A stretch of DNA of 44,915 nt, from positions 1 through 44,915 of the forward strand of contig DYGD01000005.1 in NCBI GenBank assembly GCA_020724885.1, in the 5' to 3' direction. Of this stretch, positions 1-44,915 are shown piece after piece (positions within the stretch are counted from its first letter, which is position 1; the number at the start of each line of letters is the position of its first letter). The notes under the pieces are model-generated. The model was given only the letters and a program-made list of their open reading frames with translations. It made no database searches and was not told where the DNA came from. A program made the translations under genes and the position numbers. This stretch comes from Candidatus Paceibacter sp. (lineage in GTDB: Bacteria; Patescibacteriota; Minisyncoccia; Phycocordibacterales; BOKC01).

Positions 1-242
1 AAAATGCTAAAATGCAGATACAGAATTAGTGTCTAAAGAAAGGGGTCCACTCCATTATCTGGTGGTCTTCATCCTCTGTACTCTTACGAGCGTAGAGAAA
101 ATATTTTGGTTTAAGCTCTTTCATGCAATTGGGGGGAACTTTGGGATTTCACCGCTTCCGCCAAGGGCGGAAGCGAAATTGACAGCGCGATTTTGGCTTC
201 CGCAAAATCGCTCCGCTTATTTAATTCCGAACAAGTTTCGTA

Positions 243-418
243 TGGTGGTGTTATTCTAACATTCGCGCGAACTTTCTTTGAACGAAATTTCTGATGCGCC
301 CCGCCACAATTTTTCTGGGGATATGGAGGCGGGGTGATGGACTCGCCCGCGCGGAGGAGGGGTCTGGGGAGGAATCCGCGCGGGCTTCGGCTTTCTTTTT
401 TGAAAAAATCGGCGGCTA
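243..418 (+). repeat. Left arm of a perfect 176-bp inverted repeat
   Basis: tggtggtgttattctaac...aaaaaatcggcggcta is the exact reverse complement of 2827-3002; contains hairpins (299-305/328-334 and 346-355/375-384). Confidence 0.97.
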
Positions 419-486
419 CAAAAGAAGAAAATACCATAGTGTATTTTAGTATAACATTGTCTGTAAATATAACAAAGTGCTAAAAT

Positions 487-708
487 GTGAATATCTCAAA
501 TATGGACAAAATTTCCGAACAATTAGGCAAAAACATGAAGCGCATTAGAGCTAAAAAGAAAATGTCGCAAGGAGACATTGCTCGCGCTTTAGAGGTTGAT
601 AGAGGCTATATCAGCAATATCGAGAATGGGAAGAAAAACCCGACCCTTGCGACAGTTGCTAAAATAGCTAATGCGCTTGGGGTTTCTCCCGACGAGCTTT
701 TGAAATAA
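487..708 (+). CDS. XRE-family HTH transcriptional regulator (likely start at ATG 502)
   Basis: LGKNMKRIRAKKKMSQGDIARALEVDRGYISNIENGKKNPTLATVAKIANALGVSPDELL is a classic HTH_3 domain. Confidence 0.93.
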   Translation: MNISNMDKISEQLGKNMKRIRAKKKMSQGDIARALEVDRGYISNIENGKKNPTLATVAKIANALGVSPDELLK

Positions 709-710
709 TT

Positions 711-1163
711 ATGGAAGCAATACTTTACATCATCGGTATTTACGGAGGAATAGCCCTAATCGGGTGGATATTTTCCACAATCTCTAATGCTTTCAAAAAG
801 CACAGAGAGAAAATTAGAGATCAGGTCGCTACAGAAGTTTTGAATGGGTTAGATATCGATAATGTTATTGCAAACTACAAGCAAAAACTGGCGTATATAA
901 AGTATTCAAAAACTGACCCGATACACGGACAGATTGAAAGAATGAAAGAGCAAATCTATGGAAGCACTGCAGTTTTGATGAATGAATGCCCGAAATGTAA
1001 AGAAGGACATCTTATTCTCCGAAAAGGTAAATTCGGTAAATTTATGGGCTGTACAAAATATCCGAAATGCGATTATACGAGCAAACTTGAGACGGCGAGA
1101 GCTGAATATAAAAAATCAATCAACGAAGAAGTTATTGACGCTATGCGACAAGCATATTCATAA
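711..1163 (+). CDS. Membrane-anchored protein with topoisomerase-type C4 zinc ribbon
   Basis: N-terminal TM segment (MEAILYIIGIYGGIALIGWIF); C-terminal CPKCKEGHLILRKGKFGKFMGCTKYPKCDYTS. Confidence 0.75.
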   Translation: MEAILYIIGIYGGIALIGWIFSTISNAFKKHREKIRDQVATEVLNGLDIDNVIANYKQKLAYIKYSKTDPIHGQIERMKEQIYGSTAVLMNECPKCKEGHLILRKGKFGKFMGCTKYPKCDYTSKLETARAEYKKSINEEVIDAMRQAYS

Positions 1164-1165
1164 AT

Positions 1166-2245
1166 ATGAGCTACTACGATAGAACAAAACAAGAACTGAT
1201 AAATTTACTCTCTGATTTTAAGGGTGCTTCAAAAACATTTGACGAATCTTTTAAGCGGTTAGAGGAACAGGAAAAATCAGTAAATCAATTAGCAAAAGAG
1301 AGACAAATTGGTTTTCCGTGGCTTGCAAAAGCATACGAAGAATTTTTTAAACTACAAGACAGAAGTATTGTTGATTTTTTGCAATATAAAAAACACTCTG
1401 CTGTTTCAGCTTCTGCAATCGTCAAAGAACAATCTAGGTTAAGACGAGAGGCGCAGAAAGAGAAGAAAATTGCACAATATCTCGTTGAGTATTACGAAAA
1501 TGTTGCACCCTTCCTTCTTGATTTGAAAGAAGAAGTAGATATTGCGACAGAGCAAGAACGAGAATTACTTAAAGAATACTCCGAGGAAGAGCTAGAGGAC
1601 GCAACAACACAATTTCTTTCAAAAGAGGAGTATAGAAAATTGCCTAGTGTTCAAAGAAACCAAATGGCTCTTGATAGATTTTGGAAACGTCCAAAATCAA
1701 AATGGCTCATCGGTCGTCTTTATGAAAGATATGTTGGCTACCTCTACGAGCAAGAGGGCTATAGTGTTGATTATGTCGGGATTTTCAAAGGGTTTGAAGA
1801 TTTAGGACGAGATTTAATATGCCAAAAAGGAAAAGATTTTATTGTCATTCAGTGCAAAAACTGGTCGCAATTTAGAACAATTTACGAAAAACATATCTTC
1901 CAATTTTTTGGCACAGTTTTTCAATATAAAGATGAAAACCCCGACAAAAAAGTTCAGGCAATTTTCTATACTTCAACTCAATTATCTGATTTGGCGCGAA
2001 GATTTGCAACGGAGTTAAAGATTGATCTAAAGGAAAATTTCAAAATGAACAAGGAATACCCAGCAATCAAGTGTAATATATCGATGGTAGATGGTACAAA
2101 AATTTATCACCTGCCGTTTGACCAACAATACGACAAGACCAAGATTGAAAAATCGCGAGGAGAATTTTATTGTGCTACCGTAAAGGAAGCTGAAGACGCA
2201 GGATTTAGAAGAGCGTTTCGATATAGACCAAATAAAGAAAAGTAA
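1166..2245 (+). CDS. Restriction endonuclease-like (Mrr_cat / PD-(D/E)XK) protein with coiled-coil N-terminus
   Basis: GFEDLGRDLICQKGKDFIVIQCKNW matches a D...QxK nuclease core; C-terminal GEFYCATVKEAEDAGFRRA motif. Confidence 0.75.
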   Translation: MSYYDRTKQELINLLSDFKGASKTFDESFKRLEEQEKSVNQLAKERQIGFPWLAKAYEEFFKLQDRSIVDFLQYKKHSAVSASAIVKEQSRLRREAQKEKKIAQYLVEYYENVAPFLLDLKEEVDIATEQERELLKEYSEEELEDATTQFLSKEEYRKLPSVQRNQMALDRFWKRPKSKWLIGRLYERYVGYLYEQEGYSVDYVGIFKGFEDLGRDLICQKGKDFIVIQCKNWSQFRTIYEKHIFQFFGTVFQYKDENPDKKVQAIFYTSTQLSDLARRFATELKIDLKENFKMNKEYPAIKCNISMVDGTKIYHLPFDQQYDKTKIEKSRGEFYCATVKEAEDAGFRRAFRYRPNKEK

Positions 2246-2247
2246 TT

Positions 2248-2829
2248 ATGAATATATTAATTTTTGGCGACAGCATAACTTGGGGCGCATACGATCCAGA
2301 GCAAGGCGGCTGGGCCACTCGCTTGAGAAATTATTTTGAAGAACAAGATGAAGATGTCGATGTTTACAATCTCGGTATTTCTGGCGACACCACAGCCGAC
2401 TTGCTCGAACGAATTGAAGTAGAAGCGAAATCGCGCGAGCCAAATTTGATAGTTTTCGCCATTGGAATCAATGACGCACAATTTATTCACTCTACAAACG
2501 GCTTGCGCGTTTCGCTTGATGAATTCCAGCAAAATCTCGCAAAACTTCTTTCTACCGCCAAGAAATTTACCGACAAGGCTGCTTTCGTTGGTCTAACGCG
2601 AGTAGATGAGTCAAAAACTACTCCCATTCCGTGGAATACCGATAAGTCGTATACCAACGAAAACATCGAACGACTTGATAACGCGATTGAGAAGTTTTGC
2701 GAGGACAACAAGCTGAAATTCATCCCAATGAAAAGTGTCGTCGGGAACGACGACCTTATTGATGGACTTCATCCGAACACAGCAGGTCATATCAAAATGT
2801 TTGAACGGATGAAGTCCGAAATTAATTAG
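2248..2829 (+). CDS. SGNH/GDSL hydrolase
   Basis: IFGDSITWGAYD (block I), GISGDTT, GINDAQ, DGLHPNTAGH (block V). Confidence 0.9.
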   Translation: MNILIFGDSITWGAYDPEQGGWATRLRNYFEEQDEDVDVYNLGISGDTTADLLERIEVEAKSREPNLIVFAIGINDAQFIHSTNGLRVSLDEFQQNLAKLLSTAKKFTDKAAFVGLTRVDESKTTPIPWNTDKSYTNENIERLDNAIEKFCEDNKLKFIPMKSVVGNDDLIDGLHPNTAGHIKMFERMKSEIN

Positions 2830-3002
2830 CCGCCGATTTTTTCAAAAAAGAAAGCCGAAGCCCGCGCGGATTCCTCCCCAGACCCCTCCTCCGCGCGGGC
2901 GAGTCCATCACCCCGCCTCCATATCCCCAGAAAAATTGTGGCGGGGCGCATCAGAAATTTCGTTCAAAGAAAGTTCGCGCGAATGTTAGAATAACACCAC
3001 CA
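2827..3002 (-). repeat. Right arm of the perfect 176-bp inverted repeat
   Basis: Exact reverse complement of 243-418; overlaps the SGNH hydrolase stop codon. Confidence 0.97.
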
Positions 3003-3141
3003 AATTTGATTTGCCGAAGAAGTTGCCTTGGGGCTTCGCCACTCGGCATTGGTTTCAACGAATACTATCTTAAAAACTTCATACGTTATCAACAAGATAA
3101 CCAAATTGAAATACCGAATATGTTCTAGTCCCCGAAGGGAA

Positions 3142-3184
3142 CTAAATAGAAACCACCAGCGACTAGTAGGTGGTTTCTATTTAG
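3142..3184. repeat. Perfect 16-bp-stem hairpin
   Basis: ctaaatagaaaccacc (3142-3157) / ggtggtttctatttag (3169-3184), 11-nt loop. Confidence 0.9.
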
Positions 3185-3416
3185 AATATTGCTAAACAAG
3201 CACTTTTTTGGTCCGCTATATATTTCTTATTAACCATTTCTCTTTCTGACCGTATTTCTATTTGTTGTTGTTTCCCGATAGGTTATATTTCTTGTTTATT
3301 TGAACTGAGTAATAGAATCCACCTAAAATTATGAAAACCAATAAAACCACTGTAGGTAAGTAGTTTCTATCCCTTTGATTTTCCATAAATTCATATGAAT
3401 CTAAAAATCAAATTAA

Positions 3417-4268
3417 TTACTCTTGATCTATTAAGAAACGATTTGCAAATTCAACGGTCTCCACTTGTGTTTTTTTAGATTCAAAATCTTGAGCGTAATT
3501 AGTGCCAAAAATTTTATCAAACTTATATAGCAATCCAGCAGCCTCGATATGAATACCTGCCTCGTATAGTTGATACTTATATTGCTTTATATATTCAACT
3601 GTATCTTGTCTAGTCTTACTATCTGATTCCTTTCTGTATTCATTCTTAAATCGCTCAAACTCAACATTGTAGTCATTATTTAGCTTATTGAATTTAGCTA
3701 GATAGATTTCTTCAATACCGGATGGACGCGTGGCCCAATTTTTTATGCTTGTTAGATAACCAAGGTCTCCATTTGTAGCAACCAATAAATTATCTATGAA
3801 TTGAAAATAGTGCCTCTCGGTGTAAAATGACGAATTCTTTTTTAACCTACTTATTTCATTAGTAATAACAGATCGAAACGAAGTATACTTCTTCATCAAA
3901 TCATCAAATAACTCATCTCTAGTTAGTGTCTCTGTGGTTTGCGGAACTGGAATAGGAGAAGTTGTGGGCTTCGGTGTAGATACATTCTCCGTCTTTGTTT
4001 GGACATTTATTGTTTGGCTAGTAGGTATTTGAGTTGTCTGATTTTTTTTCAATTCTTCAATTTCGGCTCGCAACTTTTCAACTACAGATATTTCATTAGT
4101 TGTGCTTGCTATATTATCTGTAGAGGGAGCAACATAAACAACCTCTGTTTTAGGTGTGAAAATTCTGGAAAATATCTTCCAAGAAAAAGGATTCCACCAA
4201 GCGGCAGAAGTCGCTTGTGGAATTGTTATCGCTATCAACAAGGCCAAGATTGTTATTTTATTTTTCAT
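3417..4268 (-). CDS. Secreted hypothetical protein with signal peptide and WWNPFSW motif
   Basis: MKNKITILALLIAITIPQATSAAWWNPFSWKIF, coiled coil and PT-rich linker. Confidence 0.7.
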   Translation of the reverse strand: MKNKITILALLIAITIPQATSAAWWNPFSWKIFSRIFTPKTEVVYVAPSTDNIASTTNEISVVEKLRAEIEELKKNQTTQIPTSQTINVQTKTENVSTPKPTTSPIPVPQTTETLTRDELFDDLMKKYTSFRSVITNEISRLKKNSSFYTERHYFQFIDNLLVATNGDLGYLTSIKNWATRPSGIEEIYLAKFNKLNNDYNVEFERFKNEYRKESDSKTRQDTVEYIKQYKYQLYEAGIHIEAAGLLYKFDKIFGTNYAQDFESKKTQVETVEFANRFLIDQE

Positions 4269-4269
4269 A

Positions 4270-4390
4270 AGCGATTTTTTAAAACATAAATCCTACTGCG
4301 GGCGGGGCAGCTAAGCTACCCGATGCCAGTTTCCAGACAGGCCCGGTAAAAGTATCCCCATGATGGTTTCCGTATCCTTTACCGGTTTTT
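4270..4390 (-). ncRNA. Candidate structured 5' leader of the downstream secreted-protein gene
   Basis: Minus strand: ccggtaaaag...cttttaccgg (4377-4386/4343-4352) plus a second pairing region cgggtagct/agctgccccg ahead of the ATG at 4268. Confidence 0.4.
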
Positions 4391-4599
4391 AGCCATACCT
4401 CATTTTTATTCTAAAGAACAGAGTTTAGGCTTCAACACCCACATAATACCACGCTTAGTAGATTTTAGCATATTTTCCTAACGGGTTACCCTGAAGAAAG
4501 TTAGTTTCCATGGTTCAAAACAGAGTTAGAAAAAAATGGTTTCCAAGTTCAAGTTGGGGAAGCGATGGGGTGAAAGAATTGCCGTTAGTTTTATGGACT

Positions 4600-5577
4600 T
4601 TATCTTTTATTTAAAGCCAGAGTCAAAATATGATCCAGAAATTCTGGCAAACTAGAGCCGCTGGCTTTTACGGATTTTGGCAAAAGTGATTCGGCGGTCA
4701 TCCCCGGCAAAGTATTGGTTTCCAAAACATAAATATCCCCGTTTTCCCCTATGATCATATCTGTTCGGGAGTAATGTCTTAAACCGAGAGATTGGTGTGC
4801 TGAGATAGCATTTTTTTTTGCCAATCCGGACAAATCCTCCGGCAATTCAGCCGGGCAAATTTCTTCGGTTGAACCGTCATATTTTGCTTGGTAATCAAAA
4901 AATTTTCCCGTTGGCGGACGAATTTCAATCGGTGGCAAGGCAAAGGGAGAGGCGTGGCCGACCCTCTCTACCACCCCGCAGGTGATTTCCCTGCCCCGGA
5001 CGAATTCTTCAACAAGGATGTTTGGAGAGTATTTGAAAGCCAGATCCAAAGCGTCGGTAAAATTTTCCATTGAATCCACGATGTTGACTCCAAGAGAAGA
5101 CCCGGCTGATGCTGGTTTGACGACTAACGGTTTTACCAGAAGCGAAAAGATTTCAAAAATTTTAAGAAAATTGGCTTCTTGTTTATTGAGCATTTTGGCG
5201 CGGGCGATTTTGAGTCCGTATTTTTCGAAGATTCGACGAGAGGTGATTTTGTTCATCGCCAGAGCGGAACTCAAAGAATTTGATCCGGTGTAAGGGATTT
5301 TGAAGTGTTCTAAAATTTGTTGAACCTTGCCATCCTCTCCGTATTCTCCGTGCATAGCATTAAAAACAACATCAAGATGTCTGACAGCTTTTTCCGGCAG
5401 GCATGTCAGCCCGTGAAGATGCCAGACGCCCTTTTTATCTATGAAAATGTCTACGGGCTGATATTTTTCTTTAGACAGATTTTCCAAGACCGTTGCCCCG
5501 CTTTGGAGCGAGATCTCGTATTCACCTGACGGCCCGCCCCGCAAGACCCCGACTCTGATTTTATTGAGCTCGGACAT
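4600..5577 (-). CDS. ddl: D-alanine--D-alanine ligase
   Basis: GGPSGEYEISLQSG, HGEYGEDG, YTGSNSLSSALAMNK, VLETNTLPGMT. Confidence 0.93.
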   Translation of the reverse strand: MSELNKIRVGVLRGGPSGEYEISLQSGATVLENLSKEKYQPVDIFIDKKGVWHLHGLTCLPEKAVRHLDVVFNAMHGEYGEDGKVQQILEHFKIPYTGSNSLSSALAMNKITSRRIFEKYGLKIARAKMLNKQEANFLKIFEIFSLLVKPLVVKPASAGSSLGVNIVDSMENFTDALDLAFKYSPNILVEEFVRGREITCGVVERVGHASPFALPPIEIRPPTGKFFDYQAKYDGSTEEICPAELPEDLSGLAKKNAISAHQSLGLRHYSRTDMIIGENGDIYVLETNTLPGMTAESLLPKSVKASGSSLPEFLDHILTLALNKR

Positions 5578-5638
5578 TAATTTGAATTATATCAATAATT
5601 ATATCAATGTTCTAATACCGCAAACAGTTGAAATAATT

Positions 5639-5684
5639 ATTCAATATGGACAGCGTGACGATCGTCATGCTGTCCATATTGAAT
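5639..5684. repeat. 46-bp near-perfect loop-less palindrome
   Basis: attcaatatggacagcgtgacgatcgtcatgctgtccatattgaat; one mismatched pair (5655/5668). Confidence 0.9.
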
Positions 5685-5706
5685 GAAGTAAGAAAATGAA
5701 AGAAAA

Positions 5707-5741
5707 TTGCCGCACCCAAGCAATGCGCAGGGGTACGGCAA
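5707..5741 (-). terminator. Putative intrinsic terminator of uvrC
   Basis: Minus strand: ttgccgtaccc...gggtgcggcaa followed by ttttctttcattttctt. Confidence 0.65.
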
Positions 5742-5757
5742 CGGGGGTATCAAAGTT

Positions 5758-5825
5758 GGGCGGGGTCAGGCGCGCCCCGATGGAATCGCCTCACGGAGAA
5801 GGCGACACCCCACACGACCCCGCCC
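5758..5825. other. GC-rich structured block in the uvrC 3' untranslated region
   Basis: Nested pairings gggcggggtc (5758-5767)/gaccccgccc (5816-5825) and tcgcct (5786-5791)/aggcga (5800-5805). Confidence 0.5.
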
Positions 5826-5890
5826 AAGGAGGGTCATCTGCAAGAGCTATACTAGAAATAGTTTATACCAACAAAATAAGATTGCAAGAC

Positions 5891-7114
5891 CTAATCCACC
5901 CCGTCACCCCTTAGAATTCTATGATACTTTAAGGCAAACCGATGGGCTTCGTGGTTGGCGAGGAGGAGTTCGCGCTGGTGTTTTTCTATTAAATCCTGCT
6001 GTCCTAAAATTTGGCGGGGTTTGTGTCTTTCATCTTTGACCACCGATGCGACTGGGATTTTAAAGCCAAATTCTTTGACGGCTGTTTCTGCGGCTCTTTT
6101 TTGAATAATTCCGCCATCTACAGAAATTAAGTCAGGCAAAGGCCATTCTTGATGTTTAAGCCGTCTTTTTATAATCTCTTTCAAAGTGGCGGGGTCGTTA
6201 ATTCCCGGCCTGATTCTAATCTTAAACTTTCGATAGTCGCTCTTCTTTAATTCTCCATTTTCTATTACTACCATCGCTCCTACCACAAATTTCCCCGTTA
6301 TGTGAGCCACATCAAAACTCTCTATTCTAAATTTTTTGTTGTTGGTTGTTGGTTGTATAGGTAGTTGGTTTTTTATGAGAGCAATATCTTGAATATGCTT
6401 TAAAGAAAAAATTTTATTTCTAAGCACGCTCGCTTTTTCAAAATTATGATTCTTTGCCTCGGCTTTCATTTCCATTTCAAGCTCTTTTACAAGATATTTC
6501 TTTTTACCTTCAAAAAAGAGCTTAATGTGGCGGACTGTTTTTTGATATTCTTTTTTTGCTTCCGGGGTTTCGGTTTTTGGCGCCAAGCCAAGCTCGTGAT
6601 AAAATCGCTCGCTGTGAGCGGTCCTACTCTCCTCTCCAAGGAAAGGAAAAATTTTTCTAATAATTTTTAGTGCTTCTTTTAATTGACCAGAGTGAGGGAA
6701 TGGGCCCGCAACATACGCCTGTGGCGTATGGGCGGGCAAGCTATATTTTAAATCTTTACCGCGGACGATGAGGATTCGGGGGAAATTTTCTTTAGTAATG
6801 ACAACATAATTGAAGCTTTTATCGTCTTTTTCCTGGGTGTTGTATTTCGGTTGGTGTTTTTTTATTAAATTGGCCTCCAAAATCAATGCTTCCAAAACTG
6901 AGTCGGTTTTTTGGAATTTCACATCTTGCGCCTCCCCGATCATCTTTTCAATCAGAGGACCGCGAGTCACGAGAATATCTTTACCAAAATAACTCCTCAC
7001 CCTACTTCTGATAGATGTGGCCTTGCCGATGTAAATCACCCTTCTTTTTTTATCAAGGAAAAAATAGACGCCGGGAAAGCTTGGAAGACGGCTTATTTTG
7101 ATTTTGGAAAACAT
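5891..7114 (-). CDS. uvrC: Excinuclease ABC subunit C, short form
   Basis: GIY-YIG N-terminus LPSFPGVYFFLDKKRRVIYIGKATSIRSRVRSYF; RNase H-like part SVDGGIIQKRAAETA; no (HhH)2 tail. Confidence 0.93.
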   Translation of the reverse strand: MFSKIKISRLPSFPGVYFFLDKKRRVIYIGKATSIRSRVRSYFGKDILVTRGPLIEKMIGEAQDVKFQKTDSVLEALILEANLIKKHQPKYNTQEKDDKSFNYVVITKENFPRILIVRGKDLKYSLPAHTPQAYVAGPFPHSGQLKEALKIIRKIFPFLGEESRTAHSERFYHELGLAPKTETPEAKKEYQKTVRHIKLFFEGKKKYLVKELEMEMKAEAKNHNFEKASVLRNKIFSLKHIQDIALIKNQLPIQPTTNNKKFRIESFDVAHITGKFVVGAMVVIENGELKKSDYRKFKIRIRPGINDPATLKEIIKRRLKHQEWPLPDLISVDGGIIQKRAAETAVKEFGFKIPVASVVKDERHKPRQILGQQDLIEKHQRELLLANHEAHRFALKYHRILRGDGVD

Positions 7115-7164
7115 AAGATATAACTAAAAATTAAATAGTGAAGAGTAAAAATATTTAATATTTC

Positions 7165-9747
7165 TTATTTTCTATTTAATATCTTTCTCAAATACTCTCC
7201 GGTGTAGGAATTTTTTGCGCTGGCAATTTGTTCCGGTGTGCCTCGGGCAACGACTTCTCCGCCCATATCTCCCCCCTCTGGTCCCATATCAACGATATAA
7301 TCGGCGCATTTTATAAAATCCATATTATGTTCAATAACCACTACGCTATTGCCTCTGTCAACCAATTTCTGGAGAATCTCAATTAGTTTTTTAACATCTT
7401 CATAATGAAGCCCGACAGTCGGTTCGTCCAAAAGATAAACTGTTTTGTGAAGATCGGGCCGAAACAGCTCGGAAGATATTTTTACCCTTTGAGCTTCGCC
7501 ACCAGACAAAGTCGTTGCTGATTGACCCAACTCAAGATAACTTAGCCCCACTTCCTCCATTGTTTTGAGGCGATCATAAATTGCCGGTATATCTTTGAAA
7601 AATTCTAAGGCCTCCTCTATGGTCATTTTCAAAATTTCGTGGATATTTTTTTTCTTATATTTGACTTCTAATGTTTCTTTCATAAAACGTTTACCGTTGC
7701 AGACATCACAGGTGACATAGACCGTTGGCAAGAACTGCATTTCCACTTCAATCGTCCCATTTCCTTGGCAGGCCTCGCAACGGCCACCCCGAACGTTAAA
7801 AGAAAATCGGCTCGGTTTCCAACCGCGAATTCTGGCCTCACTTGTCTCGGCAAAAAGTTCTCGGATGAAAGTCCAGGCGCCAGTATATGTTGCTGGATTT
7901 GATCGGGGAGTCCGACCGATCGGCGATTGGTCTATCAATATTGCTCGATTTAAATATTCTGTGCCAGCGAACGATTTGCAATTAAATATTTCGGCGCTAC
8001 GGTATCGGCGGTCAAATCTTGCTTGCAAATTACGATGCAGGATTTCATAAAGCAAAGACGACTTACCGGAGCCGGACAGGCCAGTAATTACTGAAAACTT
8101 CCCCAAAGGGATGTCAACGTCCAAATTTTTGATATTAAAGACCTTGCCACCGCGAATCATTATTCTTCCTTTGTCTCCGTCACGTCTTTTTTCTGGTAAA
8201 GGTATTGTTTTTTCGCCTCTTAGGTAATCCAAGGTCAGAGAACCGCTTTGGTTTTTCTGGGCGGTTAAAAGTTTTTCCAAATAATCAGACACGATTACTT
8301 CTCCGCCGTGCACTCCTGCTCCCGGTCCGATGTCAACAATATAATCAGATGAATAAATCGTATCTTCGTCATGCTCAACAATAATTATGGTGTTGCCCAG
8401 ATCGCGAAGGTCGGTCAGTGTCTTTATCAAAAGGTTATTGTCGTGGGCGTGCAGGCCGATTGTCGGCTCGTCTAAAACATAAAGCGCGCCGACTAAGCCC
8501 GAGCCAAGCTGGGAAGCCAGGCGGATCCTCTGTGATTCGCCTCCGGAAAGAGTGCCGGCTTTTCTGTCCAAGGTCAGATATTCAATTCCGACATTCACCA
8601 TAAATTTCAAACGGGAAGCAATTTCTTTTATGGCGGCCTCGCAAATTTCCCGCTCTTTTTTGCTTAATTTTATTTTTTGAAAAAATTCATCGGCCTCGGC
8701 AATGGAAAAGGCGCCAATTTCCACAATATTTTTGCCTGAAACCAGGACATTCAGAGCTTCTTTCCGGAGACGGGAGCCGTCGCAACTCGGACACGGCTCG
8801 GTGCCCCAATAATGTTTTGTGCCCAGTCCATTACATTCTGTGCAAGCGCCGTAAGGCGAATTGAAGGAAAATAAGCGTGGTTCTATTTCTGGATAAGAGT
8901 AGCCGTCAGTTGGACAAGAAAACTTTGTTGACCATACAAATTCTTCCCACCCCCCATTTTTTGACCCGAAGACGACCTTGACTAAGCCGTCTGCCTCTTC
9001 TAATGCTTTCTCCAGCCCTTCGCCAAGACGTTGTGGCCACTCTTTTTTTGCGTTGGTAAGTTTAGAAATCTCTATCTCATCAATCAATACATCAATATTG
9101 TGTTTTTTATTTTTAGATAGAATAATCTGTTCTCTTAAGCTCTTTGACTGGCCATCAACGAGAACCTTTGAGTAGCCCTTGCCTAGGAGATCATATAGGA
9201 GCTGGTAATATTCGCCCTTACGTCCCCTGATAATCGGAGCGAATATTTCCAATCTGCCCGTCGCGCCGGCCTTCCCTGCCTTTTCTTGGATTTTTTTCAG
9301 AACGATCTTCTTTATTTCTTCTCGGGACATCTTTTCAATCTCTTGGCCGCAAATAAGACAATGCGGCCGTCCGATTCGGGCGAAAAGAACGCGCAAATAA
9401 TCATAGATTTCAGTCATTGTAGCAACCGTTGAGCGAGGATTGGCCGATCTGAATTTCTGGTCTATTGAAATTGCTGGCGACAGGCCGGTTATCTCGTCTA
9501 TGTCGGGCTTTGGCATAATTCTCAAAAATTGTCTGGCGTAGGGAGAAAGTGATTCTATGTAGCGACGCTGTCCTTCGGCAAAAATAGTGTCAAAGGCCAA
9601 GGACGACTTGCCGGAGCCGGACAGGCCGGTGATTACGATAATTTTATTCCTCGGCATTTCTACCGATATATTTTTCAGGTTGTGAGTTCTGGCGCCTTTT
9701 ATTGAAATTTTGTCGCTCATGTTTTTGCTTCTCCGGATTTTAAACAA
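7165..9747 (-). CDS. uvrA: Excinuclease ABC subunit A (likely start at MSDKISIKG)
   Basis: [72 protein letters not shown], CxxC zinc module CEACQGNG...CDVCNGKR. Confidence 0.97.
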
Positions 9748-9826
9748 AAAACAAAAACCCCGCCTCCGGGAGTTGTGGGGGTAGTATCAATAGAATACTA
9801 ACACGAAAGTGCTTTTAAATGCCAAC

Positions 9827-10615
9827 TTACGTGACCGGCGTCTTTTCCAAAAGCACGCTTTGTATTTCTTTTACAATGTCGTCTAAGACGACGGTTGCTT
9901 TAGTCAGAAAACGGTCAGCACCCATTGCTCGCGTTCTTTCTATTTCATTATTTTGGGTGAAATTTGAGAGGATGATGACCGGAATATTTTTTAATTTTTC
10001 ATGAGTTTTTACCGCTTTCAGAACTTCAAAACCGCTGATACCGGGTAGAAGCAGGTCTAAAAGAATTATGTCTGGCTGATCTTGCTCTAAAACTTTAAGG
10101 GCTTCTTCTCCGGTTCTGGAAAACAAGAGCTGGCATTTTTGTTGGGATAATTTTCTGGCGATTAAATCACTCAAAAACTGGTCGTCTTCAACCCACATAA
10201 CCTTTCTGCCTTCCAAAACACTTTTACCATCTTTAACACCCATTTTTAGAAGTTGAATTCTAATTTTGCCGACCAATTCATCGGCATTAAACTGCGACTT
10301 TACGATATAATCCCTTACTCCCAGATCCAGAGTTCTTCTGATCTCATCAACATCGCCGGACGGAGAAATTGTAATAACCGGAATAGAACGCAGGTCTTCT
10401 TTTTGATTCTTTTCTTCAAGAAGCTTAAAGGGGTTAAGGGTATTCAAATTTATATCAAGAACGACCAGATCTGGCTTGAATTTATTCATCTGTTCCAAAG
10501 CAATGCGGGCATTGTTTATGAAAAGGGTCTCAAAACCCTCCTTTCTTATTTTGTCATTTATGACGTTGCCCAGAAACAAATCCTCTTCAAGTATTATTAA
10601 AATTTTTCTTCCCAT
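9827..10615 (-). CDS. Response regulator with two receiver domains
   Basis: KPDLVVLDINLNTLNP and QPDIILLDLLLPGISGFEVL receiver motifs in tandem. Confidence 0.9.
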   Translation of the reverse strand: MGRKILIILEEDLFLGNVINDKIRKEGFETLFINNARIALEQMNKFKPDLVVLDINLNTLNPFKLLEEKNQKEDLRSIPVITISPSGDVDEIRRTLDLGVRDYIVKSQFNADELVGKIRIQLLKMGVKDGKSVLEGRKVMWVEDDQFLSDLIARKLSQQKCQLLFSRTGEEALKVLEQDQPDIILLDLLLPGISGFEVLKAVKTHEKLKNIPVIILSNFTQNNEIERTRAMGADRFLTKATVVLDDIVKEIQSVLLEKTPVT

Positions 10616-10621
10616 ATTCTT

Positions 10622-12088
10622 TTATTTTACAACTTTTTTAGCAATTGGCACAACAGGGATTTCCAATATGAATTTGGTCCCCTTGCCCATATGACTTTCA
10701 AAACGGACACTGCCACCGTGCTGTTCTATCAAGCTTTTTACGATAAACAGGCCAAGGCCGGTTCCGCCCGGCTCCAATCTGACCGCATTGGATGCTCTGA
10801 AAAATTTTCTGAATAGATTTGCTTGCTCTTCTTTTGGAATTCCGATACCCTCATCTTCTACGCTGGCTAAGACAATGTTGGGGTCGTCTTTTTTACGGCC
10901 TAGGAAAATCTGAATTTTCCCGCCCTTTTTAGAATATTTAACCGCGTTTTCAACTAAATTTTGGAATACCGCTCTGATCTTTTGCGGGTCAACCTTTACT
11001 TTTGGTAAATCCTTTTCGGTTTGGATTTGAATCTTGATATTTTTGGTTTCCACCGAAGAATGAAAATCAGGCAAAATGTTGCCGAGTAGATCTGTTAAGC
11101 TGATTTCTACCGGAGAAAAACCACCGGCGCCGGCGTCAATCTGTTCGGAACCAAGCATATCATGGATTAGACCGATGATTCTCTCATTGCTTTCGTACGC
11201 TTTCATGATCAACGCTCTTTGGTCGCTATTCAATTCGCCTTCGTTGCCTCTAAGTAATGTGTCTAGTGTCCACTTTATGGCAGACAGCGGAGTTCTTAAT
11301 TGGTGCGCCACCGTTGAAACAAATTCTCTTTTTTCTTGATCTAGACGCGCCACCTCTTCTGTTTCTTTTCTAAGTTCCAAATCTTGCCTTATCAATCGGC
11401 GGGCAAACTTGTTGTACTCTTCGTTCAAAAGTCGTAATTTTTCGGCTTGGAGTTCAGCTTGTCGGCGACCCTCAATAACCTGGTACTCTCTCTTTCTCAA
11501 GGCCGACGACAAATATCCCGAAAGCGACCCGACAATGAAATACACAGCCGAAATGACAATTGAACTAGAAAGCATCACCAAAAGATCTTCGTATTCAACG
11601 ATTGCTTTTCCTGAATAGCCATAGATTTTTTGGGCGATACCAAAATAACCAAGGAAGACCATACCGTTTACCAGAACCGCTGAAACAAAAGCGACGAAAA
11701 GTGATCCTATGGGATTGAAAAGTATTATGGAAGATACAATCGGAATGAAGAAAAAGATTGGCGCGATACTTTCAACTCCGCCTGAAAAGTGGAAGATGAA
11801 AAGAAAGAATACCAATTCTGCCAAAATCTGACCGAGACCAAGGAAATTCACTTCTCTGGTTTTGTTTTGTAACTCAAGCTGGCTGGCGGTCAGCCAAAAA
11901 ACCGCGTTGGTCAGTATAAAGATTGAAAACAGCAAGAGCATCACCGGCAAAGGAAAAGAAGCGGCGCCCAATGGGTCCAACTTGGAAAGAAGACCCATAA
12001 CGAAAATCGCTGGGGCATAAAACCAGCGGGCCGAAATAAGCCATTTATTGGCTTCAAATTTATTACTGTGTATCAGTCGAAGCGCCAT
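10622..12088 (-). CDS. Membrane histidine kinase
   Basis: FVSTVAHQLRTPLSAIKW H-box; NLVENAVKYS N-box; DEGIGIP; GTGLGLFIVKSL. Confidence 0.95.
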   Translation of the reverse strand: MALRLIHSNKFEANKWLISARWFYAPAIFVMGLLSKLDPLGAASFPLPVMLLLFSIFILTNAVFWLTASQLELQNKTREVNFLGLGQILAELVFFLFIFHFSGGVESIAPIFFFIPIVSSIILFNPIGSLFVAFVSAVLVNGMVFLGYFGIAQKIYGYSGKAIVEYEDLLVMLSSSIVISAVYFIVGSLSGYLSSALRKREYQVIEGRRQAELQAEKLRLLNEEYNKFARRLIRQDLELRKETEEVARLDQEKREFVSTVAHQLRTPLSAIKWTLDTLLRGNEGELNSDQRALIMKAYESNERIIGLIHDMLGSEQIDAGAGGFSPVEISLTDLLGNILPDFHSSVETKNIKIQIQTEKDLPKVKVDPQKIRAVFQNLVENAVKYSKKGGKIQIFLGRKKDDPNIVLASVEDEGIGIPKEEQANLFRKFFRASNAVRLEPGGTGLGLFIVKSLIEQHGGSVRFESHMGKGTKFILEIPVVPIAKKVVK

Positions 12089-12270
12089 GATTGACTTTCA
12101 TTATATCAGAGTGTCATTAAATTTTTGTAAAGATTTGTTGGGGATACCTTTGTTAATTATCAATTATCAATCAATTATTAAATTTTCTAATTTTCAATTT
12201 TTGATAATTGGAGTTTGAAAATTCATTGAAAATTGGTCATTGAAAATTGAAAATTTTTTGTCACTTTTTT

Positions 12271-14283
12271 CTACTTCTTTAATGCTAAAAGTTCGTCCCG
12301 GATTATCGCCGCGGTTTCAAAATCCAGCGCCTTAACCGCCTCGTTCATTTGCTTTTCTTTTTCTTTCAAGAGTTTCTTCAGGCCACCCTTGTGGATTTCT
12401 TTATCAAGCTCAAGGAGAGAGTTGGCTGTTTTTTGCTGGCGAGTCCTAATTTCTTCGGTTATGTCCTTGATATTTTTAACGATGGTTTTAGGTGTGATAT
12501 TGTGTTTTTTATTATAATCTAACTGAATTTCGCGCCGTCGGTTGGTTTCCTCTATGGCCCGATTCATTGAGTCGGTCATGTTATCGGCATACAGAGTCAC
12601 TCGACCTCGGACATTTCTAGCCGCTCGGCCAATAATTTGGATCAAAGATGTCTCGCTTCGCAGGAAACCCTCTTTGTCGGCGTCTAAAATTCCAATGAGT
12701 TCTACTTCTGGCAAGTCCAATCCTTCCCGTAAGAGATTAACTCCGACCAGGAAATCAAAAGTTCCTTTTCTAAAATTAGTTAAAATCTCTATCCGATCCA
12801 ATGTCTTTATATCGCTGTGAATATACTCGGCTTTGATTCCTTTTTCTTTCAAAAAATCACTTAAATCCTCGGCCATTTTTTTAGTCAGAGCGGTGGCAAT
12901 AACCCGACCGCCACCTTTGACGACCTTTTCCCCTTCGCTTATCAAATCTTGGATTTGTCCCGGATAACCTTCTTTCTGATTTATCGGCTTGATGAAAATT
13001 TCTGGGTCAATAAGGCCGGTCGGTCGGATTATTTGCTCAACGGTCTGCTTGCTATTTTGTCTTTCAAATTCAGCCGGAGTGGCCGAAGTAAATATAATTT
13101 GTCCGGTTTTTTCTTTGAATTCTTCAAAATTAAGGGGGCGATTGTCGCGCGCCGAAGGCAGACGAAATCCATGCTCTATCAAAACTTTTTTCCGAGCGGC
13201 ATCCCCGGCGTACATTCCGGAGAGTTGAGGCACCGTCACGTGACTTTCATCAATTACGGTCAAAAAGCCGTCTAGTCCTCTTTTGTGGGAAAAATAATCA
13301 AGTAGAGTGAAGGGTGGTTCGCCTGGTTCTCGGCCGTCAAAATGACGGGAATAATTTTCAATTCCATTGCAATAGCCGACCTCTTTAATCAAAGCCAGAT
13401 CGTAATTAGTCCGCCGTTTCAATCGCTCGGCTTCTAAAGGTCTGCCTTGTTTCTCCAGTTTAGCCAGCTGTTTTTTTAATTCCATCTTGATACTGGTAAT
13501 AGCTCTTTTTTGCTCCGCTTCGGCGGTTATAAAATGTTTGGTCGGAAAAACCAAAACTGATTTCAGGTGTTTCTTTATTGTTCTTGAGATCGGGTCGATG
13601 GCCAACAATTCTTTGATTTTCTCTCCCGCAACTTCTATTCTATAAACTATTTTTTCGTTGGTCGGCATTATTTCAATTGCCCCGCCGACTGCTCGAAAAC
13701 TTCCTGGGGTTAAATCACTATTAGTTCTTTTGAAATGAATTAAGACAAGCCGCTCCAAGAGATCTCTCCGGCCTAATTTTTGATCGACAGAAAGATCAAG
13801 GTAAGATTCTTGATAATTTTCCGGATTGCCGAGGCCGTAAATACAAGAAACCGAGGCGACAATAATCACATCGTCTCGGGTCAAGAGGGCTTGGGTGGAA
13901 GCGTGGCGTAAGCGGTCAATTTCTTCATTTATCATTGCTTCTTTTTCAATGTATGTGTCGGTAACCGGCATATAGGCCTCCGGCTGATAGAAGTCGTAAT
14001 AGGAAACAAAATAGTGCACCGCATTGTCGGGAAAAAAATCGCGGTATTCCTGCGCCAATTGCGCCGCTAGGGTCTTATTGTGGGCAATGACCAAAGTCGG
14101 CTTTTGGAGCTTTTCAATGACATTGGCTATCGTGAAGGTCTTCCCTGTTCCGGTTGCACCTAAGAGGGTCTGATAGTTAAGACCATTCTTTAATCCCTCA
14201 GCCAGTTCTTTTATTGCTTCCGGCTGGTCGCCTGCCGGAGTAAACTTGCTTTGTAATTTAAATAACCTCTTGGACATAAGCAA
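12271..14283 (-). CDS. uvrB: Excinuclease ABC subunit B
   Basis: FTPAGDQPEAIKELAEGL, LLGATGTGKTFT, YYDFYQPEAYMP, C-terminal UVR domain. Confidence 0.97.
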   Translation of the reverse strand: MLMSKRLFKLQSKFTPAGDQPEAIKELAEGLKNGLNYQTLLGATGTGKTFTIANVIEKLQKPTLVIAHNKTLAAQLAQEYRDFFPDNAVHYFVSYYDFYQPEAYMPVTDTYIEKEAMINEEIDRLRHASTQALLTRDDVIIVASVSCIYGLGNPENYQESYLDLSVDQKLGRRDLLERLVLIHFKRTNSDLTPGSFRAVGGAIEIMPTNEKIVYRIEVAGEKIKELLAIDPISRTIKKHLKSVLVFPTKHFITAEAEQKRAITSIKMELKKQLAKLEKQGRPLEAERLKRRTNYDLALIKEVGYCNGIENYSRHFDGREPGEPPFTLLDYFSHKRGLDGFLTVIDESHVTVPQLSGMYAGDAARKKVLIEHGFRLPSARDNRPLNFEEFKEKTGQIIFTSATPAEFERQNSKQTVEQIIRPTGLIDPEIFIKPINQKEGYPGQIQDLISEGEKVVKGGGRVIATALTKKMAEDLSDFLKEKGIKAEYIHSDIKTLDRIEILTNFRKGTFDFLVGVNLLREGLDLPEVELIGILDADKEGFLRSETSLIQIIGRAARNVRGRVTLYADNMTDSMNRAIEETNRRREIQLDYNKKHNITPKTIVKNIKDITEEIRTRQQKTANSLLELDKEIHKGGLKKLLKEKEKQMNEAVKALDFETAAIIRDELLALKK

Positions 14284-14305
14284 ATGCCTATATTACCACT
14301 TCTCG

Positions 14306-14352
14306 CCCCGTTAGAAATAGCGAGGGCTCACAGCGTTAAGTTTCTAATGGGG
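14306..14352. repeat. Structured element upstream of uvrB
   Basis: ccccgttagaaa (14306-14317) / tttctaatgggg (14341-14352), 11 of 12 paired plus one wobble. Confidence 0.7.
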
Positions 14353-14457
14353 TCGCCCCCCGCTGGTTTGAATTTTGAAACTAGCTTTAATTAAGCCATA
14401 GAAAGGCATATATTGCCACCTCTTCGCTTTTTGAAAAGGTGAACCAAGCGGTATAAA

Positions 14458-16119
14458 TCACTCTTCATCAATAAGCCCGAGTTTAACCAAGCGGGCGTGG
14501 ATGCCGCCCGGCTTGCGGCCGTGTAAATGCGATAACTCTTTAATGCTTTTTCCTTCTTGAAAAACTTCCACCAAAGCCCGATCCTCTGCTTCTGTCCAAC
14601 GGGCATAAGCGTTTTTATGCTTTTGTCGAATTTTCTCCAAAACACCTTTGTTAGTAGGATGCTTATCTGATGTATTTTTTTCTCCCACACCAAAATTTTT
14701 GGTGTGGGGATGTACTTGCGGTTTATCTTCCTTCCATTTGCCTCCGAGAGCAACGACAAAATTCCGATGCATTTTCTTTAACTCATCGGAAGAAATTGCG
14801 CCGAATGACTTTTTCGTTTCTGCTGAAATTGTCCGAAAGCAATCGTCTTGTTCAAAAATTTCCGGATGGACTTGGAGCGCTCTGTCGTTGAGACCTAAAA
14901 GATATAAGCCGCCGAGCCGCAAAACCCGCGAAAGCGCCACATACCCTTGGCCGTATTCAAAGATCTGCGAAAGATCCACCACTGCCGCTCCCATGCTCAT
15001 CCCCTGACTTTTATGCACCGTAATTGCCCAAGCTAGTCGCAAAGGCACCTGACTAATTCGCGCTTTAATTCGGCCACCTTCTTCAATACTCCAATCCATC
15101 GGTTCTATCAAAATCTCCCGCCCTTCGCGGGTCTTAATAACGGGAAAATTAAGGCCATCGTCAAAATTAATAACCGTGCCGATTGTGCCGTTAACGAATC
15201 TTTCTTTCGGATTATTCTTGGTGCACATTACCACCGCTCCTTTTTTGAGGCGAAGCTCTTCCGGCGACAGACAACCTCTCTTTAGACCGGCCACCAAAGT
15301 CGGCGCGCCCTCATTCTCCATTGTAAAAGTCACCTCATTTCCTTGAATTGTTTCCAATTTTTCTAAATTAACCCGATCTACATCGGCATTATGCGAAAAG
15401 AGTTTGGTGATCTCTTGCGGAGCTGTGTCCGGATTGGTAAATCGGGAGTTTAAGAGATTTGTGTGTTTATTACCCACCTCTCGCCGACGAATAGCGGAAA
15501 GAATTTCCAAAAAATCCCCGTCGTCTTGGCGATGCTGTTCGTTAAGATAGCAAACTAGCGGTTTAGCTTGCCGCCAAGCCCGAGAGGCATACGCAAAGCG
15601 ACCGGAACCGTTTTGGAAAAGGACTTTGTTTTCATTGTTTGCGCCATTCGGCGGGCTTTGAAAACCCGCTTCCCCACTCTTCTCCACCGGCGGTAATTGA
15701 AAGAAATCGCCGACCAAAACTACTTGTAGCCCGCCGAATGGCGCTTCAGACCGCCTAACCTCGCGGCAAACGGCATCCACCATATCCAAGGTCTCGGCGC
15801 GCAACATAGAAATTTCGTCAATAATCAAAACTCCCGCTTTCTTGACCCGACGAGCTATCCACTCGCTTTGCGAAATTTTGTCCAAGTCATATTCAGTCAG
15901 CTCCCGCTTAATGCCAATCCCCGACCAAGAGTGAATGGTGTAGCCGCCAATGTGAGTGGCGGCAATGCCGGTGGAAGCGGTAATTGCCGGTTCAATTTTT
16001 CGTGTTCGTAAATAGCGAACATACTCGTTTATGACATAGGTTTTGCCGGCGCCCGGCTCACCGGTCAAAAAGACATTGGCTCCGGTTTTCAAAACATCAA
16101 GAGCTTCTTTCTGGGTCAT
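14458..16119 (-). CDS. PIF1/RecD-like DNA helicase with C-terminal Myb/HTH-like region
   Basis: NVFLTGEPGAGKTYVINEYV Walker A, LIIDEISMLRAETLDMVD, AWAITVHKSQGMSM motif VI. Confidence 0.88.
   Translation of the reverse strand: MTQKEALDVLKTGANVFLTGEPGAGKTYVINEYVRYLRTRKIEPAITASTGIAATHIGGYTIHSWSGIGIKRELTEYDLDKISQSEWIARRVKKAGVLIIDEISMLRAETLDMVDAVCREVRRSEAPFGGLQVVLVGDFFQLPPVEKSGEAGFQSPPNGANNENKVLFQNGSGRFAYASRAWRQAKPLVCYLNEQHRQDDGDFLEILSAIRRREVGNKHTNLLNSRFTNPDTAPQEITKLFSHNADVDRVNLEKLETIQGNEVTFTMENEGAPTLVAGLKRGCLSPEELRLKKGAVVMCTKNNPKERFVNGTIGTVINFDDGLNFPVIKTREGREILIEPMDWSIEEGGRIKARISQVPLRLAWAITVHKSQGMSMGAAVVDLSQIFEYGQGYVALSRVLRLGGLYLLGLNDRALQVHPEIFEQDDCFRTISAETKKSFGAISSDELKKMHRNFVVALGGKWKEDKPQVHPHTKNFGVGEKNTSDKHPTNKGVLEKIRQKHKNAYARWTEAEDRALVEVFQEGKSIKELSHLHGRKPGGIHARLVKLGLIDEE
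14684..14708. repeat. Palindrome inside the helicase coding sequence
   Basis: cccacaccaaaa-t-ttttggtgtggg, perfect 12-bp arms; encodes HPHTKNFGVGE. Confidence 0.85.
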
Positions 16120-16152
16120 AGGCGAAATTTTACCATAGCCGGATTTCTTTTT

Positions 16153-17055
16153 TTACCGTTGTTGATATTCTAAAGTTTTCTCTGCCGGTGATAAACCCCC
16201 AAGAATCTTGTGCGGAAAATAATTCCAAGCGTCGCTAATAAGAGCAAGGGTCTTCTCAAGTTCAGTTATGTCGTGTTCGGTACTAAACATTAAGATCAGT
16301 TTGTTAAGGTCACTTTTATCTTCTTCATTGTAAATCAATTCTTTAATATCATCTAGATCAAAATCACTTTTGGTTTCTTTAAGTAAATTTTCAAGCCGGC
16401 TCTCAATTTCTTTTCTTTTTAAAAAGATGTTCATTGGTATCGGACGGTTCTGTTCTTGAATCTTTTGATATACGCGATTATCGGTCAACCGCGACCACAA
16501 CAACTGCAAACTTTTATTTGTTGATGGTTTCATCTCGTTAATGTATTTGGTGTGTTCGTTTTCGTTATCATATTTATCTATAAGAAGTTCAATTTCTTTA
16601 ACCAGATCGGTATATTGTTTTCGAGCGACAACCTGCTCTCTTTTTTGTTCTTCAGTTAGCTCTTTTCCTTCCGGATACACAAAAGGATCAACGCGGTCGG
16701 AAAGAGACACATAAAGCCAATCGGAAGTTTTACGGATCGCTTCGCGCACTTGACCATTAGGATTTTGCAGCACTTTTAAAGCGAAATTCTTGAGTTCATC
16801 AAAATGTCGGTCTGATAAAGTCAAATAAAATAAAGCCAACCCCGAGGCAAACGCCGCTTGGTTTTCTGGTTTTTTTATCGTGTCAAATTTGGCAAGATAT
16901 TCCAAGGCAATCGGAGCGCATACCTTGAATATATCGGTTTCGGATTTCCACAACTTTTCTATTTTTATTTTTGCCTCTTTGAATTCCTGGCGGGTTCCGG
17001 TCATCAAATCATCAAATATCCTCCTTATTTCAATATCCATTTGTAATTTTTTCAT
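16153..17055 (-). CDS. Hypothetical protein
   Basis: 300-aa ORF, no recognised domain; helical and HEAT-like in character. Confidence 0.6.
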   Translation of the reverse strand: MKKLQMDIEIRRIFDDLMTGTRQEFKEAKIKIEKLWKSETDIFKVCAPIALEYLAKFDTIKKPENQAAFASGLALFYLTLSDRHFDELKNFALKVLQNPNGQVREAIRKTSDWLYVSLSDRVDPFVYPEGKELTEEQKREQVVARKQYTDLVKEIELLIDKYDNENEHTKYINEMKPSTNKSLQLLWSRLTDNRVYQKIQEQNRPIPMNIFLKRKEIESRLENLLKETKSDFDLDDIKELIYNEEDKSDLNKLILMFSTEHDITELEKTLALISDAWNYFPHKILGGLSPAEKTLEYQQR

Positions 17056-17219
17056 TTTATCTTATATCAAAAACTTATTTTCCTTCGGGCGTAAAAACAA
17101 GAAAACACAAAGCGAGGAGGACTATCTTTTTCTGACATATTCAATCAAATAATCTCATATTTTAACGACTTTTTCAAAGAAAGTTTTGGTGTGAGAACAC
17201 ACCCTATATTTTTATACTG

Positions 17220-18494
17220 CTAGCTTTTATATTTTTTTAAAAATTCGTCTTTGAATTTTGGGAAATATCCTTCCAAAATGCTTTTTCTGATTTCTGACAT
17301 CAAGTTATTGATAAAATAGAGATTGTGAATTGAGGCCAGGGTGGCGGCCAACATTTCGCGGGCTTTAAATAAGTGCGCCAAGTAGGCCATAGTATAGTTT
17401 TGGCAAGTGTAGCAACGACAGTCGTCTTCAATTCTAGAAAAATCTTTTTTGAATTTTGAGTTGGTGATATTGATTTTGCCATTTTTGGTAAAAAGCCCGC
17501 CGTTTCGTCCCATTCTGGTTGGAATAACACAATCAAAAAGATCGGCCCCGTTTTCCACGCCCAAAATTAAATCAACCGGCTCGCCAATACCCAAAAGGTG
17601 GCGAGGTTTTTCTTCCGGCAGGATAATATTGACCCACCGAAGGGCCTCGTCTATGTCTGCCTTCCCAAAGGAACCACCGATTCCGAAACCATCAAAATCC
17701 ATCTTGCCGATAACTCTAGCCGAATCTTTTCTAAGATCTTCAAATCTACCACCCTGAACTATTCCAAAAAGCTGTTGTGTCGGATTTATCTCTTTTTCTT
17801 CTTCTATTTTTAAAATTTCTCGAGTAATTCGCCTAATCTTGCTTTCGCCTTTGTTTCTGTGATTGACAAGACATCTCTCGGCCCAACGATGAGTTCTTTC
17901 CATCGCTTCTTTTTGGTATTCATGCGGGGCAAAAGGCGAGGTGCATTCATCAAAAGAAAAGATAACATCTGCCCCAAGAGAGCGTTGGATTTCAATACTC
18001 CTTTCCGGCGTTAAGCGATGGGGCGCTCCGCTTGAGGGATCTCTAAAACTCACCCCGTCCTCGTCTATTATGGCAAGTCCTCCGCCCCCCTGTTGTCCGT
18101 CGTCTAAAATAATATTTTCGTCTGCGGGAACTTTGGCAATCTTTGAGATTTTTCTTTTTGTGCCCCCGCTTTTTTCAGAAGAGAATGCCGCTCCCAAAGA
18201 AAAGACCTGGAATCCGCCGGAGTCAGTAATGGTTGGCCCGGGCCAGTTCATAAAACGATTCAAACCGCCCGCCATTTTTACAACCCTTTCTCCCGGCTGT
18301 AAAAAAAGATGAAAAGTGTTAGCTAAAACAACCTGACTGCCGGTATCTCTGACCTGCTCCGGTGTTAAAGCTTTAACAGTCGCTTTAGTGCCGACAGTGG
18401 CAAAAGCCGGGGTTTTGATTTCTCCATGAGAAGTATGCAAAACTCCGGCTCGCCCCAGGGCGCCGTTTATTTTACTTTCTACTTTAAACATCAA
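17220..18494 (-). CDS. tgt: tRNA-guanine transglycosylase
   Basis: ITDSGGFQVFSLG, GIVQGGRFEDLR, YLLGIGEPVD-like region, CRCYTCQNYTMAYLAHL zinc site. Confidence 0.95.
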   Translation of the reverse strand: MMFKVESKINGALGRAGVLHTSHGEIKTPAFATVGTKATVKALTPEQVRDTGSQVVLANTFHLFLQPGERVVKMAGGLNRFMNWPGPTITDSGGFQVFSLGAAFSSEKSGGTKRKISKIAKVPADENIILDDGQQGGGGLAIIDEDGVSFRDPSSGAPHRLTPERSIEIQRSLGADVIFSFDECTSPFAPHEYQKEAMERTHRWAERCLVNHRNKGESKIRRITREILKIEEEKEINPTQQLFGIVQGGRFEDLRKDSARVIGKMDFDGFGIGGSFGKADIDEALRWVNIILPEEKPRHLLGIGEPVDLILGVENGADLFDCVIPTRMGRNGGLFTKNGKINITNSKFKKDFSRIEDDCRCYTCQNYTMAYLAHLFKAREMLAATLASIHNLYFINNLMSEIRKSILEGYFPKFKDEFLKKYKS

Positions 18495-18504
18495 TTAAAC
18501 TTTT

Positions 18505-19041
18505 CTAATCTTCAACCGCGAGAAGCTCCACTGTGAAGATTAAAGTTGAATTCGGAGGAATTGGTCCAAATCCGACCTCACCATATGCCATACTCGGCGG
18601 AATTACAAGTAACCTTAATCCGCCTTCTTGCATCCCCAAAACTCCCTCATCCCAACCTCGGATTACTTCGCCAGCGCCTAGAGTAAATTGAAATGGAGTG
18701 CCTCTTTCATAACTGCTGTCAAAGAGGGTTTCGTCTGTTAGATAACCGTCATAGTGGACAGAGACGGCTTTGCCTTGTTCGGCCATCCGTCCTTCTCCGA
18801 CAATCAAATCTTCAAATAAAAGCCCTGAAGGGTCTTCTGCCCCACGCGTTTGGATCATATCTCTTGCCATCATTCTTTTTTCTGGACTATTCATCTTTGA
18901 AAATTGTTCGGAGACCGCTCTGGACACACCGTCGGGTGTTATCCTAGCAGAATTTCTAGTGCTTATAAAGAATATAAAACCTACAACCAAGATAGACAGG
19001 ACGACTGCTATCCATTGGTTAGTGCTCATTTTTTTATTCAT
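18505..19041 (-). CDS. FKBP-type peptidyl-prolyl isomerase with N-terminal TM anchor
   Basis: VSVHYDGYLTDETLFDSSYERGTPFQFTLGAGEVIRGWDEGVLGMQEGGLRLLVIPPSMAYGE. Confidence 0.95.
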   Translation of the reverse strand: MNKKMSTNQWIAVVLSILVVGFIFFISTRNSARITPDGVSRAVSEQFSKMNSPEKRMMARDMIQTRGAEDPSGLLFEDLIVGEGRMAEQGKAVSVHYDGYLTDETLFDSSYERGTPFQFTLGAGEVIRGWDEGVLGMQEGGLRLLVIPPSMAYGEVGFGPIPPNSTLIFTVELLAVED

Positions 19042-19166
19042 TTTTATAATTTATTAATGAACCTTCTGATAATTTTTCAATTCTAAATTCTATGGCTTAC
19101 GGCGGGATTGAAATACCGCTCCATACATTATACAATACAACAATAGAATTAAACAAATTAATCCCC

Positions 19167-19868
19167 ATGAATAATTCCAACAATTCAGAAATAAATTCGC
19201 CAGATTTTGAATTAGCCAACAGGCAAAGAATTGAAATAATCCGTAAAGAATTTGAAAAAGGGTTTGGTTTTTTGAAAGAACACCCTCTTTCGGTGACAAT
19301 TTTCGGCTCCTCTCAATTTCAAGAAGGAAATTTTTATTATGAACATGCTAGGCAATTGGCCCAAAAAATAGTCCGAAAACTTAGCTACGCCATCCTGACC
19401 GGAGGCGGTCCAGGCATTATGGAAGCCGCCAACAGAGGAGCGATGGAAGCCGGTGGGTCATCTTTGGGATTGACGATAGATATACCAAGCGAACAGGCCA
19501 CTAATAAGTATCTGACCGAAGAGGTTAATTTTTACTATTTTTTCACCAGAAAGGTTTGTCTGTCTTTTGCCGCCGAGGCCTACATCTTCTACCCTGGCGG
19601 TTTTGGCACTTTGGACGAATGTTTTGAAATTCTGACACTGGTCCAAACGGGCAAAATCCACTCGGTACCGATAATTTTAGTCGGTAAAAAATATTGGCGG
19701 AAATTTGATAAATTGATTAAAAAACAACTAGCCGGAAAGTTTAAAACAATTGAAGATGATGATACCGAGCTTTACAAAATAACCGACGATATGGATGAAA
19801 TTATCAGGATAATCAGCAATGCTCCGGTACGCGAAGGGCTTAAATGTTGCGGAGAAGATTTAATATAA
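19167..19868 (+). CDS. LOG-family (lysine decarboxylase-like) protein
   Basis: ILTGGGPGIMEAANRGAMEAGG and FYPGGFGTLDECFE motifs; start taken at ATG 19167. Confidence 0.92.
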   Translation: MNNSNNSEINSPDFELANRQRIEIIRKEFEKGFGFLKEHPLSVTIFGSSQFQEGNFYYEHARQLAQKIVRKLSYAILTGGGPGIMEAANRGAMEAGGSSLGLTIDIPSEQATNKYLTEEVNFYYFFTRKVCLSFAAEAYIFYPGGFGTLDECFEILTLVQTGKIHSVPIILVGKKYWRKFDKLIKKQLAGKFKTIEDDDTELYKITDDMDEIIRIISNAPVREGLKCCGEDLI

Positions 19869-19992
19869 CCCGACACCAATCCACGAATTAAGACAAATTA
19901 CACGAATAGTATAACAGGCGCACACGAATTAAAACATTAGTGTCATTCGCCCGCCAAAGGCGGACATTCGTAAATTTGTGTCGAGATAAAGT

Positions 19993-20316
19993 ATGTTACT
20001 ACACAAAAAATGTCGTCCTTGCGAAAGCGGCGAGGGGGCGCTAAACGCCCTTGAAATTCAGAATTTTCTGAAAGAAACAACCGGCTGGGGACTTGCAGAT
20101 GCAGACAAAAAAATTGAAAGAATTTTTGAATTTAAAAATTTTGCCGAAGCGTTGAAATTTGCAAATAAAGTCGGCGAAATTGCCGAAGATGAGGGTCATC
20201 ACCCGGACATTCTCATTTTTAGTTGGAATAAAGTGAAAGTTTCCAGCTACACTCACTCGGTCGGCGGTTTGACCGAAAATGATTTTATCTTAGCAACAAA
20301 AATCAGTGAAATATAA
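19993..20316 (+). CDS. 4a-hydroxytetrahydrobiopterin dehydratase (PCD/DCoH)
   Basis: IFEFKNFAEALKFANKVGEIAEDEGHHPDILIFSWNKVKVSSYTHSVGGLTENDFILA. Confidence 0.93.
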   Translation: MLLHKKCRPCESGEGALNALEIQNFLKETTGWGLADADKKIERIFEFKNFAEALKFANKVGEIAEDEGHHPDILIFSWNKVKVSSYTHSVGGLTENDFILATKISEI

Positions 20317-20369
20317 AAAAATGAAATCTATCTGCGGTAAGCCACGGAAAATTCTGCGCTTGTAATTAA

Positions 20370-20402
20370 AAAACCCCGCGCTAAACATCTGGCGCGGGGT
20401 TC
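20370..20402 (-). terminator. Intrinsic terminator hairpin
   Basis: aaccccgcgc taaacatctg gcgcggggtt; minus strand ends in a T tract. Confidence 0.85.
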
Positions 20403-20473
20403 CCTGAAACCGCCCAAGCTAGGAACTTTCTTTTCTATCCTCACCTCCCTTCTGGGCTTCTGCCCAAATCAGA

Positions 20474-20866
20474 TCAGTGCCGAGCAACGGCTGTCTGAGG
20501 CGTGCGGACCTTGTCGCTTCTCCTCGCCTTGCCCCACACCTTGGCAGGTGGTAGCGCCTCGGCCCTCGTCACACGGACGTAGTAGTATCCGATGGGCTTT
20601 GCTATCTCCTGGATGATCTCCAGTGTCCAGCATGCGGACGCTTCGGAAGTCGGGATGAGAAGCGGGTCTCTGCAGATGAAGTGGACCTTCTCCCGGGAGC
20701 CGTCGAGGGCGAGAGTCAGGCACGCGGGCTTATCCGGACCGCTTCTCTCCCAAGTACCGACGACCCGGACCTCCCGACCGGGCACGATTTTCTTGATGTC
20801 TCCAGCCCTCTCGATTTTCGGAGGTTGGGGTTTGTCTCCCTGCCCCACATTTTTCTCTTCCGCCAC
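20474..20866 (-). CDS. GC-rich hypothetical protein
   Basis: ORF (GTG start) with RBS-like gaaaggtggg and promoter-like TTGCAA-16-TAGAAT upstream. Confidence 0.6.
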   Translation of the reverse strand: MAEEKNVGQGDKPQPPKIERAGDIKKIVPGREVRVVGTWERSGPDKPACLTLALDGSREKVHFICRDPLLIPTSEASACWTLEIIQEIAKPIGYYYVRVTRAEALPPAKVWGKARRSDKVRTPQTAVARH

Positions 20867-21057
20867 GATTTCCCACCTTTCTCTTCTTCTCTTCCCCGAA
20901 ATTGAGTTGGACGATAAGTCGAGTGAACGCTCACTCTGAAGAACTAATCATCTGGATTTTTATTCTAATCGTTTAATCTTTTTTTGCAAGAACTTATCAA
21001 CAAATAAGAAAGGCGACACCGTGGTGGTGCCGCCTTTAGGGGTTGTGTCAGGGGGCT

Positions 21058-21624
21058 CTAGGCAGAAACCTCCTTGTCCGTTCTCGCCACCGCCCTGGCC
21101 TTCCGGGCCTCACGCCGACGGTTGCTTTCCGTCAGGTGTTCCCAGATGATCTCGGACGCTCTGGCGTAGACCTTGTTGTCCCTCCCCCACTCCTCCAACT
21201 TCTTGGCCGCCTCCTTCAGGGCATCCGCCCCAAGAAAGAGGACCAGGGTGTCATGACCGCGATGGTTCTGCCTATACTCGGCCAAGCCGAGCTGGCAGAG
21301 GTCGGAGGCGCTGAGACTCGCCTCGAACATCGCTCTCCTGATCTGACTCACGGCGTGAGCCAGATGGGTCAGCCGAATCATCCTGGCCACAGCGAAGGCG
21401 CCAGGAAGGTGGGGACTAGGATCCCCCTTGGTGACCCTGACCCCGATCTCCTCAACCGAGGAAGTGGCGAGATTGAAGAAAACATTCCTCCTCACCAAAT
21501 CAGACGGGAGCAAAGCCATCAGATCGCTGAGCTTCTTCAAATCATCCGGCTGCTCCCGGGCCGGGTCCCGACTGGTAATCCGCTTCGCCCCGGCCACCGC
21601 CTCATCAATCGTAGCAGTATTCAT
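21058..21624 (-). CDS. GC-rich hypothetical protein
   Basis: 188-aa ORF with downstream terminator hairpin at 21008-21038. Confidence 0.65.
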   Translation of the reverse strand: MNTATIDEAVAGAKRITSRDPAREQPDDLKKLSDLMALLPSDLVRRNVFFNLATSSVEEIGVRVTKGDPSPHLPGAFAVARMIRLTHLAHAVSQIRRAMFEASLSASDLCQLGLAEYRQNHRGHDTLVLFLGADALKEAAKKLEEWGRDNKVYARASEIIWEHLTESNRRREARKARAVARTDKEVSA

Positions 21625-21780
21625 GGCTCATCCTTTCCAAAAAATGGGTTCTATCTGCCAGGAACACCCCGACAGAATTCAGGGGAAAACACAGACACAA
21701 ACAACAAAGAACACGAAATGTCTGTTTCCATGGTAGCAAACTTTGTCTAAAAAGTCAAGAGCTGAAGACAGGCCTTATTT

Positions 21781-23445
21781 TTAGCTATTTTTTTCGATTC
21801 CCAGAACGCAACCCTCGTACGGCTCAAGAGTTATGCCGCCTTTGATTTCAGCGTTCTCCCCCGCAGTCCTAGAGGTTGAACAAATCAACCGGACTCTGTC
21901 AAAAGGTGGAGATTCTTTAATTTTTTGATCGGAAAAATTGAGCATTACTAGAATCTTATCCTCACCATGTTCCCGAACATAAGCAAAAATATCAGGAGAA
22001 GCTGTGTCTAAAGACCGATAACTTCCGTATTGCAAGGCCGGTGTTCTGTTTCTAAAATTGATTAGAGTGCGATAAAGATTGAGAATTGAATCAGGGTCTT
22101 TTAGTTCTGTCTCAACATTTTTCTTTTTAAAATCAGAGGCGACCGGTAGCCACGGTTTAACTTTGGAAAAACCGGCGTATTCTTCCCCGCTCCACTGCAT
22201 TGGGGAACGTTGCGGGTCCCGACTAAACTTAATATCAGCCACCATTGTCGCGAAAGGATCTTTAATATCTTCCGGTTTTATAGAGACATCTGACATACCG
22301 ATTTCATCGCCGTAATAAATAAATGGCATTCCACGCAGAGTCAAAAGGATAACTGCTACAATTTTAGCTTTCTCCTCCCCTAACCTGGAAATTAACCGCG
22401 ATCGGTCGTGGTTGCCAAAGACATAGTTCGGCCAATCATTCTGGGAGAGAGCTTTTTCAAATCTGTCTACAAAATCGCGATATTCTGTCGCTGACCAAGG
22501 TTTGCCCATCAAATTAAAATTAAAGGGGGCGTGAACCTTTTGCTCGCAAGCGCGATACAACGAAACTATTTTTGGAATATCAACATAGGCCTCGCTGACG
22601 ATAAATTTATCAGGGTACTCGCTGATCAGTTCGCAGAGAGCGTTTATACAATAACTCAAGTCATCTTGACTTTTGCTAAATAAATGCTCGTTTAAAAGAT
22701 AGGGGTCGTCGCGCAATGGCACATAGTCGGGATTTCTCGGGTCATCTCGCAGATAGCTATCCTCTATCAAATGCTCGATAGCATCAATCCGAAAACCGTC
22801 AATTCCCAAGTCCAGCCAGAAACGAGCCACATTTTTCATTTCTTCCTGCACTTCATCATGACGCCAGTTTAAGTCCGGTTGTTCAGGCAAAAAACTATGA
22901 AAATAATATTGCCCGGTGTTTTTATCAAGAGTCCAAGCCGGTCCGCCAAAAACCGAGAGCCAATTATTAGGTGGGGATCCGTCTTCTTTCGGGTCTCGCC
23001 AGATATACCAATCCCTTTTTGGATTGTCGCGCGATGAACGAGATTCTTGAAACCATAGATGATCTGAAGACGTGTGGTTAATCACGAAATCTATAATAAT
23101 TCTGATATTCCTCTTCTGGCATTCCGCTACTAGTTTTTTGAATGTTTCCAGATCACCAAAAACCGGGTCAATACTCCTATAATCAGAGATGTCGTAGCCA
23201 TGATCAACCTGCGGCGATTTATAAAAAGGCGAAAGCCAGATAGCGCCAATTCCCAAAGAATTTTCGGTACCGTTATTCAAATAGTCCAATTTATTTATCA
23301 CCCCCTCTAAATCACCGAGGCCATCACTGTTTGAATCCTTGAAACTCTTGGTATAGATATGATAGACCACCGCTTTGTGGTACCACTTGGCGAAATTGTT
23401 GTTTTCCGGCATTATTTTCCGATTTTTTAAAAATTTTAATTTCAA
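21781..23445 (-). CDS. GH13 alpha-amylase-family glycosidase
   Basis: AVVYHIYTKSFKDSNSDGLGDLEGV, RIIIDFVINHTS, GIDGFRIDAIEHL, VSEAYVD, FGNHDRSR. Confidence 0.95.
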   Translation of the reverse strand: MKLKFLKNRKIMPENNNFAKWYHKAVVYHIYTKSFKDSNSDGLGDLEGVINKLDYLNNGTENSLGIGAIWLSPFYKSPQVDHGYDISDYRSIDPVFGDLETFKKLVAECQKRNIRIIIDFVINHTSSDHLWFQESRSSRDNPKRDWYIWRDPKEDGSPPNNWLSVFGGPAWTLDKNTGQYYFHSFLPEQPDLNWRHDEVQEEMKNVARFWLDLGIDGFRIDAIEHLIEDSYLRDDPRNPDYVPLRDDPYLLNEHLFSKSQDDLSYCINALCELISEYPDKFIVSEAYVDIPKIVSLYRACEQKVHAPFNFNLMGKPWSATEYRDFVDRFEKALSQNDWPNYVFGNHDRSRLISRLGEEKAKIVAVILLTLRGMPFIYYGDEIGMSDVSIKPEDIKDPFATMVADIKFSRDPQRSPMQWSGEEYAGFSKVKPWLPVASDFKKKNVETELKDPDSILNLYRTLINFRNRTPALQYGSYRSLDTASPDIFAYVREHGEDKILVMLNFSDQKIKESPPFDRVRLICSTSRTAGENAEIKGGITLEPYEGCVLGIEKNS

Positions 23446-23462
23446 TATTTTACCATACCTCG

Positions 23463-24968
23463 CTAAGCGCCCCGCTGCTCCGGCTGCCCGCCCCTGATTT
23501 TTTTATATTTTTCGGTGTATTTATCCAGGGTCTTTTCCACCTCTTCATTCGGAATTTTAAGTCGCAAAATTTCCACCGCATGCACTAAGTCGTAGATATC
23601 GGACTTGTTTTCTATTTTATAAATTGCGTCCCGCCATAAAATCGCTTGTTCATATTCCCCCCGCTCTGATGCTTCCCTCTCCAATTTTTTGAACATATCC
23701 ATAAAGGCCTCGTAAATTCCCGTTTCCACTCCGCCTTTTTCCAAAGTTCTTTCTTTAAAAGGGATTCTAACCAGATGCTGTCGATACTGGCCAATTTCGT
23801 ATATCTTCCCACTCCGTTTCCATTCAAAAGCGGTAGAGACAATCTGTTCGTAAAGTTCTCTGGCGCGATCAACGGACACAGGATTGGCATCCGGAATTCT
23901 TTTCATTATTTGGAAACATGCATAAGCGCCCCGCTCTATCTCTTCCAAGCTCCACCAGGGCTTAGCCGAAGCCCACCAAAAGTGATCGCTGGCTAATGCG
24001 ACATCCATCCGCGACCGAATATCGGCGAAAATCGGGTCTTCCTGTTTTAGTTTGTAAACCGATTGCAGGGTCAGGTTTACCAATTCCCACTGCCAGCGGT
24101 GAATTTCATTTTCCGGATCTTTCCAAGACAAAAACTGGACGCCACGTTCAATATCCTGCTCACTAGAAGCCCAAGTTGACTGGACCGGCTCCACCTCTTC
24201 AACTTGATTTTTATAGTATTTGGGCAATTCGGAAATTTTAACAAGATTAAATTGCGGAGAGTTGAAAATTTCAAAAAGCATTTTTTCCAAACCCGGCCGA
24301 TGGTGACCAAAGGTTTCGCCATCCATAGCGGTCAATAAATACCGACCGCTTCCAAAATCAGAGGCCAGCGCTTGTTTTAACGAATCGCCGGAACGAACCA
24401 AAGCGCTCATTATCAAATTAGACGACCTTCGTTCTCTGAAAAATACCAGCAGATTATGATTTTTAATTTTATAAATTTTACGGTAGTCAACGGTCTCGGT
24501 TTTGCCTGATTTTGCGATTTCATCTAAAATCAACCACTTAAAGCCCATTGACTCAATTATTTTTGGCAATCGTTCGTCATAAGCCATCTCCGGCGGGAAA
24601 AATCCGTCTGGCCGATAACCGTGGTCAAAATAAAAATGCAGTGTTTCGTTGTTAATTTCTATTTGTCTGACGATTTCGTTTTCTTCCAAAAAAGGCAAAA
24701 TAGCATGGTATTTGGCTGAACCGGTCAATTCCAAGCGCCCTTCTTTTAGAAGCTCCCGAAGCATATCTATCAGGTCGCGGTATTGGTGCTTGTCAAAAAG
24801 TTCTAAAAGCGAGCCATTAACATTCATCGTCAAACGGACGTTTTTTTGTTTGATTAGCTCGCGCAAAATCGGCCGGTAACTCTGGATCACAACGGCTTCC
24901 AAAATATCCGGTTGCTGTTCAGCGGGCTGATAAATATGCAAAAAATTTGACCAATTCATAGATGTCAT
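23463..24968 (-). CDS. GH57-family glycoside hydrolase
   Basis: NFLHIYQPAEQQPDI, GSAKYHAILP, GFFPPEMAYDERLPKII, TAMDGETFGHHRPG. Confidence 0.88.
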   Translation of the reverse strand: MTSMNWSNFLHIYQPAEQQPDILEAVVIQSYRPILRELIKQKNVRLTMNVNGSLLELFDKHQYRDLIDMLRELLKEGRLELTGSAKYHAILPFLEENEIVRQIEINNETLHFYFDHGYRPDGFFPPEMAYDERLPKIIESMGFKWLILDEIAKSGKTETVDYRKIYKIKNHNLLVFFRERRSSNLIMSALVRSGDSLKQALASDFGSGRYLLTAMDGETFGHHRPGLEKMLFEIFNSPQFNLVKISELPKYYKNQVEEVEPVQSTWASSEQDIERGVQFLSWKDPENEIHRWQWELVNLTLQSVYKLKQEDPIFADIRSRMDVALASDHFWWASAKPWWSLEEIERGAYACFQIMKRIPDANPVSVDRARELYEQIVSTAFEWKRSGKIYEIGQYRQHLVRIPFKERTLEKGGVETGIYEAFMDMFKKLEREASERGEYEQAILWRDAIYKIENKSDIYDLVHAVEILRLKIPNEEVEKTLDKYTEKYKKIRGGQPEQRGA

Positions 24969-26443
24969 TTCGATTTCAAAAATTTTCGGCGGATAGTGTC
25001 TTTATAAAGATCAATATATTTTCCAGCTGGGATTTTCCAAGAATTGGCTTCTTGCAAGCCGGAAACAATCAATTTATTCCAAACATCTTTCTGTTTATAT
25101 ATCTCCAAAGCTCTGGCAATAGATATTACCAAAGCAATCGGGCTGTATTCCCTAAAGGTAAAGCCGTTTCCGGTTTGTTTTTCCGAATTAAAATTGTGAA
25201 CGGTGTCTGCCAAGCCGCCGATTTGGCGAACTATCGGTATGGCTCCGTAACGAAGGGCGATCATCTGATTAATCCCGCACGGTTCAAAGCGAGAAGGCAG
25301 AAGAAAGATGTCAGCGGCAGCATAAAGTGAAGTTTCGTATTTAATGTCAAAAGGCATTATCGCGATCTTTTTAGGAAATTGTTTTTGTATTTTTTTCAGA
25401 GATTCTATTATCCATTTTTGGCCGTCACCCATTATGATAATCTGAATCTCAAGTTTCAATAAAGAGGGCAAAATCTCTAATAGCAACTCAAAGCCCTTCT
25501 GCTCCACTATCCTTGAAGTCATGCACAAAACCGGCAACTCCTCGTCTGTTTTCAATTTCAAAAAATTCTGCAACCAGATTTTGTTGATTTTTTTTGCCTC
25601 CGGATTTTTATAGTCAAAATTTTTGTGCAAACCTGGGTCAGTTAAGGGGTTGTATTCTTCATAATCTATACCGTTTACCACACCAAAAACGGTTTTCTCT
25701 CGGTTTTTTAAAATCCGATGCAATTCTTCGCCAAAATCTTTAGTCATTATTTCTTCGCGATAAGTTTCAGAAACAGTATTTATAGCGTCTGCCGAAAGAA
25801 TTGCTCTCTTGGCAAAATTTATCGTCTCTATTTTGCTTGATTGGTGAAGCATCGGCAAAGATGATCTGCCATTATCTCTTTTTTTGGGAGACACTGTCCA
25901 CCAATCGTGACCAAACTGATAGACCAGATTATGAATCGTAAAAATTGTAGAAGTTCTGCTCCAAAATTTATCATCTTTAAAACGGCCTTTTAAAAAATAA
26001 GGGACGAGGCCGGTATGCCAATCGTGGCAATGCAAAATATCCGGCCTGTGGTTTATTTTTTTTAGAAGTGTCAACACTGACAGGTCAAAAAAGAAAAATC
26101 TAGCATTTTCTTTTTTTGCTCCGTATAGATTTTGACGCTTGCCAAAGAATTGTCTGTTGGCGACAAAAAAAACAGGGGTGACCCCGTCATTCAGATACCC
26201 TTTATAAAAAGAAGTTGGATATTTTTTGCCATTTATTTCCAAGATTTCCTCGCCAATCGGCTCCAAGCCGTCCTTCTTTGCGTCTATTAACTTTTCATAA
26301 AGAGGAGTGATGACGGCAACATCATAGCCAAGAACGCTTTGTGCTTTTGGCAAAGAAGCCGCAACGCTAGCCAGACCGCCACTTTTAGAAAAGGGTTCAA
26401 CTTCAGAAGAAATGTGGATTATTTTCAGTCGATTTTTTGGCAT
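24965..26443 (-). CDS. glgA: Glycogen/starch synthase
   Basis: IIHISSEVEPFSKSGGLASVAASLPKA, DILHCHDWHTGLVP, TIHNLVYQ, LLPSRFEPCGINQMIALRYGAIPIVRQIGGLADTV. Confidence 0.94.
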   Translation of the reverse strand: MPKNRLKIIHISSEVEPFSKSGGLASVAASLPKAQSVLGYDVAVITPLYEKLIDAKKDGLEPIGEEILEINGKKYPTSFYKGYLNDGVTPVFFVANRQFFGKRQNLYGAKKENARFFFFDLSVLTLLKKINHRPDILHCHDWHTGLVPYFLKGRFKDDKFWSRTSTIFTIHNLVYQFGHDWWTVSPKKRDNGRSSLPMLHQSSKIETINFAKRAILSADAINTVSETYREEIMTKDFGEELHRILKNREKTVFGVVNGIDYEEYNPLTDPGLHKNFDYKNPEAKKINKIWLQNFLKLKTDEELPVLCMTSRIVEQKGFELLLEILPSLLKLEIQIIIMGDGQKWIIESLKKIQKQFPKKIAIMPFDIKYETSLYAAADIFLLPSRFEPCGINQMIALRYGAIPIVRQIGGLADTVHNFNSEKQTGNGFTFREYSPIALVISIARALEIYKQKDVWNKLIVSGLQEANSWKIPAGKYIDLYKDTIRRKFLKSK

Positions 26444-26473
26444 GGTTGAAAATACAAAACAGCCATCTACTGA

Positions 26474-27757
26474 TTAAGACAGATTTTTGAGTTCCGACTC
26501 CGCCTCATCTTCTGCCTGCTTCACCTTTTTAAACCGCTCTTCGGATTCAGAAACCAGCCCAACGAGTTTCTGTTTTTCATCGGAGGATTGCCATCTCCGT
26601 TTTTCAACATCTCGCAATTGATTTTCAAGTTGCCAACGCCTGGATTCTGACGCCTTTTCTTCTTCAGCCGAACCGGCATGACGTTCCGTCTCTTCGGTTT
26701 TTTTCTTTTCAGCTAATATAGCTTCCTCCTCATCAGCCAAAGCGATCAGGTCATTTTCGGTTTCTTTTAGCGCTGATTTCAATCGCTGGTCTTCCGTTTC
26801 AGCACGCTCCCTGTCTTTTCTGATTTGTAATAACCTTAATTGTACCTCCTTCCGTTTCTTTTCCCTTTCCGTCTCTTGAATTTTCTGTCGAGTTTCTTCC
26901 TCTTTTTGGATAATTGTGGCGAAAACTTCATCTTTATCGTTTATAAATTTACCAATCGTGTCCAAATCTTCCGACATACTCCATTTTTTCTTCTCAATTG
27001 CCTGTCGTTCATCTTCCTTAGCCCACCGATCTTGCTCTTTCTTTCTCAACTCTGTCTCATTTTTCAAAAGTCCTTCCTCTTGTTCTATCTGCCTTATCTC
27101 TCCTTCTTTCTTTTTTTCCTCTTCCAAAACCGGTCTTAGGTTTTTTTCTACCTCTTCTTTTTTTGCGACAAAATCTTTTTTTTCTTCAAGGACTTGCTCT
27201 TTGCTTTTCTGATATCGGTTGAGTTCTTGTACAAGCTCATCGTGTTGTTTGATTAAATATTCAATACTCTCTTTTAGAATCGTTTCTTCATCTTTGTATT
27301 GCGACGGCTTGCGAACATCTTTGATTTGTTCCGGATCCACTTCTTCTGCGCTAGCCGGTTTTTCTGAAGACATCTGCGCTTGCGGGGGCTGATATTCAAC
27401 GATTTCATCATCAGATGAACTGGGCGACCCTGCCAGATCCAACATTTCATCTTCGGCCTCTTGGACAAAAGACGGCTCTTTCCTGATGTCGTACGGCGCC
27501 GTAGTGGTTTCTTTGGCTTTTTGGGCAATTAGGTCGTCTCTGTCTGCCAGCTCGGCAGACGAAAGATAAGGGTCAAAGGGCCGGACATCGTCCCCGTATT
27601 TTTCCCGTCTTTCTTTATATTCTCTGGTGTCTGTCTCCAGAGTCCGAACCCCCTTTATTCCGACCAGATCTTTGAACGGAATATTCTGGCTGTCTTGGCT
27701 CTGGTCTGAATCACCGCGACCATCCCCTTTTTGTTTTTTATTTTTTCCAAAAACCAT
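26474..27757 (-). CDS. Large coiled-coil hypothetical protein
   Basis: Long E/K/Q-rich heptad-like region over most of 427 aa. Confidence 0.65.
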   Translation of the reverse strand: MVFGKNKKQKGDGRGDSDQSQDSQNIPFKDLVGIKGVRTLETDTREYKERREKYGDDVRPFDPYLSSAELADRDDLIAQKAKETTTAPYDIRKEPSFVQEAEDEMLDLAGSPSSSDDEIVEYQPPQAQMSSEKPASAEEVDPEQIKDVRKPSQYKDEETILKESIEYLIKQHDELVQELNRYQKSKEQVLEEKKDFVAKKEEVEKNLRPVLEEEKKKEGEIRQIEQEEGLLKNETELRKKEQDRWAKEDERQAIEKKKWSMSEDLDTIGKFINDKDEVFATIIQKEEETRQKIQETEREKKRKEVQLRLLQIRKDRERAETEDQRLKSALKETENDLIALADEEEAILAEKKKTEETERHAGSAEEEKASESRRWQLENQLRDVEKRRWQSSDEKQKLVGLVSESEERFKKVKQAEDEAESELKNLS

Positions 27758-27826
27758 AGAATTAACCTATAACAAATGACTTATAACATCCAGCTCTTGT
27801 GTTATTAGTTATTGATCATTATTATA

Positions 27827-29266
27827 CTATGAACTGGAATTTTCTATTAACCGCACCAACAATTTTAACGGCTCTCCGGTGGAACCTCTAGCTAAATAAT
27901 CACTTTTTGTGGCGACCATTCTCGGCGCCATATCTATATGAACCCAAGGATAACTCTTGGCAAATTGGTAGAGAAAGACAGCGGCCTCAATCGCCCCACC
28001 CCATCGCAAATTGTCTTTATGGACATTTGAAAGATCAGCAAAATAACCCTTGACATCTTCTTCATACTCTTCCCAAAGTGGCAGGGGCCAGACATATTCG
28101 CCGGCCTCTTCGCCGTGTTTGATAATAGATTCCAAGAGTTTTTGTTCTTTTGAAAAAATCGCCGAGCATCTCTCCCCCAAAGCGACCACCGCCGCGCCAG
28201 TCAAAGTCGCCACATCAATGACCAGCTTGGGATTGTATTTTTCGGCATAAGTCAGGGCATCCGCTAAAATCAGCCGCCCCTCGGCGTCAGTGTTTAAAAC
28301 CTCAACCGTTTTGCCGGACATCGTTTTGAGAATGTCGCCCGGGCGATAGCTGCCACCCGAAGGCATATTTTCTACCGCCGGCACAAGGCCGATAACATTT
28401 TTTTTGAGGCCGAGTTTGGCAATTGCCGCGATAGTGTGAATTACAACCGCCCCGCCGGACATATCAAGATGCATTCCGAGCATTCCATCTGAGGGTTTAA
28501 GCGATAACCCGCCGGTGTCAAAAGTGACGCCTTTGCCAACGAGAATGACTGGTTTTTCCTTGCCTGCATAGGTTTTGTCTTGCAAAATTTTGGCGGGTTT
28601 GCCACCCCTTGCTCCCCAATACTCCATTACAATAAATCTCGGCTTTTCGTGAGAACCTCTAGAAACGCCCAAAATCGCACCCATTTTTAGAGTTCTGATT
28701 TTCTTTTCGTCCAAAACTGAAACTTTGATTTTTGTTCCTTTGGCTGCTTTTCGCGCTTCTTCAGCGAGCAAACCGGGCGTCATATCCCCGCCGGGCGTAT
28801 TTGAAAGTTCTCTGGCTTTATTAACCTCTTCTCCCACTAAAAGCCCCTTCTCAAATTCTTTTTGCAAACTTTTGTGCGACACCTGGTGTTGCACAAAAAT
28901 CTCTTCCACGGAAACGAGCTCTTTGGTTTTTTTATATTTATCAAAATCAAAATTAGCGATAGCGAATTGTTCTGCTATTATTCTGGCTTTTTGGCCGGCA
29001 TCTAATTTGATTTTCGGAAAATTAAAATCCTCAAACTTCAGACCTAACTTCTTTACTTTATAACTTTTTGCGGTTCTAATAAGTTTCCGGCACAAAACAA
29101 AGAAATCCCGCAAGTTTACCTCGCTTCGCTTTTTTCCTATTCCGAAAACCAACTTTTCCGAGCCGTTCTTATCTGTCGCAAATTTTATGTCTGCCCTCTC
29201 TGCAAACTCCACCATTAGCGTTTCTTTTGGCGCTTTCTCTTTTCTTAAGGCAATCTTGATCTTCAC
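27827..29266 (-). CDS. pepA: Leucyl aminopeptidase (M17)
   Basis: LVGKGVTFDTGGLSLKPSDGM, NTDAEGRLILADALTYA. Confidence 0.95.
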   Translation of the reverse strand: MKIKIALRKEKAPKETLMVEFAERADIKFATDKNGSEKLVFGIGKKRSEVNLRDFFVLCRKLIRTAKSYKVKKLGLKFEDFNFPKIKLDAGQKARIIAEQFAIANFDFDKYKKTKELVSVEEIFVQHQVSHKSLQKEFEKGLLVGEEVNKARELSNTPGGDMTPGLLAEEARKAAKGTKIKVSVLDEKKIRTLKMGAILGVSRGSHEKPRFIVMEYWGARGGKPAKILQDKTYAGKEKPVILVGKGVTFDTGGLSLKPSDGMLGMHLDMSGGAVVIHTIAAIAKLGLKKNVIGLVPAVENMPSGGSYRPGDILKTMSGKTVEVLNTDAEGRLILADALTYAEKYNPKLVIDVATLTGAAVVALGERCSAIFSKEQKLLESIIKHGEEAGEYVWPLPLWEEYEEDVKGYFADLSNVHKDNLRWGGAIEAAVFLYQFAKSYPWVHIDMAPRMVATKSDYLARGSTGEPLKLLVRLIENSSS

Positions 29267-29302
29267 GAGTAAAATAATACCACAAAAGTCGGGTTTTCTA
29301 TT

Positions 29303-29944
29303 TCATTCCCCCAAATGCGCGTGGTCGTTCCAGACCCAAAGCCACCACGGCGTTTTTCGGCTTTTCGGGTCGTATTTCAAAATGGTCAAACCGGTATTTG
29401 CCGTATGGAATTTAGCGATAAATTGGTGGCAAATTTCATTATTTACGTCATTTCCAATAATAGCCAAACAAATTAAAATTCTCATAAAAAGCCCGTGAGT
29501 AACAACCAAAATATTTTCTTCCGGACGTTTTTCTAAAAATTCAATTGCTTGCCCCGCCCGCTCTTTCAAATCATCAAGATTTTCTTCGTCCGAATAACGC
29601 CAACTTGGCTTTGAAAAATTATCCCAAACCTCTTTTTCTATTTTTGAAAATTCTAGATCACTCCAGCTTTTGCCAAGCTGTTCCGACGGTCGCCTTCGCT
29701 CTCGAAAAAGCGGGCTGAATTCAATCGGTTTTTGAATTTTTTGGACAATAATTTCGGCGGTTTGTTTTGCTCTTTCTAAATCACTTGAAATCACGACGTC
29801 AACAGGGATCCCCGAAACTCTCTCGGCGATAAATTCAGCTTGTCTTTGGCCTTTTTGGGTAATTCCCACCGCCGAACCTTTATATACCTTTTCAGCATTG
29901 GTCTCGCTCTCCCCGTGTCGCACAAAATAAATTGTTTTGCTCAT
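29303..29944 (-). CDS. Histidine phosphatase family protein
   Basis: IYFVRHGESETNAEKVYKG, VVISSDLERAKQTAEII, ILVVTHGLFMRIL. Confidence 0.93.
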   Translation of the reverse strand: MSKTIYFVRHGESETNAEKVYKGSAVGITQKGQRQAEFIAERVSGIPVDVVISSDLERAKQTAEIIVQKIQKPIEFSPLFRERRRPSEQLGKSWSDLEFSKIEKEVWDNFSKPSWRYSDEENLDDLKERAGQAIEFLEKRPEENILVVTHGLFMRILICLAIIGNDVNNEICHQFIAKFHTANTGLTILKYDPKSRKTPWWLWVWNDHAHLGE

Positions 29945-30010
29945 CTTACTTATTTGATTTTTTCCACAACTTTACTTTTCTTAAGGGCAATTGATATAAT
30001 AGCAATAATT

Positions 30011-30262
30011 ATGCCTAAGAAAAAGATAACAATTGAAGATTTGGCCGCAATGACACAAAGAGGATTTGCCGGTGTAGATGAAAAATTTACAGGTACTGAT
30101 AATAAAATTGAGGGTTTAAGAACCGAAATGAACACTCGGTTTAACGAAATAAACACTCGGTTTGACCGAATTGAAAATCTACTGCTCCGCGCTCACGAAA
30201 ACCGTTTGGATAGAATTGAAGACGATATCAGGGTTCTAAAAACCTTAGCCGGCAAAAGATAA
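30011..30262 (+). CDS. Small coiled-coil protein (TIEDLAxMTQ family)
   Basis: MPKKKITIEDLAAMTQRGFAGVDEKF...; paralog of 34879-35154. Confidence 0.75.
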   Translation: MPKKKITIEDLAAMTQRGFAGVDEKFTGTDNKIEGLRTEMNTRFNEINTRFDRIENLLLRAHENRLDRIEDDIRVLKTLAGKR

Positions 30263-30287
30263 ACCTACTTCACAAATTTTTCCCGAC

Positions 30288-30330
30288 AAAAGAAAAGCCC
30301 TGCTCCGGTGCGTGTCGGAACGGGGCTAGA
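30288..30330 (-). terminator. Intrinsic terminator of the membrane-protein gene
   Basis: Minus strand: agccccgttccg acacgcac cggagcagggct followed by tttcttttgt. Confidence 0.75.
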
Positions 30331-30832
30331 GAAAGATCCGCCTGAAGAACTCAATCACTGTAACCCAGCCGACAATCCAGTACAGATTGGCGACGAGAGT
30401 GGCGGCGAGGAAGATTTTCCAATCCTGGCGCGACAAGCCACTGAATTGGTAGTTCCCGCCTCGCAGGCACAAGGTGACAGTGACAGGATCATCAAAGCAG
30501 AGGGCGAAAAAAGCCAGAACTCGAACCCGCCTCTTGTTCAGGTTGGTGCTGATGTAGCGTTTGACTCGGTTCTGCGAGTTAGGCCACTCTTCCATAACCT
30601 TCTTGGCGGCTTCAATTCCGAGCAAGTCGCACTTAGCCCAGTCGTAGATTTTTATGGTCAAGAAGCTGTAGAGTAATGAGAGGCCGGTCAACAATAGACC
30701 GCCCCACCAATGCCCGAGCGCGACGAGTACGAATGGGTAGAGAAGATAGTCAAACGGCCAATTGATCAGCCGCTTGAGCAAGAGCCCTGTTCCAATCGTC
30801 GCACTTTTCTTTACCACTTTCTTGGCGCTCAA
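30326..30832 (-). CDS. Integral membrane hypothetical protein (GC-rich)
   Basis: Several hydrophobic segments in a 168-aa ORF with an RBS-like upstream sequence. Confidence 0.65.
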   Translation of the reverse strand: MSAKKVVKKSATIGTGLLLKRLINWPFDYLLYPFVLVALGHWWGGLLLTGLSLLYSFLTIKIYDWAKCDLLGIEAAKKVMEEWPNSQNRVKRYISTNLNKRRVRVLAFFALCFDDPVTVTLCLRGGNYQFSGLSRQDWKIFLAATLVANLYWIVGWVTVIEFFRRIFL

Positions 30833-30996
30833 ACGTTACCCTCCTTTCTTTCGACTTTTTTTCAATCGGCACAATTACCGATTTCTTTTTTCAGTATAGC
30901 ACATTGAAGCCATTTTTGTCAAGAACAGATTGGGACTTTATTCTTATCAACAATTCCCTATTAAAATTTATCAGAAAAAGTTATATCATTTAGAAA

Positions 30997-31359
30997 ATGA
31001 ATAAATCCGATAAAATCACTTTATCTATTATCATTCTGTCGGTTTTTGTGGTTATTGCATCAACGTCTTATCTGTTTTTATGGAAAAAGGACTTCACTTT
31101 TGTTCTTGAAGCGTATTGTGATCCTGAATATGAAATTTGCCACTACCGAGATTGTTCAAATCCAGACGATTGCCCGCCCAATCAGTTGGAATATTACAGA
31201 GTGTTTGAAGTGCCGGCAACAGATTTTCCAAAATGTTCAGACAATTCTTGCCTTCTGGAATGTGCTATGGAGACAATATCTTGCGCTGAAATTATTTGCG
31301 AAGAAGATGATGAAAACACTTGCAATATTCCGGCTGACACAGAATTAAAACCCCAGTGA
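30997..31359 (+). CDS. Single-TM, cysteine-rich hypothetical protein
   Basis: N-terminal TM then multiple Cys (YCDPEYEICHYRDCSNPDDCPP...CSDNSCLLECAMETISCAEIIC). Confidence 0.65.
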   Translation: MNKSDKITLSIIILSVFVVIASTSYLFLWKKDFTFVLEAYCDPEYEICHYRDCSNPDDCPPNQLEYYRVFEVPATDFPKCSDNSCLLECAMETISCAEIICEEDDENTCNIPADTELKPQ

Positions 31360-31408
31360 TAAGAAACCTGAAAACAGATGAGAAACGGCAGTAGGACGAG
31401 ACGAAACT

Positions 31409-31879
31409 TTATTTTATATTCTTTTCTGCTATTTCTTTGTATTTTTTGAGAGTTTCCAGCCCCATTTCTTTCCTAAGTTTGTCAACTTGTTTTCTATTTT
31501 TAATAGGTAGAAATTTTATCCTATCATTTAGTATTTTGTATTGCGTTCCGTATATCTGTCTTTTCCTTTCGCGGATTCTTATTTTATCAATTAAATACGC
31601 TTCATCCTTCTTGTCTAGGCAATATCCTTTTGTCTTTAGTTCGTTATAAATTTTCTTTATCTTTCTGATCGGCTGGTGAAGAGTTAAAACGACAGCCGAT
31701 TGGTACTCTTTTGTTCTAACATTTCCTTTTTTGCAAGGAAAACCTTTCTCTTTTAGTATGCGGAGAAATTTATCAGAAATAGTTTTGTTTCTGATTCTTA
31801 ATTCTTTTGCGGAAATTTTATTCTGTTTATAAAGTCGGATATTTTTTTGGTCTTCTTTGAAAAGGCTGTGTATATCCAT
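31409..31879 (-). CDS. DUF6624-like protein
   Basis: LIDKIRIRERKRQIYGTQYK...LRKEMGLETLKKY; paralog of 32802-33335. Confidence 0.65.
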   Translation of the reverse strand: MDIHSLFKEDQKNIRLYKQNKISAKELRIRNKTISDKFLRILKEKGFPCKKGNVRTKEYQSAVVLTLHQPIRKIKKIYNELKTKGYCLDKKDEAYLIDKIRIRERKRQIYGTQYKILNDRIKFLPIKNRKQVDKLRKEMGLETLKKYKEIAEKNIK

Positions 31880-31913
31880 ATTTTTTTGTTTTATTGTAGT
31901 TCGTCTTCGAATA

Positions 31914-32044
31914 CCCCGCGCTTTAGCGCGGGGATGAGAAGGTGAGTTGTGTAAAGAGTCGGCGGAGCCGACACTTCTGCAACAAAGTTTTCCCCGATGT
32001 CTCGTCCTATCCCCGCGGTTTTACCGCGTGGATAGGACGAGACA
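31914..32044. repeat. Cluster of three palindromes
   Basis: ccccgcgctttagcgcgggg (31914-31933), gtcggcggagccgac (31958-31972), 47-bp near-palindrome (31998-32044). Confidence 0.85.
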
Positions 32045-32134
32045 AAACTTTATTCTAATTTTGTAGATTAGAATTAATGTTATAGTACCATGTATTAATG
32101 GGTTATCTGGCCAAAATAATTAGAAGGTATTTTT

Positions 32135-32809
32135 ATGGTGAGAGGTAAAAAAATTGAAAAAAATATTCTGCAGGAAGAATTAGGAAAATATGATTTGATC
32201 TGGATCGGTGAAATCCATGGGGTCAAGGAAAACTACAGCGCCTACAAGACAATTCTGCCTAATCTTGCAGAAAATGGTTTTAGAAATATCTTGTGGGAAA
32301 TGAGAGCTGATTTTTCAGAGAAAAGCAAATATACCGAAGACGGCAGAATAAACCAGTTTTCTATTGAATTTTTGAAGTGGATCGAAAAACAAATTAAAAC
32401 CGGAAAAATTGACGGGCTAACTTTTTTCGGAAATAAGACACCTAGAAAAAACGGCGCCGAATCATTTGGTTACGAGGAAGAAATGGCCGATGAGGTGATC
32501 GAAATAGTCGGGAATACCAAAAGTGTTATTATCACTGGCAATTATCATATGATGGACCTGACGAGAAAAGACGAGAGAGAAAAACCTGCCGCTAATTTTG
32601 TGAAAGAAAAAAGTGAGCTTAAAATCCTGCGAATGTATTTAAAATATTCCAAGGGTTCATTCTATAATTTCGGCCACAAGAAACTGACAGAACGAGCCAC
32701 TGACAAAGAAATCGATCTGAAATTCGGCACAATCACTCGACTAAATGATTTGTTCTTTTTCCACATGGGTCAAGTGCGTGCCGTATTTAAAAACCCAACC
32801 ACTAGGTAG
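32135..32809 (+). CDS. ChaN/Tiki-erythromycin-esterase-like superfamily protein
   Basis: DLIWIGEIHGVKENYSAY...ITGNYHMMDLTRK; moderate family-level resemblance. Confidence 0.5.
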   Translation: MVRGKKIEKNILQEELGKYDLIWIGEIHGVKENYSAYKTILPNLAENGFRNILWEMRADFSEKSKYTEDGRINQFSIEFLKWIEKQIKTGKIDGLTFFGNKTPRKNGAESFGYEEEMADEVIEIVGNTKSVIITGNYHMMDLTRKDEREKPAANFVKEKSELKILRMYLKYSKGSFYNFGHKKLTERATDKEIDLKFGTITRLNDLFFFHMGQVRAVFKNPTTR

Positions 32810-33335
32810 CAATCTTGTTTTTCTTCATAAGGCTTTTATACTTTTTTTCTATTTTTATTTTTGTTGTTTCAATTTTTTCCAACCCCATCTCTTTTCTAAG
32901 ATTGTTTAGTTTCCTTGCATTTTTAACTGGATGCAGGTGTATCTTTCCATTTTTTATTAAAAATTGTGTTCCGTATATTTGTTTTTTCTTTTCATTTATT
33001 AATACTCTGTCTATAAGATATATCAGATTTTTTCTGCTTGCTTGATTGCAATTAACTTCTTTTTCTAAAAGTTTGAGAGCTTTTTTTTGTAGATTAATAT
33101 TCGTATCAGCGTGTTGAACAAGTAGCCAAAATTTATCAGAGGCTCTCTTTCCAACTGTTTTATATTTTGGCCAACCGTATTCTTTAAGAACGGATTTTAC
33201 AAAATCTATACTTTTTTTATCTTGGGCTAAAACTGATTTAAAATTCTCTTTTTTAGGATCCTTGATCCATTTTCTACGTTTTTCTTGATCTGCCTTTGCA
33301 AATTTTTCTACCTTCTGTTTTAGACTTTGATTCAT
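32802..33335 (-). CDS. DUF6624-like protein
   Basis: FWLLVQHADTNINLQKKALKLLEKEV...LIDRVLINEKKKQIYGTQFLIKNGKIHLHPV...LRKEMGLEKI. Confidence 0.7.
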   Translation of the reverse strand: MNQSLKQKVEKFAKADQEKRRKWIKDPKKENFKSVLAQDKKSIDFVKSVLKEYGWPKYKTVGKRASDKFWLLVQHADTNINLQKKALKLLEKEVNCNQASRKNLIYLIDRVLINEKKKQIYGTQFLIKNGKIHLHPVKNARKLNNLRKEMGLEKIETTKIKIEKKYKSLMKKNKIAT

Positions 33336-33369
33336 ATATAATTAATTTTAACTAAAAATTAAAGAAAAA

Positions 33370-33387
33370 GAGAGGTGTGAACCTCTC
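33370..33387 (-). terminator. Intrinsic terminator of the ATP-grasp gene
   Basis: Minus strand: gagaggttcacacctctc followed by tttttcttt. Confidence 0.75.
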
Positions 33388-33397
33388 TGAATCATAG

Positions 33398-34330
33398 TCA
33401 CATAGAGACAAGGAGTCGTGCGATAGATTCTCCTATTGGCAGGCCAGCTTGCTCTTCTACAAACCGCCACTGGCCGTTAGGATTGATTTCGAGAAAGTAA
33501 TAATCTCCGTTCTCATCCTGAATCATGTCGATGCAGCCGAAACGTAAGCCGAGTGTCTTTACTATTTCCACACAGCGATTTTGCAGATCCAGAGGTAGCT
33601 CTGCTGGAGTAGCACTGACCAGACCTCTTCTCCAGTCTACAGGCGAGTTACTCTGAATAGCAGCCGTGTACACCTCGTTGCCAACTACTGTTATCCTATA
33701 CTCTTGCTTTCCGGGAATGAGCTTCTGTAGGATAACCGGTGATGATTTGATGCGAGAGATCTCGGCCATCAGTTGATCAGTCATCTGATTCGTAAAAACA
33801 ACTTTCTTAGGAAAGGGGCTGAACGCCAATGCCTTGATGACCATTTGCTTCTCGCACCGTTGCCAGAATTTAGTTGCTCGATCTGGATTAGTAGTGATCA
33901 GAGTGTCCGGAATTTTGAAACCCACATTTCGAGCAATCTTGAGTTGGTATGGCTTGTTCTCCGCTTCAAGTGATCTGTAGTAATCATTCAACCAGATATC
34001 CTGACGCAGAAAAGAAGTCAGTGATCTCCACGTTGCTAGAAACTGTCTGTAGATGAAAATTGCGTCTTGATGAGGTTCATATTCTCTGAGTGCTTTTGGA
34101 AGCATTGGCTTGTAGAACCAAGCCTTATTAATAGCAGAAAGATCGAAGCTTAGCTGTTCCACGTCAAGAAAAACTTCACTAATCTCGTCGGTGCACACGA
34201 AACTTAACCCTTCACCCGCCAGACACTTGTCTGATCGAAATATTACAACCTCTTCGGAACTGATTTCTCTTATTGTGTTCGTGACCGGCTCAACTAGATC
34301 AACGCTGTTGGAAATGATAAGTATCATCAT
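33398..34330 (-). CDS. ATP-grasp ligase of the MvdC/MvdD (graspetide, omega-ester RiPP maturase) type
   Basis: ARNVGFKIPDTLITTNPDRA, QKLIPGKQEYRITVVGNEVYTAAI, LRFGCIDMIQDENGDYYFLEINPNGQWRFVEEQAGLPIGESIARLL; start at ATG 34330 with aaggag SD, shorter than the listed ORF. Confidence 0.85.
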   Translation of the reverse strand: MMILIISNSVDLVEPVTNTIREISSEEVVIFRSDKCLAGEGLSFVCTDEISEVFLDVEQLSFDLSAINKAWFYKPMLPKALREYEPHQDAIFIYRQFLATWRSLTSFLRQDIWLNDYYRSLEAENKPYQLKIARNVGFKIPDTLITTNPDRATKFWQRCEKQMVIKALAFSPFPKKVVFTNQMTDQLMAEISRIKSSPVILQKLIPGKQEYRITVVGNEVYTAAIQSNSPVDWRRGLVSATPAELPLDLQNRCVEIVKTLGLRFGCIDMIQDENGDYYFLEINPNGQWRFVEEQAGLPIGESIARLLVSM

Positions 34331-34359
34331 CCCGCTCCTTATTTTTCTGGACGAAGAGT

Positions 34360-34388
34360 GGGGCGATCTACCTCTCATAGACCGCCCC
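34360..34388 (-). promoter_or_regulatory. Intercistronic hairpin between precursor and ligase genes
   Basis: ggggcgatcta (34360-34370) / tagaccgcccc (34378-34388), 7-nt loop. Confidence 0.75.
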
Positions 34389-34395
34389 GAACGAT

Positions 34396-34542
34396 TCAGT
34401 CGAGTCCGGCCGTGTCCGGCTCGTCATGCGTACCCCGAGAGGTCTGTGCGAAAGTGACCTGCCGACCGGAACTGTCGTAGATAATCTCGACCTCCTCGGC
34501 GAAATCCAGAATCAAAGGATTCATGTCCGTAGACCCTTCCAT
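34396..34542 (-). CDS. Putative graspetide precursor peptide, 48 aa (not in the supplied ORF track)
   Basis: MEGSTDMNPLILDFAEEVEIIYDSSGRQVTFAQTSRGTHDEPDTAGLD; SD-like ggaaggaaa upstream; Thr/Ser plus Asp/Glu-rich C-terminus; immediately upstream of the ATP-grasp gene. Confidence 0.8.
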   Translation of the reverse strand: MEGSTDMNPLILDFAEEVEIIYDSSGRQVTFAQTSRGTHDEPDTAGLD

Positions 34543-34632
34543 AGACAATTTCCTTCCGAGACTTTTGTCTCAAAGAACTTCCTTCAACCTCTCCGCGAAC
34601 ACTCGCAGAAGTAAAGGTTGAATCTGGTATCC

Positions 34633-34665
34633 ATATTAGCGGAGGGGGGGGGTGTTTTTTGTCAA
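34633..34665 (-). promoter_or_regulatory. Putative promoter of the graspetide operon with C9 tract in the spacer
   Basis: TTGACA (34665-34660) and TAATAT (34638-34633) on the minus strand, 21-nt spacer; G9 at 34644-34652 on the plus strand. Confidence 0.55.
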
Positions 34666-34811
34666 CTCCCAATAAGCGAAAGTTATCCACAATCGCTATT
34701 TTCCCCTTATTTTAGGGCGCTTTTTTAACCCGCTTTTTTATTGAGACGAGTTTTGTCAGGGAGAGGGTACAAGGTAAAGGTTGACTTATAACAAACAACT
34801 TATGACAAATT

Positions 34812-34857
34812 TAAAAAAACATTCTCACATTCTTAAGAATGTGAGAATGTTTTTTTA
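34812..34857. terminator. 46-bp perfect palindrome, bidirectional terminator
   Basis: taaaaaaacattctcacattcttaagaatgtgagaatgttttttta. Confidence 0.9.
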
Positions 34858-34878
34858 TAAGAAATGAGAGAAAATATT

Positions 34879-35154
34879 TTAAATTTTAGCTCTAACTAAT
34901 TTAGTTTCTATTTGGAGAATTCTGTCGCGTAAAAGCTCTATTTCGCGATCGTGTCGAGCAATGAGTATATTTTCAATTCTGTCTAGCCTTTCTTCAACCT
35001 TGTTAAACCTTTCATCTACTTGATTAAATCTTTCGTCTACTTCATTGAATCTTTCGTCTACTTCGTTAAATCTCTTATATACTTCACTAAACCCATTCTG
35101 GGTCATAATTGCCAGATCTTCTATTGTCGTTTCTTTTTTCTTTCCCTTTTTCAT
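34879..35154 (-). CDS. Coiled-coil protein with 7-aa (21-nt) tandem repeats, TIEDLAxMTQ family
   Basis: MKKGKKKETTIEDLAIMTQNGFSEVYKRFNEVDERFNEVDERFNQVDERFNKVEERLDRIENIL. Confidence 0.8.
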   Translation of the reverse strand: MKKGKKKETTIEDLAIMTQNGFSEVYKRFNEVDERFNEVDERFNQVDERFNKVEERLDRIENILIARHDREIELLRDRILQIETKLVRAKI

Positions 35155-35163
35155 AATATTTAA

Positions 35164-35268
35164 TTATACCCCTTTCGCAGAAACCGGCAACTCCACCACA
35201 AACTCACTTCCCTTTCCTTCTCCCTCTGATTCTACCCGAACGGTTCCGCCGTGCGCTTCAATGACGTT
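35164..35268 (-). pseudogene. Histidine kinase 3'-tail fragment (tail 3)
   Basis: Minus-strand translation VIEAHGGTVRVESEGEGKGSEFVVELPVSAKGV*; matches the C-terminus of the kinase at 38894-40537. Confidence 0.85.
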
Positions 35269-35290
35269 TCAACGCATACACTTCTTCGTC

Positions 35291-35503
35291 TTAAATTTTC
35301 AGAAACACTTCCGGGTCAATTCCTGTTTGTTTTATGATAGCGTGGAGGGTTCCTCTTTTAACGGTTCTATGAAATGGAATGGTAACATATTTTCCATTCT
35401 TGGAATAAATTCTATGACTTCCTTTTTGTTTCTCAAAAACAAAACCCAAAGCAACAAGTTTTCGTTCTACTTGTCGGGGTCTTAACTCGGGCAGTTTCGG
35501 CAT
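35291..35503 (-). CDS. hicA: HicA-family toxin
   Basis: RQVERKLVALGFVFEKQKGSHRIYSKNGKYVTIPFHRTVKRGTLHAIIKQTGI. Confidence 0.9.
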   Translation of the reverse strand: MPKLPELRPRQVERKLVALGFVFEKQKGSHRIYSKNGKYVTIPFHRTVKRGTLHAIIKQTGIDPEVFLKI

Positions 35504-35509
35504 AAGTAT

Positions 35510-35794
35510 TTATATTGCGAGTTGAATCGGAGCAACTATGACTCTAGAAGTATCTTTTTTGAGTTCATCTTTATCTTTTTTGGAAATTACTTCAAGATAA
35601 AGTTCGGCCGCTTCTTGAATATTTTTCATCGCCTCCTCAAAATTTTTACCTTGAGAAATACATCCGGGAAGAGCGGGAATAAAAGCAGTATACCAGCGGC
35701 TCTTGGAATCTTGTTCAAAAACAGCTGGATAGTTCCTTACGATATTCAATTTTCTTGTTTTTGTTTCCACACCCACATTATACACTTTCTTCAT
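35510..35794 (-). CDS. hicB: HicB-family antitoxin
   Basis: YPAVFEQDSKSRWYTAFIPALPGCISQGKNFEEAMKNIQEAAELYLE; directly upstream of hicA. Confidence 0.88.
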   Translation of the reverse strand: MKKVYNVGVETKTRKLNIVRNYPAVFEQDSKSRWYTAFIPALPGCISQGKNFEEAMKNIQEAAELYLEVISKKDKDELKKDTSRVIVAPIQLAI

Positions 35795-35823
35795 TTTACC
35801 GACAACTCCACCACAAACTCACT
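35791..35823 (-). pseudogene. Histidine kinase 3'-tail stub
   Basis: SEFVVELSVK* with TGA overlapping the hicB ATG (ATGA). Confidence 0.7.
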
Positions 35824-35829
35824 ACTTTA

Positions 35830-35863
35830 CCCCCACACCAATCTTTTAAGATTGGTGTGGGGG
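35830..35863. repeat. Perfect 16-bp-arm palindrome between two kinase tails
   Basis: cccccacaccaatctt-tt-aagattggtgtggggg. Confidence 0.92.
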
Positions 35864-35953
35864 CTTTGCCGGTAATTTAACAATAAATTCTGAACCCTTA
35901 CCCTGACCTTCCGATTCTACCCGAACGGTTCCGTTATGCGCTTCAATGACGTT
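35846..35953 (-). pseudogene. Histidine kinase 3'-tail fragment (tail 2)
   Basis: Minus-strand translation NVIEAHNGTVRVESEGQGKGSEFIVKLPAKPPHQS*. Confidence 0.85.
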
Positions 35954-37139
35954 TTTGGTTTGGAGGAAAAAACTTTTTCAAAAACATCTTTATTTCTAGC
36001 TTTTTCGATTCTTCAGCGTAAACACTGGGGTATAAATCAAAGTCAGAATCTTCTGAAAGTTCGGCCCAGTTATCTTCAAATAATTTATTGACCCCACGCA
36101 TAATCGACAAACCCAAATTATCATAAGCATCTTCAATACTGTGGGCAAGATAATAGATGATGTTTCTTTGAAATGTCGAAAATTTGTCTCGTTCACTATA
36201 ATTAGAAAGACTAAACTTTGGATAACATGCATCAAGTATTAGTTTTGGGATCTCCCAAAGTGGCATAAGAAGTAGAGTATCCCCGAACTTTCTCACAGGA
36301 AACGAGAGAGGACTTTGACCATTCATAATGGAGAACAACAATTCTGCAAGTAAATCCTCTCTGTTGAAACCTAATATATATTCTTTGGTTTCGTATCTTT
36401 TACATAATGCCCTGCCCACCAAAGAAATAAGATATGTTCCAAAAAAATGATCCGTGTTGTCTCCAAATGTTTTTAAGAATTCTTGATAGCAACACAAAAG
36501 TTCACCTTTCATGCTTAAGAGAGATTCAATTCTGCTCGAGTCATATATTTCATGTTTTTCCCCAATTTTATTGCATAATTCTGAAGCTCGATTAGCCGCG
36601 GTCTGTGGCCAAAGTGGATCAAAAACAATAGTATAAAAAATAAATCTTTTGTTGGGCTTACTTAATTTCTTTAGACTTTCGGCAAGTGTATTACTATCAC
36701 CACCCCCAGATATTCCCACAAGAACGGTTTCTTGTTTCGAGTATGTTTCCATAAAATCAGCGATTTTATTCTTTACCGTTCCCTTCGCTTGGTCAGAATT
36801 AACCTCAAAAATTGTTTGTGAACAGCCATCATGTCCTATCTCGATTGATGAATATGTGGTAGTGGGATTTTCTGTTTTCTTAATATATGTCTTTTGTGGT
36901 AATACTTGCCGTAAGTCAGTATTTCGAACACATTGTAAGATAATTGTGGATCCTAATGGGGCATGATCAATTCGTGAATGAAGCGGAACTGGTGTTATTT
37001 CACCTTTAGATTCCAGGTAACCTTGAAATAAATTAGGAGGTAATCGCTTGGTACGTAATAATTCTTCAAGCGTCAAATTACTCATGGCTTCTAAATAAAA
37101 GTCTTGAGCGGCGGTCCTTAGAATAATGTTTTTTTGCAT
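35943..37139 (-). CDS. PP-loop ATPase-superfamily protein with possible ThiS/MoaD-like N-terminal domain
   Basis: VLVGISGGGDSNTLAESL (PP-loop SGGxDS), GFNREDLLAELLFSI; stop codon lies in the kinase tail-2 sequence. Confidence 0.72.
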   Translation of the reverse strand: MQKNIILRTAAQDFYLEAMSNLTLEELLRTKRLPPNLFQGYLESKGEITPVPLHSRIDHAPLGSTIILQCVRNTDLRQVLPQKTYIKKTENPTTTYSSIEIGHDGCSQTIFEVNSDQAKGTVKNKIADFMETYSKQETVLVGISGGGDSNTLAESLKKLSKPNKRFIFYTIVFDPLWPQTAANRASELCNKIGEKHEIYDSSRIESLLSMKGELLCCYQEFLKTFGDNTDHFFGTYLISLVGRALCKRYETKEYILGFNREDLLAELLFSIMNGQSPLSFPVRKFGDTLLLMPLWEIPKLILDACYPKFSLSNYSERDKFSTFQRNIIYYLAHSIEDAYDNLGLSIMRGVNKLFEDNWAELSEDSDFDLYPSVYAEESKKLEIKMFLKKFFPPNQKRH

Positions 37140-37142
37140 TTT

Positions 37143-37343
37143 TTAAAAAAACGCAGCGAGGGCGGAAGTACAAATTACATGTTCAATTTTTCTGTCAGTA
37201 AGAGAATTTAGCCCTTTTTCGGTTAATGAAATAAACAAACCATCAATCTTTGAGTCTGATGAAATAAGTATTTGATTTGTTTGTTCATACTTTGAAAGTG
37301 TCTTATCTGAAGAAAGAATTGGTTCATAAATTATTGTTTGCAT
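37143..37343 (-). CDS. 66-aa hypothetical small ORF in the PheRS-like/PP-loop operon
   Basis: MQTIIYEPILSSDKTL...HVICTSALAAFF; stop 1-3 nt from the next start. Confidence 0.5.
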   Translation of the reverse strand: MQTIIYEPILSSDKTLSKYEQTNQILISSDSKIDGLFISLTEKGLNSLTDRKIEHVICTSALAAFF

Positions 37344-37554
37344 GTTTTTATTTAATTACAAAATCTAATGAAAAATCGACCTCTTTAAAAGTATACCGCC
37401 AATGTGCCTAAAAACAACAACTTATCCACACTTCGCAATAAATGACTCTGTCAAAACACTTAAGGTTTTTATTATATTGATGTGCGGATACTTACCCCCT
37501 CGCTTAAGCCGAATGAGTATCTAAAAAGTGGAGGGGATTAATTTTAAAATATTT

Positions 37555-38775
37555 TTATGGCTTATAACCACCAGCGCTACCCAGATGAATCTTTGGATAT
37601 GCCAACGAATATAAACTAGCCGCCTCATCCTTAGTTAGGGTCTTATCGGGGTGTCGTAAAACGATCCTTACTAATACATTATCCTGATCTTTCTGAGCAC
37701 CAAGCCGTTGCCGTGCGATCTTTGGCAAATTTTCGTACGGAGTCCGTTCAAGGATTTTGACCTCCTCTAATAAATCACTTTGATCTCCAAAGGCGTTACG
37801 GATTGCCTCACAAATGTCCTCTTCAGTGTCATTTCTTCCTACGCAATAAGACATATCGCGAGAAATAGGAGGTTTATCAGAAACACTCTTAAAATTATCC
37901 AGATTAGACATTTGCATCATTACTCTGGGATCAGTCGATCTAATAAAACGGATGTCCGGAAGATTTTTCCGTGCCATAATTAACCTTTCTAGTCCCATAC
38001 CCGAGGCCAATCCGCAATATTTTTGCGGGTCAAGTCCTGAATTTTTAAGAACGCCGGGATGAATCAGCCCCGCTTCCAAGATCTCAATTTTTTTACCTTC
38101 AACCTCCGCATAAACTTCTACACCATTTACAGTGTATGGGTGTTTTGCCTTTAAGACGATCATTTTGGCCCCGGGGCACGCAACATCAAAAATTGTCCGC
38201 ACTAATTTTAACAAATCTTCCCGACCAACCTTGCCGTACTTTTTGACATCTTGCAGTGTCCAAACATCCACCTGATGAAACACATCAAGATGCCTCGGGT
38301 CTATGACATCCCTACGGTACACTAAGCCAGGCAACACAAAAGTTATTTGACCGATTTTATTTTTATCGAGCCGTTCAAGTGTTGATGGGATAAGGGCTGA
38401 TGTGTGTGTGCGTAATATATTTTCTTCATCAACATACCGAGTATATGTTGAAGATCGACCTGGATTACCTGGAGAAAACAATAGTTTATCAAAATTATCT
38501 TTAGCCGGGACAATAGAATTACCCCTAACGATCTCTATATTTGGGAAATTATTTTCTTTCAACTTATCAACTATGCTGTCGTAGATTCTACCGACAACAC
38601 CTCTTCCACCACCCCCCCCCTCTGGTTCTGTCAAGTCAGTGACTTTTAGTAATTGTTCAATTGTCTTTCTTGGAGAAACATCAAACTTAAGTTGCATTGG
38701 CAACTTAGGGTTTTCTTCCAAAACTTTAATACGCGCAATATTTAGTGCGGTACCTTTTTTATAATTATCAACCAT
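37555..38775 (-). CDS. Single-chain phenylalanyl-tRNA synthetase-like protein with FDX-ACB domain
   Basis: Motif 2 LVYRRDVIDPRHLDVFHQVDVW, motif 3 GLASGMGLERLIM, C-terminal SRDMSYCVGRNDTEEDICEAIRNAFGD...RIVLRHPDKTLTKDEA. Confidence 0.82.
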   Translation of the reverse strand: MVDNYKKGTALNIARIKVLEENPKLPMQLKFDVSPRKTIEQLLKVTDLTEPEGGGGGRGVVGRIYDSIVDKLKENNFPNIEIVRGNSIVPAKDNFDKLLFSPGNPGRSSTYTRYVDEENILRTHTSALIPSTLERLDKNKIGQITFVLPGLVYRRDVIDPRHLDVFHQVDVWTLQDVKKYGKVGREDLLKLVRTIFDVACPGAKMIVLKAKHPYTVNGVEVYAEVEGKKIEILEAGLIHPGVLKNSGLDPQKYCGLASGMGLERLIMARKNLPDIRFIRSTDPRVMMQMSNLDNFKSVSDKPPISRDMSYCVGRNDTEEDICEAIRNAFGDQSDLLEEVKILERTPYENLPKIARQRLGAQKDQDNVLVRIVLRHPDKTLTKDEAASLYSLAYPKIHLGSAGGYKP

Positions 38776-38893
38776 GTGGTTTTTTTTATTTCCGATTTTA
38801 AGAGTTTCGGTTAATCAATACTGATACTATATTAAAATTCTGACTGGCTGACAAACACTATAAATATCAAAAAGTTAATATAATGCTCTCCGT

Positions 38894-40537
38894 CTACAAC
38901 TCCACCACAAACTCACTTCCCTTACCTTGCCCCTCGCTTTCCACCCACACTTTTCCGTTATGCGCTTTAATGACATTTTTGACGATAAAGAGACCAAAGC
39001 CGGTGGAGTCCACATTGACTTCAAGAGCGTTTTTGCCCCGCCCGCCTTCGGTAAAGAGCTTGCTTTGATCTTCCGGTGCGATTCCGATACCAGTATCTTT
39101 GACCGAAAACCTTAATTTCTCCTGATTTCTATCTAATTTCAACCTAATTTCGCCTCCAGGTGTGTATTTAATAGAATTATCTATCAGGTTTGAGAATGCC
39201 TCGGAAAGCTGGATTTCGTCGCCGTTGAATTTATAATCGGCTGGCTGGCTTATCTCCAGAGAATATTGCAGACCCTTTGCTTCCGCCACTTTTCGGCTTT
39301 TTTCAAAGACCTTCCGGATAATTTCAGACAGATCAACCGGCGCCATATTGTAAGAGAGTTTGCCGGTTCTGATATTGGCCGCGTTTAGAATTGTTTGCAC
39401 CGTGCTGACTCCGTCAGTGTTTATCCTAAAACCCTGTTCGGCAATTTCTTTCACCTCCCCATTTATCTCGCCAAAAGTGCCCTCCAGAATCTCGGCAAAA
39501 ATATTCCGCGATTTGGTAAGGAACCCTTTAATCTGATGAGTTATAAAATGCAAAAGCTCCTCCTGCCTCCTGTTTGCAATTTCCAGTTCTATGGCCAGTT
39601 TTTCCATATGTTCTTTTTGTTGAATTTCTCTTTTCACACTCTGCGCTATTGAGAATCCAGAAAATATAGATAATACAAAAGTGATTAAAATAATAATTCT
39701 ATTTCCAACAGACTGATGTAACAAGAACTGCGAGGCGATTAAGATAGAAAAAGATGTCACTAATATCTGTGTAGATATAACTTTTATATTAAAAGCATTG
39801 TATTTTATTATTAGGAATGAAAGTATTGCTATAAAGATAGGCATTCCGAACAGTCCCCATTGTGATACCCTCCAATCGTCGGTAATACTGCCTACTATAT
39901 TTCCCCAAGAAAAGGTGAGTAAGAAAAGCAATATGCTTATTGTGACCAAGAATATTTGATTTTTTTTCTTTACAATTTGTTTTCTTGAATGCCTAATAGC
40001 AAAAATAGCAATGTAAAGAACATAGAACACCTCAATAATATATATATATTGAGATAGCGGTCCCTCGATAGCTTCTCTATCACAATCTATCAGATTAAAA
40101 CCAAGAAGGTTTAATTTAGTAAATGCGAAAAGTATAACAGGTGCAATTGGAGCGAACAGTAAAATTTTGTTTTTAAGTAAAGTATCTTTATTGGTTATAA
40201 AAACCTGGACAAAATATACACTAAAGACATAAATAAAAGGTTCAATTAAATTTATTAGAGACCAAACAAATATAGTATAGTGTGATTTATCGGTTGCCCA
40301 CAGAATTAAATCTCCAAAAACCCACAAGGCAAACAAATTTGTGATTACAAATAATATCTTATTGACTAGTAAATAAGGATTTTTAAAAAAAATAAAATAT
40401 CCAATAAGAAGAGAAGCGACAAGAGGCACTATATGAGAATAGTATATAAAAGGGTCAAAAACATTATCAGAAATAAAAAGAAAGTTTGTGGTATCCCATC
40501 GACATTCTGCTATTAAACTTTTTATCAATTCATCCAT
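38894..40537 (-). CDS. Histidine kinase with multi-TM N-terminal sensor
   Basis: HFITHQIKGFLTKSRNIF, FSNLIDNSIKYTPGGEI, DTGIGIAPEDQSKLF, STGFGLFIVKNVIKAHNGKVWVESEGQGKGSEFVVEL. Confidence 0.93.
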   Translation of the reverse strand: MDELIKSLIAECRWDTTNFLFISDNVFDPFIYYSHIVPLVASLLIGYFIFFKNPYLLVNKILFVITNLFALWVFGDLILWATDKSHYTIFVWSLINLIEPFIYVFSVYFVQVFITNKDTLLKNKILLFAPIAPVILFAFTKLNLLGFNLIDCDREAIEGPLSQYIYIIEVFYVLYIAIFAIRHSRKQIVKKKNQIFLVTISILLFLLTFSWGNIVGSITDDWRVSQWGLFGMPIFIAILSFLIIKYNAFNIKVISTQILVTSFSILIASQFLLHQSVGNRIIILITFVLSIFSGFSIAQSVKREIQQKEHMEKLAIELEIANRRQEELLHFITHQIKGFLTKSRNIFAEILEGTFGEINGEVKEIAEQGFRINTDGVSTVQTILNAANIRTGKLSYNMAPVDLSEIIRKVFEKSRKVAEAKGLQYSLEISQPADYKFNGDEIQLSEAFSNLIDNSIKYTPGGEIRLKLDRNQEKLRFSVKDTGIGIAPEDQSKLFTEGGRGKNALEVNVDSTGFGLFIVKNVIKAHNGKVWVESEGQGKGSEFVVEL

Positions 40538-40680
40538 TTTAAATTTTAATTAAAACATCGTAAATTTCCGGTATATCATCTTCTTCTATAAATATTTCAA
40601 AGTTTTTTTGATATATTATTATAAAAATTCCAAAAACCACTGAAATAAGAAACAAAAGTGACAGTATAATAAAAAATATT

Positions 40681-41169
40681 TTAGTTTTCTTTTCCATTTT
40701 CTTTGTAAAATAACAATTTTAACCCAGTCGGAATAAATGGGCAGTACTTTTTTATTATCCCTTTAGGTAAAAATTGTATTGATCGTATTTTTTTTCTACA
40801 TTTTTTAGAACCGCAATTACACTTCATCTCCCATCGTGGGTCAGCTTCTACGGAAGAATAATCAATAGTTAACTCCTCATTAGGTTTAATATCACGCATC
40901 GCATATAACCTTATCTTTCCTCTTATGCCAGCATTGGGCTCGCAAGAATGATTAAGAAATTTAAAGGGCGGAACGGGGTCTATCCACCAATACTTCTTGA
41001 AACCAACCCAATCCGGGTTAGCAAACACATCATTAATATCACCATTCACTTTCCTTTTGACATTACCTTTTATATTCGAAATAAATTTACCTTTTGTTAT
41101 CCCAACCTTGGTAAATAAACCTTTTTTGTGTATACTACTATTCTTTATAAATAGATCTTTCTCAGACAT
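40681..41169 (-). CDS. SET-domain lysine methyltransferase-like protein
   Basis: GLFTKVGITKGKFI, FLNHSCEPNAGI, NEELTIDYS, post-SET CNCGSKKCRKKI. Confidence 0.88.
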   Translation of the reverse strand: MSEKDLFIKNSSIHKKGLFTKVGITKGKFISNIKGNVKRKVNGDINDVFANPDWVGFKKYWWIDPVPPFKFLNHSCEPNAGIRGKIRLYAMRDIKPNEELTIDYSSVEADPRWEMKCNCGSKKCRKKIRSIQFLPKGIIKKYCPFIPTGLKLLFYKENGKEN

Positions 41170-41173
41170 ATTA

Positions 41174-41770
41174 CTATATTGATTTTTTACTTCTAATATC
41201 TAGTGCTAAATAAGCGATAACCGCATGAAGTAAAACAAAAACTGCTGGATATATAAAATCTTCCCATTTTTCCCATCTCATTACAACAGAAATGCTCATT
41301 AGAAAATAAGCAAGTGTCCATATTATCCACGGCAGAGCGTTTTCGTTATTAGGATTTAAATAAGTGTGATACATCATGGGGATAAAAGAAATAACTGCAG
41401 AAATTACAAATAAAATATTAGCTATAGCTGGAGACAATGTGAAAAACCAAATTAATAATATAACTATATCTACAACAACAATAAATAATTCAAAATGAGA
41501 CGGTTTCGAAAGTTTACCCTTCTTTAAAACAATAAGAAAAAAGACGACAGCGCTAATTGTACAAGCTACAGGTAATATGTTTTTTACCCAATCCTTTGTG
41601 AGAAAGATATAAGAAACAGATTCCAGTATTGCTGCAAAAGCCCAAATACCCCAACTGGCCGAGTTAGGTTTAATTTTGTCAGCAAGAGTCTTTTTACCAT
41701 AATCTAAATAGCCGATTAATTGGACCACTCCTGCAGTCATTCCTAAAAAAATTGATATTACAAAATACAT
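41174..41770 (-). CDS. Multi-pass integral membrane protein
   Basis: Six to seven hydrophobic helices; PNSASWGIWAF and ALPWIIWTLAYFLM repeat-like motifs. Confidence 0.75.
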   Translation of the reverse strand: MYFVISIFLGMTAGVVQLIGYLDYGKKTLADKIKPNSASWGIWAFAAILESVSYIFLTKDWVKNILPVACTISAVVFFLIVLKKGKLSKPSHFELFIVVVDIVILLIWFFTLSPAIANILFVISAVISFIPMMYHTYLNPNNENALPWIIWTLAYFLMSISVVMRWEKWEDFIYPAVFVLLHAVIAYLALDIRSKKSI

Positions 41771-41773
41771 TTC

Positions 41774-41860
41774 ACCAACAAAAAACCCGCAAAATGCGGG
41801 GTCTAAAACTGACTAAATTTTTAATTTTCCGAACAGAAGGCCGAATAGAGCAGTAAGCAC
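41774..41860. repeat. Direct repeat copy 1 (87 bp identical to 44829-44915)
   Basis: accaacaaaaaacccgcaaaatgcggggtctaaaactgactaaatttttaattttccgaacagaaggccgaatagagcagtaagcac. Confidence 0.97.
41778..41805 (-). terminator. Intrinsic terminator after the small ORF
   Basis: Minus strand: accccgcattttgcgggttttttg. Confidence 0.88.
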
Positions 41861-41929
41861 AGAAGAGGAAAATCTCCCCTCTTTTTCCGGTTCGTCATAC
41901 ATCCAAAAATGGGTGGTAAATGTTCCCAT
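41813..41929 (-). CDS. 38-aa small ORF with hydrophobic/amphipathic C-terminus (not in the ORF track)
   Basis: MGTFTTHFWMYDEPEKEGRFSSSVLTALFGLLFGKLKI*; purine-rich RBS-like sequence upstream, terminator downstream, 3' half duplicated at window end. Confidence 0.6.
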   Translation of the reverse strand: MGTFTTHFWMYDEPEKEGRFSSSVLTALFGLLFGKLKI

Positions 41930-42146
41930 TCCTCAACCCTATCATATTTTCCCTAAAACTCAACCCATTCCGGGCAGATGTTGATAACCAAACACAGAAT
42001 CAGTTGTCAAACCCCTCTAACAAAACTTGTCTCAAAGAAAATTGAAGGTCAAGAAAATGGCTTGGAATAAATAGTAAAAACAAATGTGGATAACTTTCGC
42101 GTGTCAGATATTGCCAACAGATCCCCAAGTCTTTTAAATATGAGTC

Positions 42147-42914
42147 ATGGTTTTATTTAAAGTACAAAACCAAAAAACAACCGAGTACCAACCAGTTAAA
42201 GCGAAGGGGGCGAGAGAAACCAAAAATGTCTTTATCAAAAAAGTTAGAAAGGAATCCTTAGTGAGACAGCAAGTGGAAGTAGATAATTTTCAAGTGACTT
42301 TTGGCGTTGAAGGCCCAATAATTTTTGGTATGAATAAAATACGAATGGTTTCAGCAGAAGTCAAAAATGGCAGGTGGGGGAAACATTACATTCTCTTTTC
42401 ACCTGATCTTAAAACACTGATAACTAGCAGACAAACATTCTTAAGATTAGATTCAGGATGTCTCTCCGGAGTAGTTTTTGGCGATAAAACCTGCGATTGT
42501 TTACAACAATTAAGAAAAGCTCAAGAAATTATATCCAAAAACGGTGGAATAATTATTCATATACCCGAACACGACGGTAGGGGTTGGGGTGAATTTAAAA
42601 TGTCCAACCAAAGAATAATGGATGAATGTTGTCTAGATACGATTTCTTCTGCTCTCGCCTTTTATAAAGACGAGAGTATAATTGACCAACGAGATTTCAG
42701 AGAAGCAGCTCTAGTACTTAAAGCTCTAGGGTTTCCTGGGGGATATAAATTTAATTTAGGAACAAAGAATAGCAAAAAGGAGAGGGCTTTGATTGAAGCC
42801 GATTTTATGGTATCTTCTGGACCGGTTGAACCGAGAGGATTGAATGGTAAGCAAAGAATGAACCTAAAAGCCAAGTATGACTATTGGCAAGTGAATCAGA
42901 AAGGAACAAAATGA
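42147..42914 (+). CDS. Divergent GTP cyclohydrolase II (RibA)-like protein
   Basis: RLDSGCLSGVVFGDKTCDCLQQLRKAQEIISKNGGIIIHIPEHDGRGWGEFK...DQRDFREAALVLKALGF...MNLKAKYDYW; Zn-ligand pattern C-x10-C-x-C retained. Confidence 0.75.
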   Translation: MVLFKVQNQKTTEYQPVKAKGARETKNVFIKKVRKESLVRQQVEVDNFQVTFGVEGPIIFGMNKIRMVSAEVKNGRWGKHYILFSPDLKTLITSRQTFLRLDSGCLSGVVFGDKTCDCLQQLRKAQEIISKNGGIIIHIPEHDGRGWGEFKMSNQRIMDECCLDTISSALAFYKDESIIDQRDFREAALVLKALGFPGGYKFNLGTKNSKKERALIEADFMVSSGPVEPRGLNGKQRMNLKAKYDYWQVNQKGTK

Positions 42915-43252
42915 GGAAAGTCAAGAAAGACAGATTTCTGAAAGATCGCGGCGGAACTTTCCAGATCCTTGACATTGTCTGCGCCAAGTGCGGAGAGGTG
43001 GTGTTGGTCTATCAAAAAGACGGCAAAGGAACACTCTACCGAACCTATCTAAACCGGATTCTGGCACCGGAGGATTGGGCGACCCTTCAAGACAAAGTGG
43101 GGACGAAAGACGACTTACCTAATCTGACCTGTCAATGCAGCGTTCTAATTGGCGTGCCGATGCTTCATTGGGAAGGCCGGTTGGCCTTCCGTCTTGTCCC
43201 CGGCTCATACAAGAAACAACGACACAAGAACAGAAAGGAGGATGTGAAGTGA
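42911..43252 (+). CDS. Putative zinc-binding hypothetical protein (GC-rich)
   Basis: MRKVKKDRFLKDRGGTFQILDIVCAKCGEVVLVYQKDGKG...LTCQCSVLIG. Confidence 0.65.
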   Translation: MRKVKKDRFLKDRGGTFQILDIVCAKCGEVVLVYQKDGKGTLYRTYLNRILAPEDWATLQDKVGTKDDLPNLTCQCSVLIGVPMLHWEGRLAFRLVPGSYKKQRHKNRKEDVK

Positions 43253-43845
43253 TCATCGCTATCTGTGGCCCAGCGGCGTCTGGGAAAGGGACACTGGCAA
43301 GAATGTTGGCGGAGAAACTTAATCTTCCTCACTATGACTTTGGTCTCTTGTTCCGAGCTATCGCTTTTCTGTCTTCAAGACAGAATCTCGACCACGTTCA
43401 ATCATTGGTCGAGAATCGCCGCTTGAAATACCAGGACAGCAGAATCTTCTTAAAGTGGGTTGAACTGACCGGTCGACTCACTTCGGAAGAAGTCGGGCTC
43501 GTTGCAGCTAAGGTCGCAAGTGAAAATCCTGGACGCATAGCTGAACTAGCTTGCACTATGGTTAAGCATCAGAATTTTATCTGCGACGGCCGAACCTGTG
43601 GCAGTGAGATCTATCCAGATGCTGATCTGGTCTTCTACATCACCGCATCTCAAGAAGAAAGAGCTAGCCGGCGCATCAAGGAGGAGGAAGACCGTAACCA
43701 CTTCAAAGCGAGAGAATCACTCGATAACCAGCGCACGAAGATTCCGACGCAAGCAATCGTGCTGGACACGACCGGAAAGACTAAGGAAGAGTGCTTGGAG
43801 GAGATGATTAGTCATCTCCGCATGCATCACAGATTTGTTCTTTGA
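43249..43845 (+). CDS. Cytidylate kinase-like NMP kinase (GTG start)
   Basis: IIAICGPAASGKGTLARMLAEKLNLPHYDFGLLFRAIA, ICDGRTCGSEIYPDADLVFYITASQEERASRR. Confidence 0.88.
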   Translation: MIIAICGPAASGKGTLARMLAEKLNLPHYDFGLLFRAIAFLSSRQNLDHVQSLVENRRLKYQDSRIFLKWVELTGRLTSEEVGLVAAKVASENPGRIAELACTMVKHQNFICDGRTCGSEIYPDADLVFYITASQEERASRRIKEEEDRNHFKARESLDNQRTKIPTQAIVLDTTGKTKEECLEEMISHLRMHHRFVL

Positions 43846-43848
43846 GTC

Positions 43849-43874
43849 AAGCTCTAGACAGGTGTCTAGAGCTT
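43849..43874 (+). terminator. Intrinsic terminator
   Basis: aagctctagaca gg tgtctagagctt ttttat. Confidence 0.92.
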
Positions 43875-43888
43875 TTTTATATCAAGAA

Positions 43889-44728
43889 TTATTTAGGATG
43901 TTGTGTATTATTATCCGATTTATCCAACCTTTTAGCTTCTTTCCACGCCAAGTCAAAGATACTTTTCAATGTGTCGGCGATTTCTTGATTTTCGATAATC
44001 ACATTAAATGTTCGCTCCTTAGAAAAAAACTCAACTTTATCCTCATAAATAGAAAGGCTTAAAATCTTTTTATTTTTATAATTAAATTTTTTCTCAGGGA
44101 TTAACAAAAAATCATCAGGGGAATTATACTTTTTATACTCGTTCACCGCTTTTGTAGTTTCTTTTGTTCTCGGAGATATGACATACATCATTTTCTTATT
44201 TCCAACCACATTTGACAAAAGAAGGGCATCATCTTTTATAAAATCTGGTGGGCAGCAATAAAAAATATTTGATAAATCTTCATAAACTCGAAACTTACTC
44301 ATTCCTTTCTCTAATACTTGCTCTACAAAAATATCATGATATCCTTTCTTTATGGCATCTTGCCCTTCATAAACAATCACCCTGGGTCTTAACTTTATAT
44401 CTTTATAGATACGTCTAAGTTCCGGTAGGATTTTTTCAAATTTCTCTTTTATTTCTTCGCCCTTTCTCGCCCTTCCTTCAATCGAACGAGCGATAATTTC
44501 CGGCATAAATGGGAGATAACGAGCAACTTTTTTATTATCAGGAGACTCCCCGATAAAACCCCTTCTTTTCAAGGACTCAAGAACAACATAAGTTGAACTT
44601 CTATTTAGACCAGCGTGTCTAGAAATTTCAGAAACTGTGCCCACACCAAGATCGAGAAGTGTAAGATAGACTTTTGCCTCTTTCGTACTAAACCCAGCGT
44701 CTTCCAGAGTTTTTATTAAGTTGTTCAC
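43889..44728 (-). CDS. TrmB-family transcriptional regulator
   Basis: LEDAGFSTKEAKVYLTLLDLGVGTVSEISRHAGLNRSSTYVVLESLKRRGFI. Confidence 0.88.
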   Translation of the reverse strand: MNNLIKTLEDAGFSTKEAKVYLTLLDLGVGTVSEISRHAGLNRSSTYVVLESLKRRGFIGESPDNKKVARYLPFMPEIIARSIEGRARKGEEIKEKFEKILPELRRIYKDIKLRPRVIVYEGQDAIKKGYHDIFVEQVLEKGMSKFRVYEDLSNIFYCCPPDFIKDDALLLSNVVGNKKMMYVISPRTKETTKAVNEYKKYNSPDDFLLIPEKKFNYKNKKILSLSIYEDKVEFFSKERTFNVIIENQEIADTLKSIFDLAWKEAKRLDKSDNNTQHPK

Positions 44729-44828
44729 TGAATTTAAAAAGAATTTAAAAATCTATATTATTTATTTCAAACTAATCTTTCTCGGTATGTCCTCAATATC
44801 TGGAATTCTCATCTTATTACCAACTTTA

Positions 44829-44915
44829 ACCAACAAAAAACCCGCAAAATGCGGGGTCTAAAACTGACTAAATTTTTAATTTTCCGAACAGAAGGCCGAA
44901 TAGAGCAGTAAGCAC
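44829..44915. repeat. Direct repeat copy 2, truncated by window end; contains the 3' part of a second small ORF (VLTALFGLLFGKLKI*) and its terminator
   Basis: Identical to 41774-41860 at offset 3055. Confidence 0.97.

Follow-up and report, generated by a model that had tools for sequence, protein, structure and literature searches.

Graspetide ligases bind the leader of a precursor peptide and phosphorylate an acidic side chain, which is then attacked by a Thr or Ser hydroxyl. Graspetides of CPR bacteria have already been reported, in two ligase branches, by Makarova et al. 2022 (PMC8939145), and the parts of that paper drawn on here describe the leader motif Phhx(1,2)h, the branch 1 core TxxxTx(6-10)Dx(1-4)D, Tiki/TraB proteins that accompany branch 2, and a functionally unassigned protein named "cluster 23", in which His and Arg residues are conserved and which accompanies the CPR graspetides. 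In the sections of Carter et al. 2026 (PMC13097080) drawn on here, DUF6624 is highly frequent in graspetide groups 18, 20, 23 and 42, the last of which has many members from candidate phyla but no product described there. We consider it likely that the "cluster 23" protein is DUF6624. The graspetides of CPR are known solely from genome scans, and the organisms that make them are mostly uncultured.

The window, i.e. the whole stretch of 44,915 nucleotides that was analysed, belongs, as contig C14, to a genome of 592 kb with a completeness of 93% and a contamination of 0.3%; a scan of genome contigs returned a single distant match. With the CPR loci, as presented in those parts of PMC8939145, the window shares the CPR host, an ATP-grasp gene with a small precursor, and the Phhx(1,2)h leader, and with groups 18, 20, 23 and 42, as presented in those sections of PMC13097080, a DUF6624 gene that adjoins the graspetide synthetase. 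The features of the locus are as follows.

34633-34665, minus strand: candidate promoter, weak, possibly length-variable (TTGACA, 21 nt with a C9 run, TAATAT)
34396-34542, minus strand: predicted 48-aa precursor of a graspetide, with leader MEGSTDMNPLILDFAEEVEIIYDSSGRQVTFAQ and predicted core TSRGTHDEPDTAGLD (T34-D48); P9, I11, L12, T34, S/T35, G37 and D43 kept across 12 precursors
33398-34330, minus strand: ATP-grasp ligase of predicted graspetide type, 310 aa; NCBIfam MvdC/SAV_5884/MvdD with E of at most 5.5e-48; PDB matches to graspetide ligases
33369-33388, minus strand: terminator-like hairpin, between the ligase and DUF6624 genes
32802-33335, minus strand: DUF6624 protein, 177 aa, directly 3' of the ligase; PF20329, 51.6 bits
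32135-32809, plus strand: Tiki/ChaN-like putative metallohydrolase, GEIHG...GNYH; weak PF04187 match; convergent with the DUF6624 gene at 32802-33335
31409-31879, minus strand: second DUF6624 protein, 156 aa; PF20329, 43.6 bits; 52% identity to L058:4080-4547

Judged by its sequence, the ATP-grasp gene, whose frame is intact and open throughout, encodes a graspetide-type ligase. The protein matches the NCBIfam models MvdC (182.2 bits), SAV_5884 (181.5 bits) and MvdD (163.8 bits) over the full length, with E-values of 1e-48 to 1e-53 for the microviridin ligase models, whereas the RimK model reaches 53.7 bits and covers the C-terminal part only. The same RiPP maturase models are matched by all 15 aligned relatives of the ligase. 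Its best matches in the PDB are graspetide ligases (5ig8, 4.5e-34; 7m4s, AMdnB, 6.3e-34; 7mgv, CdnC, 1.7e-27), and the motifs ExRIT, DWR (as DWRR) and the C-terminal FLEINPNGQW are retained. The protein stays under the curated cut-off of every RiPP ATP-grasp model (MvdC 425, MvdD 475, SAV_5884 350 bits), and because of this we assign it to a separate subfamily; an earlier, sequence-only reading, which called the ligase MvdC/MvdD-like, was thus right about the graspetide type, while the enzyme is a relative of MvdC/MvdD and not their orthologue. The microviridin ligases MvdC/MvdD and MdnB/MdnC belong to the same ATP-grasp family, and the microviridin leader element PFFARFL is comparable to that of the window precursor, but the window has one ligase instead of two, its scores fall far below the equivalog cut-offs, and the TxKYPSD microviridin core is absent from the precursor sequence. 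The actinobacterial tgmA/tgmB pair (SAV_5884, TIGR04187) resembles the window in the full-length ligase match (181 bits) and in the position of the precursor directly upstream, but the window ligase lies below the 350-bit cut-off, no methyltransferase tgmC is linked to it, and its precursor is unlike tgmA.

The 48-aa ORF proposed as precursor in the sequence-only reading (34542-34396, minus strand) is present exactly as described there, including the SD-like sequence, GGAAGGA, immediately upstream of the ATG at 34542. The frame can be extended by two codons upstream to a TTG; the ATG aligns with the start used in the two closest relatives. The length of the ORF alone is not significant, because the 8.5 kb around it (30000-38500) overlap with 52 ORFs that have 40 aa or more, and NCBIfam and Pfam searches gave no family match for it. 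We regard it as a real precursor because it is conserved in 11 further loci. An alternative 88-aa ORF that overlaps it (34424-34690) was rejected, having no family match and no counterpart seen in the relatives.

Relatives were sought with the ligase as query in sampled genomes of the order, the class and the phylum. The closest are L093 (genome G976; 55% identity) and L094 (G900; 54%), which together with the window form what we call the window trio, and eight further ligases follow at 35-39% identity (E below 1e-55). A short co-directional ORF lies upstream of the ligase in 11/11 of these closest loci (window included), its end 16-104 nt from the ligase frame as taken, and a twelfth precursor-ligase pair is found on the phage contig L113. 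All twelve ORFs have a leader of the form P[FL][IV][LM] and a core of the form T-[ST]-x-G-x5-D-x2/4-D; in a scan of ligase frames at greater distance, a T[ST]xG-type core occurs in 0/42, although a few of these frames are incomplete or stand at the end of a contig. In a ligase tree built without the precursors and with RimK as a single long-branched outgroup, the 12 ligases form a single clade (SH-aLRT 98), within which the window trio is recovered with SH-aLRT 99. The recurrence of the precursor ORF in homologous loci, on which the sequence-only reading had made its case depend, is thus seen in 12/12 of the clade. The sister group of this clade comprises L105, L108, L109 and L110; the precursor of L105 and L109 differs (...VPFGAKYLKK...NTGTGTSQPDADHD). 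Sequence comparison indicates that the precursor is under purifying selection, strongest in the core: against L093 and L094 there are 36 comparable codons with 17-19 synonymous and 9-10 replacement differences, and in the core 13/15 residues are unchanged and 2/15 changed. We take this locus to be, very probably, one for the biosynthesis of a graspetide (omega-ester RiPP). The genome of L093 carries two divergently oriented graspetide ligases of different branches, about 2.3 kb apart (8335-9261, minus strand, and 11518-12510, plus strand).

Four residues, P9, T34, G37 and D43, do not vary across the 12 precursors; position 35 holds either Ser or Thr, and I11 and L12 of the leader are among the positions kept. 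The second acid is D46 in 9/9 precursors outside the window trio; in the trio D46 is absent (3/3) and D48 is kept. The Thr/Ser-donor and Asp/Glu-acceptor composition that the sequence-only reading had noticed in the window core is conserved in the clade, where the only donors kept throughout are T34 and S/T35 and the only acceptors are D43 with either D46 (three residues on) or D48 (five on, in the window trio). With two donors and two acceptors kept clade-wide, the product is most likely, as far as the sequences indicate, a two-ring omega-ester peptide. In the proposed pathway the ribosome would produce the 48-aa precursor, the leader of which (Phhx(1,2)h, here P9-L-I-LD-F14) would be bound by the ligase via P9-L-I-L-D-F14; the ligase would then convert Asp side chains of the core to acyl phosphates and link them to Thr/Ser hydroxyls, presumably forming macrolactones. 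The predicted product would be bicyclic (T34/S35 to D43/D48), lighter by 36 Da and probably hairpin-like, with the order and pairing of the links likewise putative. A graspetide with other rings, having either at least three links (T34, S35 and T38 with D40, E41, D43 and D48) or a single one, is possible, if somewhat doubtful: T38, D40 and E41 are also kept within the window trio and could react, but T38 is replaced by Y in two precursors of the 12 and by H in one, so that it is not a required donor, and D40 and E41 vary across the clade, in which conservation in every member is confined to two donors and two acceptors. The branch 1 core, in the form in which it is given in the parts of PMC8939145 drawn on here, fits the window precursor only via T30, which is replaced by V in L093 and L094. 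With its two close relatives and nine more members, the locus has a well-defined start of the precursor, leader motif and set of reactive residues, and it is therefore ready for heterologous expression.

The sequence-only reading described the locus as a complete minimal and self-contained unit. This is too narrow, since the DUF6624 genes and the Tiki/ChaN-like ORF adjoin it and belong to its neighbourhood. Both DUF6624 proteins score above the gathering cut-off of PF20329 (51.6 and 43.6 bits, cut-off 27); they are encoded by the only two DUF6624 genes of this genome, both at the graspetide locus. The gene at 32802-33335 has the same position in L093 and L094, and DUF6624 is present in 28/49 fetched ligase loci. 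In the order sample (n=297 genomes) the ligase occurs in 20 genomes, DUF6624 in 18 and both in 10 (Fisher p 4.9e-9), with the two genes adjacent in 9/10 of the co-occurring cases. The invariant residues H75, D109, Q119, G122 and T123 suggest that DUF6624 is an enzyme; a search of the PDB with its profile found nothing, and a single-sequence AlphaFold model was unusable (pLDDT 44). We propose that DUF6624 is a conserved partner of the graspetide genes, which may act as a tailoring or maturation enzyme or in self-protection. The second DUF6624 protein has its closest relative (52% identity) in the DUF6624 of L058, from a genome of the same genus, where the adjoining graspetide ligase belongs to another branch than the window ligase; it may therefore be a remnant of a different graspetide locus, and no ligase of its own accompanies it here.

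The Tiki/ChaN-like ORF matches PF04187 (Tiki/ChaN superfamily) with 16.6 bits (E 0.008), under the gathering cut-off of 27.7, and its relative L050:5677-6384 is above it (30.9 bits). Six other loci, that of L050 among them, have a homologue next to the ligase. We see in the Tiki-like hydrolase a candidate for the leader peptidase. T34 is preceded in most members by two small residues (GG, AG, SA, AP). This pattern points to cleavage at that place, which we would put just before T34; in the window the residues preceding the predicted core are A-Q, not a GG-type site. That the functional unit is the precursor and ligase, with DUF6624 and the Tiki-like protein as bystanders, seems to us rather unlikely. 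The terminator parts the ligase from DUF6624, the Tiki-like gene is found in only 7/49 loci, locus L096 has no detectable DUF6624, and some published groups, in the sections of PMC13097080 used here, consist of ligase and precursor alone; on the other side stand the linkage of DUF6624 in 10/11 of the closest loci and its co-occurrence with the ligase (p of about 5e-9). As to export, no transporter is linked to the locus and the genome has one ABC exporter gene, located elsewhere. No C39 peptidase was detected in the genome, and the secreted or interbacterial peptide which the sequence-only reading took to be implied is not supported.

The boundaries that had been assigned to the unit fared differently. 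An intrinsic-terminator-like hairpin does follow the ligase (33388-33369, minus strand), but the unit's own promoter was not recovered: the region just upstream of the precursor yielded none with a spacing of 16-18 nt, and in the best candidate TTGACA (34665-34660) and TAATAT (34638-34633) are 21 nt apart, with a C9 run inside the spacer. This spacing, as assembled, exceeds the length of a good promoter, and we offer a length-variable promoter simply as an idea for this reason. The 592-kb genome has five C9/G9 tracts, of which this is one; in L038 the matching place is taken by a (GA)n run. A structured 5' leader was considered (z -1.4, no Rfam match). Horizontal transfer deduced from base composition was considered and rejected (ligase 44.7% GC vs a window mean of 40.7%); the GC3 of the ligase is 46.6 vs 44.6-44.7 for uvrA/uvrB, and the precursor alone stands out (56.5%).

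A similar ligase is found in 26/384, 16/380 and 20/297 sampled genomes, i.e. in 4-7%, and the expectation that such a locus would be unusual in CPR does not hold, given also the earlier reports (PMC8939145, in the parts cited above). Graspetides in CPR being already known, what this analysis adds is a family of precursors together with the clade it defines, its synteny with DUF6624 and a member borne by a phage. The phage-borne copy and the DUF6624 linkage offer two handles on the role of the peptide and on the partner protein it requires. A more far-reaching scenario would comprise an undescribed group of Patescibacteria graspetides exchanged with phages, DUF6624 as a new RiPP enzyme class or a self-protection function, expression switched by the C9 tract, and a peptide serving host attachment or the exclusion of rival episymbionts or phages; we regard it as speculative and improbable.

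On the phage contig (L113:1454-2606, and L128, IMGVR_UViG_3300029811_000049) a ligase that falls in the same clade lies next to the precursor MRIMKGIMPFILLFMVEYEGATCATTCGHFNSIDSHDYT, and a short ORF occupies the position of DUF6624. By reading and PHROGs, the contig also encodes tail-like and very large virion-type proteins, an M23 lysin, ParB, HNH and methyltransferases. In Leptospira phage LE1 (KF114876.1; L135:2318-3286) a graspetide-like ATP-grasp protein bears the annotation RimK-like, and its gene is immediately preceded by a 37-aa ORF.

It is very improbable that the window protein is a RimK-type amino-acid ligase (e.g. a peptide- or protein-tailing enzyme) next to an unrelated small protein or chance ORF: Pfam does give the RimK domain alone (37.9 bits) and similar phage genes are annotated as RimK-like, but, contrary to a RimK-like placement, which the sequence-only reading had named as refuting it, the RiPP maturase models score 164-182 bits against 54 for RimK, at best more than three times as much (182 vs 54), their match spans the full length, beyond the ATP domain, and the short ORF is kept in sequence and position in 12 loci.

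Some other genes of the window deserve mention. A 398-aa protein (35943-37139, minus strand), preceded by a 66-aa ORF, resembles a PP-loop ATPase weakly in its central part, while its N-terminal part has no assignment; it was considered as a graspetide partner and dropped, as a counterpart occurs in no related locus. Two ORFs without a Pfam match (20474-20866 and 21058-21624, both minus strand) have a residue composition that looks unlike that of their neighbours. A HicA/HicB toxin-antitoxin pair lies at 35291-35794 (minus strand), and 40681-41169 (minus strand) encodes a SET-domain protein, here in a bacterial genome.
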